Below are positions 1 through 64,000 of a DNA stretch of 64,000 nt, piece by piece. The position numbers and the translations under genes are program-made. The stretch covers positions 722,164 to 786,163 of the forward strand of contig NZ_CP067007.1 in assembly GCF_018128925.1 (NCBI RefSeq). The letters run 5' to 3'. A model generated the notes under the pieces. It was not told where the DNA came from and searched no databases. It saw nothing but the letters and a program-made list of their open reading frames with translations. How positions within the stretch are numbered: position 1 is the stretch's first letter; the number at the start of each line of letters is the position of its first letter. This DNA comes from Nitrosopumilus sp. K4 (GTDB lineage: Archaea; Thermoproteota; Nitrososphaeria; Nitrososphaerales; Nitrosopumilaceae).

Positions 1-38
1 GGTAAAAATAGCATCAGAGCATAATCAATTAGATAAAG

Positions 39-551
39 TTACAACCTAAGAATATTTTTTGTTCGGGCAAGCATCGTTACGATTGAAATCATTATAGCAA
101 ATCCCAACATCACTCCCAAAGGAAATTCAGGAATCACATGAGTTCCAATAATCTCTACTTCTTCAGTAAACTCTGGAACATAAAACGAAAACGTTGAGCT
201 GTCAGCATCACTTACAATGTCATAGTCTACCTCATAACCGTTGACCAATATAGCAAACTCATTATTTTCTGCATTGATCAACTCATGCTCTAGATCAATT
301 ACAAAAATAGAATCATGAGTGTTTTCTAGACCTACAAGCAAAGAAGTCAATTCAGGATCAATTGCCATTGCTAAAACTTTTGCATCAACTGAATACGAAA
401 TAGAGTAAAAATGTTCATCTACTTTTAATTCATAGATTGAAGGATTTTCAATTCCCATATACTCTGGATGAGATTCTGCAAATGCCGAAGAAAATATCAA
501 CATCAGGGGCAAAAGCAATAAAAATTTCATAGTTAAAAGAGAATATTTCAC
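39..551 (-). CDS. Exported protein with PEFG-like C-terminal sorting signal
   Basis: A 170-residue protein of unknown function, predicted to be exported and surface-anchored. Residues 8-25 form a hydrophobic signal peptide ending in an A-F-A-type site. Near residue 141 the motif PEFPLG precedes a hydrophobic helix and a basic tail (RTK), as in the thaumarchaeal PEFG-CTERM signal. The mature part is acidic and beta-rich. A TATA-like ATTTACAC at 572-579 lies 26 bp before the GTG at 551, favouring a leaderless GTG start; an ATG at residue 8 is the alternative. No enzymatic motif is visible. Confidence 0.75.
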   Translation of the reverse strand: MKYSLLTMKFLLLLPLMLIFSSAFAESHPEYMGIENPSIYELKVDEHFYSISYSVDAKVLAMAIDPELTSLLVGLENTHDSIFVIDLEHELINAENNEFAILVNGYEVDYDIVSDADSSTFSFYVPEFTEEVEIIGTHVIPEFPLGVMLGFAIMISIVTMLARTKNILRL

Positions 552-612
552 GTATTAGAGTATTTTTCATCATTTACACTAGACAAATTATTTTGTTTTT
601 TCAGTTATTGGC

Positions 613-738
613 CTAGTCTTTTTGGGATTTTTCAAAAATCCAGTTTGTAAGCATGTCGGTATAGACATTTTCGAGGTGGTTTGCAATATCCTTACCTTTT
701 TCCATCATGTGAGTATGACAAGCAGTGCAATTAAACAC
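613..738 (-). CDS. Small Cys/His-rich protein
   Basis: About 41 residues starting at a GTG (738), with an alternative TTG at 741. It opens with CTACHTHMM, a CxxC followed by two histidines, then an acidic amphipathic helix. It looks like a one-site zinc-binding microprotein, one of many in this window. The frame continues upstream to 822 but that part is aromatic-rich and unconvincing. Function unknown. Confidence 0.5.
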   Translation of the reverse strand: MFNCTACHTHMMEKGKDIANHLENVYTDMLTNWIFEKSQKD

Positions 739-849
739 CAAGTATACATTGCAATGCAAAAAGTACAAAAATTGATAAGACCAGAGTAAAAATGTGAAAC
801 GTTGACTGATTTTATCCATCAACCATACAAGACAATTTACGTCAGAGAC

Positions 850-1152
850 ATGATAAAGATGACACTTGACGATCTCCTAAACATGATGTCTACCTTAGAA
901 TCAGGAAACGCATATTGGGTAGATGGGGTTCTTTTTGCAAGTTTTGCAATGACCGATTCTGAAGAATTGGCAAAAAAGGAGATCCAAGGAGAAACATACT
1001 TGGACAAGATAATTTTTGCAAAATACGAAGATTATACAAAGACAATAAAGTCATCAACAAATCTTGAAATCAATATCCTAAATGTTCAGAAAAGCCAACT
1101 CTATAGAGATTTGATAAAATGGTTAAAACAGCAACCAATTTGGAAGGATTGA
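850..1152 (+). CDS. Hypothetical protein
   Basis: A 100-residue soluble, acidic alpha/beta protein with no recognised domain. The frame is open from a TTG at 802, but ATG at 850 (or ATG at 859, next to a methionine-rich start M-I-K-M) is more natural. It ends in a tryptophan/lysine-rich helix (WLKQQPIWKD). It stands alone between two small genes with short AT-rich spacers. Confidence 0.6.
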   Translation: MIKMTLDDLLNMMSTLESGNAYWVDGVLFASFAMTDSEELAKKEIQGETYLDKIIFAKYEDYTKTIKSSTNLEINILNVQKSQLYRDLIKWLKQQPIWKD

Positions 1153-1228
1153 ACAGATCCAAGATAATCAAAAACAGAACTAATTTACAATCAATACCCT
1201 TATTTCATAATTTTTTGACAGTAAGAGT

Positions 1229-1408
1229 ATGCGATGTGATGATACAAATCCCATTTATGCAATAATGGAGGTAAAAAACCCCAATACAAACGAAATTGAA
1301 GTTTGGGAGGTATGTAAGGCACATTATGAAAAAAGAGACCCAATTGCAGGTAAACAATATTGGGAGACAAGTGCAATCAAAACAAGAATCATAGACAAAC
1401 CAAAATAA
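1229..1408 (+). CDS. Small hypothetical protein
   Basis: A 59-residue ORF with ATG start and good protein-like composition. It starts MRCDDTNP and contains EVWEVCKAHYEK, so it has two spaced cysteines and one histidine that could bind a metal weakly. No family recognised. An AT-rich segment lies upstream. Confidence 0.6.
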   Translation: MRCDDTNPIYAIMEVKNPNTNEIEVWEVCKAHYEKRDPIAGKQYWETSAIKTRIIDKPK

Positions 1409-1459
1409 TGTAAAAATCTAAAAATTACAAAATACAATCACATGTAATAATTACAAAAA

Positions 1460-1612
1460 TTATGCTAGTTCTTCAATGCCACAGTGTATACACATCTTTT
1501 TTCCTTGAATTGCAAAAAAGGAATAGTTGTGAACATATCCATCTCTGCACTTCATGTTGCTAGTCAGAATGGTGAATAGTTTAGTATGATGGTCAAAAAT
1601 AATGTCGATCAA
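1460..1612 (-). CDS. Small zinc-binding-like protein
   Basis: ATG at 1555 gives 31 residues (MKCRDGYVHNYS... CIHCGIEEL) with a C-x3-D...CxHC arrangement that suggests a zinc site. The frame stays open and protein-like upstream (IDIIFDHHTKLFTIL) to a TTG at 1612, giving a 50-residue version with two more histidines. I list the longer form; the ATG form is the alternative. Function unknown. Confidence 0.5.
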   Translation of the reverse strand: MIDIIFDHHTKLFTILTSNMKCRDGYVHNYSFFAIQGKKMCIHCGIEELA

Positions 1613-1632
1613 GGGCCAATTGTATCAAAAAA

Positions 1633-3756
1633 CTAGAGTTCAACCAATATTGCTGCACGATCAGATTCTTTGAGTTCTTCACGTACTCCATCTAATATGT
1701 GAGACGAGGATGTCAAACTTGAATAATCTACCAACTTCAAGTCATTTAACAAATATGTCTTAGGGGCAATTTCAGAATGTTTTGATTCCAAGAACTCATC
1801 TAAATCTTCTAAAATCGAAATTTTACCGCCTTGGAAGATTTTTCCATTCCTCAATGAAAGCTTTGGTTTTCCGTATCTATCTAAAACCAGAATGTAATGT
1901 TGGCTTTTCTTGCTGAATAGTTTTTTAACTTTAACATGCCCTGTAAGTACAAAATAATGATCAGTTTCAAAGCTCAACTCGATTAGATCTTCAGAGATAT
2001 TCATAATCTCACTTGCCCTCTTTTTTGCATCCTCCAATGTGAAAATATTTTTAGAGTTATCTGCACTATCTAGTTCAACATTTCCAACAGCAGATACACG
2101 TAGTAAAGATTTTTCTGAAATATATTCACTATCAATTACAACAGATTCAGGTACAGCACCCTTTTCAACTAACATTGTATGAATTTTTTTGTGTACTTCG
2201 GAAATTTTTTCAGGAGTAGGATCAACCATGGTTTGTTCAATTTCTTCTTGAAGCATCGAAGATGCAACCCCTATTGAAGAAATGACTTCAGCATGTTCAG
2301 CTCGTTCATATTGGACACCTAATTGTTTTGCAACAAAAGGGACAAGAACAGAAGCTCCACCACCGCCGCCAATTATTTTTGTGTTTGAAGAGTTCATTTT
2401 GAATTCTTTTAGTATGTTGCTAATGGTTTTTGTTATTTGAAATGATGCAGTTTGAATTATAGACATTGCAATCTCATGATAAGGAACCCCAACATAGTCA
2501 GCCAAAATCTTTAATGCTATTTTTGCAGATTCTTGATTCGCATATGAATAATCTCCCTCTTCAATCATTCCCAAAGCATTTGCAGCACAAGTATTTGTGA
2601 TTGCAAAAGTCTCCTTCTCACATTTTATTGCAACATATTCATCATCATCAGGTTTAGGTTTGATCAGTATAATTTTTCCAGTTTTCAAATCTTCAGGCTC
2701 TGCAAAGCAAGAATATTTCAATCCTGCAATGTGTGCACTTCTAGGCCCTACATGTGATACTCTATTGTGTTTTAAGCCAACCATGCTTCCTCCTGCAACT
2801 CCTAAAATCCTAACATCCATTGAACGTATGCATGTAGGGTGATCTTTGACTATTGCGTATTTGATTTCTGGTTTTCCGTTTTTAATAATGCAGATATTTG
2901 TGCTAGTGCCACCCACCTCTACAAAAATCCCATTTGTCACTTTAAGGTGAAGTAATGCTCCTGCAACACTTGCCGCAGGTCCAGAAAGAATTGTAAGAAT
3001 AGGTTTTGTTCTAAATGTATCCATACTTGAAACCCCTCCATCACCTTTCATAATCATCAGAGGAGCTGTTGCTCCAGTATTCCTAATTGCTTCTTCAACA
3101 TAATTGGCAACCTGAAATGTTTTTGGCAACACACTTGCATTTACAGCAGCAGTCAATGTTCGAATTTCTAATCCATAAATCCCTGAAATTTCATGAGATG
3201 CAGTAGAAGGAAGATTTTGTTTGGTAGATTTATTCATGACAAATAATTCATTTGACGGATCATCTACTCCAAATGCTTCTGTTGCCACAATAACTTCTGC
3301 ACCTTTTTCTTTTAATCGTGAAATTACATCCTCTACTTCCTGGTCTGTAATTAAATGAGATGTGTCCAAGAACTCATGCGCAGTTTTAATGTCCTGATTG
3401 CTGTTAATTGATGCGTCTTGTAAATTTGTGCGTTTTATTATGTCCTTTTTTGTAGGGCCCACACCCATAGCTATGATTCCAACTTTTGATGTGTCAGATT
3501 CTAGTAATGCATTAATTGCCTGGGTAGTACTATGAGAAATCAATTCAATTTCTTTAATGTTAATTCCAGTTTCATTCAAAATGTTAGTTAATGCAGATAC
3601 AATTCCTTCAGAAACACCTTTTTCAGAATTATGAGTTGTAGGCACTGTGGATTTTCCTAAAATAGAACCAGTTTTGGCATCTATTGCAACTGCTTTTGTG
3701 AAGGTGCCCCCCACATCAATTCCTATTCGAACTCGGCGATTATGTTGCATCTTCAA
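1633..3756 (-). CDS. Hydantoinase/oxoprolinase (HyuA-like) family protein
   Basis: A 707-residue protein of the ATP-dependent hydantoinase A / oxoprolinase / acetone-carboxylase alpha family. These enzymes use an actin-like ATPase fold to activate cyclic amides or ketones. The N-terminus has the phosphate-binding signature GIDVGGTFTKAV (residues about 12-23). The middle carries LSGPAASVAGA and EVGGTSTNICI, and a later GGGGGASVLVPF. No B subunit (HyuB) is next to it, so the substrate is open. Its start overlaps the end of the FTR1 permease gene by 17 bp, so the two are probably co-transcribed; a link to iron uptake is only suggested by that coupling. Confidence 0.8.
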   Translation of the reverse strand: MKMQHNRRVRIGIDVGGTFTKAVAIDAKTGSILGKSTVPTTHNSEKGVSEGIVSALTNILNETGINIKEIELISHSTTQAINALLESDTSKVGIIAMGVGPTKKDIIKRTNLQDASINSNQDIKTAHEFLDTSHLITDQEVEDVISRLKEKGAEVIVATEAFGVDDPSNELFVMNKSTKQNLPSTASHEISGIYGLEIRTLTAAVNASVLPKTFQVANYVEEAIRNTGATAPLMIMKGDGGVSSMDTFRTKPILTILSGPAASVAGALLHLKVTNGIFVEVGGTSTNICIIKNGKPEIKYAIVKDHPTCIRSMDVRILGVAGGSMVGLKHNRVSHVGPRSAHIAGLKYSCFAEPEDLKTGKIILIKPKPDDDEYVAIKCEKETFAITNTCAANALGMIEEGDYSYANQESAKIALKILADYVGVPYHEIAMSIIQTASFQITKTISNILKEFKMNSSNTKIIGGGGGASVLVPFVAKQLGVQYERAEHAEVISSIGVASSMLQEEIEQTMVDPTPEKISEVHKKIHTMLVEKGAVPESVVIDSEYISEKSLLRVSAVGNVELDSADNSKNIFTLEDAKKRASEIMNISEDLIELSFETDHYFVLTGHVKVKKLFSKKSQHYILVLDRYGKPKLSLRNGKIFQGGKISILEDLDEFLESKHSEIAPKTYLLNDLKLVDYSSLTSSSHILDGVREELKESDRAAILVEL

Positions 3757-5965
3757 TCTTCCTAGATTTTCGCATAGATGCTAACTGAGATTCTTTCCTT
3801 GGCCTCATTATCAGGATATATGCAGATGCCACCAAATAAACCCCAAGTAGAATTATCTGAGCAACAACAGTCTCAAGAGTAGGGTATATTCCAGTCATAG
3901 TTGCCAAGTTGATATCCAATCTAGGTATAATTCCAATCATTCCAGTGTATGGCACCACTTCAATAATTTGTAATTCTCTAATTGCATTGCCTAAGAATGC
4001 TATTGACAGGTATGCACCTACACCCATTGTCAAACCAAATAATGCACGTAGAGGCAATCTTTTTCCCAGTTTTTTCATGGCAAAATAAAGAACCAACAAG
4101 GAACCAATTCCTAAAACAAATCCTAATCCAACATAAGCTTCCATGTATTTTGCAAATCCCGACATTGCCTGATAGAACAAAACTGTTTCAAAGCCTTCCC
4201 TGTATACGGTAAAGAAAGACAGCATTACAAACACCATAACACTGCCAGTCGTTGTAGCTTGCCAAACTTTTGCTTTAACGAACTCCATCCATTTTTTGTG
4301 TTCTATTTTGTTCAAGACCCAAAAACTGACATAAAACAGCACCGCAGTTGCAGACAACGCGGCAATTGCCTCTACTAATTCTCTATTTGCACCAGAAATT
4401 TCTATAATATAAGATGCAATTACCCATGTAATTGCTGTTGCGCCAAACGCAGCCAAAATTCCATAGTAAATGTATTTTTTAAATTGAGTATTTCGTGAGG
4501 CTTCAAGATAAGTTACTATAGCTCCCAAAATCAAAACAGATTCTAGTCCTTCTCTGAAGATAATTGCAAAAGAGGATGTAAATGCAATAGAAGGTGCTAA
4601 AGTGCCTGTTCCACTTACAATTCTCTCAGATTCATCCAGATTTCTTTTTATCGCAATAGTCATATCACGTATTTCATCAATGTCTGCCTCTTGTTTGATC
4701 ATGTTACGTAACTCAGCAAATTGGTATTCCACTTCCAAAGTAAAGTCAGGATCAATTGCACGAAGTGGAATTTCTACAAACTCATAGCTGTCAAGATATG
4801 CCGTTCTTGCCGAATTGTATGCGGATTCATAATCACCATCAGCATATTGAACCAACAATACCTGAAGTGTATCCCTAATGAAATCAATTTCATTTCTAAC
4901 GCCTGATTTTTCATCATCAGATGCGTCACCCATTTCTTTTAAATTGCTTTCAGCATAAGCACTTGCTTCAATTCCCAAAGTAAAAAGATCAGCTTCCTTA
5001 ACTTTTTGTTCAGCTAAATTAAGATCCGGTATAATTGATTTTTCAAGAAATAAAATTATACGTTCAGGATCTTGTTTGTTTTGAATCATTTGTCGAAGTT
5101 CTTCTCGCATATCAATTTCTAACTGATACAACAGTTCTGAATCTACTAACTCAATGTCTGCCTCAAGGTATTCAAAGTTCTCCAGATATGCTTCAATAGC
5201 TAGTTGTTCGGCTTTTTGATAATCATTTGATTCTATTGAGATAATTAATTCATCATAAAGATCATAAATTGTGTTGTAAATATTTTGTTTATCATAGATT
5301 ACTGTTTCAGTACCATTGAGATCTCTGTTAATTGCTGAAATCAAAGTTCCAACAGACACAAAACTTTCTTTATTTTCGAGTTTTGTTTTTAATTCATCAA
5401 GAAAAGAACTTATTTCCAATGTCAGTCTTTCATCATAATTAGTAAATTCAAATAATTCTGAAGAGAGATCTACTAAAAGTACTGAAAGTCGATATGCAGA
5501 CTCACTATCCTCATTAACTGCATGTTGGTATTGCTCATCAACAACTATTAGGAGTTTAGAAATCACTTTTCCAATGTTTGGGTTTTGTGGTTCAAGACGT
5601 TCTAAAAGTTCATTCAACATCAAAAAATCTTGTTTTAAAATGTCCTGATCGCCGTCTATTTGACTGTGAATGTCAAGCAATAAGAGATGGATTTCATCAG
5701 CAGTTTCCGAATCATGTTGTCTCAGGGAAGAAAGACTGTGCGGAAATACCTCAGAAACAATTCGTGATATTTCTTTTGCATCATCAGGGTTGCCTTGTTC
5801 CACATAATTTTGAATCAAAGTTATAGATAATGTCAGAAATTCCTTGGTAAATTTCACCTCCGTATCATCAGATGACTGTCCAAAAGCATGAAAGTAGGGG
5901 AACAAAGAGAATGCCATTATCACAAAAAACACGGCAGATGCTAACTTAGACACAGACAATACCAA
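3740..5965 (-). CDS. FTR1-family high-affinity iron permease with large extracytoplasmic domain
   Basis: A 741-residue protein: signal peptide (to about residue 29), a long acidic helical extracytoplasmic region (30-455), then about seven membrane helices. The permease part has both REXXE iron-binding motifs, REGLE at 471-475 and REGFE at 589-593, diagnostic of FTR1. The extracytoplasmic region holds two copies (about 245-320 and 374-450) of a 75-residue module with the pattern A-Y-L-(D/E)-x-(Y/F)-E-(F/Y)-(V/L)-E, also found in the protein encoded upstream. Start: TTG 5965 is the longest, but a TATA box at 5982-5989 predicts transcription from about 5959, where another TTG lies (two codons shorter). 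Overlaps the downstream HyuA-like gene. Likely role: ferrous/ferric iron uptake. Confidence 0.9.
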   Translation of the reverse strand: MVLSVSKLASAVFFVIMAFSLFPYFHAFGQSSDDTEVKFTKEFLTLSITLIQNYVEQGNPDDAKEISRIVSEVFPHSLSSLRQHDSETADEIHLLLLDIHSQIDGDQDILKQDFLMLNELLERLEPQNPNIGKVISKLLIVVDEQYQHAVNEDSESAYRLSVLLVDLSSELFEFTNYDERLTLEISSFLDELKTKLENKESFVSVGTLISAINRDLNGTETVIYDKQNIYNTIYDLYDELIISIESNDYQKAEQLAIEAYLENFEYLEADIELVDSELLYQLEIDMREELRQMIQNKQDPERIILFLEKSIIPDLNLAEQKVKEADLFTLGIEASAYAESNLKEMGDASDDEKSGVRNEIDFIRDTLQVLLVQYADGDYESAYNSARTAYLDSYEFVEIPLRAIDPDFTLEVEYQFAELRNMIKQEADIDEIRDMTIAIKRNLDESERIVSGTGTLAPSIAFTSSFAIIFREGLESVLILGAIVTYLEASRNTQFKKYIYYGILAAFGATAITWVIASYIIEISGANRELVEAIAALSATAVLFYVSFWVLNKIEHKKWMEFVKAKVWQATTTGSVMVFVMLSFFTVYREGFETVLFYQAMSGFAKYMEAYVGLGFVLGIGSLLVLYFAMKKLGKRLPLRALFGLTMGVGAYLSIAFLGNAIRELQIIEVVPYTGMIGIIPRLDINLATMTGIYPTLETVVAQIILLGVYLVASAYILIMRPRKESQLASMRKSRKIEDAT

Positions 5966-5981
5966 AAATCTCGTTGTTCAA

Positions 5982-5989
5982 CTTATAAA
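5982..5989 (-). promoter_or_regulatory. TATA box of the FTR1 gene
   Basis: TTTATAAG on the minus strand, centred about 26 bp before the in-frame TTG at 5959. It implies a leaderless or near-leaderless mRNA and argues for the shorter start of the permease. The 18-bp palindrome at 6015-6032 lies just upstream of it. Confidence 0.6.
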
Positions 5990-6014
5990 CCAGATTTTCA
6001 TTCTACATATTTGG

Positions 6015-6032
6015 AATTAGGACGTCCTAATT
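6015..6032. promoter_or_regulatory. Perfect 18-bp palindrome upstream of FTR1 (candidate metal-regulator operator)
   Basis: AATTAGGACGTCCTAATT is a perfect palindrome. It overlaps the stop codon of the PEFG gene and sits 26-43 bp upstream of the FTR1 TATA box. The TTAGG...CCTAA halves resemble boxes of DtxR/IdeR-type iron regulators, but the spacing is shorter. It could instead form a hairpin at the 3' end of the upstream transcript. Confidence 0.45.
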
Positions 6033-7576
6033 ATCTGATAATTTAACTTTCTGGAAGTTAAAATTATCAAAGACACAGACAATACCAAAACAAGCATCAC
6101 TATTGTCCCAAATTCAGGTACAACTTTTTTGGCTTGTGCCAAATCAGACAAGATCATATCCACATGAGCATCAATTTCATTTGCAGGAGCATTTGATTTG
6201 ATCATATTTCTCAAATCTTCTCTTAATGCGATTTCAATCTTCACCATTAGTTCAGGATCAACTTCGGAAAGAGGATCTTCTACAAACTCATAGTTGTCAA
6301 GATATGCAGTGGTTGCCAAGTCAAAGGCCTCTTGAGTTTGTCCATTACGGTATTGTTCTTTAACATCTTGAAGCAATATTTCAATTTCTTCAATATACTG
6401 TACTGCATCGATTTGGACTGCGCCCCCTGCTAGGGCTTCAAGGGATGCTAAATTGTTAAGACTTTTTCCTACCAGAATACTGACTTTGCTAGGATCGTCT
6501 TTTGCATTAACAATTTTCTCAATTTCAAGCAAATTAGATTCTAAGGAATTAGCATCAGATGTAGAAAGAGTTGTTAGTTCGGGTTTATGTTCATTGAGAA
6601 TAGCGATTGATTTCTTCAAAAATACAACAGTTTCGTCGTATTCTTCCTGATCAACTATTTGTCCGTTAGAAACTGCTGATAAATATTCTTCTTCCACCAA
6701 CATCACTCTGTCTTTAATTCCAGATAATGCCAATCCTATTTCAGATGTATTACCACCTTCATATTCTCGAATAATCAACTCAACTTCTGCTGAAACATGT
6801 TTGAGTTCTTCAATCATTTCAGAAACGGTAGATGAACTAGTTGTAATTTCTACAGCTTCTTCCATCTCATGAAGTAATTCAGATGCTGATTCATTACCTA
6901 ATTTTTCAACAACAGATGGGTGTAATGTTCTATAGTAATAAAGTCCCTCATAGGTGAATTTCTTTGCACTAGATACATCATCAGATTCCAGAGCAGCAAT
7001 AGCCTCTTCCAATTCCTCTACTGTTTTGAGTTTAAAAATTCCTAACAACTCATCTCTTATAACATCCGCATACTCTTCAATTTCTTCAGAGTCTTTTGCG
7101 ATTTCAGCAAGAGCATGATTTGTTACAAAATTGTCTTTTTCAGATATTTTGAATTTAGATTCCATAACAGTAAACCAATTTAACAGTTGTTCAGAATTTT
7201 TAGTATCTAATGCTTGATCGATTTTCAGATATGCGATGGTGTAAATGGTTTTATCAACAACCTGTCTGTTTAAGCTTGCCATAGACAAATCACCAGAATT
7301 ATGATTTTCTACAATGTTTGAAAATGCGTTTTCAATTAATGAATTACTTTCAGGGTCCAATTCCAAAGCAGCTTGTTTGAAGCTGTTTTCATAAAGTGAT
7401 TTTGCTTGATTTACTTTATCAAGGGCTTGAGTAATTTCAGAAGACTTTTCACCTTCAGAAAGTAAGGATTTGACAGAAGACCAGTCCTCACCCAACGTTG
7501 AAGAATATCCTAAAGGCATACCTGAAATCAACAATGTGAAAATTCCCAGTCCAAGTAATATTTTCAAACTTTTCAC
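6017..7576 (-). CDS. PEFG-CTERM surface protein sharing the FTR1 extracytoplasmic module
   Basis: A 519-residue exported protein: signal peptide (residues 1-25), a long acidic helical region, and a C-terminal VPEFG motif followed by a hydrophobic helix and RK-rich tail, the thaumarchaeal PEFG sorting signal. Residues about 405-480 repeat the 75-residue module of the neighbouring FTR1 permease (AYLDNYEFVEDPL, then a DLRNMIK segment). Start is GTG 7576, with a TATA-like element at 7598-7606 centred 26 bp upstream (leaderless). Gene order suggests a cell-surface partner of the permease, perhaps iron capture or sensing; that is inference. Confidence 0.8.
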   Translation of the reverse strand: MKSLKILLGLGIFTLLISGMPLGYSSTLGEDWSSVKSLLSEGEKSSEITQALDKVNQAKSLYENSFKQAALELDPESNSLIENAFSNIVENHNSGDLSMASLNRQVVDKTIYTIAYLKIDQALDTKNSEQLLNWFTVMESKFKISEKDNFVTNHALAEIAKDSEEIEEYADVIRDELLGIFKLKTVEELEEAIAALESDDVSSAKKFTYEGLYYYRTLHPSVVEKLGNESASELLHEMEEAVEITTSSSTVSEMIEELKHVSAEVELIIREYEGGNTSEIGLALSGIKDRVMLVEEEYLSAVSNGQIVDQEEYDETVVFLKKSIAILNEHKPELTTLSTSDANSLESNLLEIEKIVNAKDDPSKVSILVGKSLNNLASLEALAGGAVQIDAVQYIEEIEILLQDVKEQYRNGQTQEAFDLATTAYLDNYEFVEDPLSEVDPELMVKIEIALREDLRNMIKSNAPANEIDAHVDMILSDLAQAKKVVPEFGTIVMLVLVLSVSLIILTSRKLNYQIIRTS

Positions 7577-7629
7577 AAACTAAAAATCGTAGGTGGGTAT
7601 TAGAACCCTTTTTTGATTCTATTTGGTTA

Positions 7630-7645
7630 TTCTAAAATTTTAGAA
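7630..7645. promoter_or_regulatory. Perfect 16-bp palindrome between wHTH and PEFG genes
   Basis: TTCTAAAATTTTAGAA lies two bases after the stop of the wHTH gene (minus strand) and about 25 bp upstream of the TATA-like element of the PEFG gene. Its position relative to the promoter mirrors the palindrome upstream of FTR1. It has only two G-C pairs per arm, so protein binding is likelier than a stable hairpin. Confidence 0.35.
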
Positions 7646-7647
7646 GG

Positions 7648-7995
7648 TTATGTTTTGGGATTGGGGTTAGGATAAAGATTCAGACTAGGTTCCAAATCAT
7701 TAATGGTGATTTCGACCTTCCCTATACGGCTTCTGTATTGTTTGATCTTTTTACCTTCATTTGAAATAATAAACTGATTTACTTCTGCCAACGCTAGTTC
7801 TTCAAGATTAGAGAGTGTCTTGTATACTGTAGACAAAGAAATCTTTAGTTCTTCAGCAATCTGATTAGCATCTTTTGGAGTTTCCTTTATAGAAAACAAT
7901 ACTGCGCGGGTACAAACATTGCTTAGAGATTCAATTATTTTTTGAGTGATATCAAATTCACTTAGTTGGATAATGTTTGGCTTTGTTTTTGACAT
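7648..7995 (-). CDS. Winged-HTH transcriptional regulator (tandem copy 2)
   Basis: A 115-residue winged helix-turn-helix protein. The recognition region reads DANQIAEELKISLSTVYKTL (about residues 42-61), followed by a wing and a C-terminal strand ending in repeated N-P. It is a clear paralogue of the gene just upstream (same SRAxLFSI, STVYK/SSVYK and YRSRI(G/S)K blocks) and is separated from it by 7 bp, so the two form an operon. The pair sits beside iron and cobalt transport genes, so a metal-responsive role is plausible but no metal-binding cluster is obvious. Confidence 0.75.
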   Translation of the reverse strand: MSKTKPNIIQLSEFDITQKIIESLSNVCTRAVLFSIKETPKDANQIAEELKISLSTVYKTLSNLEELALAEVNQFIISNEGKKIKQYRSRIGKVEITINDLEPSLNLYPNPNPKT

Positions 7996-8002
7996 ACGAC
8001 AT

Positions 8003-8332
8003 CTAATTGGGAACTAGATTTAGAACAGGTTCAGGTTTTTTAATACTGATGTCTGCTTTAGATATTCTACTTCGATAAACTTTGTATTTTCGCCCTTTGT
8101 CTGAAAGCAACCATTTTTCAACTTCAATTAATGTAAGTTCCTCAAGATCTGCCAGTTTTTTGTATACAGAGCTAAGCGGAATTTTCAATTTATCAGATAA
8201 TTCAGCTGCTGTTTTGCCAGATTTGATTATTGAAAACAAAATTGCTCTTGATTCAGTATCTGCCAATGCCTCTATCACTTTTTGTGTTATGTCATATTTT
8301 TTTAATTGTGGTAATGTCAATCGTCTTGTCAT
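8003..8332 (-). CDS. Winged-HTH transcriptional regulator (tandem copy 1)
   Basis: A 109-residue wHTH protein, paralogous to the next gene. The HTH spans about residues 38-60 (TAAELSDKLKIPLSSVYKKL). ATG 8332 has a TATA box (TTTAAATA near 8359-8366) at leaderless spacing, so this promoter probably serves both regulators. Two regulators of the same family in tandem suggests heterodimers or divergent targets. Confidence 0.75.
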   Translation of the reverse strand: MTRRLTLPQLKKYDITQKVIEALADTESRAILFSIIKSGKTAAELSDKLKIPLSSVYKKLADLEELTLIEVEKWLLSDKGRKYKVYRSRISKADISIKKPEPVLNLVPN

Positions 8333-8409
8333 GTCAAATCAAGTGTAAAATAGAGTTATTTAAACGACGTGATATTGTTCTCATTCTAGAGAGTCAGAAT
8401 AAAATAAGA

Positions 8410-8802
8410 TTATTTTACAATCAATACAGGAATAGGAGAATTTTGCAAAATAGAATTTGACACACTAGAATAAAATGCATCCGTAGTTCCTGCACCATAT
8501 GAACCCATTATGATTAATCGATATTTCCATTTTTTAGCATAATCTAAAATAGATTTTTCAACTTTTCCATTAATTATTTCATAATTAAGATCAATTCCAT
8601 TTTGAGCAGCTTTGATTTTTGAGGCTTCCATCAGGTCTATCATTTCTGAATTTTGGGATTCAGAGATTGTTGTCGAAAATCGAACATGCAGTAAGGATAT
8701 TTGTGAGTTTAATTTTCTGGCAAAATAGATTGCACTTTCTAAGGCTTTTTGAGAATGAATTGTACCATCAAACGGAACTAGAATTTTTGTAATTTCATCC
8801 AT
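8410..8802 (-). CDS. Universal stress protein (UspA family)
   Basis: A 130-residue single-domain Usp with N-terminal ILVPFDGT and the late GSYGAG motif. The second half of the usual ATP-binding signature (G-x2-G-x9-G-S/T) is altered: SS replaces GS before VSNS, so nucleotide binding may be weakened. It is one of five Usp proteins in the window and lies between the tandem regulators and the cobalt transporter genes. Confidence 0.85.
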   Translation of the reverse strand: MDEITKILVPFDGTIHSQKALESAIYFARKLNSQISLLHVRFSTTISESQNSEMIDLMEASKIKAAQNGIDLNYEIINGKVEKSILDYAKKWKYRLIIMGSYGAGTTDAFYSSVSNSILQNSPIPVLIVK

Positions 8803-8859
8803 GGCCCCATAAGAAAAACATCCTATTTGAATTATTAATAAAATGCAAACCCTAAGAAA

Positions 8860-9582
8860 TCATGCAGTAATTTCCTGATTAGGCTTGAATTTATTCCAGA
8901 GCAATCCCAGAATAATGGCAACTGAAATCCAAAAGGAAGATACAGCTAAAACTGAAACTGCTCGAAAGCCCTCAACAAGTTCCATGGGGGCAGTTATTGG
9001 ATCAGGATTGTCAGGCATTGCAACAAACACAGCTCCAATAAAAATAGCATAACCAGCTAATGAGATGAATTTCTTTTTACTTTCAAATTTTTTGGACAAT
9101 TTGTAAAATCCAACAGTTGCAAATCCAGATATTGCAATAAAAGACAGATACAAGATTGCACGTAAAACTACAGTCTCAGTATCTCCAACAGTTGGAGGGT
9201 TTGCAGGATATTTCAAGAAAGGGATGAAATACAACGTAAGCCACATTATGCCAGCTAAAACAAGTGCTTTTTTGACATTACTTTTACCTGGAAGTGAATG
9301 TCTTGACAATGCAAAAACAATTCCAAACAGTGCACCAACAGAAGTACCAAGTATAACACCTGCAAGTAATTGACCGCTCTTTTGCCATGTTCTATAGCCT
9401 TCGTATTCTACCCAAAATTCCAACGTATCCTCTTCTTCGCCAGACGCAAACAAGTTTTGGTTCTCAATCCCAATTGCTTCATCAAGATAGGGTTCAACAA
9501 TTGCAAGATTCACGCTACCATGGATAAATCCTGCAAGTGCGCCTGACACTAAAACAATGATTAGAAAAAGAGATGTTTTCAT
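8860..9582 (-). CDS. cbtA: CbtA-family cobalt transporter subunit
   Basis: A 240-residue membrane protein of the CbtA family of predicted cobalt transporters. It has an N-terminal helix with HGSVNLA, a charged external loop, WQKSGQLLAG entering a second helix, and several further membrane segments; FLKYPANPPTVGD is a typical CbtA block. It lies 11 bp after cbtB, the standard cbtB-cbtA order, so they form an operon. Cobalt import fits the cobalamin synthesis known in these archaea. Confidence 0.85.
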   Translation of the reverse strand: MKTSLFLIIVLVSGALAGFIHGSVNLAIVEPYLDEAIGIENQNLFASGEEEDTLEFWVEYEGYRTWQKSGQLLAGVILGTSVGALFGIVFALSRHSLPGKSNVKKALVLAGIMWLTLYFIPFLKYPANPPTVGDTETVVLRAILYLSFIAISGFATVGFYKLSKKFESKKKFISLAGYAIFIGAVFVAMPDNPDPITAPMELVEGFRAVSVLAVSSFWISVAIILGLLWNKFKPNQEITA

Positions 9583-9593
9583 GATATTAACTC

Positions 9594-9809
9594 CTAATGG
9601 CAGGGAAATCCTGCTGCATGTCTCATATCATGAGTAAGTTCATGAATGTACAAATCCTCAAAGGCTTGTTCACCATAAACTAAGCTAAAGACATGTCCCT
9701 GATCAAATCCAACTACAAACAAACCTGCAGCAAATACCACAGCTAAGGCAATAATTGCAATAGTTGGAACTCCTTTCTTAGAGACCGTTATTTGTCTTGA
9801 TTCAGACAT
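9594..9809 (-). CDS. cbtB: CbtB-family cobalt transporter subunit
   Basis: A small protein with one membrane helix (about residues 17-35 of the 71-residue form) and a histidine-rich tail, HELTHDMRHAAGFPCH, which is the CbtB metal-binding signature. ATG codons at 9821 and 9809 compete. A TATA box TATTTAAG at 9832-9839 is centred 26 bp before 9809, favouring the shorter leaderless form. First gene of the cbtBA operon. Confidence 0.85.
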   Translation of the reverse strand: MSESRQITVSKKGVPTIAIIALAVVFAAGLFVVGFDQGHVFSLVYGEQAFEDLYIHELTHDMRHAAGFPCH

Positions 9810-9831
9810 ATTGGTTGGCATCAAGAGTTTG

Positions 9832-9860
9832 TATTTAAGTTCTTGGACAATTTATCCAAT
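9832..9860 (-). promoter_or_regulatory. cbtB promoter with adjacent short inverted repeat
   Basis: TATTTAAG (9832-9839) is the TATA box of cbtB. Directly upstream, TTGGA-N7-TCCAA (9844-9860) is an inverted repeat placed where a repressor would occlude the BRE/TATA. Confidence 0.4.
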
Positions 9861-9873
9861 TAATAAACATAGA

Positions 9874-9900
9874 ATAACATCATATTTTAAGATGTTATTT
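9874..9900. promoter_or_regulatory. 9-9-9 inverted repeat between cbtB and response regulator
   Basis: AATAACATC and GATGTTATT are perfect 9-bp arms separated by 9 bp. The element lies in the divergent intergenic region, 21 bp upstream of the TATA-like TTTATCAT (9921-9928) of the response-regulator gene. Geometry fits a dimeric regulator contacting successive major grooves. Confidence 0.45.
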
Positions 9901-9955
9901 CTCAAAATGACAGACAATCCTTTATCATCAATTTTGATCGATATAAGACCAAGAA

Positions 9956-10711
9956 ATGGAAGATACCCAAGCAAAAAAAATATCATCGATTATTGAAAAT
10001 GCATTGATTAAGGAATATGGAGTAAATGGATACAGAACCATAATCAACACCATGAAAAATGAATCGGGAAAAACGCCAGAAAAAATATTATCAGATTATG
10101 ACACATTTGAACATCTATCTCAAAGAGTATTTGGAAGAGAAGGAGAAAAAATAATAGAAATCATAAAAGAAAAAATTTCAAAACAAGAAATAAACAGATT
10201 CATTTCAAAAGAACCAAAAAATAAAAAAATCAAGTTGCTTATTGCAGAAGACGAACCACATATTTTAGAAATTTACAAAGAATGGCTAAAATTTGAAAAC
10301 AAAGAAGTTGTTACAGCGTCGGATGGACAAAAATGTCTGGAAATATACAAAAAAGAACACAATTATGCTAAAGAAAATAATCTGCCAGAATATTTTGATG
10401 TTGTAATTTTAGATCACGTAATGCCAAAAATGACAGGAGTTCAAGTTGCACAAGAAATTTTGAAAATAAATTCAAATCAGAGAATTATATTTGCATCAGG
10501 ACAGATACAAAAAATTCTTTCAGAATCAATATCCAGATTAAATAAGGTGGTAGAAATGATTCAAAAACCATTTTCAATTGAAGCCTTGGATGATATGATT
10601 AACAACAAAACGTTGTTAGATAAAATAGAACAAAAAAACATTAATCAAGTAGAAAAGTCTTCGTTTGAAAAATATAATGAAGCAATGCTGATTTTGCAGA
10701 ATTTTTTTTAA
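9956..10711 (+). CDS. Response regulator with N-terminal thaumarchaeal output-type domain
   Basis: A 251-residue protein. Residues 1-75 form a small helical domain (IIENALIKEYG... FGREGEKIIEII) resembling the Nitrosopumilus-type output domain I know as NitrOD5. A receiver domain follows (about 92-225) with acidic pocket AEDE, phosphoacceptor D153 in VVILDHVMPKMTG, and K in the QKPFS block. It is oriented away from cbtBA. No histidine kinase is adjacent, so it is an orphan. Confidence 0.8.
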   Translation: MEDTQAKKISSIIENALIKEYGVNGYRTIINTMKNESGKTPEKILSDYDTFEHLSQRVFGREGEKIIEIIKEKISKQEINRFISKEPKNKKIKLLIAEDEPHILEIYKEWLKFENKEVVTASDGQKCLEIYKKEHNYAKENNLPEYFDVVILDHVMPKMTGVQVAQEILKINSNQRIIFASGQIQKILSESISRLNKVVEMIQKPFSIEALDDMINNKTLLDKIEQKNINQVEKSSFEKYNEAMLILQNFF

Positions 10712-10762
10712 AAATAAATTAAACATTATTGAATTTATATACAAAAAGAAGAAAAATGTAAT

Positions 10763-11389
10763 GTGAAAAAAAATATCGAGACATTACAAAACATTGTTTC
10801 ACGAAAAGGTTCAAGTAAAATTTTAACATTTAGCATCCCCCATGTTTTCAAAGCATTACAAATGCTATCAAGAGATAGATTCGTAAGCAGAGCAACATTT
10901 TGTAAGGAAATTCATCTAGGTGAAGGGGCAGTCAAAACTTTGATTTCCCATCTAAAAGAAGCTCAAATGGTAGAGTCTACAAAATCAGGCACCTTTCTGA
11001 CAAACAAGGGGAAAAAATTTATTGCAGATATTCAAAAGGTCATGTGCAATGAATGTGTCATTAAAAAATCAGATTTTCTTTCTGGAAAATTTAACCATGC
11101 TGTTCTATTAAAAAAATATTCAAAGGCCATCAAAACAGGACTGGAGCAAAGAGATTATGCAATTTTGTATGGTTCTTCAGGCTGTACCACTATTTTGTTT
11201 AAAAACAATCATTTTGTTTTTCCAGATGAAAAAGATTGTTTTTCAAACGAACCCTCAATAAAAAACACTCTCCAAAAAGAGTTATCGCCAGAAGAAGAAG
11301 ACGTGATCATAATTTCATCATCGGATGATCCATTTGTTGCAGAAATATCTGCAAAAAACTCTGCATTATGGACACTTGCAACAACGTAG
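10763..11389 (+). CDS. DUF4443-like transcriptional regulator
   Basis: A 208-residue protein with an N-terminal wHTH (FVSRATFCKEIHLGEGAVKT, about residues 41-60) and a C-terminal region with CNEC and DYAILYGSSGCTTI resembling the archaeal DUF4443 ligand-binding domain. Starts at GTG 10763, with TTTATATA at 10734-10741 centred exactly 26 bp upstream, so the transcript is leaderless. Confidence 0.7.
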   Translation: MKKNIETLQNIVSRKGSSKILTFSIPHVFKALQMLSRDRFVSRATFCKEIHLGEGAVKTLISHLKEAQMVESTKSGTFLTNKGKKFIADIQKVMCNECVIKKSDFLSGKFNHAVLLKKYSKAIKTGLEQRDYAILYGSSGCTTILFKNNHFVFPDEKDCFSNEPSIKNTLQKELSPEEEDVIIISSSDDPFVAEISAKNSALWTLATT

Positions 11390-11425
11390 ACAAACTATTT
11401 ACTTGAATTAGGAATCTAAGATTCG

Positions 11426-12067
11426 TTGACAAAGATCTTTTTGGTAATTCCAGTAATAGTAGGAATTATCGTAGGAGGGTTCATTACATTTTATCCACAA
11501 GAAGAACGACAAGACACACTGTTAACAAAATCAAAATTAATTGAAGGAGGGTCTCCAATTCTTGGAAGTCCATCTGCACCAATAACAATTTTAGAATGGG
11601 GAGATTATCAATGCACGTTTTGTTACAAATTTCACGATACAACATTAAAAATCATTGAAGAAGAATATATCAAAACAGGCAAAGTAAAACTTGTTTTCAA
11701 AGATTTCCCACTAAATGGTCCCGATTCTGTATTGGCTGCAGAAGCAGCATATTGTGCAAATGATCAAAGAAAGTATTGGGAATACCATGATGAGACATAC
11801 AAGAATTGGGCAGGAGAAAGAACAGGCTGGATTACAAGGGACTCATTAGAAAAATTTGCCATGACTGTGAATTTGGATTTGAATAAATTCAACAACTGCA
11901 TGGACTCGCACACATACAAAGAAAAGGTAAATCAACTCTATGATTTTGGACAAGAAGTTGGAATTGATGCTACGCCTTCATTTTTGGTTTTCAATGATGA
12001 AAAAATTATTAAAATTCGCGGAAATCAACCATTAGAAGTTTTTCTAAAAACTTTTGATGAATTATAG
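11426..12067 (+). CDS. DsbA-like thiol-disulfide oxidoreductase, membrane-anchored
   Basis: A 213-residue thioredoxin-fold protein with an N-terminal membrane anchor (residues 4-23). The active site is C63-T-F-C66 in WGDYQCTFCYKFH, and the cis-proline loop is ATPSFLV (about 184-190). It would act outside the membrane, oxidising or isomerising disulfides in exported proteins. Starts at TTG. It stands alone, just before prf1. Confidence 0.85.
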   Translation: MTKIFLVIPVIVGIIVGGFITFYPQEERQDTLLTKSKLIEGGSPILGSPSAPITILEWGDYQCTFCYKFHDTTLKIIEEEYIKTGKVKLVFKDFPLNGPDSVLAAEAAYCANDQRKYWEYHDETYKNWAGERTGWITRDSLEKFAMTVNLDLNKFNNCMDSHTYKEKVNQLYDFGQEVGIDATPSFLVFNDEKIIKIRGNQPLEVFLKTFDEL

Positions 12068-12132
12068 TTTTTAGTATTTTTTGAAAATGAATCAACCAAA
12101 CTTAATATGCGTATTACAAGGAGAAGCCAACA

Positions 12133-13413
12133 ATGGGTAAGATCGAGATTGAAAAGCAAGATTCTGTTAAGCTTTACAAAATTAGAAAAATTCTTGATGA
12201 GTTGTCCCAAAAATCAGGAAGAGGAACCGAGCTTATCAGCGTATACATACCTAAAGGAAAACAATTGCACGAAATCATAGGTACCCTACAGCAAGAACAA
12301 GGAACAGCTGATAACATCAAATCAGATCTTACCAGAAGCCACGTGGTAGATTCACTTGGAAAAGTTGTTCAGAGACTAAAACTATACAAAAAAACACCAG
12401 AACGTGGACTAGTAATGTTTTGTGGAGCATTGCCACCTGAAGGCGGAGGTCCATTGGGAAGTGAAGTTGTTCAGGTATGGGAAATTGATCCTCCAAAAGA
12501 CTTGAATCAATATCTGTATAGATGCGATGATCATTTTCATGTCGACATTCTAAAAGACATGTTAAAAGATGACAACCTAATCGGATTCTTGGCAATTGAT
12601 GCAAAAGATGCAGGATGGGGATTATTACATGGTGATAAGATCGAGGTTCTAGCACAAACAGGTTCAGGTGTTGCTGGAAAACACAGACAAGGAGGACAGT
12701 CTGCTAAAAGATTCCAAAAACTAAGAGAGATGGAATTATCATACTACTATAACAGAGTGGCTGAAACTACAAGAGAATACTTTATCGATATTTATCCAAT
12801 CAAAGGATTAGTAATTTCTGGACCAGGTCCAACAAAAGAAGATTTCATTAATGGTAATTATCTAGAATACCGTCTTCAAAATATGATCATTGCAACAATT
12901 GATTCATCGTATTCAGGAGCAGAAGGAATCAGAGAGGCATTTGCAAAAGCAGGGGACATTCTGTCAGATTTTAGGATGGTTGAAGAAAAGAAACTTGTTG
13001 AAGATTTATTCAAAGAAATCAATGGTCGTACCGGATTAGGCACATATGGATTAAAAGAGGTGATTGAACTTCTCAAAAATAATGTCGTCAAAACCTTACT
13101 GATAACAGACAATACAAACTTGCATAGAATAGAGGGAAAATGTAAGAGATGTCAAAACATTCAAGAAGAAATTGTAGAAAGGCCTGAAGTCATTCCAAAA
13201 AAGACAGAGTTTGCAAACAATCCGTGCCCGGGTTGTAAGTCAATGGAAGTAGAAGCAAACGAACAAGACATAGTGGATTATCTGGAATTGCTTGCAGCAC
13301 AAACTGGAACCCAACTTGAAGTAATTTCAGGAACAGCAGAACATGGAGTTATGTTATCCAGTCTAGGAAGCGTTGGTGCAATTTTAAGATACAATCCAGG
13401 CCACACTAAATAA
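12133..13413 (+). CDS. prf1: Peptide chain release factor aRF1
   Basis: A 426-residue archaeal class-1 release factor that reads all three stop codons and triggers peptidyl-tRNA hydrolysis. The stop-decoding NIKS motif is at residues 61-64 and the catalytic GGQ at 187-189. Domain 3 has a zinc-type pair of CxxC motifs (C337/C340, C365/C368). The ATG is preceded by a Shine-Dalgarno-like AGGAG at 12118-12122, unlike the leaderless neighbours. Ends 8 bp inside the convergent HIT gene. Confidence 0.97.
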   Translation: MGKIEIEKQDSVKLYKIRKILDELSQKSGRGTELISVYIPKGKQLHEIIGTLQQEQGTADNIKSDLTRSHVVDSLGKVVQRLKLYKKTPERGLVMFCGALPPEGGGPLGSEVVQVWEIDPPKDLNQYLYRCDDHFHVDILKDMLKDDNLIGFLAIDAKDAGWGLLHGDKIEVLAQTGSGVAGKHRQGGQSAKRFQKLREMELSYYYNRVAETTREYFIDIYPIKGLVISGPGPTKEDFINGNYLEYRLQNMIIATIDSSYSGAEGIREAFAKAGDILSDFRMVEEKKLVEDLFKEINGRTGLGTYGLKEVIELLKNNVVKTLLITDNTNLHRIEGKCKRCQNIQEEIVERPEVIPKKTEFANNPCPGCKSMEVEANEQDIVDYLELLAAQTGTQLEVISGTAEHGVMLSSLGSVGAILRYNPGHTK

Positions 13414-13810
13414 TATCTTTGATTTTTTTAGCAAGTTCAGATAATTCAGCATCATCAGATATTGCACGTTTTGTCCAAATTGTTCCCTTGTGATTATATC
13501 TAGGAATAATATGCACATGTACATGTGGGATTATTTGTTTTGCAGCTCTACCATTATTTTGTCCTAAACTAAATGCATCTGCACCTGTCACAGAAATAAC
13601 GGCATTTGCAATTTTTGGTACAAGTGAAAACATATCCCCTACAGAATCGGAATCCATGTCAGTGATTCTTTCATGATGTTCTTTTGGAATGACTAAACTA
13701 TGCCCGATGTCTATTGGGTACTTGTCCAAAATTGCAATATGTTTTTCATCCTCATAAATAATATGCCCATTTCGTTTTCCAGATAAAATTTCACAAAATA
13801 TACAAGCCAT
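13406..13810 (-). CDS. HIT-family nucleotide hydrolase
   Basis: A 134-residue histidine-triad protein. The catalytic triad HVHVHII is at residues 96-102; CIFC near the N-terminus is typical of the branch. Family members hydrolyse AMP-lysine or dinucleoside polyphosphates. Convergent with prf1, overlapping it by 8 bp. Confidence 0.92.
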   Translation of the reverse strand: MACIFCEILSGKRNGHIIYEDEKHIAILDKYPIDIGHSLVIPKEHHERITDMDSDSVGDMFSLVPKIANAVISVTGADAFSLGQNNGRAAKQIIPHVHVHIIPRYNHKGTIWTKRAISDDAELSELAKKIKDII

Positions 13811-13889
13811 ATCAAACCAGCAATTTTTGATTTTATTTATTGTTTCATCGAACAGTTAATTAGGGCAATTTCAGAAATTTTTGTATCTC

Positions 13890-14489
13890 ATGGGACGAAA
13901 AGAAAGAAGAGAACGTGAACAAAAAAGAGATAATTTTGCCTCTAAGCGTTCTGCAGAAAAACGAAAGCAGACACTCATTGCAGCGGGTGTTTTAGGCGTA
14001 ATTGCAGTAATCGTAGGGTATTCTGCATTTTTGTTTGCAAATATGAGTGACACAGCAGTTCCAGGAGGGCCTGAAAACGCAGGAGCATTAGGCAGTGAAC
14101 ATTCACATGCTGCAATTTTGGTTAAGATATTTGGAGATAAATTTGACTTTTCAGCACCAGCATATCAAATCAAATCAAGCTGGATTCATTTTGAAGGAAG
14201 AGACGGTACTACTGTTCACAAACATGCAACAGGAGTAACACTAGGATATCTGTTTGAGACATTAGGATTAGGACTTGATGATCAATGCTTTATCTTCCAA
14301 GATGGGAGAGAGTTTTGCACTAATGAGGACTATTCGCTAAAGTTCTATGTTAACGGAGAGCAATTGCCAGACATTAGGCCATTGGAGATTCAAGAAGGAG
14401 ACAGAATATTGATTTCATATGGTGCAGAAACTCCCGAAGAGATTGAAGGTCAATTATTAGAATTAGAAAACCAAGAAATCATCAAATAG
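13890..14489 (+). CDS. Membrane-anchored His-rich extracytoplasmic protein
   Basis: A 199-residue protein starting at ATG 13890 (a TTG three codons upstream is less likely). The N-terminus is very basic (GRKERREREQKRD), followed by one membrane helix (about 31-50) and an external domain with repeated histidines: EHSHAAILVKIFG, SWIHFEGRDG, TVHKHATG. Two cysteines (CFIF, FCTNED) could form a disulfide. The domain is widespread in related archaea as I recall, but I know no function; metal binding is inferred from the histidines. Confidence 0.7.
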   Translation: MGRKERREREQKRDNFASKRSAEKRKQTLIAAGVLGVIAVIVGYSAFLFANMSDTAVPGGPENAGALGSEHSHAAILVKIFGDKFDFSAPAYQIKSSWIHFEGRDGTTVHKHATGVTLGYLFETLGLGLDDQCFIFQDGREFCTNEDYSLKFYVNGEQLPDIRPLEIQEGDRILISYGAETPEEIEGQLLELENQEIIK

Positions 14490-14492
14490 AGT

Positions 14493-14687
14493 TCAAGAAT
14501 CTTTTGCAGTAAACTGTGCAGAATTATCAAAGAACATGTAATATCCACACCTAGTGCATCGTAATACCGTCAATGGTGTGGTAAGAAATTCTTTGTCTTG
14601 AAATCTACCAGATAGTTTGACATCTTCTCCCGCAATCTCTGCTTTATTTCCCTGACATACTGGACAGTGTAATTCTTTTTGTTCCAT
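14493..14687 (-). CDS. Small zinc-ribbon protein
   Basis: A 64-residue protein with CPVC near the N-terminus and CTRCGYY about 35 residues later, a classic two-knuckle zinc ribbon. Convergent with the preceding gene, 3 bp apart. Probably a nucleic-acid or protein adaptor; function unknown. Confidence 0.7.
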   Translation of the reverse strand: MEQKELHCPVCQGNKAEIAGEDVKLSGRFQDKEFLTTPLTVLRCTRCGYYMFFDNSAQFTAKDS

Positions 14688-14788
14688 ATGTTTCGAACAA
14701 ATCGTTGAAATTTAAACGCTCTACAATACTGAATAAGTGTCGATAATTTCAACAAAGTCTAAATTATAGCAATTTTGAATTTAGTATT

Positions 14789-16462
14789 ATGGAAATTTCT
14801 AGCAGAAATGTTGTTGAAGGAACATCTCGTGCACCCCATAGAGCAATGTACAAGGCTATGGGATTAACAGATAACGATTTAGGCAAACCATTCATCGGTG
14901 TTTGTCATACAGGAAATGAGGCGACACCTTGTAACATTCATCTTCCAAGACTAGCCCTAAGAGCAAAAGAAGGAGTAATTGACGGAGGTGCAACACCAAG
15001 AGAGTTTTCCACTATTGCAGTTAGTGACGGAATTGCAATGGGTCATGAAGGGATGAAATCATCATTGATCTCTCGTGAAGTTATTGCAGATTCAATTGAA
15101 TTAATGGTAAGAGCGCATCAATATGATGCACTTGTAGGTATTGCAGGATGTGACAAAAGCTTACCTGGAACCATGATGGCAATGGCACGACTGAATTTGC
15201 CGTCGGTTTTTGTTTATGGAGGAACAATCATGCCAGGCATGTTAGATGGAAAAGAGCTTACAGTAGTAGATGTCTATGAGGCAGTAGGGGCATATGATGC
15301 AGGACAGTTATCACTAGAGGCTTTGAAAAATATCGAAAACACAGCATGTCCAAATGCTGGTTCCTGTGGAGGAATGTTTACAGCAAATACCATGGCATCA
15401 ATTTCAGAAGCAATCGGACTTGCATTACCAGGAAGTGCCAGCCCACCTGCTGAAGACGACAGAAGAGAGAAAATGGTTTATGATACAGGAGTAGCATGTG
15501 TAAAATTACTAGAGCAAAATATCAAACCAAGTGATATTTTGACATTTGAAGCATTTGAAAACGCAATTACAATGCTAAATGCAGTCGGAGGATCAACAAA
15601 TGGAATATTGCATTTATTGGCATTATCAAACGAAGTTGGGATAAAACTAACTTATGACGATTTTGAAAGAGTTAGAAAAAAGACACCACATCTTGCAGAT
15701 ATGAAACCTGGAGGTAGTTACGTGATGAATTCTCTTGACAAAATCGGAGGAATTCCATTTGTTCTAAAAAAATTATCAGATAAAGGACTAATTCACGATA
15801 ATTGTATGACAGTTACTGGAAAAACAATTCGACAGAATCTTGAATCTATGAATATAACAGAACCAGAACAGCAAATTGTAAAATCAGTTGAAGACCCATT
15901 GCATTCTGTTGGAACAGCAGTAGTTTTGAAAGGAAGTCTAGCACCAGATGGAGCAGTAATCAAAACAGCAGGAGTAGAAATGACAAAATTTACTGGAAAA
16001 GCACGCGTGTTTGACAGAGAAGAATATGCATTTGATGCAGTTTCAAAAGGAGAGATTGACGAAGGACATGTAGTAGTTATCAGATACGAGGGGCCCAAAG
16101 GAGGTCCAGGCATGAGAGAAATGCTGGCAACAACTGCAGCTCTTGTAGGTCAAGGATTAGGTAAGAAAGTAGCAATGGTTACAGACGGAAGGTTTTCTGG
16201 AGGAACAAGAGGATTTATGGTAGGACACGTTGCACCAGAAGCATATGTAGGTGGACCAATTGCGCTTGTAAAAGACGATGATGAAATTACAATAGATACT
16301 GAAACTAACATTATTGATCTTCATGTTTTACCAGAAGAATTAGAAAATAGAAGAAAACAATGGAGTCCTCCAAAACCAAACTATACAACAGGTGCACTTG
16401 CAAAATTTGCAACGCTTGTAGGTTCTGCAGCTGAAGGCGCCATCACTAAACCTAATCTATAA
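14789..16462 (+). CDS. ilvD: Dihydroxy-acid dehydratase
   Basis: A 557-residue IlvD, which dehydrates 2,3-dihydroxy-3-methyl acids to 2-keto acids in valine, leucine and isoleucine synthesis. Cluster cysteines fit the IlvD pattern: C48 (region [13 protein letters not shown]), C121 in GCDKSLPGT, and C193 in [11 protein letters not shown]. Further conserved blocks are GGSTNG and the late [11 protein letters not shown]. Full length and apparently monocistronic; no other ilv/leu gene is in the window. Confidence 0.96.
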
Positions 16463-16493
16463 ATCCATTGTAGATTATTTTGAAGTAAGAATA

Positions 16494-17618
16494 ATGATCA
16501 AGGTAATTCCAATTGTTTTACTTCTATTGCTTGGAAATTTTGCTGTAAACACGTTTGGAGACATCCCTCCCCCATTAAAACAAACAGGAATTGATCCACA
16601 CAATACGAAATGTAAATCACATTTGACATTGATTTTCAAAATTGGATGGATTCCTGCATGTGTTAAAGAAGAAAGTGTGGAAAAACTAATTCAAAGAGGA
16701 TGGGCAGAGGATCACAATCCAACACATACAAAAATTATTACAAATAGCGGATTGATATTTGCAACGTTGCAAGGCGAAGATAAAATTGTTGAAATTAACT
16801 CCATGAAAAAATTTGATGCAGGAGAAAAAATGACATATGTTTCAACAAACATGGATGCAAGCATGGTAGCTGCAACAAGCAGTAAAGAAAATTCAATATT
16901 TGTATATGAAGCACATTCTGGAGAACTTTTGTCAAAAATTAGCGTAGGAGATACGCCAAAAGGTTTGAAATTTGACCCAACAGGAAATTTGATTTTTGTG
17001 GCAAATGAAGGTGCAGGTACGATTAGCGTAATTGATGTTCTTAGGCATACAGTGGTAAAAGAAATCAAGGTAGGAACAATGCCACACAACATAGTTTTCA
17101 CACAAAATGGGATTACAGCATACGTTACATTACAAGGTCAAGACGAGATTGTGGAAATTGACGTTGATTCCTTAACAGTAGTTGACAGGTTTTCTGTTGG
17201 AAAAATGCCCCACAATTTAGACATAACACCAGATGCAAAACACATTCTAGTCACAAACATCGGAACAAATGATGTTTCAGTAATAGATCTGAACGAAAAA
17301 GAGATTATCAAAAACATACCAGTAACTAAAGGACATCATGGGATTGATATACCACAGTCAGGAAACAGGATATTTGTCTCAGGAATAGCAGAAGACAAGA
17401 TCAGTGTGATTGATTCAGGGAATTTTGAGGTAATTGAAGAAATCACAGTAGGGGCAGGACCACATGGGTTAAGAACCAATACAGAAGGAACACTATTGTA
17501 TGTTGCAGTAGTAAATGATAATCACATAGTAGTGATAGATACGGAGACTCTTTTGATCAAACACAGAATAGATGTTGGAGAAAAACCATTTTGGGTAACG
17601 GTACCAGCAAACCCTTAA
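16494..17618 (+). CDS. Exported YVTN-type beta-propeller protein
   Basis: A 374-residue secreted protein: signal peptide (residues 1-22), a short domain with CKSHLTLIFKIGW...C (two cysteines), then six or seven repeats of the 40-residue YVTN family, marked by phrases like IFVANEGAGTISVID, VGTMPHNI and VGKMPHNL. The recurrent G-x-(M/A/T)-P-H(K)-(N/G)-(L/I) turn is characteristic. Likely a surface propeller for binding, as in archaeal S-layer-associated proteins. Overlaps the convergent gene by 4 bp. Confidence 0.85.
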   Translation: MIKVIPIVLLLLLGNFAVNTFGDIPPPLKQTGIDPHNTKCKSHLTLIFKIGWIPACVKEESVEKLIQRGWAEDHNPTHTKIITNSGLIFATLQGEDKIVEINSMKKFDAGEKMTYVSTNMDASMVAATSSKENSIFVYEAHSGELLSKISVGDTPKGLKFDPTGNLIFVANEGAGTISVIDVLRHTVVKEIKVGTMPHNIVFTQNGITAYVTLQGQDEIVEIDVDSLTVVDRFSVGKMPHNLDITPDAKHILVTNIGTNDVSVIDLNEKEIIKNIPVTKGHHGIDIPQSGNRIFVSGIAEDKISVIDSGNFEVIEEITVGAGPHGLRTNTEGTLLYVAVVNDNHIVVIDTETLLIKHRIDVGEKPFWVTVPANP

Positions 17619-18166
17619 AATTTTAACCTGTCAAAATCAATCTTTTCTTGTTCATTGATGTAAATTTTCAAAAGTTCCTTCCATGCTTTCTGAAGATCAG
17701 TTGAGAATTTTTTGAAACCCGATTGACTTGATAAAGATACTTTGTTTTGTGGGTTGTAAGTCACATCATTTAGAGAAACACAATGTACAGCATCATTTCT
17801 AACCTCAAAGAGTCTGGACATGCCACGTGTAAATTCAGGTCCAAAAACTTTCCAATCAAGAAACGTCCTAATTTTTCTGTTAATTGGAACAAGGTTCAGC
17901 AGATACAGCAATTCTGTGCTGTCTCGCTCATTTGAAACGCCAACAATTCGTAAACGAATTATCTCATCAAACAAAAATGCCATCTTTGAGAATGCTGATA
18001 ATACACTGTCCCTGTTTTTTGATATCTTTAGCTTAGAATCAAATCCTTTTTTGACAACACCATTATTAACAAAGTAATGCTTTTCATTGTCAATTAGATA
18101 TAGACGAATTTTTAACGGATGTTTTTTTCCTTTAATCTTTCTCAAATATTGTGAAACACTCAACAT
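17615..18166 (-). CDS. Hypothetical protein with HEPN-like RNDAVH motif
   Basis: A 183-residue, mostly helical protein of no family I can name with certainty. Residues about 116-132 read MSRLFEVRNDAVHC; R-N-x3-H inside a helix preceded by a hydrophobic stretch matches the R-x4-H active motif of HEPN ribonucleases. The preceding helix pair (FDEIIRLRIVGV ... LLYLLNLV) also fits a four-helix HEPN bundle. No partner nucleotidyltransferase is adjacent. Function remains open. Confidence 0.5.
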   Translation of the reverse strand: MLSVSQYLRKIKGKKHPLKIRLYLIDNEKHYFVNNGVVKKGFDSKLKISKNRDSVLSAFSKMAFLFDEIIRLRIVGVSNERDSTELLYLLNLVPINRKIRTFLDWKVFGPEFTRGMSRLFEVRNDAVHCVSLNDVTYNPQNKVSLSSQSGFKKFSTDLQKAWKELLKIYINEQEKIDFDRLKF

Positions 18167-18471
18167 GCACTAAAAAAAGCCATAATCAATTAAGGATTTG
18201 GGAAATTCTCAGACATGATCAATTTGTTCACAAGGTTTATAGATCATCGATCAGTAATTCAGTCAGAGATAACAGGTAAAAATTACAATTTCCCCTTGAA
18301 AATTACTGTTATCTACTAAAGGCAGATTCACATTCGTTGTACCCACATGATGTTTGAGCAGATACAAATCATTACCATTTGACCCTATAGTTATGGAACT
18401 ATGGGGTTTGAAGTCTTAAGATGCAGGAGAAATCAATGGTGTACAATGTAATTCAGACAAAAATTAACAGT
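18167..18471. other. Gene-free stretch, 305 bp
   Basis: No convincing ORF. It holds a TATA box (TTTATAG, 18236-18242), a long hairpin and a second GC-richer hairpin, described as a candidate non-coding RNA at 18265-18407. Confidence 0.6.
18265..18407 (+). ncRNA. Candidate structured RNA with two hairpins
   Basis: The arms AGATAACAG (18267-18275) and CTGTTATCT (18306-18314) pair perfectly, and the pairing extends inward with one bulge. A second hairpin pairs CCCTATAGTT (18383-18392) with AACTATGGGG (18397-18406) around an ATGG loop. A TATA box centred at 18239 lies exactly 26 bp before 18265. No ORF is present. The 3' end is a guess; the two hairpins might be separate elements. Confidence 0.4.
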
Positions 18472-18906
18472 TTATTTTATTATTAAAACAGGACATTTGG
18501 ATGTCTGACTTACGGAGTTACTTACACTTCCCAGAAAGATTCGTTTGACTTTTGATTGGCCATGAGAACCAATTACAATTAGATCAATTTTTCGGGATTT
18601 AGCAAAATCTACAATTTGTTTTGAGATGGATTTTGTTTCAACTATATGTATGGAAAGTGAAATATTAGAATTTTTGGCAATTTTCTCTAGGTTTGAAAGA
18701 GATTTTTTTGCAAAAATCCTAGCATCGTTAATTATTTTTTTATTAGTTCTTTTGTCAATATACCAAGCACCTAAATTTTCTTTTTCTAAACATGTAATAA
18801 TTTTAATTTTGGCATCATGCATTATTGCTATTTTTAAGGCTGCATTAAATGCCTTAACTGAGAAAGATGAACCATCAAAAGGAACCAGAATATTTGAGAA
18901 CGCCAT
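18472..18906 (-). CDS. Universal stress protein (UspA family)
   Basis: A 144-residue Usp with NILVPFDGS at the N-terminus and an intact ATP-binding signature GSHGQSKVKRIFLGSVSNSV near the C-terminus. It follows another Usp gene on the same strand with a 1-bp gap, so the two are an operon and likely a duplication. Confidence 0.9.
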   Translation of the reverse strand: MAFSNILVPFDGSSFSVKAFNAALKIAIMHDAKIKIITCLEKENLGAWYIDKRTNKKIINDARIFAKKSLSNLEKIAKNSNISLSIHIVETKSISKQIVDFAKSRKIDLIVIGSHGQSKVKRIFLGSVSNSVSQTSKCPVLIIK

Positions 18907-18907
18907 A

Positions 18908-19342
18908 TCACTTCACAACCATCACAGGTATTTTTGATTGTTGAGAAACGGCATTTGCAACACTGCCCAAGATCATCTTGTTAAGTCCAGTCCTGCCATG
19001 AGAACCAATTACAATTAGATCATACTTGTGTGAATTCACATAGTCAAGAATTGCTTTTGAAACAGAATTATTCTGAAGAATTTTTAAGGAAAGCAAAATG
19101 TCTTTTTTCTTGGCAGTTGCCTGCAATTTCGAGAAAATATTATTTAGTATTTTAGTTTCCTTATCTAACAAATCTTTGCTATACTTCATTGAAAACCCTA
19201 TAGATGGTTGATAAATTCCTGTAAGTACAGTTACAATGGTAATTTGACTTTTTGGTTCTGCGATGTCCAGTGCACTTTTGAAAGCCCTGTTGGAGAATCC
19301 TGATGAATCGTATGCTACCAAAATGTTTTTGAAATTCAACAT
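18908..19342 (-). CDS. Universal stress protein (UspA family)
   Basis: A 144-residue Usp, first gene of a two-Usp operon. It has NILVAYDSSGFS at the start and GSHGRTGLNKMILGSVANAV near the end, with all residues of the G-x2-G-x9-G-S motif. Same length and layout as its downstream neighbour. Confidence 0.9.
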   Translation of the reverse strand: MLNFKNILVAYDSSGFSNRAFKSALDIAEPKSQITIVTVLTGIYQPSIGFSMKYSKDLLDKETKILNNIFSKLQATAKKKDILLSLKILQNNSVSKAILDYVNSHKYDLIVIGSHGRTGLNKMILGSVANAVSQQSKIPVMVVK

Positions 19343-19385
19343 TAAAGGTAAAGTAAACTTGCTTATTAATTCAATTCACAATATC

Positions 19386-19517
19386 ATGTTTAGTAGAGGG
19401 CTCATAACAACCATTCCAATAAACCTAAGGCAAAAAATCATTGGTTCAAATTACACAAAAAATCATTATTCAAAACTGACTCTATACACTCCAATCATAA
19501 AAGAGAACAACGTTTAA
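19386..19517 (+). CDS. Possible small hypothetical protein
   Basis: A 43-residue ORF with ATG start in the 260-bp spacer between usp and CDC48. The composition is protein-like (LITTIPINLRQKIIG, then a Tyr/Lys-rich tail) but it has no motif, and chance is possible. I otherwise see nothing in this spacer except the CDC48 promoter region. Confidence 0.22.
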   Translation: MFSRGLITTIPINLRQKIIGSNYTKNHYSKLTLYTPIIKENNV

Positions 19518-19602
19518 TGTCAGTTATGATAACAACACAATTACTCAAATAGTACAGTGCAGTAAATAATGCCTGTCAGAAATTGAACTAAAAATCGAAG
19601 AG

Positions 19603-21693
19603 ATGCCACAGGCCTATGTTGGTAAGGGAATGGCTATCGTTGATCCAAAAATAATTGAAGAGAATAACTGGAAACCGGGACAAATTCTAGAACTGTCTGC
19701 AAATAAAAAAAGTCATGTAAAACTATGGTCTGGATTTCCAGAAGATTATGACAGTAAAACTATTCGTATAGATGGTCTCACCAGATACAATATAGGGGCA
19801 AGTATTGGTGAGAATCTTTCCATTAATGCAGTTGAGGGAGTAGAAGCAGAACAAATTGTGTTGTCCCCTATTGAAAAGATTCATGCCGAGGGGTTACATG
19901 AGTACATGTCTTCACTTTATCAAGGCCATGTTTTCACCACAGGTGACACAGTAATAGTCAATACTCAAATGGGAAGTAAGATTCAGCTTGTGGTAACTAG
20001 CACAAAACCCGCAAAGCCTGTTTTTGTAACCGATGATACAATATTCAAGTTAGGCAACATTACAAAATTAGATGATCCTTCCATACCAAGAATTACCTAT
20101 GACGAGTTGGGCGGATTAAAAAATGAGATTCTAAAGATACGTGAAATGGTAGAGTTGCCAATGAGACATCCAGAATTGTTTGAGAAAATAGGCATATCCT
20201 CACCTAAAGGTGTCTTGTTGTATGGCCCTCCCGGAACAGGAAAAACATTACTTGCAAAGGCAGTTGCAGGTGAGACAAATTCCCACTTTACATCACTTAG
20301 CGGTCCAGAAATCATGGCAAAGCATTATGGTGAAAGCGAGGAAAAACTACGAGAAATTTTTACACAGGCTGAGGAGAACGCTCCTAGCATTATATTCATT
20401 GATGAAATTGATTCAATTGCTCCAAAAAGAGAGGAGGTTTCAGGAGAATTGGAAAAACGGATTGTATCACAATTACTGACCCTGATGGATGGAATGAAAT
20501 CTCGAGGAAAAGTTGTAGTTATTGCTGCAACTAATAGACCAGATAGCATAGATCCTGCACTACGAAGACCAGGCAGATTTGACAGAGAGATTGAAATCGG
20601 AATTCCTGATGAAGAGGGAAGATTAGAAATTTTAAACATCCACACACGTGGAATGCCTCTAGACAAAAATGTGGTTCTAGAAAAAATTTCTAAAATAACT
20701 CACGGATTTGTGGGGGCTGACCTGGAAGTTCTGTGTAAGGAGGCAGCAATGAGATCCCTTAGAAGAATTTTACCTGAGATTAATTTGGAAGAAGAAAAAG
20801 TTTCAAAGGAAGTACTGCAAAAAATAATGATAACTAGTGAAGATTTTACTGATGCGTTAAAAGAAGTCAGGCCTTCTGCATTAAGGGAAGTTCTAGTTCA
20901 GATTCCAAATGTAAGTTGGGATGATGTAGGGGGGCTGGACAAACTAAAGGAAGAACTTCGTGAAGCAATAGAATGGCCATTAAAATACAAAGAGGCTTTT
21001 GAATATGCGCATATAAAACCGCCAAAGGGAGTACTGCTTTACGGTCCTCCGGGAACAGGAAAAACACTAATTGCAAAGGCAGTTGCGACAACAACTGAAT
21101 CCAATTTTATCAGCATCAAGGGTCCTGAACTGCTATCCAAATGGGTTGGTGAATCTGAAAAGGGAGTAAGAGAAATTTTCAGAAAAGCACGTATGGCTGC
21201 CCCATGCATAATTTTCTTTGATGAAATAGATGCGCTTGTTCCAAAAAGAGGAAGCGGTAATTCAGATTCACATGTCACAGAAAATGTCGTCTCCCAAATT
21301 CTAACTGAGATAGATGGGTTGGAGGAGCTCAATAACGTATTGATAATTGGTGCAACAAACAGGCGGGACATTGTGGATCCTGCACTACTTAGGCCTGGCA
21401 GATTTGATAGGGTAATAGAAGTTCCAAACCCTGATGTTGCAGGAATAGAAATGATTCTCAAGATTCACACCAAAGACAAACCACTTGCAGAGGATGTCAA
21501 TCTAAAGACCCTGGCAGAAATGTCAAAGGGATTCAGTGGGGCAGAAATTGAAGAGGTGTGCAATCGTGGAGCACTCTTGGGAGTTAAGAGATTTGTGGAA
21601 AACAAGGAAAAAGACGTAAAGTCTATCAAAATAACTCAAAAGGATCTAGAATACTCAATAAACGAAATAAAGAAGACAAAATCTTCATCCTGA
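19603..21693 (+). CDS. CDC48/p97-type AAA ATPase
   Basis: A 696-residue archaeal CDC48/VAT homologue: N-terminal double-psi barrel domain (about 1-170) and two AAA modules. Walker A GPPGTGKT is at 208-215 and 481-488; Walker B DEID follows in each (267-270 for the first). Pore and arginine-finger regions look intact. The C-terminus ends in KKTKSSS without an HbYX proteasome-docking motif. It unfolds proteins using ATP, probably for degradation or complex disassembly. Confidence 0.95.
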
Positions 21694-21751
21694 ATTATCA
21701 TGACTGATTTTATTGATATTCTTTTTTTAAGATGATAGTCACTAAAAAATC

Positions 21752-22036
21752 ATGGAATCCTCAGAAATCATTTCCGAGATTGAAGAGATTGTAAAGTCTC
21801 AATCAGGTGGAAATTACTCAAAATGGATGATAGGTAGAACAAATGATTCTGAAAACAGTAAGACCAAACGCGGAGAACCAAGCAGTTGGAGGGATTGGGA
21901 TGCTAATTCCAAAGAGGACGCAGATAAGGTAGAATCTTATTTTATGGACAAAGGGATGAGGCAAGACTCAGAAAGTTATGGTAGTGCCGATTTTGTATAT
22001 GTCTTCTACATAGGATCCCCTCAGGATAAAATCTGA
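21752..22036 (+). CDS. Small conserved hypothetical protein
   Basis: A 94-residue soluble protein. The middle has SSWRDWDANSKEDADKVESYF and the end FVYVFYIG, a pattern I associate with a widespread uncharacterised family whose members read W-D-A-x-S-x3-A-x2-V-E. No catalytic residues recognised. Confidence 0.6.
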   Translation: MESSEIISEIEEIVKSQSGGNYSKWMIGRTNDSENSKTKRGEPSSWRDWDANSKEDADKVESYFMDKGMRQDSESYGSADFVYVFYIGSPQDKI

Positions 22037-22199
22037 ATAACCGTATCAAAGCATGATCCTATCAACCATATTTTTGAGAAATAACATATCAAGAATAATT
22101 GATTCTAAAGTGTTGATGGAAGATCAGAAAATATGAGAAAGTAGCTTCAAAAATGGATTTTTACGAAATATACAAAAAGATGTGAGGTGTTATTTTGAT

Positions 22200-22325
22200 A
22201 TGGTTAGTTCAGATCAGCTACGTATTTGCAAATCATGTGGAAATGTATTCTCAAAAAAGATTCAAGACAAGATAGTAAATCGTTGTCCGGCATGCAACGT
22301 ATGGAAAAAGGAAAGCACAAAATAA
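22200..22325 (+). CDS. Zinc-ribbon microprotein
   Basis: A 41-residue ORF with two CxxC knuckles, CKSCGNVF and CPACNVW, 18 residues apart. This is a complete minimal zinc ribbon. ATG start; a short AT-rich leader lies upstream. Likely a nucleic-acid-binding or adaptor peptide. Confidence 0.65.
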   Translation: MVSSDQLRICKSCGNVFSKKIQDKIVNRCPACNVWKKESTK

Positions 22326-22406
22326 AGTCAGATGTATGTGATTATCTTAAGAATCTCTTCATTATTACTTCACAACAATATAAAAAAAGAAGCACTACTG
22401 GTGGAA

Positions 22407-22465
22407 AAAGCACTAGATGTGACAGACTGCTTAACTATGTCACAACAAGCACTGATTCATTTTTT
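22407..22465 (+). ncRNA. Candidate small RNA ending in a T-run
   Basis: TGTGAC (22418-22423) and GTCACA (22439-22444) form a 6-bp stem. A TATA-like ATATAAAA at 22378-22385 is centred 26 bp before 22407, and six Ts at 22460-22465 follow. The 3' end resembles that of the candidate RNA at 34839 (CATTTTT-ATAAAATAT). GCACT occurs three times in the region. Evidence is modest. Confidence 0.28.
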
Positions 22466-22577
22466 ATAAAATATTTGCATCTACATCGATTGTAATTATC
22501 GATTCCATGTATGATCAAAATCTAAAACCTCGATAATTCATGCCTAACAGATTTACTTTTTCTCACACTTTAATCTA

Positions 22578-24293
22578 CTAAAGATTCTCTAATTTCAATA
22601 CATCATAGTATGCCTTTGGAATCATTCTTTGTGCCTTAAAAAAGACATTATTTACAGCAGTATCAAGTACGTATGTTTTTGCCCAGTCAGACTCACTCCT
22701 AATTGAGCGGCCAAAACCCTGTAGTAATTTGGTAAGTGTTTGAGAAGTATACCATAGTGGGAATTTGTCCATTTTTGCTTTTGTTCTTTTTTCCTTGTAA
22801 TTCGGATAAGGTACCTTAGCTATTATTTGAAATCTTGACAAATCATCTTTTAGGTCCACACCTTCCCACAACGAAGAAGACAATAAAATCCCAGTAGGAT
22901 CTTCAGCATGTTCAGATATGATTTCATCTTGTGTTTTTCCGTCTTTGTTTGAGCTGTGACATATTCGTATTCGTCGAGTGTTTTTTGGTGAGAGGTATCT
23001 CAAAATTTTTTGGCATCTAGGAATTGAAGATGTAAGAATCAAACCACGTTCATTTGAGTGCTCATCTAAAATTCGGTCTATTGTCTTTATCACCTCAAGT
23101 TCATCTTCTTCGGTAGAACCATAGCTGAGTCTTCGAATGTTTAGAAGATTGATTTGACGATTCTCAATTGGAAAAGGTGATTTTGGCGTATCAATAAACG
23201 CAACTTGTTCTCCATCTAATCCCATGTTTTCACAAAAACTGTGTTTGTCAATTGTTGCAGACATGAATAATTGGTATTCAGTTTCAAAAAAAGAATGTGC
23301 AAATTTTGAAACATCAATTGGTTTGATAGAAATAGTTCGAAAATTGCCATTAAAATCCTTGACAGGATCGTTTACAACAAAATTATCTTTATCGCTTTGA
23401 ATATCAATTCTTGCTTGTGCTGCCCTGTCATACCTTCTTTCCAACCTAGTGATCATTTCATAGTCAGGATCTTTTTGAAATACATCACTTTCCTTGATAT
23501 CTTTTATTTTTTTAGCATATGAAAAAGCAATATCATCAGTCAATTGTAGCATAGAATCCAAATCTCCAAAATCGTATCGGTCAGCGTTCAAATTGCATTC
23601 TTCTACCTGTCCTGCAAAAATATCAAATCCAATAAACTGCATTATTTGGTCTTCAATTTTATGAGCCTCATCAAAAACAGATACCTTTCTGTCAAGGTAA
23701 TCTTCAAAGAGTTTTTTGTTAAATTTCATTATTTGAAAAAAGGCATGATAATTCCACAAAGAGTGTTTTGAGACTAGAGCATCATATTTTTGTAAATAGT
23801 ATGGACATGATTCAGAATCTTGAGTGTTTTCTTCAACTTGTTTAATTGAAGGCTTGAATTTGCATACTTCAATTATCTCCTTTCCGTTCTTACTGATCTT
23901 TTCTTGACATTGTCCTTTATCACATGTCAATCCCCAACGCATTGCTCGTCTTGGGTTATCTACTTTTTCAGAGTGCATCATTTTCAGACAAGGAAAATTC
24001 TGTTTTCCCTTTACGGGTTTTAGAAAAGGAATATCTTTGATATATTGATCTTGAAGATGTTTTGACGCAGTTACAGTAAAAGAACTATCAAAATATCTAG
24101 AGATTGTTGCACCGACAAGGGATTTTCCAACACCAGTAGGTGCACATAGTATTATTTTGCGGTAGCCTGACTTTATCTTATCTTCAATTTGAGAGATGAT
24201 CTCTTTTTGAATTTCTCTAGGGGTGAATTGATCTGGGAATTTCTCTAAAAGGGACACAGGATTAATCCTCTTTTTCTTTAATATTAAAAGCAT
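22578..24293 (-). CDS. XPD/DinG-like SF2 DNA helicase
   Basis: A 571-residue superfamily 2 helicase of the Rad3/XPD/DinG type. Motif I is APTGVGKS (about residues 50-57), motif II DEAH, and motif VI GFGRSIRS near the end. Between I and II are several cysteines (FPCLK, TCDKGQC, VCKF, SCPYY) positioned like the four ligands of the XPD 4Fe-4S cluster. Probably a 5'-3' DNA helicase in repair. Divergent from the GIY-YIG-like gene. Confidence 0.85.
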   Translation of the reverse strand: MLLILKKKRINPVSLLEKFPDQFTPREIQKEIISQIEDKIKSGYRKIILCAPTGVGKSLVGATISRYFDSSFTVTASKHLQDQYIKDIPFLKPVKGKQNFPCLKMMHSEKVDNPRRAMRWGLTCDKGQCQEKISKNGKEIIEVCKFKPSIKQVEENTQDSESCPYYLQKYDALVSKHSLWNYHAFFQIMKFNKKLFEDYLDRKVSVFDEAHKIEDQIMQFIGFDIFAGQVEECNLNADRYDFGDLDSMLQLTDDIAFSYAKKIKDIKESDVFQKDPDYEMITRLERRYDRAAQARIDIQSDKDNFVVNDPVKDFNGNFRTISIKPIDVSKFAHSFFETEYQLFMSATIDKHSFCENMGLDGEQVAFIDTPKSPFPIENRQINLLNIRRLSYGSTEEDELEVIKTIDRILDEHSNERGLILTSSIPRCQKILRYLSPKNTRRIRICHSSNKDGKTQDEIISEHAEDPTGILLSSSLWEGVDLKDDLSRFQIIAKVPYPNYKEKRTKAKMDKFPLWYTSQTLTKLLQGFGRSIRSESDWAKTYVLDTAVNNVFFKAQRMIPKAYYDVLKLENL

Positions 24294-24358
24294 GAAGGTT
24301 CTTGTAATATCACATTATTTGTAATCTAGTTTAATATCTAGTAGATCTAACATAGAAT

Positions 24359-24676
24359 ATGGAATTGCTTGATGATAAAATGAGAGTCTGGTTAGAGAGT
24401 GCAAAATTTGTAAAACCAATTCCAGGAGTATATGTACTATATTCAAGAAACAAAGAAGTCATTTACATTGGAGAAAGCATCAATCTAGAGAAGACGTTTA
24501 CAAAATATGTTGATGAAGAATTTGAGGGTGACGAATGTAAGCAAAAAACAGCATCATATCAAAGAGAATTTACGGATAATCCAAAAGAAAAACAACTTCA
24601 ATTAATCGAAGATTTCAAAACTCAAACAGGAAAAATTCCAGTCTGTAATACAGAGATAGAATTAGAAACACATTAG
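24359..24676 (+). CDS. GIY-YIG-like small protein
   Basis: A 105-residue protein whose first half matches the GIY-YIG nuclease core: VYVLYSR (GIY-like strand), then EVIYIGES (YIG-like strand). The downstream catalytic arginine and glutamate are not clearly placed, so it may be an inactive or minimal member. Divergent from the XPD-like helicase gene with a 65-bp spacer. Confidence 0.55.
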   Translation: MELLDDKMRVWLESAKFVKPIPGVYVLYSRNKEVIYIGESINLEKTFTKYVDEEFEGDECKQKTASYQREFTDNPKEKQLQLIEDFKTQTGKIPVCNTEIELETH

Positions 24677-24743
24677 ATGAAATTCATAAAATGAGTGCAA
24701 TGCAGTCCTACTGGATTAATATAAAAAATCCAATATTCATTTT

Positions 24744-24986
24744 ATGTCAAACGCAATGGTTTATGCAGGAATTGCAATAGGGGTTGCAGCCATAGCTGCT
24801 GCAATTGTATATGCTACAGAAAACCAACAAAATTTCGTTCCAGAAGATGCAGTATTAGCACCTGCTGCCGAACAAGGTTCTTTCACCCCAGAATCAGGAT
24901 TAGGACCACAATTAAACAAGGAAAGGTGGCATGACGATCCCTTTGCAGACGAAGCTGCAGCAGTAAGGGCTAATGCCGGAAAATAG
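24744..24986 (+). CDS. Small membrane-anchored protein
   Basis: An 80-residue protein with one Ala/Gly-rich N-terminal membrane helix (residues 5-24), then an acidic tail with proline and a W-H-D-D-P-F block. Probably an anchored surface or complex-accessory peptide. I cannot assign it to a family. Confidence 0.6.
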   Translation: MSNAMVYAGIAIGVAAIAAAIVYATENQQNFVPEDAVLAPAAEQGSFTPESGLGPQLNKERWHDDPFADEAAAVRANAGK

Positions 24987-25078
24987 ATTCTAACCACATC
25001 ATCTTTTTTCATTTTTTACATCATTTTCAATGAGATGAGGCGTAAAATTAGAGAAAATAATTAATCTAAGATCAACAT

Positions 25079-25216
25079 ATGATAGGGATGCATCAATGCT
25101 ATTACTGTGAGCAAATTTTTGATACAAAAGAACAACTCTACGAACATGTAGAAGTGCACTCAGATATTGAGAGAAATAAAGAAATCATGTCTAGGAAAAA
25201 ATCAAAAAAACAATAG
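25079..25216 (+). CDS. C2H2 zinc-finger microprotein
   Basis: A 45-residue ORF with one canonical C2H2 finger: CYYCEQIF ... LYEHVEVH (C-x2-C-x12-H-x3-H), followed by a lysine-rich tail. ATG at 25079, with an alternative ATG three codons later. Single C2H2 fingers of this kind usually bind nucleic acid. Confidence 0.7.
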   Translation: MIGMHQCYYCEQIFDTKEQLYEHVEVHSDIERNKEIMSRKKSKKQ

Positions 25217-25315
25217 AATTTTCATAGAATCACCAATACACACTAAAGAAAATTAGAGTAAAGGTTGAAAATTTCACATTCAGGGATGGAAATAATAATT
25301 TTGATTTAACATAAC

Positions 25316-25576
25316 ATGGACTGGATTGACGCATTGTTACAAAAATCATGTGATAAGACACTAACAAAAGGAGAAGTGTTACACAGTTTGTTTCACATGA
25401 TCGAAATCAATGAAAACACGTTAAATCACATACAATCAGACACAAGAGATTTTGGACCAGAATTAGAAGAATTAAAAAATACAGAAATTAAAGACTTGGA
25501 ATTTCATTTAAAATACTACCGCAGTCTAGTAAACTACATTTCTGCAATTCCAGAAAGTAAAATTGCTCAAAAATAA
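25316..25576 (+). CDS. Hypothetical helical protein
   Basis: An 86-residue acidic, helical protein starting MDWIDALLQKSCDK. No domain recognised. Convergent with the DUF922-like gene. ATG start, with an AT-rich 100-bp spacer upstream that contains no other ORF. Confidence 0.55.
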   Translation: MDWIDALLQKSCDKTLTKGEVLHSLFHMIEINENTLNHIQSDTRDFGPELEELKNTEIKDLEFHLKYYRSLVNYISAIPESKIAQK

Positions 25577-25599
25577 ACAAGATGTTTTCAGAATTACGG

Positions 25600-26133
25600 C
25601 TATCTTAATTGTGCAAACGTTGTATTAAATTCATCTTGTTTTTCAGCATTTTGCCCAAAATCCGTCTGTTCATCATAGTCTTGTTGTCGTTTTAAGAAAA
25701 CAGCCTCTAATTTTTCAACTTGTTTTGCAATCATAGCACCAGAATCTTCACGAGCAAATTGTTTTCGTTGCTCTTCATTTTGTCCTCTAGTAGGATACCA
25801 TTTGTTTTCAAAAAATTCTTCGATTTTTTTGGTCGTATCATATCGTAAGAGTTCTGCAAGATCAAAATGTCCCTGTTGATGTTCTAAAAGATCAGATGTT
25901 GCCATTTGTTTTCTTACCCAAGACAAGTGTCGGTGAAACTCAGGAATTATAGCAATATCTGAAATACAGAATTTAATATCACGTCCAAAACTCTCAGAGT
26001 TAACTGTCCAAGTTGATCTATATTTTACAAAACTATATGCATCCTCAAACGCTGCTGGATTTGGTTCTGCTTTAAAATCAGACCATTTTAATCGATAGTC
26101 TTTAGACCAACTGACAATATTATCATCATTCAT
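25600..26133 (-). CDS. DUF922-like putative protease with altered HExxH
   Basis: A 177-residue protein resembling the DUF922 family of predicted zinc proteases: an early beta-rich part (VSWSKDYRLKWSDFK), then LLEHQQGHFDLAELL at about residues 82-96. Family members I recall read HEQGHFD; here the catalytic glutamate is glutamine (HQQGH), so it could be inactive. No signal peptide, unlike many relatives. It follows the small gene at 26182 on the same strand. Confidence 0.55.
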   Translation of the reverse strand: MNDDNIVSWSKDYRLKWSDFKAEPNPAAFEDAYSFVKYRSTWTVNSESFGRDIKFCISDIAIIPEFHRHLSWVRKQMATSDLLEHQQGHFDLAELLRYDTTKKIEEFFENKWYPTRGQNEEQRKQFAREDSGAMIAKQVEKLEAVFLKRQQDYDEQTDFGQNAEKQDEFNTTFAQLR

Positions 26134-26181
26134 GATTTTCCGTATCAGATTAAGAATAAAATCATTGACGTGTATTGAACA

Positions 26182-26388
26182 TCATTCACGTTTTCCATCT
26201 CTACCGCTGAACTTTCCAAAAAATTGAGGCACATCAAAACCTAGCCAAAATTCATCATGAGTCATATTTTCATTATGAAATTTTTCATGCTCCACAAGAG
26301 CAGTATCTCCCCAATTCCCATCATAAATGAACTTGCAATGTTGAAGTTTTCCAGACTTTCGAATCCCCTTACAAACAATCATCAACAT
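26182..26388 (-). CDS. Small hypothetical protein with HExxH string
   Basis: A 68-residue protein beginning MLMIVCKGIRKSGKLQHCKF and containing VEHEKFHNENMTHDEFW. HEKFH formally matches HExxH, but the protein is too short for a known protease; the Cys/His content (C6, C18 and several His) suits a zinc finger better. Upstream of and co-directional with the DUF922-like gene. Confidence 0.5.
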   Translation of the reverse strand: MLMIVCKGIRKSGKLQHCKFIYDGNWGDTALVEHEKFHNENMTHDEFWLGFDVPQFFGKFSGRDGKRE

Positions 26389-26799
26389 AGTGATTTAGTC
26401 AACACATGTGAAAAATATTTGTATAAAAGAGATGTTTGACGGCCGGGAATTCTAGGGGCATGGTCTGTTAAGGCAAACGTAGGACAGCCGTCAAACGATG
26501 ACTCAATACAATATACCCATAAATGATTAAAAGAAATAGTGTGTTTATTTTGAAACACATGTTTTGTCAGCATCATTTTAGGCACAAATTTCAATGTGGA
26601 TAATTTTTTCAAACCATTTTGATCAAATATCAAGACACGTTGAATTTTAACAATTTTTCAAAAGAAAAACCAACATAAAGCAAGGTTGTTTGCTTGTTTG
26701 GTGTTTTCAACATATCCCCCAAAGGGACTGAAGCTAGAGAAAACATCAAACATGCTTGCTTTCAAAACTATTAATTTAACAATCAAGGCCCACAATCAC
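26389..26799. other. Gene-free stretch, about 410 bp
   Basis: AT-rich, without convincing coding frames. It contains CACATGTG (26403-26410, palindrome), the GC-rich inverted repeat described as a candidate RNA at 26434-26496, and the promoter region of the gene at 26800. Confidence 0.5.
26434..26496 (-). ncRNA. Candidate GC-rich structured RNA
   Basis: GTTTGACGGC (26434-26443) and GCCGTCAAAC (26487-26496) are perfect 10-bp inverted arms around a GC-rich 43-nt core, in otherwise AT-rich DNA. On the minus strand a TATA-like TTTATGGG (26516-26523) is centred about 26 bp before 26496, so a transcript would begin exactly with the stem; a TTTT follows the far arm. It does not fold as a tRNA and I cannot match it to a named RNA. 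Confidence 0.45.
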
Positions 26800-27186
26800 A
26801 TGAATGTCAGATTTGTGGCTTCAATGGCTATTGCGATAATATCTTTGGCAGTGGGATTTTATCTTCTAAATGACATCAATCAGGAAAATGCAGCAGAAAT
26901 CACACAAAAACATCTAGACAAACAATTAACTGAATCAAATGAAAGACTAGCCATAATCAAAGACAAGTTTTACAATGGGGAATATCACGGGGAATTGCAG
27001 ACAGAAGAAGTAATCAATATTATAAAGGCAGAAGTTGCCACACAAAAGAAAATTCTTGAACAATACAACGAATTGCCCAGTGAGCTAAAAACAGATAAAA
27101 CAATAGACATGAGATTCTGGCAGTTAGGAAAATACAGCTGGGCAGGAGAAGAATCCATGCTTAACAGTTTAGAAAAAAACCAATAG
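26800..27186 (+). CDS. Membrane-anchored coiled-coil-like hypothetical protein
   Basis: A 128-residue protein starting at ATG 26800: one N-terminal membrane helix (FVASMAIAIISLAVGFYLL) and an external, charged helical domain with ESNERLAIIKDKFYNGEYHG. An upstream in-frame ATG at 26686 gives an unlikely extra 38 residues. It ends flush against the convergent metalloprotease gene. Confidence 0.6.
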   Translation: MNVRFVASMAIAIISLAVGFYLLNDINQENAAEITQKHLDKQLTESNERLAIIKDKFYNGEYHGELQTEEVINIIKAEVATQKKILEQYNELPSELKTDKTIDMRFWQLGKYSWAGEESMLNSLEKNQ

Positions 27187-28098
27187 TCATTCAACAATTA
27201 CAAAATTAGGTTGACAACCTAATTGTTCTAAAAGTTCATTGCTTTGATATACAAGCATATTTCGCTCATCAATGGAAGTGTTGATTTCATCAGAAATAGA
27301 ACTCAGTTTGTCAAATATTCTTTTTGTCTTTTCAAGTTCTTCATCAGATAATGATTTACCTTCATAGAACAAATATTGCTCGAAATATTCATCATACTGA
27401 ATTTGTAATTTGGATATCTCCTCATCAAAAGATTCAATATTATTTCTAATTTGTCGATCCTGGTCTAACAGTTCTTTTTGGCCTATATACAACTCATCAA
27501 ATTTTTGAGGAATTTGTAAACCCAGAGTATCAAAATTTTCCTCAGGGAATTCATTAGAATACATCAAGTTATTTTTTTCCATAGTGTGTCGTAGTCCAAG
27601 TGCATGCCCTACTTCATGCATGATAATATTTGCAACCATGTTTTCATCGTTTTGTACATAGTTGCCATTACAGTCCTCGTTTCCAACAGAGATATCCAAA
27701 ATGCAACTATTCAGAACACCAAACAATGCAGAGTTGCATGTGGCAAGTCCCGTGTGAGTCTCCGAGGCATAAACCTGCCATCTAAATACAATTTCAGGAT
27801 TTTCTGCCTCTACAAAGGTCAAATTAGGATTGATAGATTCCCAAGAATAAAGAGCTTTTTTCAAAGCATTAATTGGAATCTGACTATCAGGCAAATTTGG
27901 CACATCATGTATAGAATAAGAAATTATGCGTTCACTGTTTTGTTTTATTGTCTGAACAATCTCTCTAGTTTTCTCAGATGTTTTTTCTAGCCCAGAAAAA
28001 ACGTCATCCCCATCAAATGATAAAACATCAGAGTACAAAAGAAAGCCCACAATAATGATGACAAACATGGCAATTACAAACCCCTTCAATGAAAACAC
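27187..28098 (-). CDS. Matrixin-like membrane-anchored zinc metalloprotease
   Basis: A 303-residue protein: signal anchor (residues 5-22), a metzincin catalytic domain, and a C-terminal coiled coil (about 205-290). The zinc site HEVGHALGLRH is at 161-171 and the Met-turn is M179 in NLMYS, the full HExxHxxGxxH...M signature. Cysteines at 121, 132 and 143 may form disulfides. It faces outward and probably processes surface proteins. Its start has no clear TATA match. Confidence 0.85.
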   Translation of the reverse strand: MFSLKGFVIAMFVIIIVGFLLYSDVLSFDGDDVFSGLEKTSEKTREIVQTIKQNSERIISYSIHDVPNLPDSQIPINALKKALYSWESINPNLTFVEAENPEIVFRWQVYASETHTGLATCNSALFGVLNSCILDISVGNEDCNGNYVQNDENMVANIIMHEVGHALGLRHTMEKNNLMYSNEFPEENFDTLGLQIPQKFDELYIGQKELLDQDRQIRNNIESFDEEISKLQIQYDEYFEQYLFYEGKSLSDEELEKTKRIFDKLSSISDEINTSIDERNMLVYQSNELLEQLGCQPNFVIVE

Positions 28099-28230
28099 AT
28101 GATTTTAAACATACCTAAAACTTTCTATTGAAAACTCAGACAATACAAAAAGGTTGAATTAATTTATTTGATAACATAGAAAGCTTTTCAACACTTGTTT
28201 TATTTTATGAAGTTTTTTAGAGGGAAAACA

Positions 28231-28311
28231 TTGCCATAGAATAGCTGGGCTGATTGGTAATCGCAATGAAAATTGCAAACGGCACTGATTACCAACTTCT
28301 TCTGTGGCCAA
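28231..28311 (+). ncRNA. Candidate structured RNA with GAAA tetraloop
   Basis: Nested helices: TTGGTAATC (28254-28262) with GATTACCAA (28287-28295), perfect; immediately inside, GCAAT (28263-28267) with ATTGC (28272-28276) closed by a GAAA tetraloop; outside, TTGCCATAG (28231-28239) with CTGTGGCCAA (28302-28311), one bulge. A T-rich TATA-like element (about 28198-28208) lies at the right distance for transcription from about 28230. No ORF. An alternative outer pairing is GAAGTT (28209-28214) with AACTTC (28294-28299). Confidence 0.5.
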
Positions 28312-28316
28312 AACAA

Positions 28317-28343
28317 ATTTGAAAAGAACGAATTATTTCAAAT
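28317..28343. repeat. AT-rich 8-bp inverted repeat
   Basis: ATTTGAAA (28317-28324) and TTTCAAAT (28336-28343) are perfect arms just downstream of the candidate RNA; possibly its termination or 3'-end region. The rest of the 28099-28428 spacer shows nothing further. Confidence 0.3.
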
Positions 28344-28428
28344 AGAAAATTAATGCGTGTGAATGAAAATATAAAAAACATCTAATTTACAAGATGTTTA
28401 AAATCCACTTGCATAGGAGTAGGTGTTA

Positions 28429-28686
28429 TTAAAAGCAGTGAGGGTTTTTTGAATATTCAGATTTTTCAGATTCTGTAAACAAGGTAGCATTGCAAGAAAC
28501 AAGATAAAGCATGTCTTGAAATGCAGGACATTGTTTGTCAATAGAAAATAATTCCTGGCAATTTGGGCATTGAATCACATCATGATGCCCCATATCACAT
28601 TCTATATCTTCAATTAGTTCAAAAAATACGTTTTTTTTACAAGAACTGCAACAGATAGTTTTATTTTGGAATTTTTCAGTGAACAA
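28429..28686 (-). CDS. Zinc-ribbon protein
   Basis: About 85 residues from TTG 28686, with CCSSCKK, CDMGHH, CPNC and a later CPAF/CNAT, giving two or more zinc knuckles. The frame opens further upstream (TTG 28710), but ATATATTG around 28713 acting as TATA predicts transcription near 28687, supporting the shorter start. Function unknown. Confidence 0.6.
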   Translation of the reverse strand: MFTEKFQNKTICCSSCKKNVFFELIEDIECDMGHHDVIQCPNCQELFSIDKQCPAFQDMLYLVSCNATLFTESEKSEYSKNPHCF

Positions 28687-28724
28687 TTTAAAAAATAAAA
28701 TAAAATTCAATATATGTCATATCC

Positions 28725-28741
28725 ACAATTGAATCAATTGT
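28725..28741. promoter_or_regulatory. 17-bp inverted repeat, possible operator
   Basis: ACAATTG-AAT-CAATTGT, perfect 7-bp arms, located just upstream of the TATA-like element of the zinc-ribbon gene at 28429. Confidence 0.3.
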
Positions 28742-28861
28742 CCATATTGTTTTTATTTAACAATATCTAAATTAAGTCATAACATGGCAGCAGCCATAAA
28801 ATTATTTTTTCATTAGAACACATCAAATTGCTTTATTACCCACAAGGCAAAAATATGAAAT

Positions 28862-29068
28862 ATGACACAATGTCCTACCTGTAAACTATCAATGGAATCA
28901 CACTCTACATCAGAATTGATGGAGTGTTGTATGAAACAAGTAGGAGATGAATTTTCTGATGCACCTACAGGAATTTGTCCTAACTGTATGCACAACATCA
29001 AAGAACATACCGATTCTGAACTTGCCGAGTGTACCTTAGCATTTCTTAAATCAGGGATATCAAGTTAA
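28862..29068 (+). CDS. Small protein with duplicated CPxC-H-SEL-EC zinc motif
   Basis: A 68-residue protein made of two copies of one motif: CPTCKLSMESHSTSELMEC (about residues 4-22) and CPNCMHNIKEHTDSELAEC (about 39-57). Each half has C-x2-C, a histidine six residues on, and a final cysteine, i.e. a self-contained four-ligand site. An internal duplication is evident. Co-directional with the next two genes. Confidence 0.7.
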   Translation: MTQCPTCKLSMESHSTSELMECCMKQVGDEFSDAPTGICPNCMHNIKEHTDSELAECTLAFLKSGISS

Positions 29069-29088
29069 GCATAAACAAGAGAGAAATC

Positions 29089-29691
29089 GTGATAAGAGCA
29101 ATGGATCAGGGCACTGCAATATTGATTGAAAAATACTCTCCAATGTGGACAAATAAACAGATTTGGGAGTACGAACAAAAGAATCCAGAATTAAAATTCG
29201 ATGTGTTATTTGTAGAACCTAAAAATAAAAACATAGATTGGAAATCAAAATTTGCATACGTGAAATCAGATATTAGAGAAGTCACTATTGACAATTTTGA
29301 TTTTCTTGCAGATGGGTTTGAGTTATGGATATCAAACTCTAAAGAAAAAAAAGAGATAGACAAAAAGATCATACCATACCTGATGGCAGTAATGGCAGAT
29401 ATTATGATTGATGAAGAAATAACATTAAAGTTTCGAATTGAAGAGGAGTGTCTTGTTGTGTCAGTTGATCATGATGCAGATGTAATTGACTGTAAAGAGT
29501 TTTTTGAAGAATTTTATCATCTTGCAACAGGAGTAAACTATGATACAGATACTGGCATACCCGAAGATCAAACAGAGGCTGAAATTTATCTAACAAGATT
29601 ACAAGAAGAGTTTGATCAAAAGATGACTGAGAGGTTAGGAGACAGGTATTTGCCAGGAAATAATGATCCTGATTCAATCAACGCAGAATGA
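29089..29691 (+). CDS. Hypothetical acidic protein
   Basis: A 200-residue acidic soluble protein (GTG 29089, or ATG at 29101). It has mixed alpha/beta character with FDVLFVEPKNKN, ELWISNSKEKKEI and a C-terminal helical part. No family recognised. It follows the duplicated-motif protein by 20 bp and precedes a basic wHTH-like protein, so the three may be an operon. Confidence 0.65.
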   Translation: MIRAMDQGTAILIEKYSPMWTNKQIWEYEQKNPELKFDVLFVEPKNKNIDWKSKFAYVKSDIREVTIDNFDFLADGFELWISNSKEKKEIDKKIIPYLMAVMADIMIDEEITLKFRIEEECLVVSVDHDADVIDCKEFFEEFYHLATGVNYDTDTGIPEDQTEAEIYLTRLQEEFDQKMTERLGDRYLPGNNDPDSINAE

Positions 29692-29726
29692 TTTATCTAA
29701 AATAACAGAAAAGAAGATCAAAGAAA

Positions 29727-30077
29727 TTGGCTGAAAATAAAAAACCATTTAGAAGATTTTCCAAAAGATCAAAGCCTCAGACCATAGAGGACAGAATAAA
29801 AGGATTCATTTTAAGAAATTCAAAAAATGGTTTCTATACACGAGCATCAACAATATCATACAAATTCAACGTGTCTGATGAGCAATCTTGGGAAATAGTC
29901 GGTGCCCTACTAGTAGAAGGAGGTATCGAAGCAGTTCATGATGAAAGAACAGGAGAAATGAAACTATGTGAAACGGGAAAGACATATCAAATTCTCAGTA
30001 AAGAAAGCAAAAGAAAAAGGCAAAAATCAAACGGAACTAGAAAAAATAAACCCAAAAAAGCAAAGCCAATACCTTAA
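29727..30077 (+). CDS. Basic wHTH-like hypothetical protein
   Basis: A 116-residue protein (TTG start) with a basic N-terminus (PFRRFSKRSKP), a central winged-helix-like region (GFYTRASTISYKFNVSDEQS, then a GIEAVHDERTGEM wing), and a very Lys/Arg-rich tail. This resembles a nucleic-acid-binding protein. It ends 25 bp before a usp gene. Confidence 0.6.
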   Translation: MAENKKPFRRFSKRSKPQTIEDRIKGFILRNSKNGFYTRASTISYKFNVSDEQSWEIVGALLVEGGIEAVHDERTGEMKLCETGKTYQILSKESKRKRQKSNGTRKNKPKKAKPIP

Positions 30078-30102
30078 ATCACACACCAATAATAAAAAAA
30101 TC

Positions 30103-30522
30103 ATGGGGAAAATTCTTGTCGCATTAGACGGCTCAAAAAACTCCATCAGAGGTTTAGGAAAAGCAATAGAAATAGCAAAAGCAGACAAATCTAAGATAGT
30201 AGGAGTGAATGTTGTTGAATTACCATTATCATATTTTATTACAAGACCAAAAATGGAAATAAAAAACAATATGGCAAAAAAAGCCAAAAAAATTATCGAA
30301 GATGCAAAGAAAAAATGTAATTCAGCAGGAATTGATTTTGAATCAAAAATAATCCCAGGTGGGGATATAGGATATGACATTGTAAAATATGCAAAAAAGC
30401 AAAAAGTCAACACAATAGTAATTGGCGCAAGAGGTCTCAACCCAATAAAGGAAATGTTTTTGGGTAGTGTTTCAAATTATGTTTTACATAAATCAAAAAT
30501 TCCAGTGTTAATTGTAAAATAG
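30103..30522 (+). CDS. Universal stress protein (UspA family)
   Basis: A 139-residue Usp starting at ATG 30103 (GKILVALDGSKNS). The C-terminal signature GARGLNPIKEMFLGSVSNYV keeps the G-x2-G-x9-G-S pattern. The frame opens upstream inside the preceding gene but those residues are out-of-frame copies of a real gene, so the ATG is used. Confidence 0.9.
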   Translation: MGKILVALDGSKNSIRGLGKAIEIAKADKSKIVGVNVVELPLSYFITRPKMEIKNNMAKKAKKIIEDAKKKCNSAGIDFESKIIPGGDIGYDIVKYAKKQKVNTIVIGARGLNPIKEMFLGSVSNYVLHKSKIPVLIVK

Positions 30523-30556
30523 CAAATGTTAACTTCATTGACTTGGAAATAATTTT

Positions 30557-30667
30557 ATGAATACCGCTCCTTATTGGAACAAAAAAATTTGTTCTGACTG
30601 TAAAAGAATGAAATGTGAAAAAGGATGTTTATGTGATTGCCATGAATTAAGAGACAGGCCATATTAG
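30557..30667 (+). CDS. Cys-rich microprotein (CxDC...CxCxCH type)
   Basis: A 36-residue ORF with six cysteines and one histidine: CSDCKRMKCEKGCLCDCH. The spacing C-x2-C-x4-C-x3-C-x-C-x-C-H is shared, with one extra residue, by the peptide at 48041-48148. Metallothionein-like metal binding is likely. ATG start. Confidence 0.6.
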   Translation: MNTAPYWNKKICSDCKRMKCEKGCLCDCHELRDRPY

Positions 30668-30701
30668 AAAGCATTAATTCAGTTTAAATCTAAAATTAAT
30701 T

Positions 30702-30794
30702 ATGGAAGAAGGTCAAATCCTCGTACCATTATTAGTCATACTTGCAGTAGGAATTTTTGTAGGTAGTAGAATTTGGATTATGTTTAAAAAGTAA
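30702..30794 (+). CDS. Single-helix membrane microprotein
   Basis: A 30-residue ORF, MEEGQILVPL followed by a hydrophobic helix and a basic end (WIMFKK). It looks like a real small membrane subunit; function unknown. Confidence 0.5.
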   Translation: MEEGQILVPLLVILAVGIFVGSRIWIMFKK

Positions 30795-30831
30795 CAAAAC
30801 TCTTAATTTCATTTTAAAACAGTACTGAATC

Positions 30832-30918
30832 ATGGCTGAAGATGAAAATCTACCTTCACAGTGCCACCCCATTACCAAGACTAAAAAGAAAAAATTTGAG
30901 GTAAAAACAGATGAATGA
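30832..30918 (+). CDS. Short basic microprotein
   Basis: A 28-residue ORF (MAEDENLPSQCHPITKTKKK...) with one Cys-His pair and a lysine-rich end. It overlaps the start of the next gene by 8 bp, which supports translation of both. Confidence 0.4.
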   Translation: MAEDENLPSQCHPITKTKKKKFEVKTDE

Positions 30919-31249
30919 GTTAACAGAAAAAGAAAAAATAGAAATCAACAGAGTTTTAGATTCAATCAAGGGGAGACTAGATGACAAGCTAATCAAATTA
31001 GTAATTGATCTAGTGATGAAAACAAAATGGTCTCAAGAAGTAGAAAAAGTTCTGTACAAAAAAAATATCGAAAGAATTCCAGGAAAACAGGTAGATGCAG
31101 TACTTATTGGAAGTCACATAGGTCAAATCTATCAAATATCATTAGATTTTGCCAAGAAATTCAATATCGAATTAAAGCCCATTCAAAAAAACATCTTGCG
31201 AGAATTTATTTTCTTCATGGTGTTATTCCGCACTGACAGAAAACCATAA
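30911..31249 (+). CDS. Hypothetical protein
   Basis: A 112-residue, charged, helical protein (MNELTEKEKIEINRVLDSIKG). No recognised domain; the middle reads KQVDAVLIGSHIGQIYQI. Overlaps the preceding microprotein by 8 bp. Confidence 0.6.
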   Translation: MNELTEKEKIEINRVLDSIKGRLDDKLIKLVIDLVMKTKWSQEVEKVLYKKNIERIPGKQVDAVLIGSHIGQIYQISLDFAKKFNIELKPIQKNILREFIFFMVLFRTDRKP

Positions 31250-31285
31250 ACAAACCCTTATTTTTAAAAATTATTTAGAAAGTTT

Positions 31286-31432
31286 ATGATCCAGTGCAAA
31301 ATTTGCGGAACACCATTAGGAAAAGAACCAACAACTAAAGAACTTGAAACACATTGGAAGAAACATCATAGTTGGCATTGGGAAAGCAACAAAGACAAAA
31401 CACCAGAAGAAGCAATACTAAAGAAAAGGTAA
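31286..31432 (+). CDS. C2H2-like zinc-finger microprotein
   Basis: A 48-residue ORF: CKICGTPLG, then LETHWKKHHSWHW, which fits C-x2-C-x14-H-x4-H. One of three C2H2-type singles in the window. ATG start. Confidence 0.65.
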   Translation: MIQCKICGTPLGKEPTTKELETHWKKHHSWHWESNKDKTPEEAILKKR

Positions 31433-31436
31433 CTAA

Positions 31437-31589
31437 TTGCGAAAAAAACGACGTCTTGGAATAGTAGTCGTTTATAGCATGCCTAGACCACTATACGAAG
31501 GCGTCAAACATATTATGCGAATCTGGTATAAAATAAAGATCAAGCAAAATCTAAACATTTGTTTAGTTCATTTTGAAAAACAAAACTAA
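31437..31589 (+). CDS. Possible small basic protein
   Basis: A 50-residue frame from a TTG 4 bp after the previous stop: MRKKRRLGIVVVYSMPRP, then a Lys/Ile-rich part. Composition is protein-like and the tight spacing suggests coupling, but there is no motif. Confidence 0.4.
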   Translation: MRKKRRLGIVVVYSMPRPLYEGVKHIMRIWYKIKIKQNLNICLVHFEKQN

Positions 31590-31658
31590 TTTTCAGATCA
31601 GCAGTAAGAGGTTTTATCAATTTTGGTACCCAATATTACCTATGAGAGGTATTGCCAG

Positions 31659-31796
31659 ATGAATGAGGATTTTGCAGAATATACAAAATGTGTTTCATGT
31701 GAGCAGCCACTTCTTTATTGTGACTGCAACTGCCCTTATTGTGGAAAAAGAGACGCCTGTGAATGTGAATTGCATCCAATCGCAATAGCACCATAG
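31659..31796 (+). CDS. Cys-rich microprotein
   Basis: A 45-residue ORF with eight cysteines: CVSCEQPLLYCDCNCPYCGKRDACECELH, several in C-x-C and C-x2-C spacing (longer strings omitted). Likely binds two zinc ions or an Fe-S cluster. Confidence 0.6.
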   Translation: MNEDFAEYTKCVSCEQPLLYCDCNCPYCGKRDACECELHPIAIAP

Positions 31797-31887
31797 GCAC
31801 ATTTTGTTTTAATTAATTTTATTTTGAGCTTAATGATATGAATTTTTTTACACAGTTCCTATAATAAGAAATTTTTCAATTACTGCA

Positions 31888-32118
31888 ATGTCAATTCAAG
31901 CCTATGACATCAAAGCAAGAAAAAAAGTTTCAATGAAAAACCCACAGCCATATTTAATGAAAAATGGAACATGGGCATTAAAAGGAACTAGCGCAGAAAC
32001 GGGCATTACGTTGTTTAAGATTGTAGGGAAAAAGCAACCAACAATCCCAATATCAAAAATAGGCATGCTAAAAAATCTATTTACAAGCAGAAAATGTGAA
32101 TGCAGTAAAATGTGCTAG
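31888..32118 (+). CDS. DUF5679-like protein that has lost its zinc ligands
   Basis: A 76-residue protein. Residues 5-47 follow the DUF5679 zinc-ribbon pattern as I recall it (A-Y-C-V-K-C-R-K-K-V... KNGRPALKGTCPVCGTKMF): here AYDIKARKKVSMKNP and KNGTWALKGTSAETGITLF. All four ligand cysteines are replaced (D, A, S, T). A C-terminal tail CECSKMC carries three new cysteines. Function unknown; possibly the fold persists without metal. Confidence 0.6.
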   Translation: MSIQAYDIKARKKVSMKNPQPYLMKNGTWALKGTSAETGITLFKIVGKKQPTIPISKIGMLKNLFTSRKCECSKMC

Positions 32119-32191
32119 TGATTTTTTATTTCAATTCTCATAAAAAAGAATCACAGTCACACCTTAAGTATGAAGAAGAAAATCAAACAGT

Positions 32192-32314
32192 ATGGGAAAT
32201 GATCCTTATTGTCACTGTGGCTCATGCGGTCATGAAAAAATAGATGAATGCTACTCAAAACAATGTGCTTGCTGTCTAACTGATCATCAAGGTGCATTTG
32301 GGAAAAACAGATAG
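32192..32314 (+). CDS. Cys/His-rich microprotein
   Basis: A 40-residue ORF with seven cysteines and three histidines (CHCGSCGHEK, then CYSKQCACCLTDH). Ends 2 bp from the convergent gene. Metallothionein- or zinc-cluster-like. Confidence 0.55.
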   Translation: MGNDPYCHCGSCGHEKIDECYSKQCACCLTDHQGAFGKNR

Positions 32315-32316
32315 TC

Positions 32317-32670
32317 TCATTTTATTCGATTGTATGTTTGATGGAATTCAACACAGATAGTATACGCAATATCTTGTAGATGAAATACATCTGAGATGTT
32401 CTTTTTACCTTTTGCAATAGTTCGCATTATCGTCATACATTTTGTATTTTTTAGAGAATCAGGTTCATGGCTATCAGTCCATGATTTATAACAATCCTCA
32501 AAATCAAGACAGAATTTCAGAATTATTACTTCCCAATCATTAGAAATGGTAGGAATTTTCATAGTTTCAGCCAATTCCCTAAATTCGTTTTTTCTGTCTC
32601 TTAACAAAAGTTCCAATGTTTCTCTGACCAACACAGGATCATATCCTTCAATTAGTGTAATTCTATCCAC
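32317..32670 (-). CDS. Hypothetical helical protein
   Basis: A 117-residue soluble protein with LVRETLELLLRDRKNEF and a later CLDFEDCYKSW. Helical with scattered cysteines; no domain recognised. Divergent from the ATP-cone gene, with a 110-bp spacer holding both promoters. Confidence 0.6.
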   Translation of the reverse strand: MDRITLIEGYDPVLVRETLELLLRDRKNEFRELAETMKIPTISNDWEVIILKFCLDFEDCYKSWTDSHEPDSLKNTKCMTIMRTIAKGKKNISDVFHLQDIAYTICVEFHQTYNRIK

Positions 32671-32785
32671 ACTACAAAGGAATTAATAGATTTTAAAAAC
32701 AATTATGTAATTTTCAAACTTGAAAAAGATTCTCAATTATGAAAACACTGTGAAAAATTAAATTTGACTGCATTAGAAGTGAATC

Positions 32786-33613
32786 ATAGCACCGAGAAGA
32801 TTCTTCATTTACAAAGCAGATGGAAGTAGGGTTCCATTCAATGAGCGAAAGATTTTGAGTACAATCATGAGGGCAGGTGCAAGTAGGAACACTGCAAAAA
32901 GGATTCTGAAGAAGGTTAAATCAGAAGTATATCGAGATATGACCTCAAATGACATCTATAAGAAAGTCCTGCATGCAATTGCCGAGGAAAAAGGCCTCAG
33001 GGCACTACATCAAAGATATCAACTCAAAGACTCCATCATGAGAATGGGTCCTGCAGGATTTGCATTTGAAAATTATATCGCATCATTGTTGGAATATTAT
33101 GATTATCAAGTATCATCAATTAGATCTAAAATCCATGGAAAATGCGCATCGCATGAAATAGATCTTGTAGCATCAAGAGGTCAAAAAGAATTCTTGGTAG
33201 AATGCAAATACCATTCAAGTCGCGGAATCTATACAGGGTTAAAAGTGGCACTGTACACGCATGCAAGGTTTTTAGATCTGCAGCCAAAATTTGCAGGAGA
33301 AATAATTTTTTGCAACACAAAAATTTCAACAAATGCAAAAAAATATGCAAAATGTATAGGACAACAAGTGGTATCATGGAGATACCCTGTTCAAAATAGC
33401 CTAGAAAAAATAATTGAAGAACACGATTTGTATCCAATAACAATTCTAAATTTAACTCAAAAAGAACTCCAGGCATTTTCAGAAAACAACATCATGATTG
33501 CAAAAGATCTATTGAGATACGATGATTCAAAAATTGCAAAAATCACTGGAGTGTCTAAAAAAAGAATATCAAATTTACAGAAACTAGTTAAACAAATTTT
33601 TAATCCAAATTAG
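32786..33613 (+). CDS. ATP-cone plus Mrr-like restriction endonuclease; no canonical start codon
   Basis: About 275 residues. N-terminal ATP-cone (PRRFFIYKADGSRVPFNER... IMRAGASR), then an Mrr-type PD-(D/E)xK nuclease core (HEIDLVA ... EFLVECKYH), and a C-terminal HhH-like tail (GVSKKRISNL). The ATP-cone is cut if translation starts at the first TTG (32855). The frame is open upstream to a TGA at 32780, and the only candidates are ATC 32783, ATA 32786 and ATT 32807. A TATA-like TTAAAT at 32758-32763 is centred 26 bp before the ATA, so I propose leaderless initiation there. Likely nucleotide-regulated nuclease in defence or repair. Confidence 0.7.
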   Translation: MAPRRFFIYKADGSRVPFNERKILSTIMRAGASRNTAKRILKKVKSEVYRDMTSNDIYKKVLHAIAEEKGLRALHQRYQLKDSIMRMGPAGFAFENYIASLLEYYDYQVSSIRSKIHGKCASHEIDLVASRGQKEFLVECKYHSSRGIYTGLKVALYTHARFLDLQPKFAGEIIFCNTKISTNAKKYAKCIGQQVVSWRYPVQNSLEKIIEEHDLYPITILNLTQKELQAFSENNIMIAKDLLRYDDSKIAKITGVSKKRISNLQKLVKQIFNPN

Positions 33614-33653
33614 ATCAACGATTTTAGTCAAAACATTAATTTGAGAAATTTAA

Positions 33654-34130
33654 ATGAATTTCATGTCTTTTGATATAGAGTGGCATGGGGACTTTTTTGG
33701 CATTTCTTGGGCATATGAAAAAGACAGACTGGTGGTATCTACAGTTTTTGAGGATAAGAATGAGGCAACAGAGCTTGCAAAAGAAGTGGACAGTTGGAGT
33801 GACAAATTTACAAGACTGACAATAATTGAAAAAGAAAACGGAGAATATGCCATTTGTTGTTACCAAGATCCACAAATTTCAAAGGGGAAAAGTGTCGGAT
33901 TATATCGAAATGGCATGCGTCAAGCAGGTGGGTACGAACAGGCAAAACCAATGATTGAGGAAAAATCCCCATTACTGCAGATTGCATATGCAGCAGATGT
34001 CAGAGACATGAATACATATGAGCAGATTTCAAGATTAGTTCCACTACGAAAATGTAGGATCATATCTGAAAAAGACCTAAAAAAACAAGAGTTCTTTTTT
34101 GAGAAAAATGCTGAAATGCGTAATCAGTGA
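33654..34130 (+). CDS. Hypothetical protein
   Basis: A 158-residue protein (MNFMSFDIEWHGDFFGISWAY...). It has alternating beta-strand segments and a helical end but no signature I recognise. The end overlaps the convergent phosphoribosyltransferase gene by 7 bp. Confidence 0.6.
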   Translation: MNFMSFDIEWHGDFFGISWAYEKDRLVVSTVFEDKNEATELAKEVDSWSDKFTRLTIIEKENGEYAICCYQDPQISKGKSVGLYRNGMRQAGGYEQAKPMIEEKSPLLQIAYAADVRDMNTYEQISRLVPLRKCRIISEKDLKKQEFFFEKNAEMRNQ

Positions 34131-34738
34131 TACTTGTTGAGAATTTTATTAACCTGACTATCAGAAATTTGGGAAAAATCATCATAAAATTGACCAACTG
34201 CAGAAAAATTATCGGGGATTTTTAATACCACCATCTCATCAACTTGGTTTTTCATTTTTTCATATGTATTAGGAGATATGACAGGTATTGCTAAGGTTAT
34301 TTTTTTTGGGCTTTGTTTTTTAATCCAGTTCAGAATTGCAAACACGGTAGAGCCAGTTGCAACACCATCATCTACAAGTATGACAGGTTTATTTTCGAGT
34401 TCGTAAAAATCATGACCACGGTATTCTTCTAACCTTCGTTTTACCTCAGATTGTTTTTTTACTAACTCATGTTCAAAGCCAGGTTCATTACAAAATTTTG
34501 ACCAGTACTCGCTTTTGTAGAGAGTTCCATCATGAGTTATTGCACCGATAGCATATTCAGGGTAGTTTGGAGGGGTGATTTTTTTTGAAATTACAACATC
34601 CAAAATACAACCTAGTTTTTCTGCAAGAATATCCCCAATAACTATGCCTCCACGAGGAATGGCAAGAATCACAGCATCAGATTCAGGATGAATTTTTTTG
34701 GCAAGCTCATGTGCTGCCTCTATCCGATTAACATACAC
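34124..34738 (-). CDS. Phosphoribosyltransferase-family protein
   Basis: A 204-residue type I PRTase fold protein. The PRPP loop is VILVDDGVATGST (about residues 119-131), with an early AIPRGG(I)VIG block and SKKITPPNYPEYAIGA. Relatives act on bases or nucleotides; several stand-alone archaeal members are of unknown substrate. Convergent with the preceding gene. Confidence 0.85.
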   Translation of the reverse strand: MYVNRIEAAHELAKKIHPESDAVILAIPRGGIVIGDILAEKLGCILDVVISKKITPPNYPEYAIGAITHDGTLYKSEYWSKFCNEPGFEHELVKKQSEVKRRLEEYRGHDFYELENKPVILVDDGVATGSTVFAILNWIKKQSPKKITLAIPVISPNTYEKMKNQVDEMVVLKIPDNFSAVGQFYDDFSQISDSQVNKILNKYH

Positions 34739-34838
34739 AAGACATCAATGCAGTTTTTGGTATTATTGTATTCAGATTACAAGATACAAGTTTGAGAATC
34801 ACCACTTTCCTTAAATGCAATAATTACGTATAATACAT

Positions 34839-34921
34839 GAGGTCAAGGCCTAATCAAAAAGGATAGTGGTTTGTGCGTTTGCGTCCAATCGTACAGATGA
34901 AAGGCTTTGAATCTCATTTTT
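34839..34921 (+). ncRNA. Candidate small RNA with 13-bp closing stem and T-run
   Basis: GAGGTCAAGGCCT (34839-34851) pairs with AGGCTTTGAATCTC (34902-34915) with two G-U pairs and one bulge; five Ts follow at 34917-34921. TATA-like CTTAAATG at 34810-34817 is centred 26 bp before 34839, so the predicted start is the first stem base. The loop has GC-richer segments (GTGCGTTTGCGTCC). No ORF of note. Not a tRNA or recognised guide RNA. Confidence 0.5.
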
Positions 34922-34945
34922 ATAAAATATGTCACAAAATGGACA

Positions 34946-34969
34946 GATTCAAGGTTTGAACCATGAATC
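34946..34969. repeat. 24-bp imperfect palindrome
   Basis: GATTCA-A-GGTT-TG-AACC-A-TGAATC: two nested arms with one A-A mismatch, 25 bp after the T-run of the candidate RNA. Could be an operator, a second hairpin, or part of a longer transcript. Confidence 0.4.
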
Positions 34970-35098
34970 AAGCCCATCTATGGTCGGGTATGATTTCTGT
35001 CACATATTAAATAAAAAGAATCACTACTAATTTGATCATAGAAATTGCACTGATAAATTGTTCATTATCGTTTTAAGCAAAATCACGTAAGACATAAC

Positions 35099-35173
35099 AT
35101 GACAAATTACAATGCAGAACAAATATCCTGGGAAGAAGTCATCGGATTATCTTGGCTTATCTCAGATGAGTAA
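35099..35173 (+). CDS. Possible acidic micropeptide
   Basis: A 24-residue ORF with ATG start (MTNYNAEQISWEEVIGLSW...) containing two tryptophans. It may be chance; the composition is protein-like. Confidence 0.25.
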   Translation: MTNYNAEQISWEEVIGLSWLISDE

Positions 35174-35237
35174 AACAATAATTTTAGCTAAAATTATGAA
35201 GAGAATCGGCAGAATTAACTAATGCCTCAAAAAAGCA

Positions 35238-36599
35238 TTATTTTTTGGGGAGTAAAATAGTAAATTCTACACCGTTTTCAAGATTCTTTACAGAGATCTT
35301 TCCACCATGTGCTACAACAGCATTTTTACAATTTACGAGTCCTAAACCAGTACCAAAAGACTTTGTAGTAAATAGAGGCTCAAATATAGAATCAATTAAA
35401 TCGTCAGAAATCCCAGGTCCGTCATCAAAGATTGTGATTTTATGATAATCCGTATCAGAGGTCACACCTATTACAATACGTCCTTCATTACCATCAATTG
35501 ATTGAATTGCATTTATAATTAAATTAGTCAAGACGTTGTTTATTTGAAATTTATCACAATAAATTTCGGGGTTTTCTTTTGGTTTGATTAATGAGATATT
35601 TTTTGGGATAATAATTTGTGAAAGTGTCTGTTCCAAAATATCACCAAAGGGAGTTAATTTTTTTTCTGGGATTTGGGTTTTCACATGAATTAACACATCA
35701 TTGATTTCAGTGTTGATATTATCAATCGAAGATGTTATCCAGTCAAAATATTGTAGATTTTTCTCTACAAGTTCTGGATTTTTTGTTTTTATCAATTCAA
35801 CAGCATTTTTCATAGTAGTGAGTGGATTTCGAAGATCATGTGCAATTCTTGCAGAAAGTTCGCCAATGGTAGACAACCTTTCTGTATTAATCAAGTCCTG
35901 CTGATAATCACGAAGTTTTTTTTGCATGTCATTTATCCCATCAGATAATTCTTGTAATTCAACAGTATCAAAGTGTTCATCGATTTGAGAAAAATTGCCT
36001 TCAGATATATCAGATACTTTGTCTTTTAGTCTCAAAATTGGCCGTGTGATTTTACCAGAAATTAAAATAGTCAAGGGAATAAAGATGCCTAAAAGTAAAG
36101 ATGAAATCCCAAACACAAGAAATAGTGAATCACGCATGTGAGAATAATACGGAGTGAGAGAATAATCAACAGCCAAAAACCCAATAGGTTCATTGAGGTA
36201 AATAGGCATTGAAATGCGAATATAATCATCAATAACTTTTGTCTGGAATGTGTCAGAGGAAAGAGAAGTTAAAAGAAAATCATCATCAGAGACCAAACCA
36301 TAATAATCATTGTCACTTCCATCTGTTAAAACTCGACCATCTGGAAACAAAACTAAAGCTTGTGAAACACCTTCTTTCTGTTCTAAATTATCAATTATAT
36401 CATTCAATTTATCAACATCGAGATTATACATTGGGTTTCGCATTTCATTAGCAATAAATGCGGTAAGCTGAATGGTGTCATCCAAAGCTGAGTCTATTAA
36501 ATTGCTAGTTGTAACATAATACTCCAAAATAGAAATAGCCACTGCAAACAAAATTATGGGCAAAATTATCAATAACAAAGATTTTTGTTGTAATTTCAA
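35238..36599 (-). CDS. Sensor histidine kinase
   Basis: A 453-residue membrane histidine kinase: two membrane helices (about 8-29 and 159-182) enclosing a cache-like external domain, then HAMP (about 183-235), HisKA with H254 in RIAHDLRNPL, and a HATPase domain with DDGPGIS and GTGLGL. It follows the PhnD-like gene by 3 bp, so the binding protein may be its sensory partner. The divergent CheY-like regulator is a likely target. Confidence 0.9.
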   Translation of the reverse strand: MKLQQKSLLLIILPIILFAVAISILEYYVTTSNLIDSALDDTIQLTAFIANEMRNPMYNLDVDKLNDIIDNLEQKEGVSQALVLFPDGRVLTDGSDNDYYGLVSDDDFLLTSLSSDTFQTKVIDDYIRISMPIYLNEPIGFLAVDYSLTPYYSHMRDSLFLVFGISSLLLGIFIPLTILISGKITRPILRLKDKVSDISEGNFSQIDEHFDTVELQELSDGINDMQKKLRDYQQDLINTERLSTIGELSARIAHDLRNPLTTMKNAVELIKTKNPELVEKNLQYFDWITSSIDNINTEINDVLIHVKTQIPEKKLTPFGDILEQTLSQIIIPKNISLIKPKENPEIYCDKFQINNVLTNLIINAIQSIDGNEGRIVIGVTSDTDYHKITIFDDGPGISDDLIDSIFEPLFTTKSFGTGLGLVNCKNAVVAHGGKISVKNLENGVEFTILLPKK

Positions 36600-36602
36600 T
36601 TC

Positions 36603-37478
36603 CTACTCCAGCCCCAACAGTTTTTTAGTTTCTTCCAAATCAGCATCAGGGTTCAGCGGAGAGAATTTTGAAATTTTTGAATCTTCAAGAACAACAGGAT
36701 CAGCATTGGTTTCCATATCTAAAAATATTTTTTCTAAAATTTCCTTGTCATTAAGACTATTTGAAAAAAAGACCAATTGTCGAGGGATTTCAGATGTCTT
36801 TCCAATAATTTTTAATTGATTTTTTATTCGTTCTGGGAATTCTTCATAGTCAATATTTGAAACTGAGCCAAAATCTCCCCTGCCCTCCAATATCCAAACA
36901 GGAGTGTTTTGATCATCTTCACTAAATTTAAAGAAAATATTATTTTGAGATGTGCTGTTGAAAACATATCCCATATCTTCCAAGTGTAATTTTGGAAGAA
37001 AATAACCAGAGGATGATGCAGTATCTTCAAACACAATAGTCTTTCTATGTAGCGTGTCCATAGATATATCCAAATCTTTAGGAGCAATAAACACAGTATG
37101 ATATGAAAAAGAGTTTTCTTTCCACGCAAATAATGTAGGAGAAATATCAGTTTGGTTTGCTACAAATAATCCGACAAGTGGACTGTCAATAAATATGTCA
37201 ATTTCACCATCATTAAGATACATAACCAATTCATCAATCGAATCAGGGATCATTACTCGGCCTGAATATGTTGTTTTGCCATCACTGACCTTTTCTGCAA
37301 TGTAGTTTGCCATGGGTTGAAATCTATCAGTCATTTTTGAGGCATCTCTGTGAATAGTAGCAATAGTAATTGTTTTTTGAGACAAATCAGAGTTTTTTTC
37401 GTCATAACTCTGAAACACGACAAACAGAACAATTCCTATTACCAGAAATGAAAGTAAAGTAAGAAGAATTTTTTTCAC
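36603..37478 (-). CDS. PhnD-like phosphate/phosphonate-type binding protein
   Basis: A 291-residue substrate-binding protein of the PhnD/PstS-like family: N-terminal hydrophobic anchor (residues 4-24), ITIATIHRDASKMTDRF, then PMANYIAEKVSD, and VFEDTASSSGYFLP, typical PhnD blocks. No ABC permease or ATPase is adjacent; instead a kinase gene follows 3 bp later. I infer a sensory rather than a transport role. Transcribed divergently from the response regulator with a 48-bp spacer. Confidence 0.8.
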   Translation of the reverse strand: MKKILLTLLSFLVIGIVLFVVFQSYDEKNSDLSQKTITIATIHRDASKMTDRFQPMANYIAEKVSDGKTTYSGRVMIPDSIDELVMYLNDGEIDIFIDSPLVGLFVANQTDISPTLFAWKENSFSYHTVFIAPKDLDISMDTLHRKTIVFEDTASSSGYFLPKLHLEDMGYVFNSTSQNNIFFKFSEDDQNTPVWILEGRGDFGSVSNIDYEEFPERIKNQLKIIGKTSEIPRQLVFFSNSLNDKEILEKIFLDMETNADPVVLEDSKISKFSPLNPDADLEETKKLLGLE

Positions 37479-37526
37479 AATGCAATGTAAGAAAATCCTT
37501 TTAAAATAATTTAACAGTCAAACCAT

Positions 37527-37898
37527 ATGACAATTCGGGCTATTGTTGTTGATGACAACAATGGGATTAGAAACACATTCTCAGATCTGCTCAAAATGCA
37601 TAAAATCAACGTGGTGGGTTCTGGAAATAACGGATTAGAAGCAGTAAAAAAGTTTCAAGAATTAAAACCAGATGTCATATTTTTAGACATAATGATGCCT
37701 AAGTATGATGGCATTTATGCAATGCAAGAGATAAGGAAAATAGATCCTAATGCAAACATCGTTATCATATCCGGTGCAGGGCCCAATGAAATGGAAGTTA
37801 TAAAAAAAATGAAACCATCTGCAATAATTCATAAACCATTTGACATTAACAGTATTTTGCATGTTTTAAAAGAAGAGTTATGTCTTGAGACTGAATAA
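37527..37898 (+). CDS. CheY-like response regulator
   Basis: A 123-residue single receiver domain: acidic pair VVDDN, phosphoacceptor D54 in FLDIMMPKYDG, T/S at VIISGAG, and K in HKPFD. No output domain. Divergent from the PhnD-kinase operon, so the three genes probably form one signalling unit. Confidence 0.92.
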   Translation: MTIRAIVVDDNNGIRNTFSDLLKMHKINVVGSGNNGLEAVKKFQELKPDVIFLDIMMPKYDGIYAMQEIRKIDPNANIVIISGAGPNEMEVIKKMKPSAIIHKPFDINSILHVLKEELCLETE

Positions 37899-37910
37899 AA
37901 AATAAAAAAA

Positions 37911-38090
37911 TTAGTTTGTGGTACTTGCCAGTAACATCTGATTTACATCTAGCACCATACATGCAGGATGTTCAATTTTTTCAGCAATCACACCACAAGT
38001 GTGACAAAACAGACGTGTAGGCTCGTTACAAAATTTGCAAGTTTTCTCTACTTCCAGATTTGAATTACAAACTGTGCATTTGTTGCTCAT
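37911..38090 (-). CDS. Zinc-binding protein, paralogue of the divergent gene
   Basis: A 59-residue ORF: CTVC, CKFCNEPTRLFCHTCG, then H-x2-A-C. The cysteine/histidine layout matches residue for residue the ORF at 38262-38432 (C-x2-C...C-x2-C-x2-P-x-R-x-(F/Y)-C-H-x-C-G...E-K...H-x2-C). Probably binds two zinc ions. Confidence 0.7.
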   Translation of the reverse strand: MSNKCTVCNSNLEVEKTCKFCNEPTRLFCHTCGVIAEKIEHPACMVLDVNQMLLASTTN

Positions 38091-38261
38091 GAGAAGAGTA
38101 TGTTTTCTTGATTAAAAAACAATTTGAAAATTAGAAAAAGCTAATTAGGCCATTCTAATTTTTCCAATGTTTTAGAATTGGAAGAGAGAATGAGTAGAGC
38201 AAGATAGTTAACTAAACCTAACTTTCACATAGTTTAAATGAAAAATTTTATGAGATAATTT

Positions 38262-38432
38262 ATGCGAGAAGAGTCATGCAGGAGATGTGGAAATAAAATG
38301 GAGATCAGTACCAAGTGTGATGCATGTAAATTACCAAATAGATTTTATTGTCACAGTTGTGGTTTTGAGTCAGAAAAACAAATTCATAGTAAATGTACCA
38401 TGAATTATTTCCATTCACAATTACTAACATGA
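38262..38432 (+). CDS. Zinc-binding protein, paralogue of the divergent gene
   Basis: A 56-residue ORF: CRRC, CDACKLPNRFYCHSCG, H-x2-C. Paralogue of the ORF at 37911, transcribed away from it across 171 bp, so an inverted duplication. Precedes the nitroreductase by 41 bp. Confidence 0.7.
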   Translation: MREESCRRCGNKMEISTKCDACKLPNRFYCHSCGFESEKQIHSKCTMNYFHSQLLT

Positions 38433-38473
38433 GTTTTTGAAATTCTTTAATACAATACTGTTGTGATTCTTGC

Positions 38474-39115
38474 ATGTCTGAGGACAATGTTGAAAAGGTC
38501 TACCCTGCAGGATACAAACCGAATGTAGAGATAAAAGAGAAACCAGGAGTCCGAAATCAACTATTAGATGCAATTCTAAAAAGCTCACCAACAGAAGTTG
38601 TTAATACTGATCTGTTTGCAGTAATGGCAAAACGTCGCTCCACTAGAAAATTTTCAGACAAAATAGTAGAAACCGAAAAGATCGATAAGATAATAGCTGC
38701 TGCAGATACTGCCCCTACTGCAGGCAACTATCAAGGGTTTGAAATATTTTATATCAAGAGTCCTGAAAAAAAGAAACAGCTTGTTGAAGCATGTAATAAA
38801 CAACCATATGTTGATGCCCCAGTTGTTCTGGTTTTTTGTAAAAACCCATCTAGAGTAAAATTTGATTTTCCAGAAGAAGTTCTGAAAAAATTTGCCATTC
38901 AAGATGCAACCTTAGCAGCAGGATATTCGCAGCTTGCAGCACAAGCCTTAGGGTTAAGTTCAATTTGGATAGGCATGTTAGATGAGAAAAAAGTAATGAA
39001 TGTGATCGGAACAGACCTTGTGCCCTCATCTGTTTTATGTATAGGATATCCAGAGAAGCAAAAATTCCCAAAACCAAGAAGAAATCTAAAAGAATTAGTC
39101 CATGTCGTTTATTGA
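38474..39115 (+). CDS. Nitroreductase-family flavoprotein
   Basis: A 213-residue nitroreductase fold. The FMN-phosphate signature RRSTRKF is at about residues 54-60, followed by DTAPTAGNYQGFE and the late GLSSIWIGM segment. It reduces nitro compounds, quinones or similar with NAD(P)H; the natural substrate is unknown. A strong hairpin follows the stop. Confidence 0.88.
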   Translation: MSEDNVEKVYPAGYKPNVEIKEKPGVRNQLLDAILKSSPTEVVNTDLFAVMAKRRSTRKFSDKIVETEKIDKIIAAADTAPTAGNYQGFEIFYIKSPEKKKQLVEACNKQPYVDAPVVLVFCKNPSRVKFDFPEEVLKKFAIQDATLAAGYSQLAAQALGLSSIWIGMLDEKKVMNVIGTDLVPSSVLCIGYPEKQKFPKPRRNLKELVHVVY

Positions 39116-39163
39116 GAATGTTCGGTCGTTTCCGTCGATCCCGCAACCAAACGACCGAGATTC
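39116..39163 (+). terminator. GC-rich hairpin after the nitroreductase stop
   Basis: TCGGTCGTTT (39122-39131) pairs perfectly with AAACGACCGA (39149-39158); GAAT/ATTC extend it beyond a small internal loop. The 17-nt loop is C-rich. It directly follows the stop codon but lacks a T-run, so it may protect the 3' end or be an RNA of its own. Confidence 0.4.
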
Positions 39164-39317
39164 GCCACAAAAGTAGGAATCAAACAACATAAAACAAAAT
39201 AATTAAAAAATTTTGTCATGATTAAAGACACTATTGTCTAAGAAGCAGTGAATACCACATAATAAAATTCAAAATCAAACAATTCAGACATTTGTAGTTC
39301 TGTAACACCCATACAGT

Positions 39318-40229
39318 TCAAACAGACTGTTGAGATTTTAGACCCTTGTATCTATTTCTGATTGTGACTTCTGTAACACCGGCAGCCTCAGCAAGATCTC
39401 TTTGTGTGATAGAGACACCATTTTGCACACATGCCAGATACAGTGCAGTTGCAGCAAGTCCCATTGGATCTTTTCCAGATGACTCATGATTGTCTTGTGC
39501 TTCTTGTAGAATTTTAATTGCATATCGCTTTGTTTTCTCAGACATTTGCAAATTACTGGAAATTCTTGCAATACACTGAATAGGATTCACAACAGGCATT
39601 TTCAATTCTAATTCGTGAAATAGTAATCGATAACATTTTGCAATGTCTTTACGTCTAACATTTGATGCGTCAGAAACATCTTTTATTGTACGAGGTGTTT
39701 CAGCATTTCGACATGCTGCATATAGAGATGCTGCAAGTAGTGCAGATATAGAGCGACCACGAACAAGCCCTTTATCTAATGCCTTTCGATAGATATATGC
39801 TGCTTTTTCAACAACACTTGCCGAAATTGTGAGTTTGTCTTTAAGTTTGCTTAGTTCACTTAATGCTTGTCTCAGATTTCGATCTGCAGATGAATGGGAT
39901 TGACTTCTACTGTCCCAAGTTCTTAGTCGTTCAACAGTAGTTTTCATTGCAGATGAAAGTGGTTTTCCTGAAGAATCACGGTTTACAGGACTAATAATTG
40001 TAGAAAGTCCTTTATCATGTCGTGTAAGAGATGTTGGAACACCTGTTCTTGTAGGGTCGGCACCTCCATCTTTTGAAAATGATCTCCATTCAGGTCCAGA
40101 ATCTTCCACGATTTCAGAAATTACATATCCACATTTTGTGCAGAAGTGTTCTCCAGTGTCACTGTCTGTCACAATAGAGTTTTTCCCGCACCGTATACAT
40201 GCGGATTTATCAAAATTAGAAAGCACCAT
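39318..40229 (-). CDS. tfb: Transcription initiation factor TFB
   Basis: A 303-residue archaeal TFIIB: N-terminal zinc ribbon (C11, C14, C30, C33), linker with the B-reader region (GPEWRSFSKDGGADPTRTG), and two cyclin folds ending in a C-terminal HTH (ITQRDLAEAAGVTEVT). It recruits RNA polymerase to TBP-bound TATA boxes. Its 23-bp spacing to the Alba gene suggests one operon. Confidence 0.97.
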   Translation of the reverse strand: MVLSNFDKSACIRCGKNSIVTDSDTGEHFCTKCGYVISEIVEDSGPEWRSFSKDGGADPTRTGVPTSLTRHDKGLSTIISPVNRDSSGKPLSSAMKTTVERLRTWDSRSQSHSSADRNLRQALSELSKLKDKLTISASVVEKAAYIYRKALDKGLVRGRSISALLAASLYAACRNAETPRTIKDVSDASNVRRKDIAKCYRLLFHELELKMPVVNPIQCIARISSNLQMSEKTKRYAIKILQEAQDNHESSGKDPMGLAATALYLACVQNGVSITQRDLAEAAGVTEVTIRNRYKGLKSQQSV

Positions 40230-40252
40230 TAACTCAAACCAGTACCTTCTGT

Positions 40253-40531
40253 CTATGAAATCCTCTTGATAGGAATTTCAATAGTAGAGACATCTCTTTT
40301 TCTGCCGTCTGCAGATACAAGTTGTTCAGAGCTTACTTTGATAGTCCCAATTTCAAAAATTTTGGTCTTTCTCAATATCACTTGAGAAACATCAATTGCC
40401 AATCCCATGGTATAACCTCTAGCCTTTAATGTAATTTCAGGAATCGAGGATAGTTGGATTATTGCAGAATTAACATAAGTCATAAGGGGTTTTTTTCCAA
40501 TAAAGATAACATCATTTGTATCATTTGACAT
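40253..40531 (-). CDS. albA: Alba-family chromatin protein
   Basis: A 92-residue Alba fold protein with IFIGKKPLMTYVNSAI at the N-terminus (the lysine pair contacts DNA or RNA), GYTMGLAIDVSQVI in the middle, and a beta hairpin with SADGRKRDVSTIEI. A TATA box GGTTTAAATT centred near 40556 gives a leaderless start. First gene of a likely alba-tfb operon. Confidence 0.93.
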   Translation of the reverse strand: MSNDTNDVIFIGKKPLMTYVNSAIIQLSSIPEITLKARGYTMGLAIDVSQVILRKTKIFEIGTIKVSSEQLVSADGRKRDVSTIEIPIKRIS

Positions 40532-40660
40532 AATATCTTAGTTCTTCAGTCTAATTTAAACCGGTCATATTCATGTCAATACGTCAAATATAGATAAAAA
40601 AAGAAGTCTTTAGAATATCTGTTTGATAATTGAGTTCAAAATTAATTAAACAAAACTAGC

Positions 40661-40798
40661 TTAAAATCTTCTACTACGGTGTTTTGGTAAACATTCACGA
40701 CAATACACTGGTCTTCCTTCTTTTGGTTCAAAAGGAACTTCAGAGTCTTTGCCGCAATCTGCACATGTACATTTGTACATTTTTCTGTCTTCAGACAT
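40661..40798 (-). CDS. CxxC-x20-CxxC zinc microprotein
   Basis: A 45-residue ORF: CTCADCGKD, 19 residues, CRECLPKH. This matches the archaeal CxxC...CxxC single-zinc family I recall. A basic tail (KHRSRRF) suggests nucleic-acid contact. Confidence 0.75.
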   Translation of the reverse strand: MSEDRKMYKCTCADCGKDSEVPFEPKEGRPVYCRECLPKHRSRRF

Positions 40799-40895
40799 GA
40801 TCATTTAAGAGTTGTCGACTATAAGAACGGTAGGTATTTTGAGACAGAGAAACAATGGTTCATCTTGTTAAAATAGGAGGTAAAGAGGCAAGAGT

Positions 40896-40976
40896 ATGCA
40901 AAGTAAAAGAGTAGGACTGGCATTTGGGATTCCATTTGCAATATTGGTAGCAATCATAGCAATAGACATAGTCTGA
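40896..40976 (+). CDS. Single-helix membrane micropeptide
   Basis: A 26-residue ORF, MQSKRVGLAFGIPF followed by a hydrophobic helix. GAGG lies 7 bp before the ATG, and AGGAGGT further upstream could also serve. Probably a small membrane protein. Confidence 0.4.
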   Translation: MQSKRVGLAFGIPFAILVAIIAIDIV

Positions 40977-41080
40977 TTTGAAAAATAAGTTTTATTTTTA
41001 AAACTCCACAGTAAGCACAAAACAGAACATTAATTGTATTTAAGAAAAAGATACTAATCTGCCAAATATTACCCAGTATT

Positions 41081-42139
41081 GTGAAGAGTCATTTAGAAAC
41101 ATCAGAAATTTCACCTGATGAATGGTTATCAATAAATCAATTTCTATTTGAAATAAAACAAATTGAAAAACCATGTGTTTCAGTATACTATCCATATGGA
41201 AAAGGCACAGAAACAATATCATTATTAAAAAATACAAAACGAGAAGAATCTATCGAGAGAATAGAAAAGGAGATTGAAAAAAGAATTTCAAGGTTAAAGA
41301 AACACCCTACAACGGTCGGAAAAACTACAAAAACATTATGTATTTTCGGATGGATTCAGAATGGAAAAGTCACCATTAAAGAAATTGGAACATCAAAAAA
41401 ATTGCCATATATTTACACAGTGAGCAAAAAACCACACATCAAACCATTTTTTGATATTCTAAAAACAAATCACGATGTGATTTTTGTAATACTCGATCAA
41501 AAATCAGCTAAAATTCAAAAATTTCACGGTGGGCAAAGTATAGAAGAAGCAAAACTAGGAATTGATCTTCGAGGAAGGCATAAAAAAGGTGGGCAAAGTC
41601 AAGGAAGGTTTTTGAGAGCCCGCAATACAAAGATTCACGTTTTTTTTAAAAAAATTGCTGCAAAAATACGAATGATGAGTCAAGACGTAAACCTCATATT
41701 AATAGGAGGAAACGGCAATGCCAAAACAGAATTCTTTGATGAATTAGACACAGAATCAAAAAAGAAATGCAGATTTGTAACAAATGTTTCTTTTTCTACT
41801 CCAAAATCTAAGGTTTATGAAAAAATTATCCATCATTTATACAAGCAAAGAAGACAACATGTATCAGACGTCATATCTAGATATGAAAAACTCGTCAAAG
41901 AAGGACTCACTGCCAAGAAAAATAGCGTAATTTACAAGGCATTAGAGTTAGGAGCTGTGGAAACACTGATTGTTTCTGCTGACTACCACACAAGCACACA
42001 ATTCAGGAAAATAATGAAAATGTTGGAGATTGCAAAAAACACAGCAGCAAAAATAGAATTTGCCACATCGCCTAAAATAATTGAAAAACTAGACATTAAT
42101 GATTCAGTTTTGGCCATTTTACGCTATAGAATCAAATGA
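41081..42139 (+). CDS. Diverged GGQ release-factor paralogue (aeRF1/baeRF-like)
   Basis: A 352-residue protein with the eRF1 three-domain layout. The catalytic loop RHKKGGQSQGRF puts GGQ at 170-172 and compares with KHRQGGQSAKRF in aRF1. An additional GGQ occurs at 150-152. The stop-decoding NIKS is absent: the matching segment reads LLKNTKREES. C-terminal domain keeps the eRF1 domain-3 pattern (YKALELGAVETLIVSAD) but has no zinc CxxC pair. It could hydrolyse peptidyl-tRNA on stalled ribosomes without reading a stop codon, like the Vms1/VLRF1/baeRF groups. GTG start. Confidence 0.75.
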   Translation: MKSHLETSEISPDEWLSINQFLFEIKQIEKPCVSVYYPYGKGTETISLLKNTKREESIERIEKEIEKRISRLKKHPTTVGKTTKTLCIFGWIQNGKVTIKEIGTSKKLPYIYTVSKKPHIKPFFDILKTNHDVIFVILDQKSAKIQKFHGGQSIEEAKLGIDLRGRHKKGGQSQGRFLRARNTKIHVFFKKIAAKIRMMSQDVNLILIGGNGNAKTEFFDELDTESKKKCRFVTNVSFSTPKSKVYEKIIHHLYKQRRQHVSDVISRYEKLVKEGLTAKKNSVIYKALELGAVETLIVSADYHTSTQFRKIMKMLEIAKNTAAKIEFATSPKIIEKLDINDSVLAILRYRIK

Positions 42140-42212
42140 TGGAAAAAAATTGAGTCAATAACAAGAAATTTTGTTAAAAATTATTTTTTATGATTAAACA
42201 ATTGAAAAACAA

Positions 42213-42401
42213 ATGACAGAAAACAATCCAGAGAATTATGAGAAATTACATGAAGATTACAATAAACTGATGAACGAATACAAAGAGTTACGAGACAATG
42301 ATGCAAGCGACGATGAGATCAATCAGAAAAGAACACAACTAGATGAAAAGCAAAAAGAAATTACAGAAATATTTTCAAAAATAACAGGTAAAGAACAATA
42401 G
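42213..42401 (+). CDS. Small acidic coiled-coil protein
   Basis: A 62-residue, Glu/Lys/Asn-rich helical protein with heptad-like spacing. No cysteine or motif. It lies between the GGQ gene and the histone-H1-like gene. Confidence 0.5.
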   Translation: MTENNPENYEKLHEDYNKLMNEYKELRDNDASDDEINQKRTQLDEKQKEITEIFSKITGKEQ

Positions 42402-42469
42402 ATTTGTTGAGCTTTTCTCAATTTTTTCTGATTAATAGTATATTTAATTTATAAAATTTTGAATCAAAC

Positions 42470-42805
42470 ATGGCTGCAAGAAAAAGAACAGCAAGAAAAC
42501 CAGCTAGAAAGGTCAAAAGAGCAGTAAGGAAAACAGCTACTAAAGCAAAAAGAACAGCAAGGAAAGCTAAGAGAACAGTAAGGAAAGCTAAGAAGGCAAC
42601 TAGAAAAGTTGCAAGAAAAGCATCTGGCACTGTAAGCAAGGCAAAAAGAAATGCTGAAAAAGTAGCTAACAAGAGAAAACGCGATCTTTCAAAAGCAGAT
42701 AACAAAGTAAAGAGTCTCAAGAAGGCACTGAAATCTGCTGAAAAAGCTGCAAGAAAAAAGAAATCAGTATATCAAAAGGCATTGAAAAGGGCAAAGTCCC
42801 TATAG
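42470..42805 (+). CDS. Histone-H1-like Lys/Arg/Ala-rich protein
   Basis: A 111-residue protein built almost entirely from K, R and A in short repeats such as KAKRTARKAKRTVRK and KKATRKVARKA, with a coiled-coil-like C-terminal third. No globular domain. It resembles the C-terminal tail of histone H1 or bacterial Hc1 proteins and should bind DNA or RNA non-specifically. Its DNA is correspondingly purine-rich. Located near the Alba, TFB and ParB-domain genes. Confidence 0.75.
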   Translation: MAARKRTARKPARKVKRAVRKTATKAKRTARKAKRTVRKAKKATRKVARKASGTVSKAKRNAEKVANKRKRDLSKADNKVKSLKKALKSAEKAARKKKSVYQKALKRAKSL

Positions 42806-42848
42806 CCTATCTTTTTTAAAATCGAATTTTTTATTTTAGTCACTAGAA

Positions 42849-43661
42849 TTATCTACGCTTTTTTCGTTTTAGATAATCAGCAATTATCTTTCCAGCAAGA
42901 TCGTCGGGAGTAGTATCCAGAGTATCAGAGGCTCTAGCAAGTTTTTTGGCGTTTGTTTTAGACAATTTGAAGGATATTTTTTGCTTTATTCGTAGAGATT
43001 TTGCCTGTTTTAGTAGTTTTTGATGAGAAGACTTTGGAGAGCGAGATAATGCAATCAGGTATTTTTTTCTTAATTGAGGGTCTAGTTTTGATATTTTTTC
43101 AACAATTTTTATGGCTTTTGAGACATTAGGTACTGTCTGATAAAGACGAGTCATCTCGTCTCGAGATAATTGTTGTGGAACAAATGCCTTTAATTTGTCA
43201 GGAACTCCTGAAAATCCAAGATATTTGTTTAGAGTAGGCAAAGACATACCCATAGAACGGGCAGCAGCTGATTTTCCAATGGTTTCAGTCAAAAATTTAC
43301 ATGCATCTGCAGTTTCTTTATGATTCATGTCGTTTCTGTGAATATTTTCTACAACAGATGCAGCTTTTGCATCCTCAAGATCATATGCAGTTTTTTTAGT
43401 CAACAAATGAACAGGAATTTTTTTGGCACCAAGTCGTTTCATTGCTGCCAATCTGCGTTGACCAGACATCAACAAGTAAGACTTGCCTTCTTTCTGTACA
43501 AGAGGAGGGTTTAGCAAACCTTCACTTTTGATAGATTTTGCAAGCTCAGAAATTCCTTCTCGATCTAATTTTCTTGCCTGAGCTTCTTTCCAAATATGAA
43601 TTTGTTTTATAGGAATTTCTTTTAATCTATAAGAAATAGTGGGTTTGTAACGTCTTGCCAC
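42849..43661 (-). CDS. ParB/Srx-domain protein
   Basis: A 270-residue protein with the ParB N-terminal domain: IKSEGLLNPPLVQKEG, then SGQRRLAAMKRLG (about residues 67-79), and ENIHRNDMNHKETA. A central HTH (AARSMGMSLPTLNKYLG) and basic C-terminus follow. In bacteria such proteins bind parS and hydrolyse CTP; here no parA is nearby, so it may act alone in chromosome organisation or regulation. Confidence 0.85.
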   Translation of the reverse strand: MARRYKPTISYRLKEIPIKQIHIWKEAQARKLDREGISELAKSIKSEGLLNPPLVQKEGKSYLLMSGQRRLAAMKRLGAKKIPVHLLTKKTAYDLEDAKAASVVENIHRNDMNHKETADACKFLTETIGKSAAARSMGMSLPTLNKYLGFSGVPDKLKAFVPQQLSRDEMTRLYQTVPNVSKAIKIVEKISKLDPQLRKKYLIALSRSPKSSHQKLLKQAKSLRIKQKISFKLSKTNAKKLARASDTLDTTPDDLAGKIIADYLKRKKRR

Positions 43662-43759
43662 AAAGTATCACAAACGTGTTATTTGTTAAATGATGAAGGT
43701 CTAATTGAAGTGAATTTAGCTCTATTTTTTTGAACAAGGTTGATCGACTAATAAAGCGA

Positions 43760-44191
43760 TCAAGTGTGTTTTGGTTGCTCATAATCTTTTTTCACAATCA
43801 ACTTATCAAAACCTTCGTCTATTGTTGGAGTTTGCAATTCTTTGATTTGTTTGTAAATAACAGCAAGTGGGAACGGATCTCTTCTCCTTTTCTGTCTTTG
43901 CTCGAGTATGTTTACCGAAGTATTCATAAAAATTCCAATTGTTTTTGCATCATATTTTTTTGCAAGATCCAAATGACGTTTTCGAATCTCTACAGTTAGA
44001 TTAGTATCGTCAATTACCACACTTTTCCCATTCTTAAGGCAATCTTCAACATATTTCATCTCTTTTTTACGATCATTGTCAAAATAAGACAATCTAACTA
44101 ACTCATGTTCAAAATTTGCCTTGACATATGTTGATTTTCCACTCAGAGCAACGCCGATCATCAACACATATTCAATTTGTGTCATAGTCAC
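43760..44191 (-). CDS. P-loop polynucleotide-kinase-like protein
   Basis: A 143-residue ATPase/kinase. The P-loop reads GVALSGKST (about residues 12-20), followed by SVVIDDTNLTVEIRKRHL, the typical T4-PNK-like block, and a lid RQKRRRDPFP. It probably phosphorylates a nucleic-acid end or small molecule. Start M-T-M-T-Q; divergent from the usp gene. Confidence 0.8.
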   Translation of the reverse strand: MTMTQIEYVLMIGVALSGKSTYVKANFEHELVRLSYFDNDRKKEMKYVEDCLKNGKSVVIDDTNLTVEIRKRHLDLAKKYDAKTIGIFMNTSVNILEQRQKRRRDPFPLAVIYKQIKELQTPTIDEGFDKLIVKKDYEQPKHT

Positions 44192-44266
44192 CCAAATAAC
44201 CCCATCTCATATTTTAGTTAAACATCAGAATCTTATCTTAAATATCGGAATTTGTTTAGTTTTTTC

Positions 44267-44713
44267 ATGATAAAGAAAATACTAGTACCCTATGATTTTA
44301 CAAAATTTGCAGATACTGCTTTTGAAAAAGCTGTAGAAATAGCAGAGAAATTTGATGCAGAAGTGATACTTCTCACAGTAATTGGAGGAGACGTTGACAC
44401 ATCTGGAATGTCATTTTCAAGAGCACAGGAAGTTCAAGATGAAAGAGAAGACAAAACAAAGCAGGATCTAGAAATGATAAAAAATTCTGGAAAATATCAA
44501 GACCTAAACATATCAGTAGAAATTATCAATAATCCATCAACAGTAGATGGGATTATCGGATTTGTTGACAAAAACAACATAGATCTGATTGTAATGGGTT
44601 CTCATGGAAGGTCTGGAGTCAAGAAACTAGTTTTAGGTAGTGTGGCATCAGAAGTCACAACAAAAGCAAACTGCCAAGTACTAATTGCAAAACTGCCAAA
44701 ATCAAAAAACTAG
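44267..44713 (+). CDS. Universal stress protein (UspA family)
   Basis: A 148-residue Usp from ATG 44267 (KKILVPYDFTKFADTAF). Signature GSHGRSGVKKLVLGSVASEV is complete. A TTG-type upstream frame adds five residues and is less likely. Followed closely by the DUF6659-like gene. Confidence 0.9.
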   Translation: MIKKILVPYDFTKFADTAFEKAVEIAEKFDAEVILLTVIGGDVDTSGMSFSRAQEVQDEREDKTKQDLEMIKNSGKYQDLNISVEIINNPSTVDGIIGFVDKNNIDLIVMGSHGRSGVKKLVLGSVASEVTTKANCQVLIAKLPKSKN

Positions 44714-44739
44714 GATATCCTAATATCCCAGAATCGCAA

Positions 44740-45150
44740 ATGAGAGTCATGTCTGCATTGAGTTCAGAGCAATTAAAGGAATTAGATTTAGCATGTAAAC
44801 GATTGATTAAAGAAGAAAAAGAAGTTTTTCATGCAGGAGTAATCAACCAATTAGGAAATTTGATTGCAGGAGGATTCAAAAATGAGAAGGATCCCATCTT
44901 TAACAAAGAAAGCATGAAGGTAACATACATGCAAATGCAATTAGATTTTAACATGAGGCAAGAAATGGACGAAGTGTTAGGGCCAATTGATTACATTGCA
45001 TCAAGAAGAGAAAAACAACTTGTAATCAGCGTGCCAATAGGAAAAAATATTGTTTTGATTACAGCAGAACCTACTGCAGATGATAAGAAAATTATCAAAA
45101 AAGCAGAGGAATTATTTGACAGTATCAATATCATGACCATCAAAAAATAA
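44740..45150 (+). CDS. DUF6659-like protein
   Basis: A 136-residue protein of a small thaumarchaeal family I know as DUF6659 (roadblock-like shape suspected). The C-terminal core is REKQLVISVPIGKNIVLI. The protein at 46632 has a matching core (EKIKRITIPLDKGNLLFIS). No active-site residues. ATG 44740, with an alternative ATG three codons later. Confidence 0.6.
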   Translation: MRVMSALSSEQLKELDLACKRLIKEEKEVFHAGVINQLGNLIAGGFKNEKDPIFNKESMKVTYMQMQLDFNMRQEMDEVLGPIDYIASRREKQLVISVPIGKNIVLITAEPTADDKKIIKKAEELFDSINIMTIKK

Positions 45151-45160
45151 GATTATCAAA

Positions 45161-46219
45161 TTAAGAAATTTGTAATTTTTTTGATGCAAACCACATTCCA
45201 ATCATTCCAAACACTGCACCAGGAATGATGCTTACCATCCAAATTTCATACACAACATCATATGCTGTAGGAAGGACATCATATGAAAATACATCATTAA
45301 ACACGTAAAAATCTAAAATGGTCATCGAAAACATTGGAAAACAAAATACAAAGAACATAGAGCCCAAAAGCCCACCAGCAATTTTTGTAGAGAATTTTTT
45401 TATCACTTTTTCAGAGTTTAGTAAATAATCAGACGCAACTGCACAAATCAAAGGGGCTGCAAACCAGGGAATGTATTGAATCAAACCTTCAGAAGTCAAA
45501 ATGTTAGACGTCACATTCATCATCACAAAAGACAAAGAGGCTGCACTTGCAGCACCAAACACACCCATAGTTTTGTAGCATGTCCAAAACAGGACAGAAA
45601 ACACAAAGGGCAGCAAAGTCAACCCCAAGACTAATCCAACATAAGGATCAGGGTTAAAGTTATGAGTATCACCCTCAGATATAGGTAATACAAAAAGAAA
45701 AACAAGCCACATAATGCTAAACCAGAAAACACCAAAAGATATCGGCAATACTAGTTTGAGAAAAGAGGGTTTCTTTTCTAAATTAAGATACATCCTTCCA
45801 AGTCCCATCACAGGGCCAAGTAATACAATGACAATTCCTAAAACCAAAAGCAAGTGAGTGGGACTAAGTAGACCATCAATACCAAAGGCGTCATGCCATA
45901 CAAAATCACCAGGTCCTGCTATCAATTGCATCATAGTACCCACCAGAATTAGTCTAAATCCAAAACGATATGATTTTGGTTCTCTGTTTTTAATCAGTAA
46001 AACTAAACTCAGAGCAGCGCTGATGACAGATACCCCAACACCTGCATACAGCACGGTATGAGAAGGAGTAAAGAAAGTTTCAGGAGTTCTCAACAAATGA
46101 GACGTAACATCCCAGCTTCCACCCCACATCGAAAGAGTTCCCCCTGCAAGTGCAATCAAAAACGAGATTATAGGAAATCTAATCTGGGAAATTTGCAGTA
46201 AATTATCAGATGTTGTCAA
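45161..46219 (-). CDS. Polytopic membrane protein with conserved histidines
   Basis: A 352-residue protein with about nine membrane helices. Histidines and aspartates sit at helix ends: GSWDVTSHLL, FTPSHTVLYAG, DFVWHDAFG, LSPTHLLLVLG. This pattern occurs in an uncharacterised membrane family (W-D-x2-(W/S)-H ... S-P-x-H) that I recall but cannot name. Metal or proton handling is possible. Confidence 0.6.
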   Translation of the reverse strand: MTTSDNLLQISQIRFPIISFLIALAGGTLSMWGGSWDVTSHLLRTPETFFTPSHTVLYAGVGVSVISAALSLVLLIKNREPKSYRFGFRLILVGTMMQLIAGPGDFVWHDAFGIDGLLSPTHLLLVLGIVIVLLGPVMGLGRMYLNLEKKPSFLKLVLPISFGVFWFSIMWLVFLFVLPISEGDTHNFNPDPYVGLVLGLTLLPFVFSVLFWTCYKTMGVFGAASAASLSFVMMNVTSNILTSEGLIQYIPWFAAPLICAVASDYLLNSEKVIKKFSTKIAGGLLGSMFFVFCFPMFSMTILDFYVFNDVFSYDVLPTAYDVVYEIWMVSIIPGAVFGMIGMWFASKKLQIS

Positions 46220-46269
46220 TCATATCTTGGATTTTCATGGAAGATAAAATTGTGTCGATATTTCATAAC

Positions 46270-46356
46270 TTATGATGATTCGTCTATGCCTTTTGAATCA
46301 GAGTTTCCAAATATCTTATCTACCCATTTGAAGAAAGGACACTTGCCATCATACAT
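46270..46356 (-). CDS. Possible small protein
   Basis: From ATG 46356: MYDGKCPFFKWVDKIFG... (28 residues). The frame remains open and protein-like upstream (FLVRNGILYV) without an ATG, GTG or TTG, so the real gene may be longer with an unusual start. Low certainty. Confidence 0.35.
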   Translation of the reverse strand: MYDGKCPFFKWVDKIFGNSDSKGIDESS

Positions 46357-46436
46357 GACGTATAATATGCCATTTCTGACTAAAAAGGAGTTCTGTAGTC
46401 AAGCAAGAATAAATCTCATGAAATCATAATAAAATC

Positions 46437-46595
46437 ATGCATTGTGATGACAAAAGAATGCTACATGTTCTAGAACAACAAATTGTTGCAAATTGGGAAA
46501 ATCTCAAAAAAGATGGATTTCAAGATGACTCGTTATTAAAGGAACTAAATGAATCAATAATAGATTACAATGAATACAAAAAATCCATCCAATAA
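46437..46595 (+). CDS. Small hypothetical protein
   Basis: A 52-residue, helical ORF with ATG start (MHCDDKRMLHVLEQQIV...). One Cys and two His lie at the N-terminus. No family. Confidence 0.5.
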   Translation: MHCDDKRMLHVLEQQIVANWENLKKDGFQDDSLLKELNESIIDYNEYKKSIQ

Positions 46596-46631
46596 TGGAT
46601 CTTTTAATTAATTTGATAACATAGTAATAAT

Positions 46632-47030
46632 GTGGAAAAGTATGAAAAACTACTAAACATGTTGATGGATTTTAATTCATCCATCAGATTTGCCGCAGTG
46701 TGTAATTCCACCGGAGACATACTATGGCACAGTCAAAGAACAGGAGTGAAAAACAAAATTCCGTTGTCAGACACAAAAAAAACACTTCAGAGAGCTGTTG
46801 GGGCATGGCAAGAACGTTCCAAAGTTACAGACAAAGTAGGCAGAGGCCTATACGTAATTGCAGCATATGAAAAGATAAAGAGGATAACAATTCCTCTAGA
46901 TAAAGGAAATCTTCTTTTCATAAGCGTGACAAACGAGCCACTTCAAAAAACTAAAAACAAAAGCTATGGTCATTTAGTAGACATGGGAAAGATAATGTCC
47001 ATTGTGGATTTTGTCAATTCTGCAAAATGA
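46632..47030 (+). CDS. DUF6659-like protein
   Basis: A 132-residue protein (GTG start) with FAAVCNSTGDILWHSQR, then GRGLYVIAAYEKIKRITIPL and LLFISVTNE. Same family as the gene at 44740. The fold suggests a roadblock/LC7-like small regulatory protein; unproven. Confidence 0.65.
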   Translation: MEKYEKLLNMLMDFNSSIRFAAVCNSTGDILWHSQRTGVKNKIPLSDTKKTLQRAVGAWQERSKVTDKVGRGLYVIAAYEKIKRITIPLDKGNLLFISVTNEPLQKTKNKSYGHLVDMGKIMSIVDFVNSAK

Positions 47031-47084
47031 CTTCTAAATCTTTTTTCCAAAAACATACAAATCACATAAGAGAATAAGCAGTTC

Positions 47085-47765
47085 ATGGAGTTTTTGCAAA
47101 CAGAAGAACCAGACATCAAAAAACCAATAATAATTGCAGCTATGCAAGATATGGGAAATGTTGGAAGTATAGCAATTAATTTCATTAACAAAAATTTAGA
47201 TACCAAAAAATTTAGAACAGCAAAGACACCATATCCAACATTTGTTGTAGATAATGGAGGATATGTTGACCTGCCAAATGAGAGTTGGCAATATAGATAC
47301 ACAGAAGATTTGATTGTTTTTGGAGGAGGGACGGGCCAGCCTCAAGAAAATCAAGAACTTAATGAATTATGCCAAGACGTGATAGATGTTGCAAAAAAAT
47401 ACTCTGCAAAGTTCATCTACACGTTAGGAGGGTTTCATACAAACAGAGCATTAGATAACAACCCAAAAACGTTTGTCACGTCAACATCAAAAGATCTTAC
47501 AAAACACATGCAAACATTAGGAATAGAGACAACACCTCAACGCTCACTAATCACAGGGTTTAATGGGTTGATTTTGGGGTTTGCAAAACAAAACAACATA
47601 CAAGGAATTGGAATGTATGGAGAATTGAATCATCCAGAAATTCCACAGTATAGGGCAGCCATAAGCATTATCAAGACATTGGAAAAATTGACTTTTCGAA
47701 AACTCGGAGACACATCAAAACTGGAATTAATGGCACAGGAAATTGAAAAGGAGTTTCAAAATTGA
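47085..47765 (+). CDS. PAC2-family protein (proteasome assembly chaperone-like)
   Basis: A 226-residue PAC2 domain protein: IIAAMQDMGNVGSIA near the start, DLIVFGGGTGQPQ and YTLGGFHTN in the middle, EIPQYRAAI near the end. Relatives chaperone proteasome alpha subunits or act as ATP-grasp partners. Overlaps the next microprotein by 4 bp. Confidence 0.85.
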   Translation: MEFLQTEEPDIKKPIIIAAMQDMGNVGSIAINFINKNLDTKKFRTAKTPYPTFVVDNGGYVDLPNESWQYRYTEDLIVFGGGTGQPQENQELNELCQDVIDVAKKYSAKFIYTLGGFHTNRALDNNPKTFVTSTSKDLTKHMQTLGIETTPQRSLITGFNGLILGFAKQNNIQGIGMYGELNHPEIPQYRAAISIIKTLEKLTFRKLGDTSKLELMAQEIEKEFQN

Positions 47766-47860
47766 GCCTGGCAGTAAAAATCGGAGTTATTGTAGGATTT
47801 GTAATCGCAGGAGTGTTTTTGATGTTTTTAGTAACAGGAATGAGCCAAATATTAAGATAA
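47762..47860 (+). CDS. Single-helix membrane microprotein
   Basis: A 32-residue ORF starting at a TTG that overlaps the PAC2 stop by 4 bp (TTGA), so it is translationally coupled. One hydrophobic helix, then MSQILR. Function unknown. Confidence 0.5.
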   Translation: MSLAVKIGVIVGFVIAGVFLMFLVTGMSQILR

Positions 47861-47862
47861 AC

Positions 47863-47988
47863 TCAAGACCAAGCATCCAATCCTTTTGATTCTTTTTTGA
47901 CTCCCCATTTGTGTTCTATTTGTAAATGAATTTCTAGTTTTCTTGGAGAATCCAAGACAACATTACAAATCAAACATCTATAACTCAA
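47863..47988 (-). CDS. C2H2 zinc-finger microprotein
   Basis: A 41-residue ORF from TTG 47988: CLICNVVLDSPRKLEIHLQIEH is a canonical finger (C-x2-C-x12-H-x4-H; 22 residues, abbreviated here as CLICNVV...HLQIEH). No ATG is available in frame. Tail WGVKKESK is basic. Confidence 0.65.
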   Translation of the reverse strand: MSYRCLICNVVLDSPRKLEIHLQIEHKWGVKKESKGLDAWS

Positions 47989-48040
47989 GGAATCAAAACT
48001 ATGACAAATTTAGTTTAAAGATGATGGTTATTGTGAAAAC

Positions 48041-48148
48041 CTACTTGTGGCAGTAACAAGAACAACTGTCAGGAATGCACCTGTGCTTAATACAATCTCT
48101 GCAACCTTTACTTCTACCGCTTTTAATACGAAGCCATTCTTTATCCAT
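48041..48148 (-). CDS. Cys-rich microprotein (CxDC...CxCxCH type)
   Basis: A 35-residue ORF: CRDCIKHRCIPDSCSCYCHK. Same cysteine framework as the peptide at 30557 (C-x-D-C-x4-C-x3-4-C-x-C-x-C-H). Basic N-terminus (WLRIKSGRSK). Likely metal-binding. Confidence 0.6.
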   Translation of the reverse strand: MDKEWLRIKSGRSKGCRDCIKHRCIPDSCSCYCHK

Positions 48149-48186
48149 AGACAAAAAACAAACTCCTAGAACCTATGTTAAATTAA

Positions 48187-49425
48187 TCAAGGAAGACGTG
48201 GAAGTCCAAATCCACTTGCAGGGTCATCGCCATCATTATTAAAATCAAATGACAGATTTTCAAGATATGTCAATGTTGCATCTGCACTTCCCTGCCAAAC
48301 TTTTGCAGCTAATCCGCTAACATGAGGAGTGGCCATAGATGTGCCAGATTTTGTACCATAAGTTCCATCATTTATCGTAGAATACACACTAACGCCAGGT
48401 GCTGCAAAATATACTTCCCTTTCACCTATTTGATAATCACCGTTGTTGATGCCTCTGCTTGAAAAGTTTGCAACATTATGATTTTCATCAAGTGCACCAA
48501 CAGCTACAACATTTGAGTTTGCGCCAGGATAATCAATTGTACCTATGTTTGGCCCATCATTTCCTGCAGCAGCAATGACTAGAACTTTTCGGCCATCAGC
48601 GCCAAGAGCATCCTGAGCTTCAGTCACACTAAAGATAGCATCGCGGATAACAGAGCTTTGGCCATCAGCGCCAAGACTCATACTAATAATATCGGCACCG
48701 TTTGCATGTGCAGTTATGATAGCTGTTGCAATATCATCACCCCAGCAACCACCACCACCACATACTTTGTATGCCATCAATTCAGATTCAGGAGCAATAC
48801 CGAAAATTCCGTTTCCATCAAACCCGCCATCTGCCATTATGGTTCCTGCCACATGAGTTCCATGTCCATTTCTATCATCACAGTTTTCTTTTGGACCACC
48901 AGTTTTTCGGTCAATTTTGGTAAAGTCCTTACAATCAACAATTCTAGATACTAAATCAATATGATCAACGTCAACACCTGAATCAAGTACTGCAACCTTT
49001 ACACCTAGACCGCCAGAAGGCGTAAAATCATCCTCACCGATATTGTAAATGGAATTTATGCCCCAAGGTATCTGTGAGGAAGGTGTTGCAATTCTTGCAG
49101 GATCACTGCCGCCAGAATCACCGCCGTCGCCATTCTTGCAACTAGGCCAAGGCTCACATGCACCAGGAGGTGCGAGTAATTGATAATTATAGATTTTTTC
49201 AACATTCAATCCAGCTTTTTGTAATGCAGTTACCTGATGATCATTAAGAGTAGCAGTAAAACCAGTATCAAAGTTGTGTCTAACACCAAACATGTTTTTG
49301 AGTCCCTGTTCATGAGAAGGTATCAAATAAACCCAATCAGAATCAGGCATTGCAAATGACTCAGATATGGTAAATATGCTAAACAATAATGTTGTAGATA
49401 AAATTACAGAATACAGAATATTCAT
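48187..49425 (-). CDS. Secreted subtilisin-family serine protease
   Basis: A 412-residue S8 protease: signal peptide (1-25), an inhibitor-I9-like propeptide (about 30-95), a Gly/Ser/Asp-rich linker, then the catalytic domain. The triad is D148 (VAVLDSGVD), H188 (GHGTHVAG) and S363 (GTSMATP), with N289 in AAAGNDGP as oxyanion residue. Probably extracellular protein turnover. Confidence 0.95.
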   Translation of the reverse strand: MNILYSVILSTTLLFSIFTISESFAMPDSDWVYLIPSHEQGLKNMFGVRHNFDTGFTATLNDHQVTALQKAGLNVEKIYNYQLLAPPGACEPWPSCKNGDGGDSGGSDPARIATPSSQIPWGINSIYNIGEDDFTPSGGLGVKVAVLDSGVDVDHIDLVSRIVDCKDFTKIDRKTGGPKENCDDRNGHGTHVAGTIMADGGFDGNGIFGIAPESELMAYKVCGGGGCWGDDIATAIITAHANGADIISMSLGADGQSSVIRDAIFSVTEAQDALGADGRKVLVIAAAGNDGPNIGTIDYPGANSNVVAVGALDENHNVANFSSRGINNGDYQIGEREVYFAAPGVSVYSTINDGTYGTKSGTSMATPHVSGLAAKVWQGSADATLTYLENLSFDFNNDGDDPASGFGLPRLP

Positions 49426-49488
49426 AATATGTCATTTAAAAAAACGAATTTAACCTTTACTCATAAAATCATCAGATAGTCATCAGAG

Positions 49489-49518
49489 AAAAAAGCAGTC
49501 TCCTTTACTGTGGAGACT
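49489..49518 (-). terminator. Hairpin plus T6 terminator
   Basis: On the minus strand AGTCTCC (49518-49512), loop ACAGTAAA, GGAGACT (49503-49497), GC, then TTTTTT (49494-49489). This is a textbook intrinsic terminator, uncommon in this window, placed 64 bp before the subtilase start. It could end the transcript of the Cys-rich gene at 49684 or of a small RNA in 49520-49610. Confidence 0.6.
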
Positions 49519-49610
49519 TTGGTAATTTCGTATTAACTAGTTTATGTGAGCTTGCAGGCCCCCAGCTAACACCGCGAGATGTCTCTGACTCAATGGACAG
49601 AATAAGAACG
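49519..49610 (-). other. GC-rich structured 3' UTR or small RNA region
   Basis: No ORF. On the minus strand GTG-TT-AGCT (about 49577-49569) pairs with AGCT-CAC around a G-rich loop, and AACTAGTT (49536-49543) is a palindrome. Together with the following terminator this is either a long structured 3' UTR of the gene at 49684 or a separate RNA. Confidence 0.35.
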
Positions 49611-49683
49611 TGTTTGTGTTAAAAAATTTGTCAGAAAAAAAGTCACTTTTGTGTGAATTTTTTTTAGTGATCCGATCTGAATA

Positions 49684-49917
49684 TCAGGAACGGTGTTTTC
49701 CAGTAAAGCACCATTTGCAAATTCTACTTCCAACTCTAGTTTTAAGAAAATTAATCTGCTCTTCAGTTAGTCGTCCATGTTGAATCAAGTTAATCAGTTC
49801 CTCAGCCTCAATAATTTCAAATTCGTTTGTGCAAGAGCAGCAAATACAGTTGCAAGAAATTTTTTCACCCAACAACAATCTTGTAAAAAATAACTGTTTA
49901 AGATTTGAGTCGATCAA
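49684..49917 (-). CDS. Cys-rich zinc-binding protein
   Basis: A 77-residue protein with CNCICCSC (five cysteines in eight residues) near residue 22 and a late CKWCFTGKH. Between them is a helical linker. Seven cysteines suggest a binuclear site. Followed by a terminator 165 bp downstream. Confidence 0.65.
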   Translation of the reverse strand: MIDSNLKQLFFTRLLLGEKISCNCICCSCTNEFEIIEAEELINLIQHGRLTEEQINFLKTRVGSRICKWCFTGKHRS

Positions 49918-49990
49918 AACAGTATTGAGCAGATGTAAACAATATTGCCATCATATATTCATTAATGGCAAACAAATCTAAAATTCATTC

Positions 49991-52624
49991 ATGAAGTTTT
50001 GCTCAAAGTGTGGCACAAAACTAACACACAATCCTGAGGATGTAAGCCTGTGGATATGTCCCAAGTGCAACCCTGAAAAAATTATTCCAAAAAGACCAGT
50101 GTATGGAATGAACTACTCTGGAAGAACAAAACCATGCTCCAAAGGATGTGGTGCAGAGATTTACTGGGATGAGGCATTCAAGTCAGACTCAGGAAAATTT
50201 ATCCCAATTGATGCAAGAACAGACGAACCACATACATGTGAAGTAGGTGAAGCAGAGCCATACTATCCAGATGAAATCAAAAGAATCAAAAAAGAATCAA
50301 AGCCGCCAGCACCCAAAATTCCCATACCACAAAACATATTGTTTGATACTAGAAAAATTCCACAATCATTAGTAGAACAAGACCCAATTATCCATGAAGT
50401 TATTCAAGGGCACAAGGAGAAATCACATGCAATAATCCATTATGAGAACATGACATCTCCAGAATCTGAAAAGATACCTGTGGATAATCTAAAGGATATG
50501 TTATCAGATGGCATCATTAAAGGAGTTGTAAAATATGGTTTTTCAGGATTATTGCCATTTCAAGCAGAGTCCATTCAAAGCATTATCAGAGGAGAAAACA
50601 CAATAATTTCAGCTCCTACAGGTTCTGGAAAAACAGAGGCATTTACCATACCTATTTTAGAAAAAATCTCTGCTCAATCAGAGCCAGGCGTATTTGCATT
50701 GTTTGTATATCCTCTCAATGCACTAATTGATGATCAAGTATCCAAAGTAACTGATTTGATTCACAAATGCAAGTTAGATGACAAGGTAGGAGCGTATTCA
50801 ATTCACGGAGGTCAGAGTACAGAATACAAAAACATGATAATTTCAGAGGCTTCAAAAAAATCTCTGATAATTGCCACAAACTTTGATTTTATCAACTATC
50901 ATCTAATTTTACAAGACAAAAAATGGAATGAGTTGTTCAAGAATGCAAAAATAATTGTAATGGATGAGGCTCATTCATATACAAGCTTTCACGGTTCAAA
51001 CGTTTACCATGTTTTAAAGAGAATGAAAAGATACATGGGAAAAGTTCAGTACATCGGGTCATCAGCAACATTGGACAACTCAAAAGAATTCTTTTCAAAC
51101 ATGTTTGATTTACCGAAAGAGTCATTCTCTTACATCAAAAGTAAATTCAGAAGAAAGCAAAACATGCACATGTTTTTCATAATGCCACAAAAATTTGGAC
51201 AGAGAACAACAATGGAGATATTATCATCAATATGTCACAGGTATGGCACAACACAGCTTGTCTTTAGCAACTCACATAATGATGCAGAGTTTCTTGCATC
51301 AAACCTAGAGGAATCAAATGAAGGAATGAGAATACAGGTCCACAGAGGAGGCCTTGATCAAAACTATCGAAAATTATATGAAAATCAGATGAAGGCAGGT
51401 GAACTTGACGTATTATCATGTACGCCTACTTTGGAGCTTGGAATAGACATAGGTCATGTAGATGTTGTTATCTCAGCATTCAAAAATGAGTATGATTCTT
51501 TTGTTCAGAGAATTGGCCGTGCAGGAAGGATGGGGCAGAAATCATATGCAATTTGCGTGTTTGACCCTGATGATGCATCATGCCACTATTTTGCGCGCCA
51601 TATTGACCAATATCTAGCCCAAGAGCACATCATTCCAATTAACAAGAAAAATCCAATCATTGCTGACAAGCATTTAGAATCAATTGAGATAGAAAAAGAG
51701 GCTGCAGAAGAATCAGATAAGTCACAATACTTTGACTTTGCAAATAGCATTAATCTCCGAGGGGCATCAGGAGAGATTTCAATATATCACAACTCTAGAA
51801 AAATAGGGACCAGAGGAGTGCCTGTGGGATATTATCAGTTACATCAAAATGCAATATATCATTTTAACAAACAAAACTATGTTGTAAAAAATTTGATCAA
51901 ATCCCAAAATGGGGCAAGGGCGTACCTCGAGAGAACATTTGAGAAAGGAAAAAGGACCATGTCAATTGTAAAAACATCAATTATACAAACATCAGAAAGA
52001 AATGCAGTAAACAAAGACATCACAGTGAACAACAGAACAATTTCACTGCGTTATGGAATAATAGAATTGAATCGCACCATTACAGGTTATCTCAAGGGAA
52101 ACTATAATGAATCAGTAGATACTTTTCAAACATTTAACAGAAGTAATGTTTCATCTTGGAGAAATTTCAATTGGAAGTCAAAGCATTCAGCGGTGAAGAT
52201 AAAAATTCCAGATGAGTACATCTCAGATCCTAAAGACGATTCAAAAAAAGCCATGAGTCAAAATTCTAGAATACACACAATAACGCATATTCTTGTCAAT
52301 GCAGGAAAGATCCTAACAAAGTCAGAATCAAATGACATTGATGCGTATTATGAAAACGGGGTAATCTACCTATACGACAATTCATCTGACGGATTTAATG
52401 GATGTAGTAAGATTATCTTTGATAACTTTGAAAAAGTCCTTCAAATGTCCTATTCTCTTTTGGCAGACTGTGACTGTCCTACAGACAAAAAAATAATTCA
52501 GAAAGGAGAAGACTGGGGAGGATGTCCCAAGTGTACATTCACTACAAATTACTGCCAGACAAAAAACAAGGATCTTTCAAAGACCTCTGCAATGAGATTT
52601 TTTGCAGATTTTCAACACACATAA
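49991..52624 (+). CDS. MrfA/Hrq1-like DEAD/DEAH helicase with DUF1998-type zinc module
   Basis: An 877-residue SF2 helicase. N-terminal zinc ribbon (C4, C7, C23, C26), then motif I SAPTGSGKTEAF, motif II MDEAHSYTS, RIGRAGRMGQ as motif VI, and a C-terminal domain with a cysteine cluster (CDCPTDKK ... CPKCTFTTNYC) as in DUF1998 helicases of the YprA/MrfA/Hrq1 group. Such enzymes unwind 3' overhangs in crosslink repair. Here the N-terminal ribbon is an extra. Confidence 0.85.
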   Translation: MKFCSKCGTKLTHNPEDVSLWICPKCNPEKIIPKRPVYGMNYSGRTKPCSKGCGAEIYWDEAFKSDSGKFIPIDARTDEPHTCEVGEAEPYYPDEIKRIKKESKPPAPKIPIPQNILFDTRKIPQSLVEQDPIIHEVIQGHKEKSHAIIHYENMTSPESEKIPVDNLKDMLSDGIIKGVVKYGFSGLLPFQAESIQSIIRGENTIISAPTGSGKTEAFTIPILEKISAQSEPGVFALFVYPLNALIDDQVSKVTDLIHKCKLDDKVGAYSIHGGQSTEYKNMIISEASKKSLIIATNFDFINYHLILQDKKWNELFKNAKIIVMDEAHSYTSFHGSNVYHVLKRMKRYMGKVQYIGSSATLDNSKEFFSNMFDLPKESFSYIKSKFRRKQNMHMFFIMPQKFGQRTTMEILSSICHRYGTTQLVFSNSHNDAEFLASNLEESNEGMRIQVHRGGLDQNYRKLYENQMKAGELDVLSCTPTLELGIDIGHVDVVISAFKNEYDSFVQRIGRAGRMGQKSYAICVFDPDDASCHYFARHIDQYLAQEHIIPINKKNPIIADKHLESIEIEKEAAEESDKSQYFDFANSINLRGASGEISIYHNSRKIGTRGVPVGYYQLHQNAIYHFNKQNYVVKNLIKSQNGARAYLERTFEKGKRTMSIVKTSIIQTSERNAVNKDITVNNRTISLRYGIIELNRTITGYLKGNYNESVDTFQTFNRSNVSSWRNFNWKSKHSAVKIKIPDEYISDPKDDSKKAMSQNSRIHTITHILVNAGKILTKSESNDIDAYYENGVIYLYDNSSDGFNGCSKIIFDNFEKVLQMSYSLLADCDCPTDKKIIQKGEDWGGCPKCTFTTNYCQTKNKDLSKTSAMRFFADFQHT

Positions 52625-52647
52625 ACAAGAAACGAGGCAAACAAAGT

Positions 52648-52728
52648 ATGGGATTTTTAAAAAAACTCAGCAAGTACTGTGTACTCAAAAAGGTAAGAGA
52701 CAGGGCAGATGAGCCTGAAGAAAAATAA
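52648..52728 (+). CDS. Small basic/acidic peptide downstream of helicase
   Basis: A 26-residue ORF from ATG 52648: MGFLKKLSKYCVLKKVRDR followed by an acidic end. It starts 23 bp after the helicase stop and is probably co-transcribed. Function unknown. Confidence 0.4.
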   Translation: MGFLKKLSKYCVLKKVRDRADEPEEK

Positions 52729-52817
52729 TCTCCAGAATTCAAAATTTTTCCGCATCGGATCTTAGTTTAGTCATATTATTCCAGCCGTCTTAAGTCAAAA
52801 GTAAGCCAATAATAGAC

Positions 52818-53063
52818 ATGAGAGGGACAATCGTGTCCATTTGTAGTATTGCATTACTGCTAAGTATAGGAATGGCATTTCCGGCAATGGCAGATCCATT
52901 CCCACTAAAGATAGTGTCAAATGCATCAGCACCTGAAGGGAAGGTCTTCATGTCAGCTGACTTTGATCAAGACGGCATTTGTGATGAAGAAGCAGTACTA
53001 GTCTCAACATCAACTGTGCAAAAAATAGGAATTGAGCAACAATGTGTTTTATCCAGTATCTAA
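52818..53063 (+). CDS. Small secreted protein
   Basis: An 81-residue exported protein: signal peptide with cleavage near residue 26 (AMA-D), then a beta-rich part with two C-terminal cysteines (DGICDEE, QQCVL) that may form a disulfide. FDQDGICDEE could bind calcium. Confidence 0.65.
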   Translation: MRGTIVSICSIALLLSIGMAFPAMADPFPLKIVSNASAPEGKVFMSADFDQDGICDEEAVLVSTSTVQKIGIEQQCVLSSI

Positions 53064-53096
53064 TTTTTATTGTAGAATTTTGATACATCTAAGAGA

Positions 53097-53312
53097 TTGA
53101 ATTTTCTATCAAAAAAAATTCTAGAATATCACAAAAAGAAACTTGCAGAAGCACAAGATAATTTGAAATATCATATTTCCAGAAAAGAGCAGTTAAAAGA
53201 CATTCCTGAAAATTCTATAGAAAGTAAAAATCAAGAAAAGATGATAAAAATTTGGAGCAATAACGTAGAAAAAATAAAAAAAGAAATTAAGAAAATAAAA
53301 GAGAAAAACTAA
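53097..53312 (+). CDS. Small coiled-coil protein
   Basis: A 71-residue, Lys/Glu-rich helical protein with a TTG start. No motif. Overlaps the convergent HD-domain gene by 4 bp. Confidence 0.5.
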   Translation: MNFLSKKILEYHKKKLAEAQDNLKYHISRKEQLKDIPENSIESKNQEKMIKIWSNNVEKIKKEIKKIKEKN

Positions 53313-53863
53313 TTCAAACGAATTGGTTTTTGATGAAATTGAACAACAATTTGGTTTATTCCATCAATTAAGATTGCAATTCCAGGGTAAGTTTCCTGGT
53401 TTTTAGTAAGATCATTTTTGATAATTCTAAGATAATGAAGCATTTGATTGATGGTTTTTCTTTTTTTAGTTTTTGATATGTCAGACTTTATAACTTCTTT
53501 AAGGTTTGCAGAAACATCACATAGTTTGATTAGTTTTGCATCAATGGATGCATTCTTTAGCTGTTTTGTATATTGAATCTCTTTTTCTTTTTTTGAAAGG
53601 GTATTGTCTTTTGATAGAGACATAACAGTGGTTGCCACATTTTGACCAAATCTTTCAAAGAGTTCATCAAAGGCGACATTAGTGTTTTCTAAAACATCAT
53701 GCAGCCATCCGGCACACAAGACATCCTCAGATATCACGCCAAGTCCCTTCAGCCTACTAACTACAGACTCCAGATGAGTTACATGTTTTGTGATGCCGTC
53801 TTTTTTGAGACTTTCCTTGTGTTTCTCTTTGGCAAATTTTTGTGCAGTTTCTAAATTAGTCAC
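53309..53863 (-). CDS. HD-domain (p)ppGpp hydrolase-like protein (MESH1 type)
   Basis: A 184-residue single-domain HD protein of the SpoT-hydrolase/MESH1 type. Metal ligands: H in KHVTHLESVV, the HD pair in GWLHDVLENT (about residues 60-69, with E-N in place of E-D), and D in KLCDVSANL. No synthetase domain. Could hydrolyse (p)ppGpp or act as an NADPH phosphatase as MESH1 does; the physiological substrate is unknown. Confidence 0.75.
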   Translation of the reverse strand: MTNLETAQKFAKEKHKESLKKDGITKHVTHLESVVSRLKGLGVISEDVLCAGWLHDVLENTNVAFDELFERFGQNVATTVMSLSKDNTLSKKEKEIQYTKQLKNASIDAKLIKLCDVSANLKEVIKSDISKTKKRKTINQMLHYLRIIKNDLTKNQETYPGIAILIDGINQIVVQFHQKPIRLN

Positions 53864-53940
53864 AAATCAAAAACCACCATCATCAAGATATTCCTTTAGA
53901 ATAGATTATCATCTAAATACAACGAAATTGCAACACAGAT

Positions 53941-54330
53941 ATGAAAAATCTCAGAGCAACGTCAATTGATCATATCAACATGAAAGTAAAGAATTTAGAA
54001 GAAAGTGTAAAATTTTACCAAAAATTGTTTGGTTTTGAGGTAAAACAAGAAGACAACCCAAACAAAATTGATGCTCCGTCTAAGATCATAGGAAATGATT
54101 CGATCAAGCTTTGTATGTATGAGGTTCAAGACATGTCCCCAGAGGGAGGCATTGCTCATTTTGGTTTCAACATCGAAAATTATGATGAAGTGCTAGAAAA
54201 ATGTAGAGAGAATGGAGTTAGCATACTCTATGGAGGTCCAATTGATTGGGAAAAATCCCAGTCAATATACATAGTAGATCCAAGCGGATATGAACTTGAG
54301 TTAAGCAAAGTGTCAGGTGGTGGACTGTAA
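53941..54330 (+). CDS. Glyoxalase/VOC-superfamily protein
   Basis: A 129-residue vicinal-oxygen-chelate domain: IDHINMKVKNLEESVKFYQKLFGF at the start (abbreviated), and SIYIVDPSGYELELSK at the end, which supply the H and E metal ligands. It resembles FosA/glyoxalase-like dimers; substrate unknown. The next gene begins directly after its TAA in the same frame. Confidence 0.85.
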   Translation: MKNLRATSIDHINMKVKNLEESVKFYQKLFGFEVKQEDNPNKIDAPSKIIGNDSIKLCMYEVQDMSPEGGIAHFGFNIENYDEVLEKCRENGVSILYGGPIDWEKSQSIYIVDPSGYELELSKVSGGGL

Positions 54331-54531
54331 ATCAAGGATAAGGTAAATTGTCTTGTATGTTCTAAAGAAAAAAAAGACTACGAAGTGTGGACAAACAAAA
54401 TAGTAGTGGGAGCGTTGTATGATTCTGAGTTTCAAAATCACAGGATTATTCGTAGCATGACAGCACAATCTGTGATTTGCCATGAATGCATGACAAAGAT
54501 TCAGCACGAAGTAGATGAGAAGAGAAAATGA
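54331..54531 (+). CDS. Zinc-binding protein lacking a canonical start codon
   Basis: A 66-residue frame with CLVCSKEKKDYEVW and CHECMTKIQ, a clear CxxC...CxxC pair. It is in the same frame as the VOC gene and begins with ATC immediately after its TAA; no ATG/GTG/TTG precedes the first cysteines. Either ATC is used, or the stop is read through, or ATG has mutated to ATC. Its stop overlaps the next start as ATGA, so it is part of the operon. Confidence 0.6.
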   Translation: MKDKVNCLVCSKEKKDYEVWTNKIVVGALYDSEFQNHRIIRSMTAQSVICHECMTKIQHEVDEKRK

Positions 54532-55547
54532 GCAAGGCAATCGGCATCGGCATTGCAATCATTGTAATGATTTTGGTTGTGGCAGGATTGTTTGTTTATT
54601 CATACACACAAATATCAGTAGAATTGAGCAATGTTCAATTACACAGTATTGATTGGGCCACGCTTTCTTGGCCTGCGTTGATAAATCTGGGTTTGGATGC
54701 TTTAACGGGAAACTGGTTTGGTGCTGCGTTTGAATTGATAGACGGAGTAAATCTTAATTTGATTTTTGCAGTCCAAAACAAAGGAATTCTTCCAGTGTAT
54801 ATTCCTGATCTATCATATGATATTTTTGTAAACGGAATATCAATCGGCAAGGGCAGTAGTAAAACAGACATTACAATAAATCCCGGAAATACAAAAGAAA
54901 TCACTTCGTTTCAAAACTTCAAAAAAGACAGAATGGGGCAAGCCGTGTTTTCCATAATAGATACAAAAGGAATAATGGACATCAAGGTAAAAGGCACGGC
55001 ATTTGTCAAATTTTTGGGGATAGATATTCCAATACCCTTTGAATCATCGAGGCAAATTTCAATTTATGATGAAGTAAGAAACACGCTAAATAAAGAAATT
55101 CAGAAAAATAATCAAAAATCAGTGGGGACAACAGTAGGGAAGTCGATAGAAAATGCAATTGGAGCTTTTGTAAATGACTTGCTTGGAGGAGAAGAACTTG
55201 AACTGTCATTGCAGGGGCAGAAATTCATTGATTCCACATATACAGTTGAACCAGGATCATATACTTTTGTGTCATTTTCACTGAATTGCGATGCAAAGAT
55301 TCAGGGAGGATTTCTCTCAAAATCCATGCTTGGGGATGACATCATGGTATTTGTGTTTGATGATTACAACTTTGGAAGGTATTCAGACGGTCTTGAAAAT
55401 GCGCCCATATATGACAGCGGTAAAACAAAATCTGCAACATTTGAGATGACGCTCCCATCAGGAGAATACCATATCGTAATGTCTAATGAATATTCGATAA
55501 TTTCTACTAAAAATGTCCAATTTCAGGTTGCATCAATTTGTGTCTAG
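54528..55547 (+). CDS. Membrane-anchored LEA14/LEA_2-like protein
   Basis: A 339-residue protein: N-terminal membrane helix (residues 4-26), then an immunoglobulin-like LEA_2-type domain (about 75-180) with LIFAVQNKGILPVYIPDLSYDI-like strands (shortened) and NPGNTKEI, and a C-terminal beta-rich domain. Relatives are extracytoplasmic stress or scaffold proteins. Overlaps the preceding gene by 4 bp (ATGA). Confidence 0.7.
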   Translation: MSKAIGIGIAIIVMILVVAGLFVYSYTQISVELSNVQLHSIDWATLSWPALINLGLDALTGNWFGAAFELIDGVNLNLIFAVQNKGILPVYIPDLSYDIFVNGISIGKGSSKTDITINPGNTKEITSFQNFKKDRMGQAVFSIIDTKGIMDIKVKGTAFVKFLGIDIPIPFESSRQISIYDEVRNTLNKEIQKNNQKSVGTTVGKSIENAIGAFVNDLLGGEELELSLQGQKFIDSTYTVEPGSYTFVSFSLNCDAKIQGGFLSKSMLGDDIMVFVFDDYNFGRYSDGLENAPIYDSGKTKSATFEMTLPSGEYHIVMSNEYSIISTKNVQFQVASICV

Positions 55548-55614
55548 ATGTATCATAGTGCCAGTAGGTTATTTTCATTATCTTGTTTTTTACAGATGGG
55601 TTGCAAGTTAGGTA

Positions 55615-55749
55615 ATGGATATAAAATTCAAAATCCGCAATATGTGTGCTACATGTAAAAAAGAATTCACAGATAGAAAAAGCCAATACCACTCCACAGA
55701 TTGCAAAATTCTTGAGATGTGTTGTAAAATTTGTCCATATACAAGATGA
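55615..55749 (+). CDS. Zinc-finger-like microprotein
   Basis: A 44-residue ORF with CATCKKEFTDRKSQYHSTDC, then CCKICPYTR. Six or seven ligands; the first part is C-x2-C-x11-H-x3-C, a C2HC finger. ATG start. Confidence 0.65.
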   Translation: MDIKFKIRNMCATCKKEFTDRKSQYHSTDCKILEMCCKICPYTR

Positions 55750-55851
55750 TCAAATTTTTCTGCAGATATAGAATAGGCATTAGCTAATTGTCATCATATG
55801 TTAAAAGAAACAATTCAAGTAGAAATCACTACATAAAATACACAATCACAA

Positions 55852-56262
55852 ATGAACAAAACGACACAAACTCAAATCAACTTGGGTGATTACAACAAAC
55901 CACAGGAGCAAACAAAAGCAGTTGGAATCGGAAAGATTTCAGGCAAAATAATCAACATCAAGGACTTTAGGACAAACAGGGGAAAACCCTCACCGTACAC
56001 TCCAAAAGAATCAATCGGAGAAGACGGAATGACAGATTACAATGTCATCGATACTGTTGAATCTTTTGAAGTAAATGGGCATAACGTAAACTCCTTTTTT
56101 GTAACACCTGCAATAGTAAAGCAGATTCAGAGGGTTCCAAATTATCAATCGGAACTTGCAGCCGGAAAAGTGTTTGGTCCTTGTAAAATAGGCCAGAAGA
56201 AATCTGCTAAAACTAGTGCAAATTATTGGTGTCTTCTTTTCCCCGGAGAAGAAGGCTACTAG
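55852..56262 (+). CDS. Hypothetical protein
   Basis: A 136-residue soluble protein with GIGKISGKIINIKDF and a late GPCKIGQKKS ... YWCLLFPG. An OB-fold-like nucleic-acid protein is possible, but I cannot support a family. Preceded by CATCATATGTTAA at 55790-55802. Confidence 0.55.
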   Translation: MNKTTQTQINLGDYNKPQEQTKAVGIGKISGKIINIKDFRTNRGKPSPYTPKESIGEDGMTDYNVIDTVESFEVNGHNVNSFFVTPAIVKQIQRVPNYQSELAAGKVFGPCKIGQKKSAKTSANYWCLLFPGEEGY

Positions 56263-56495
56263 AATTTTTTAAAAATTTATGTTTGGCCAACTTTTATTCC
56301 TGTAACTACACAAAACAGGTGTGATTATCTGTGTAATATCGAAAATTTCCACTACAGGAAATATTTCTCGACTCCCTTGTGCAGCATTCTTTGTTATTTT
56401 GAGATAATCCAAAAAATAGCAAAACGGCATAAAGTGTATTTTTTCATATGATACTCTAGATCATCCTTAACTATTTTCATGACTTCATACTATTA

Positions 56496-58007
56496 ATGAC
56501 AAAATTATCGATGAAATTACTGACAGCGCTTGCACTTTTATCAATAACATCAATGATAGTAACATCCCCAATGCAAAACGCATTTGCAGATGCAGACGGT
56601 GACGGTTTAGAACCTCCATTTGACTGTGACGATAATGATCCTCTCATAGGTGAAGCAGTACCATACTTTCTTGATGAAGATCAGGACGGCTATGGTTCTC
56701 ATATTATGGACTTTCTTTGTCCAAACGATCCTGATGTGATATTCTATTCAGTGTTCTCTGATGACTGTGATGATTCAAATCCCGATGTCAATCCCGGTGC
56801 TACCGAAGTAGATGACGGCATTGACAATGACTGTGATGGAATTGTAGATGAAGGGTTCGAAGATTCAGATGGTGACGGAATAATTGACACTGATGAGGCA
56901 AACTACGGAACAGATCCAAACAACTACGATACTGACGGAGATGGCGTTTCTGATGGAGAAGAAATACTAAATCTACTTTCTGATCCTCTTGATGCATGCA
57001 GTCCATCCTCAGACAATGACGTTTGTGATTCAGATGGTGACGGTATCCCAGACTCTACAGACCCTTGTCCATTTGATCCTTCTAACGAGTGTATCGTGGT
57101 TCCACCATCATGTGAGGAAGAGTGTACAATAACTGCTGTAACTATTTTTGAGCAATGTGTTGTAAATGGAGGAGACGACTTTACATGCAGTCAAGAGGCA
57201 AATGCATTTGAAGACCAATGTATCTTGCAGTGTAGTCTTCCTACTGATGATTCAGATGGTGACGGCATCCCAGACTCTACAGACCCTTGTCCATTTGATC
57301 CCCAAAACACATGTGTTAGTTGCAATCCAGACGGTGACTCTGCAATAACACCAGACGAGCTTGTGTCGTATCTTGATGCATATGGGATTTCAGAAAGCGA
57401 CCTACCATATCCAGTTGAACAGTTAATTGCATTGCTAGAACTTCAAGTAGATGGCAGCAACCAAAATGGACTAATTGACACACCAAGCGAATTAGAGGCA
57501 ATTAATCAAGGATTATCAGATTTTGGCATACCTTACTGTAGTCTAGACTTTCCAGACACTGACGGTGATGGAATTCCAGACTCTGTAGATGAATGTCCCT
57601 TTGATCCCAACAACGAGTGCATAGAACCACCAACACCTCAAGTATCATTTGTAGAAATCGAAACAATCAATCTCAATGGAAAGTTAGATGCACAAGATTT
57701 CAAGTTGCTAGTTGATCTGACACCGTTCCAGTCAGTGACAGGACATATTGCAATGAAGGTTCCATGTGACAAGAATGGTCAGACACCTCTTGTCATCAAG
57801 GCAACAACAATAGACATTGAAATTGTCCAACTGGACCTTGTTTCAGTAGAGCCAATATCAGTTCCAGGAAAATCATGTGTGTATCATGGTGACATTCTGC
57901 CAGGAATAGTAGACATTATTCTGTGGAATGATGATGCAAAAAAGCCAGTTCAGTTTAGTCCAGAAAATGCAGGCCATACTGTTACAATAACTGTAGCAGG
58001 GCAATAA
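56496..58007 (+). CDS. Secreted calcium-repeat surface protein
   Basis: A 503-residue exported protein: signal peptide (to about residue 32), a putative metal-binding stretch rich in DxDxDG (DCDDNDP, DQDGYG, NDCDGIVDEG), then three thrombospondin-type-3-like repeats of the form D-(S/T)-D-G-D-G-I-P-D-S-x-D-x-C-P-F-D-P, and a C-terminal beta domain. An EF-hand-like DTPSELEAI segment lies between. Probably a calcium-stabilised cell-surface adhesin or matrix protein. Confidence 0.8.
   Translation: MTKLSMKLLTALALLSITSMIVTSPMQNAFADADGDGLEPPFDCDDNDPLIGEAVPYFLDEDQDGYGSHIMDFLCPNDPDVIFYSVFSDDCDDSNPDVNPGATEVDDGIDNDCDGIVDEGFEDSDGDGIIDTDEANYGTDPNNYDTDGDGVSDGEEILNLLSDPLDACSPSSDNDVCDSDGDGIPDSTDPCPFDPSNECIVVPPSCEEECTITAVTIFEQCVVNGGDDFTCSQEANAFEDQCILQCSLPTDDSDGDGIPDSTDPCPFDPQNTCVSCNPDGDSAITPDELVSYLDAYGISESDLPYPVEQLIALLELQVDGSNQNGLIDTPSELEAINQGLSDFGIPYCSLDFPDTDGDGIPDSVDECPFDPNNECIEPPTPQVSFVEIETINLNGKLDAQDFKLLVDLTPFQSVTGHIAMKVPCDKNGQTPLVIKATTIDIEIVQLDLVSVEPISVPGKSCVYHGDILPGIVDIILWNDDAKKPVQFSPENAGHTVTITVAGQ
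57026..57301 (+). repeat. 54-bp direct repeat within the calcium-repeat gene
   Basis: Positions 57026-57079 and 57248-57301 are identical except for one base (T/C in the codon after GGTGACGG). They encode the same type-3 repeat. The near-identity at DNA level implies a recent duplication or gene conversion. Confidence 0.85.
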
Positions 58008-58117
58008 CATCCCCCTTCTTTTTTCTAGCAAAAAGGCATAATGTTTTACCTCCCAATTGAATAAACAAGCAATGATTGCAGTATGTGCAGACATACACAA
58101 AAAGAATTCCCTACCAC

Positions 58118-58140
58118 CATATGTTAACATCATATGTTAA
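58118..58140 (+). repeat. Tandem CATATGTTAA repeats
   Basis: CATATGTTAA occurs at 58118-58127 and 58131-58140, 13-bp period; the same CATCATATGTTAA occurs at 55790-55802 before another gene. Because TTAACAT-CAT-ATGTTAA is also an inverted repeat, it may be a regulator site. The rest of the 58008-58209 spacer shows nothing. Confidence 0.4.
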
Positions 58141-58209
58141 TATTTTTTACATCAAATCAATTTTCTCCAATCACAAGGGGTATAATAATGCAAATCTTGG
58201 ATTGGTATC

Positions 58210-58350
58210 ATGGCAAAAAGAATCACCATAGTACTTGATGATGAGATAGTAAAGAAACTGCGCAAGATTCAGGCAAAAAAGATTCAAGATTCATCTAAAG
58301 CAGTAAGCTTTTCATCAATCATAGCAGAGTATCTCAAAAAATCAGTCTAG
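58210..58350 (+). CDS. Ribbon-helix-helix-like DNA-binding protein
   Basis: A 46-residue ORF: strand KRITIVLDDEIVKKL, then helices with VSFSSIIAEYLKKS. This matches the size and pattern of RHH repressors (MetJ/Arc type). Stop overlaps the convergent gene by 4 bp. Confidence 0.7.
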   Translation: MAKRITIVLDDEIVKKLRKIQAKKIQDSSKAVSFSSIIAEYLKKSV

Positions 58351-58622
58351 TACCACAGATCAAGGTTATGCTTCATGTTTCTGACGATTTTTGGTTTTTC
58401 CAAAATCTTTGCATCACATGAAAACCCGACGGATATGATCTCGTGGTTCGTGTATCGTTCAAAGAACTGATGCAGATCCCAGCAGGGATAAAAATAATGA
58501 AAGTGGAGCACTTTTGGGATGTCACTGTGGTCGGCAAGACTTACTATCCTGTATGGCAAGAACTCTATCTTTGTGAGACAGCAATCACATACTGGCATGT
58601 CTTCATCTTCTATGTGCTTCAC
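58347..58622 (-). CDS. Cys/His-rich hypothetical protein
   Basis: A 91-residue protein with CDCCLTKIEF near the N-terminus and LHFHYFYPCWDLHQFF in the middle, so up to five cysteines and several histidines. Likely zinc-binding. It is divergent from the FilR1-like gene, 5 bp apart at the longest start. Confidence 0.6.
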   Translation of the reverse strand: MKHIEDEDMPVCDCCLTKIEFLPYRIVSLADHSDIPKVLHFHYFYPCWDLHQFFERYTNHEIISVGFSCDAKILEKPKIVRNMKHNLDLWY

Positions 58623-58690
58623 ATATCATGATACTCTCATTTGAGATAAAACATTTAATCAACACTTTAGCTCACTTGTTAACAAGGAAC

Positions 58691-59485
58691 ATGGGTGAAA
58701 AAGAACTAGACTTGTTATCTAGCATATCAAGTGGGCCTCGACTTGAAATACTGCAAATGCTTAGACCTGCAGAACTAAAATCAAGTCAGATTGCAAAAAA
58801 TATGCAAACATCAATTCAGGCAATTACAAGACATCTTGATAGATTATCTGAATCAAAACTAATTGAAAAAACAGTCACTGGAACATACAGACTTACTCCA
58901 ATAGCTGATGTCTTGATGCTGCAAATTCCTCTTTTTGAATTTCTTGAAAACAACAAAGAATTTTTTTCAACACATGACTTTTCAGGAATCCCACCACATC
59001 TTGTCTCAAGACTAGGAGATTTGACAAACTGCGAGTACGAAGGAGATGTAATGAAATCAATGCAGAGGGCACGTGATGTGTGCGCCAATGCAAAAAAATC
59101 ACTTGTAGGTGCAACATTTACTGTCCCCTTGGAATTATACGATGTAGTATTAGAAAATCTCAAACAAGGAGGATACAGCAAACTAGTCTATGGAAAAAAC
59201 ACCATAGTCTCAAAGGGCTTTTCTGAATATGGTCCGCGAAAAGAATACTTGAAGTATGCAGAGTCTGGTCAGGTAGAAGAAAAGATTGTAGAGAACATTC
59301 CAATATCTGTTGCAGTATCTGAAAATGAATGTCACATGCTTTTTGCAAACAAGGGACTGAGGATTCCTGACTGCAAGGGGGTTTTTTTTGGCAAGGACCC
59401 AAGAGCCATAGCCTGGTGCAGTGATTTAGTTGACTACTATTGGAGAATGCCTGCAATTGAGGGCTATGCATTAAAAGAACAATGA
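58691..59485 (+). CDS. FilR1-like wHTH transcriptional regulator
   Basis: A 264-residue archaeal regulator: N-terminal ArsR-type wHTH (LKSSQIAKNMQTSIQAITRHL, shortened; about residues 37-57) and a C-terminal FilR1/DUF1724-type ligand domain (FSTHDFSGIPPHLV ... IAWCSDLVDYYW). ATG 58691 is preferred over the longer frame at 58628. The next gene is an HTH-less copy of the ligand domain, overlapping by 4 bp. Confidence 0.8.
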   Translation: MGEKELDLLSSISSGPRLEILQMLRPAELKSSQIAKNMQTSIQAITRHLDRLSESKLIEKTVTGTYRLTPIADVLMLQIPLFEFLENNKEFFSTHDFSGIPPHLVSRLGDLTNCEYEGDVMKSMQRARDVCANAKKSLVGATFTVPLELYDVVLENLKQGGYSKLVYGKNTIVSKGFSEYGPRKEYLKYAESGQVEEKIVENIPISVAVSENECHMLFANKGLRIPDCKGVFFGKDPRAIAWCSDLVDYYWRMPAIEGYALKEQ

Positions 59486-60084
59486 TGCCAGACAAGGAGT
59501 TTCTCTCAAAGACTTTGGGGAACTTGTTTTTTGAAAAGATGAAGGGAATTGGCTTTGTTTATGAAAATTCTGACTATTTCTCAGAACACAGATTTCACGA
59601 CATTCCTGAATCTCTTCGGATCAGAGTCGAGGCTTTTGCAGGATGTGATATTGTCAAAAGTGTCTGGCCTACAAACACACGCTTCAAGGAGATTACATCA
59701 GGCGCGTCTGAATTTTTAAACTGCATTTTTACCCAGCCCCCATTTTTGTTGGCAGACCTGATGTACCAAAAGAGTCAGGACTCTGTTGATCTCAAGATGC
59801 TCTTTGGGAAAAATAGCAGTATTCCTGAGTGCAATGACCTAGTTGACAAGTTAGAATTAAACAAGCCATCAAACTCTGAAATGTTTGAAAAGAGAATATG
59901 TGACAGAGTTGTCTCAAATGTAATTGTCTCTGATTCTGGTGCATGTCTTATGCTTGCAAACAATGAAGAAACTGACATGACTAATGCAGTTGTAGGATAT
60001 GAGAAGAAGTTTATTCAGTGGTGCAATGACTTTTTTTACTTCAAGTGGATGCAGGGTGAGAACTTTGCAAGGCTTCGAGTGTAG
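59482..60084 (+). CDS. HTH-less FilR1-type ligand-domain protein
   Basis: A 200-residue protein that aligns with the C-terminal domain of the preceding regulator: DYFSEHRFHDIPESL matches EFFSTHDFSGIPPHL, and IQWCNDFFYFKWM matches IAWCSDLVDYYWRM. No DNA-binding domain. Start ATG 59482 overlaps the previous stop (ATGA), so the two are translated together and may form a heterodimer. Confidence 0.75.
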   Translation: MMPDKEFLSKTLGNLFFEKMKGIGFVYENSDYFSEHRFHDIPESLRIRVEAFAGCDIVKSVWPTNTRFKEITSGASEFLNCIFTQPPFLLADLMYQKSQDSVDLKMLFGKNSSIPECNDLVDKLELNKPSNSEMFEKRICDRVVSNVIVSDSGACLMLANNEETDMTNAVVGYEKKFIQWCNDFFYFKWMQGENFARLRV

Positions 60085-60102
60085 TATTTCTCAGATTTTC
60101 AT

Positions 60103-60207
60103 TTAATCAACCATGTTTGAAGTAACCGCATTTACATAATTTACAAAACCTGCGGAACTCAAAATAATTGCTCCAACAATCATAGACACGACTATTGTTT
60201 TAGTCAT
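60103..60207 (-). CDS. Single-helix membrane microprotein
   Basis: A 34-residue ORF, ATG 60207: MTKTIVVSMIVGAII plus a short outer part. The N-terminus could also be a signal peptide. No family. Confidence 0.45.
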   Translation of the reverse strand: MTKTIVVSMIVGAIILSSAGFVNYVNAVTSNMVD

Positions 60208-60269
60208 TAAAATAATGAAAGTATGAGTTTATTTAAAGATGATCTGTGTAAGAAATCAATTGTACAGAT

Positions 60270-60458
60270 TCACTGTAATGGATAATGCACATCGCAAAAC
60301 AAGACTACACCGTTTTGTAATGTCTTTGCAGTAATGGAATGTCCATCATGAATTCCTTTTCCACAAACATAGCATTCAACTGAAGAAACAGAAGAATGAG
60401 TCTGTTTTGAATACTGCATCTTTTGCAACAATGCTGAATTTTGTCTAACCCCCTGCAT
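60270..60458 (-). CDS. Small zinc-binding protein
   Basis: A 62-residue protein with CYVCGKGIHDGHSI and FCDVHY: C-x2-C...H...C-x2-H, a LIM/C2HC-like zinc site. TATA-like TTTATTAAAT centred near 60486 gives a leaderless ATG at 60458. A palindrome (60495-60512) abuts that TATA. Confidence 0.65.
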   Translation of the reverse strand: MQGVRQNSALLQKMQYSKQTHSSVSSVECYVCGKGIHDGHSITAKTLQNGVVLFCDVHYPLQ

Positions 60459-60494
60459 GAGTCAATAATACTACGATCCAGTATTTAATAAAGG

Positions 60495-60512
60495 TACCGT
60501 ACTAGTACTGTA
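60495..60512. promoter_or_regulatory. 18-bp palindrome in the divergent trpE spacer
   Basis: TACCGTACTAGTACTGTA: perfect GTACTAGTAC core with outer TAC/GTA arms and one mismatched pair. It sits directly upstream of the TATA of the zinc gene at 60270 and about 60 bp before the trpE TATA (near 60575-60585). Confidence 0.4.
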
Positions 60513-60614
60513 TTCTACTTTTTTACCTCAAAATGAAAATTTCAGGCACAGATTACTCTCAAAAGAGAATAGGCCATCACTTTAAATAATAAACGTCAAG
60601 AGTTTTGTTTATGG

Positions 60615-61964
60615 GTGGACGTTTTTGGAAACTCTCAACCGCATGTAATACCCCTAGATTTATCTGAAAACCAATTTCAAATTTACAATAAAATCTCAAG
60701 AAATTATTCACATTCATTTCTCTTTGAATCACTTACGGGGCCGGAGGTCTTAGCAGAGACATCAGTCATGGGTTTTGACCCAAAAGTTATCATAAAAGGA
60801 TACACAGATAGAGTAGAAGTCATAGAAAACGGAAAAACTGAAACGATAAAAACAGACGACCCATTTGATGAGCTAAAGAAACTCCTAGGAAAATCCACGG
60901 ATCAAAGTTATCGATATCTTGGAGGAGCAGTAGGAGTTGTAAATTATGATGCAATCAGAACGGTAGAAGATATTCCAGATTCCCACAATGCACCGCAGCC
61001 ATTAATGGAGTTTGGAATTTACGATGACGGAATTCTGTATGACAACTTGCACAAAAAATTATTTTATTTTTACCATGATGAAAATAGATTCGATAAATTG
61101 AAAATGAGCAAGGATGAATTTGGAGAATTTCATTCAAGTGAAGTCACTGCCAACATGAACAAAGAGCAGTTCTCAGAAATTGTCAACAAGGCAAAAAAGT
61201 ACATTCATGATGGAGACATATTTCAGGTCGTGTTATCCAGAAAGTTTTCATTTGACATAAATGGAGACAACCTTGCACTATACAAAACACTACGCCAACT
61301 AAATCCTTCACCATACATGTATCATCTCAAGCAAGATAACAAAACAATCATAGGAGCATCACCTGAAATGCTTGTTCGAATCACAAATGACAGAGTAGAA
61401 ACATTTCCTATTGCAGGAACTAGAAAAATCACAGGCGATGAAGAAAAAAATAAGCAGTTAGCAGAAGAATTACTTCACGACGAAAAAGAATTAGCAGAAC
61501 ACACTATGCTTGTGGATTTAGGCAGAAATGACATTGGAAGAGTTTGCAAGTACGGAACTGTGCATCCAGAATCACTGATGCAAATAAAGCGATTTAGTCA
61601 TGTTCAACACATAGTTACGCATGTTGTAGGCCAATTAGCACCTGAAAACGACATGTTTGATGCGTTTAAGGCAGTATTTCCAGCAGGTACGGTGTCAGGT
61701 GCCCCAAAGGTTAGAGCTATGGAAATAATCGACGAATTAGAACCAGAGTCAAGAGGACCGTATGCAGGAGCAGTAGGGTATTTTTCATATAATGGATGCT
61801 GTGATTTTGCAATTGCAATCAGAAGTATTTTCATCAAAGACAACAAAGGGTTTGTGCAATCCGGTGCAGGAATTGTTTCAGATTCTGTTGCAGAAAACGA
61901 ATTCAAAGAAACAGAACACAAGGCAGGAGCAATGCTGCAGGCCCTCAAGGAGGCAACAAAATGA
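60615..61964 (+). CDS. trpE: Anthranilate synthase component I
   Basis: A 449-residue TrpE that makes anthranilate from chorismate using ammonia supplied by TrpG. Conserved blocks: GASPEML, GTVSGAPKVRAMEI and QSGAGIVSDS near the end. The LLES-type feedback site is represented by FLFESLTG. Start is GTG 60615; the nearby ATG at 60611 is out of frame. The gene overlaps trpG by 4 bp (ATGA). Confidence 0.95.
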   Translation: MDVFGNSQPHVIPLDLSENQFQIYNKISRNYSHSFLFESLTGPEVLAETSVMGFDPKVIIKGYTDRVEVIENGKTETIKTDDPFDELKKLLGKSTDQSYRYLGGAVGVVNYDAIRTVEDIPDSHNAPQPLMEFGIYDDGILYDNLHKKLFYFYHDENRFDKLKMSKDEFGEFHSSEVTANMNKEQFSEIVNKAKKYIHDGDIFQVVLSRKFSFDINGDNLALYKTLRQLNPSPYMYHLKQDNKTIIGASPEMLVRITNDRVETFPIAGTRKITGDEEKNKQLAEELLHDEKELAEHTMLVDLGRNDIGRVCKYGTVHPESLMQIKRFSHVQHIVTHVVGQLAPENDMFDAFKAVFPAGTVSGAPKVRAMEIIDELEPESRGPYAGAVGYFSYNGCCDFAIAIRSIFIKDNKGFVQSGAGIVSDSVAENEFKETEHKAGAMLQALKEATK

Positions 61965-62554
61965 AATTTCTGATTATCGATAATTACGATTCATTTGTGT
62001 ACAACATTGCACAATACTTGGGAGAGTTGGGAGTTGATTGCGATGTCATTAGAAATGACAAGATCACGCTACAACAAATCAAAGATGCAAATTATGATGC
62101 AATAATAATTTCGCCAGGTCCAGGTACCCCAGAAGACAAGAAATACTTTGGAGTGTGTTCAGATGTAATAAAGCACATGGGTCCAACAAAACCAATACTA
62201 GGAGTATGTCTAGGACATCAGGGAATTATCGATGCGTTTGGAGGCAAGGTAACAAATGCAGGATGTGTCAGACATGGAAAGACAAGCCCTGTGAAACATA
62301 CAGACTCCAAACTCTTCAAAGACGTAAAGAATCCATTTAGGGCTACACGGTATCACAGTTTAGTAGGTGATAAAACAGTAATTCCAGAAATTTTGGAAGT
62401 GACTGCAACTGCAGCAGATGACGGAGAAGTCATGGCAATAAGACACAAGGAATTTCTTATCGAAGGAGTTCAATTCCATCCCGAATCAATCATGACTGAA
62501 GACGGGAAAAAGATTTTAGCAAATTTCATAGAACAGGTGAAAAAAAAGAAATGA
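61961..62554 (+). CDS. trpG: Anthranilate synthase component II (glutamine amidotransferase)
   Basis: A 197-residue class-I amidotransferase that releases ammonia from glutamine for TrpE. Nucleophile C83 lies in GVCLGHQGI; the HPE pair is in VQFHPESI. SPGPGTPED is the typical early loop. Overlaps trpE and trpD by 4 bp each. Confidence 0.95.
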   Translation: MKFLIIDNYDSFVYNIAQYLGELGVDCDVIRNDKITLQQIKDANYDAIIISPGPGTPEDKKYFGVCSDVIKHMGPTKPILGVCLGHQGIIDAFGGKVTNAGCVRHGKTSPVKHTDSKLFKDVKNPFRATRYHSLVGDKTVIPEILEVTATAADDGEVMAIRHKEFLIEGVQFHPESIMTEDGKKILANFIEQVKKKK

Positions 62555-63597
62555 TTTCAGATTTAATTTCAAAACTGCAAGAAAAGACAGACCTCACATA
62601 TGACGAGATAAACGGAATAATGGCAGAGATGCTTTCAGGTAAAACAAATGATCAAGAAAATGCAGATTTTCTTTCACTTTTGGCAGACAAAGGAGAAACA
62701 GATGATGAGTTGTTAGGCATGCTAGATAAAATGCAAGAATTTTCCCTCAAAGTTGAGCCTAAAAACAAAGGGACTGTGATAGACATGTGCGGTACAGGAG
62801 GAGACAAGCTTCAGACGTTTAATGTCTCAACTACAGCATCATTTGTTGTTGCAGCAGCTGGTGGAATTGTTGCAAAACACGGAAACCGTTCAAGTTCCGG
62901 AGTATCAGGCTCAGCAGACATCTTTGAGTATTTCGGATATGATCTAAATGCAGAGCCATCCCAGATTGCAGACATATTGGAAAAACACAACATCTGTTTC
63001 ATGTTTGCACAAAAATTTCATCCTGCAATGAGGCATGTTTCAACTGCTAGAAAGCGACTTGGAAAAAGAACTGCATTTAATTTACTAGGACCGTTATCAA
63101 ATCCAGCAGGAGTAAAAAATCAACTAGTGGGAGTGTTCTCAACAGAATATCTAGACAGACTTCCAATGATCCTAAAAAGAAAAGGAGCTGAAAACGTCAT
63201 GACAGTACGTTCAGATGACGGCATGGATGAATTTTCAACCAGCTCCACAAACAGAGTGTGTGTTTTACGAAACGACAAGGTATTGATGAATGCAATAGAT
63301 CCAGAAGTTATAGGATTGCACAAGTCAAAGCTAGAAGATATTCAGATTAAAACAAGAGAGGAAGCAATAAAGTCATTTGTAGATGTTTTAAATAACAGAG
63401 CAAACCAAGCAATGATTGAGACAACAGCACTAAATGCGGCGGGAGGATTAATTGTTGCAAACATTTCTAAGAACTTTGAAGAAGCTGTAGAAACTGCGTT
63501 AAATACAATTAAAGACGGGAAAGCCTTTTCATTATTAGAGAAATTTATACAAGATACAGGAGACATGTCAAAACTAAGGGAGATAATAGATGGCTGA
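62551..63597 (+). CDS. trpD: Anthranilate phosphoribosyltransferase
   Basis: A 348-residue TrpD that joins anthranilate to PRPP. The PRPP-binding CGTGGDKLQTFNVST and KHGNRSSSGVSGSAD blocks are intact. Translationally coupled to trpG (4-bp overlap) and trpC (8-bp overlap). Confidence 0.95.
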   Translation: MISDLISKLQEKTDLTYDEINGIMAEMLSGKTNDQENADFLSLLADKGETDDELLGMLDKMQEFSLKVEPKNKGTVIDMCGTGGDKLQTFNVSTTASFVVAAAGGIVAKHGNRSSSGVSGSADIFEYFGYDLNAEPSQIADILEKHNICFMFAQKFHPAMRHVSTARKRLGKRTAFNLLGPLSNPAGVKNQLVGVFSTEYLDRLPMILKRKGAENVMTVRSDDGMDEFSTSSTNRVCVLRNDKVLMNAIDPEVIGLHKSKLEDIQIKTREEAIKSFVDVLNNRANQAMIETTALNAAGGLIVANISKNFEEAVETALNTIKDGKAFSLLEKFIQDTGDMSKLREIIDG

Positions 63598-64000
63598 AAA
63601 CATTTTGAGAAAACTAGTAAACAATTCTCAGGCAGCAATTGATGATGGCACGTATGATGTGCAATGTGACTTGCAAAAATCAAACAAAGATTTCATTCAG
63701 ATAATTAGAACAAATGCCCATGCCACTTTGCTAACTGAGGTAAAATTTTCATCGCCATCACTTGGAAAAATTCGTACATTAACGGATCCTGTAAGCATTG
63801 CAAGTCAGATGATTGCAGGGGGAGCACGTGCGTTGTCTGTGTTGACACAGCCTCATTTGTTTAATGGTTCGCCAGAGTATTTCATGAAAGTCAGGCAGGC
63901 AGTAGATGTTCCATTGCTCATGAAAGACATCATGATTGACAAGATACAGATTGATGCAGCAAAAAAGATAGGGGCTGATTACATGCTAGTAATCCAATCA
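63590..64000 (+). CDS. trpC: Indole-3-glycerol-phosphate synthase, cut by window end
   Basis: The first 137 codons of TrpC, which closes the indole ring from CdRP. Visible: TEVKFSSPSLGKI (the E-x-K-x2-S-P loop), GGARALSVLT and LLMKDIMID, which carry the catalytic lysines. ATG 63590 lies inside the trpD end. The rest of the gene continues beyond 64000. Confidence 0.93.
   Translation, partial: MAENILRKLVNNSQAAIDDGTYDVQCDLQKSNKDFIQIIRTNAHATLLTEVKFSSPSLGKIRTLTDPVSIASQMIAGGARALSVLTQPHLFNGSPEYFMKVRQAVDVPLLMKDIMIDKIQIDAAKKIGADYMLVIQS

Follow-up and report, generated by a model that had tools for sequence, protein, structure and literature searches.

The window analysed here is a stretch of 64,000 nucleotides from Nitrosopumilus sp. 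K4, to which all plain position numbers refer. It contains the gene for the canonical aRF1 and the gene for a further GGQ protein of the eRF1 superfamily, P0001, that lacks the NIKS motif. The features of interest are as follows.

12133-13413, plus strand: canonical aRF1 with NIKS, GGQ, a zinc ribbon (two CxxC pairs) and all three Pfam domains
40664-40801, minus strand: small CxxC...CxxC protein MSEDRKMYKCTCADCGKDSEVPFEPKEGRPVYCRECLPKHRSRRF, under the ORF size cut-off
41081-42139, plus strand: P0001, GGQ protein of the eRF1 superfamily without NIKS; GTG start, 352 amino acids
41081-41431, plus strand: N domain of P0001 (residues 1-117), with helices and strands arranged in an order like that of eRF1 domain 1 and no NIKS loop
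41432-41815, plus strand: M domain of P0001 (residues 118-245), matching eRF1_2
41528-41536, plus strand: additional GGQ of P0001 (residues 150-152, KFHGGQSIE), in a beta-hairpin turn and unconserved
41576-41611, plus strand: catalytic loop RHKKGGQSQGRF of P0001 (residues 166-177), conserved in the family, with GGQ 170-172 at 41588-41596
41816-42136, plus strand: C domain of P0001 (residues 246-352), Pelota/eRF1_3-like, without a zinc ribbon and ending in AILRY (345-349)
42470-42805, plus strand: lysine/arginine-rich, histone H1-like protein of 111 amino acids without a Pfam match

The start position of P0001 is common to its orthologues, which indicates that the open reading frame is real. 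In Pfam searches the M domain matched eRF1_2 with 53.9 bits (cut-off 27.1), baeRF_family10 with 42.5 bits and acVLRF1 with 36.5 bits; the C domain matched eRF1_3 below threshold, and the N domain gave no match to eRF1_1. The acVLRF1 match was rejected as a discriminator because most archaeal aRF1s match this model too. A first-pass annotation had described an eRF1-shaped protein with GGQ at residues 170-172 in the same window as a true aRF1 at 12133-13413. Both descriptions were borne out: P0001 is a real reading frame with three eRF1-superfamily domains and the loop RHKKGGQSQGRF, and NIKS and the two CxxC pairs are present in the aRF1.

Genome Context

The K4 genome holds three matches to eRF1_2, namely aRF1, P0001 and a third protein at C1:1412240, which is probably Pelota, since its match is weak and GGQ is lacking. 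NFACT (RqcH/NEMF type) and Pth2 are also encoded. Upstream of P0001 in the window lie Alba and TFB on the other strand, and downstream a 62-amino-acid protein, a lysine-rich protein and a ParB_N protein. Members of the family occur in several unrelated neighbourhoods; most often TFB is the gene directly upstream, on the opposite strand, or an FAD-dependent oxidoreductase-like gene follows downstream. An operon partner was rejected, as the neighbours differ among genomes and none is conserved.

Distribution of the Family

A scan of GTDB genomes returned 55 related loci, and virtually every one carries the label Nitrosopumilus, Nitrosopumilales or marine Thaumarchaeota. Among 398 genomes of the phylum, matches at E ≤ 1e-22 were found solely within Nitrosopumilaceae (30 genomes). 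The family is present in 53 of the 131 Nitrosopumilaceae genomes with a completeness of at least 90% and a contamination of at most 5%, and in 9 of 20 genera when all 136 Nitrosopumilaceae genomes are searched. About 60% of Nitrosopumilaceae thus lack it, and elsewhere in the sampled phylum the sole exception is a distant relative (L071) in a different family of the same order; this locus, found on a short contig in a draft assembly, shares 31% identity and carries GGW. Disrupted copies were seen in four genomes (G300, G277, G528, and G529), where assembly error is possible. The absence from most of Nitrosopumilaceae and the several broken copies indicate that the function is dispensable.

Two divergent copies, both with GGQ (L034 and L041), occur in Nitrosopumilus sp. 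b1. A contig-end fragment titled Rhodobacter lobularis (NZ_LFTY01000001.1) is a Nitrosopumilaceae-type copy and probably reflects contamination or misassembly. No viral or phage homologues of P0001 were found, and the plasmid homologues were haloarchaeal aRF1-like proteins only. These plasmid proteins (L150-L154) have 358 amino acids and are annotated prf1; one of them, P0003, retains both NIKS and GGQ and lacks a zinc ribbon, and some of the loci lie near toxin-antitoxin-type genes (nucleotidyltransferase/DUF86, PemK/MazF, and VapC). Our literature search found no paper describing the family. The family is a well-supported, strongly constrained eRF1-superfamily paralogue of Nitrosopumilaceae with a patchy, accessory distribution.

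Loss of the Codon-Reading Loop

In a profile alignment to 17 aRF1s, the NIKS site falls in a 7-residue gap of P0001, while BLASTP places NTKR (residues 51-54, a short turn) opposite the aRF1 NIKS. The motif is gone under either alignment, which agrees with the absence of NIKS reported by the first-pass annotation. YxCxxxF was likewise not found in P0001. Apart from a few exceptions, archaeal aRF1s retain NIK, and aRF1s of about 374 amino acids elsewhere in the phylum carry NIKL and have neither CxxC nor YxCxxxF. The loss of NIKS is therefore informative, whereas that of YxCxxxF is not. For the same reason the missing zinc pair, also listed in the first-pass annotation, is indeed absent but does not set P0001 apart, and it was rejected as a diagnostic feature, being normal in short aRF1s.

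Conservation and Selection

The motif RHxKGGQSQxRF occurs in every collected Nitrosopumilaceae sequence of the family that spans the loop, and the GGQ loop and the helix after it are conserved almost absolutely. Loss of GGQ was seen solely in the GGW protein from outside Nitrosopumilaceae, which is distant and possibly not orthologous. The C-terminal LRY is invariant across the family. Close pairs gave dN/dS values of 0.06-0.19 over the whole gene; at residues 161-190 most pairs had a ratio close to zero and the exceptions mainly involved one sequence (L025), and where dS was measurable, dN in the loop was close to zero in most pairs.

The additional GGQ at residues 150-152 is present as first annotated, but carries no weight. 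It is private to the K4 genome, relatives having HGSQ, HGNQ, HGDK and similar sequences, and it forms the turn between two beta strands in the AlphaFold2 model. It was therefore rejected as a catalytic site and is judged incidental.

Predicted Structure and Relationships

AlphaFold2, run on a 30-member alignment, gave a model of P0001 with a mean pLDDT of 86, a pTM of 0.79 and an aRF1-like order of elements. The fold is predicted to be eRF1-like, as the first reading of the locus had supposed, and the GGQ loop directly precedes the long M-domain helix 172-199. The top PDB match by E-value in Foldseek was the archaeal aRF1 4af1 (1.6e-17). The whole-chain TM was 0.60 for Balon and 0.51 for aRF1, with a lower identity to Balon, and domain orientation rather than kinship may be the source of the higher value.

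The profile alignment to the 17 aRF1s covered residues 14-352 (E 4e-29, probability 99.8), and comparison with a baeRF profile, a thin one of two sequences, gave E 6e-4 and a probability of 28%. In a tree with aRF1s, pelota and bacterial baeRF/Balon-type proteins other than family 10, the P0001 family was monophyletic (100/99) with a long stem. When pelota served as the outgroup, the family stood beside bacterial baeRF/Balon-type proteins (92/93), a placement that involves long branches and is not decisive: neither a grouping with the aRF1s of its own order (p-AU 0.0995) nor one with all aRF1s (p-AU 0.148) was rejected.

P0001 is neither a classical aRF1 nor a Pelota, an aVLRF1 or a Balon. With classical aRF1 (TIGR03676) it shares the order of the three domains, an H-x-x-GGQS loop and the LRY C-terminus, but it has neither the NIKS loop nor the zinc ribbon, sits on a long separate branch and misses the equivalog cut-off (77.9 vs 234.7 bits). 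Pelota/Dom34 shares with P0001 the type of C domain and, probably, docking in the A site, but lacks GGQ and has an Sm-like N domain, whereas P0001 has GGQ and an N domain that aligns with aRF1. The aVLRF1/Vms1 clade offers the logic of a codon-blind hydrolase, and the P0001 loop also fits GGxSQ; however, an aVLRF1-like protein from the same phylum as K4 (L120, genome G116) combines an N-terminal coiled coil with GGSSQ and lacks a Pelota-type C domain, whereas P0001 has GGQSQ, no coiled coil and a retained C domain. The baeRF family 10 (PF18854) retains the catalytic glutamine (PMC6514570), as does P0001, which exceeds the curated cut-off (42.5 vs 27.1 bits) but scores higher with eRF1_2; PF18854 also matches in archaeal control genomes. 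No baeRF10 was found in 60 Pseudomonadota genomes beyond an archaeal contaminant. Balon and Rv2629-type hibernation factors have an eRF1-like three-domain fold, have lost NIKS and match P0001 weakly in sequence, and the LRY resembles the LRY/YRY-like C-terminal motif of bacterial baeRF relatives. However, Balon has no GGQ, which all Nitrosopumilaceae members of the P0001 family retain, and P0001 stays far under the cut-offs of the NCBIfam RHF models (42/320 bits for the Balon type and 31.3/330 bits).

Divergent aRF1-like proteins were also seen in genomes of family f18, at L142:997-2286 (GGQSQ, without NIK) and L148:1039-2328 (GGSSQ with NIKD); genomes G231 and G242 have two matches each.

Discussion

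The combination of a lost codon-reading loop, an invariant GGQ loop, a retained LRY in the C domain and strong purifying selection is best explained by a codon-independent hydrolase. From sequence and model, we give roughly an even chance to the view that the family is a dedicated Nitrosopumilaceae eRF1 paralogue acting as a codon-blind peptidyl-tRNA hydrolase. P0001, possibly delivered by aEF1A, would dock in place of the A-site tRNA on ribosomes that have no readable stop codon in the A site, owing to a truncated mRNA, a missing mRNA or a stalled codon. Its GGQ would swing into the peptidyl-transferase centre and release the nascent chain, leaving the ribosomes to splitting by Pelota/ABCE1. 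Vms1, in which an eRF1-like domain hydrolyses peptidyl-tRNA without codon reading (PMC5989216), is an experimental precedent for this logic. The presence of aRF1, a probable Pelota, NFACT and Pth2 in the K4 genome was counted in favour of the codon-blind hydrolase, as were the profile match to aRF1 over the full length and the aRF1-like predicted fold; the GGW of the outlying homologue, the patchy distribution with broken copies, the lack of a conserved operon partner and the retained N domain, for which a purely 50S-acting protein would have no need, count against it. The stop-codon-independent hydrolase for stalled ribosomes proposed by the first-pass annotation thus fits the anatomy of the protein, while the genomic context is uninformative and a role in dormancy is a live alternative and the main rival.

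P0001 could conceivably be a ribosome dormancy factor that, like Balon, sits in the A site of idle ribosomes, an explanation we consider unlikely although several observations point to it. A 2026 survey of 4026 archaea lists Nitrosopumilaceae among the few lineages in which no hibernation factor could be identified, and in screening for Balon it demanded loss of both NIKS and GGQ, a filter that would exclude the P0001 family (PMC13324472). HPF/RaiA had no match in the K4 genome and was found in 2 of 61 relatives; the Balon-type model scores P0001 above aRF1 (42 vs 19.8 bits), and the whole-chain TM and the tree position point the same way. Yet the model match is far under its cut-off, the GGQ loss that defines Balon has not occurred, aRF1 gives a far stronger profile match than baeRF, the TM may reflect domain orientation, and most Nitrosopumilaceae lack the family. 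Such a dormancy factor would have kept GGQ to clear leftover peptidyl-tRNA or for structure. P0001 might instead perform an archaeal RQC release step on 50S-peptidyl-tRNA after splitting, as a counterpart of Vms1/ANKZF1, which we think somewhat less probable still. NFACT is encoded in K4 and in 57 of the 61 genomes that the search covered, and the loop satisfies both GGQ and GGxSQ, the VLRF1 pattern of Burroughs and Aravind. GGQSQ, however, also occurs in some aRF1s, no bVLRF1 Pfam match was obtained for P0001, and NFACT is nearly universal whereas the P0001 family is patchy; retention of the Pelota-type C domain and of the N domain also speaks against it.

A second, divergent termination factor with changed codon specificity would account for the resemblance to aRF1 over the full length, and eRF1 paralogues with variant NIKS exist in ciliates (PMC2613156); in P0001, however, the loop is deleted rather than substituted, and the intact aRF1 of K4 is fully suited to termination, which makes this explanation highly improbable. 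Hardly credible is a decaying or non-functional relic, to which the broken copies and patchy presence might point, given the strong purifying selection and the invariant GGQ loop of intact copies. More tentatively, the codon-blind hydrolase could be extended to an undescribed, Nitrosopumilaceae-confined family with a catalytically live GGQ that serves in rescue, dormancy or both, as hydrolase and A-site plug, although we hold this broader role to be improbable.

If the broader role is correct, the family would fill a rescue and/or dormancy role in a lineage without a known hibernation factor. The family also shows that surveys which demand GGQ loss can miss ribosome-binding eRF1 paralogues. 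What is known of how archaea handle stalled ribosomes comes mainly from Pelota/ABCE1, and the literature surveyed names no archaeal enzyme that releases the peptide in this process. If P0001 is indeed a codon-blind hydrolase, an ammonia-oxidising group that ranks among the most abundant archaea of the ocean would possess a codon-blind release factor.
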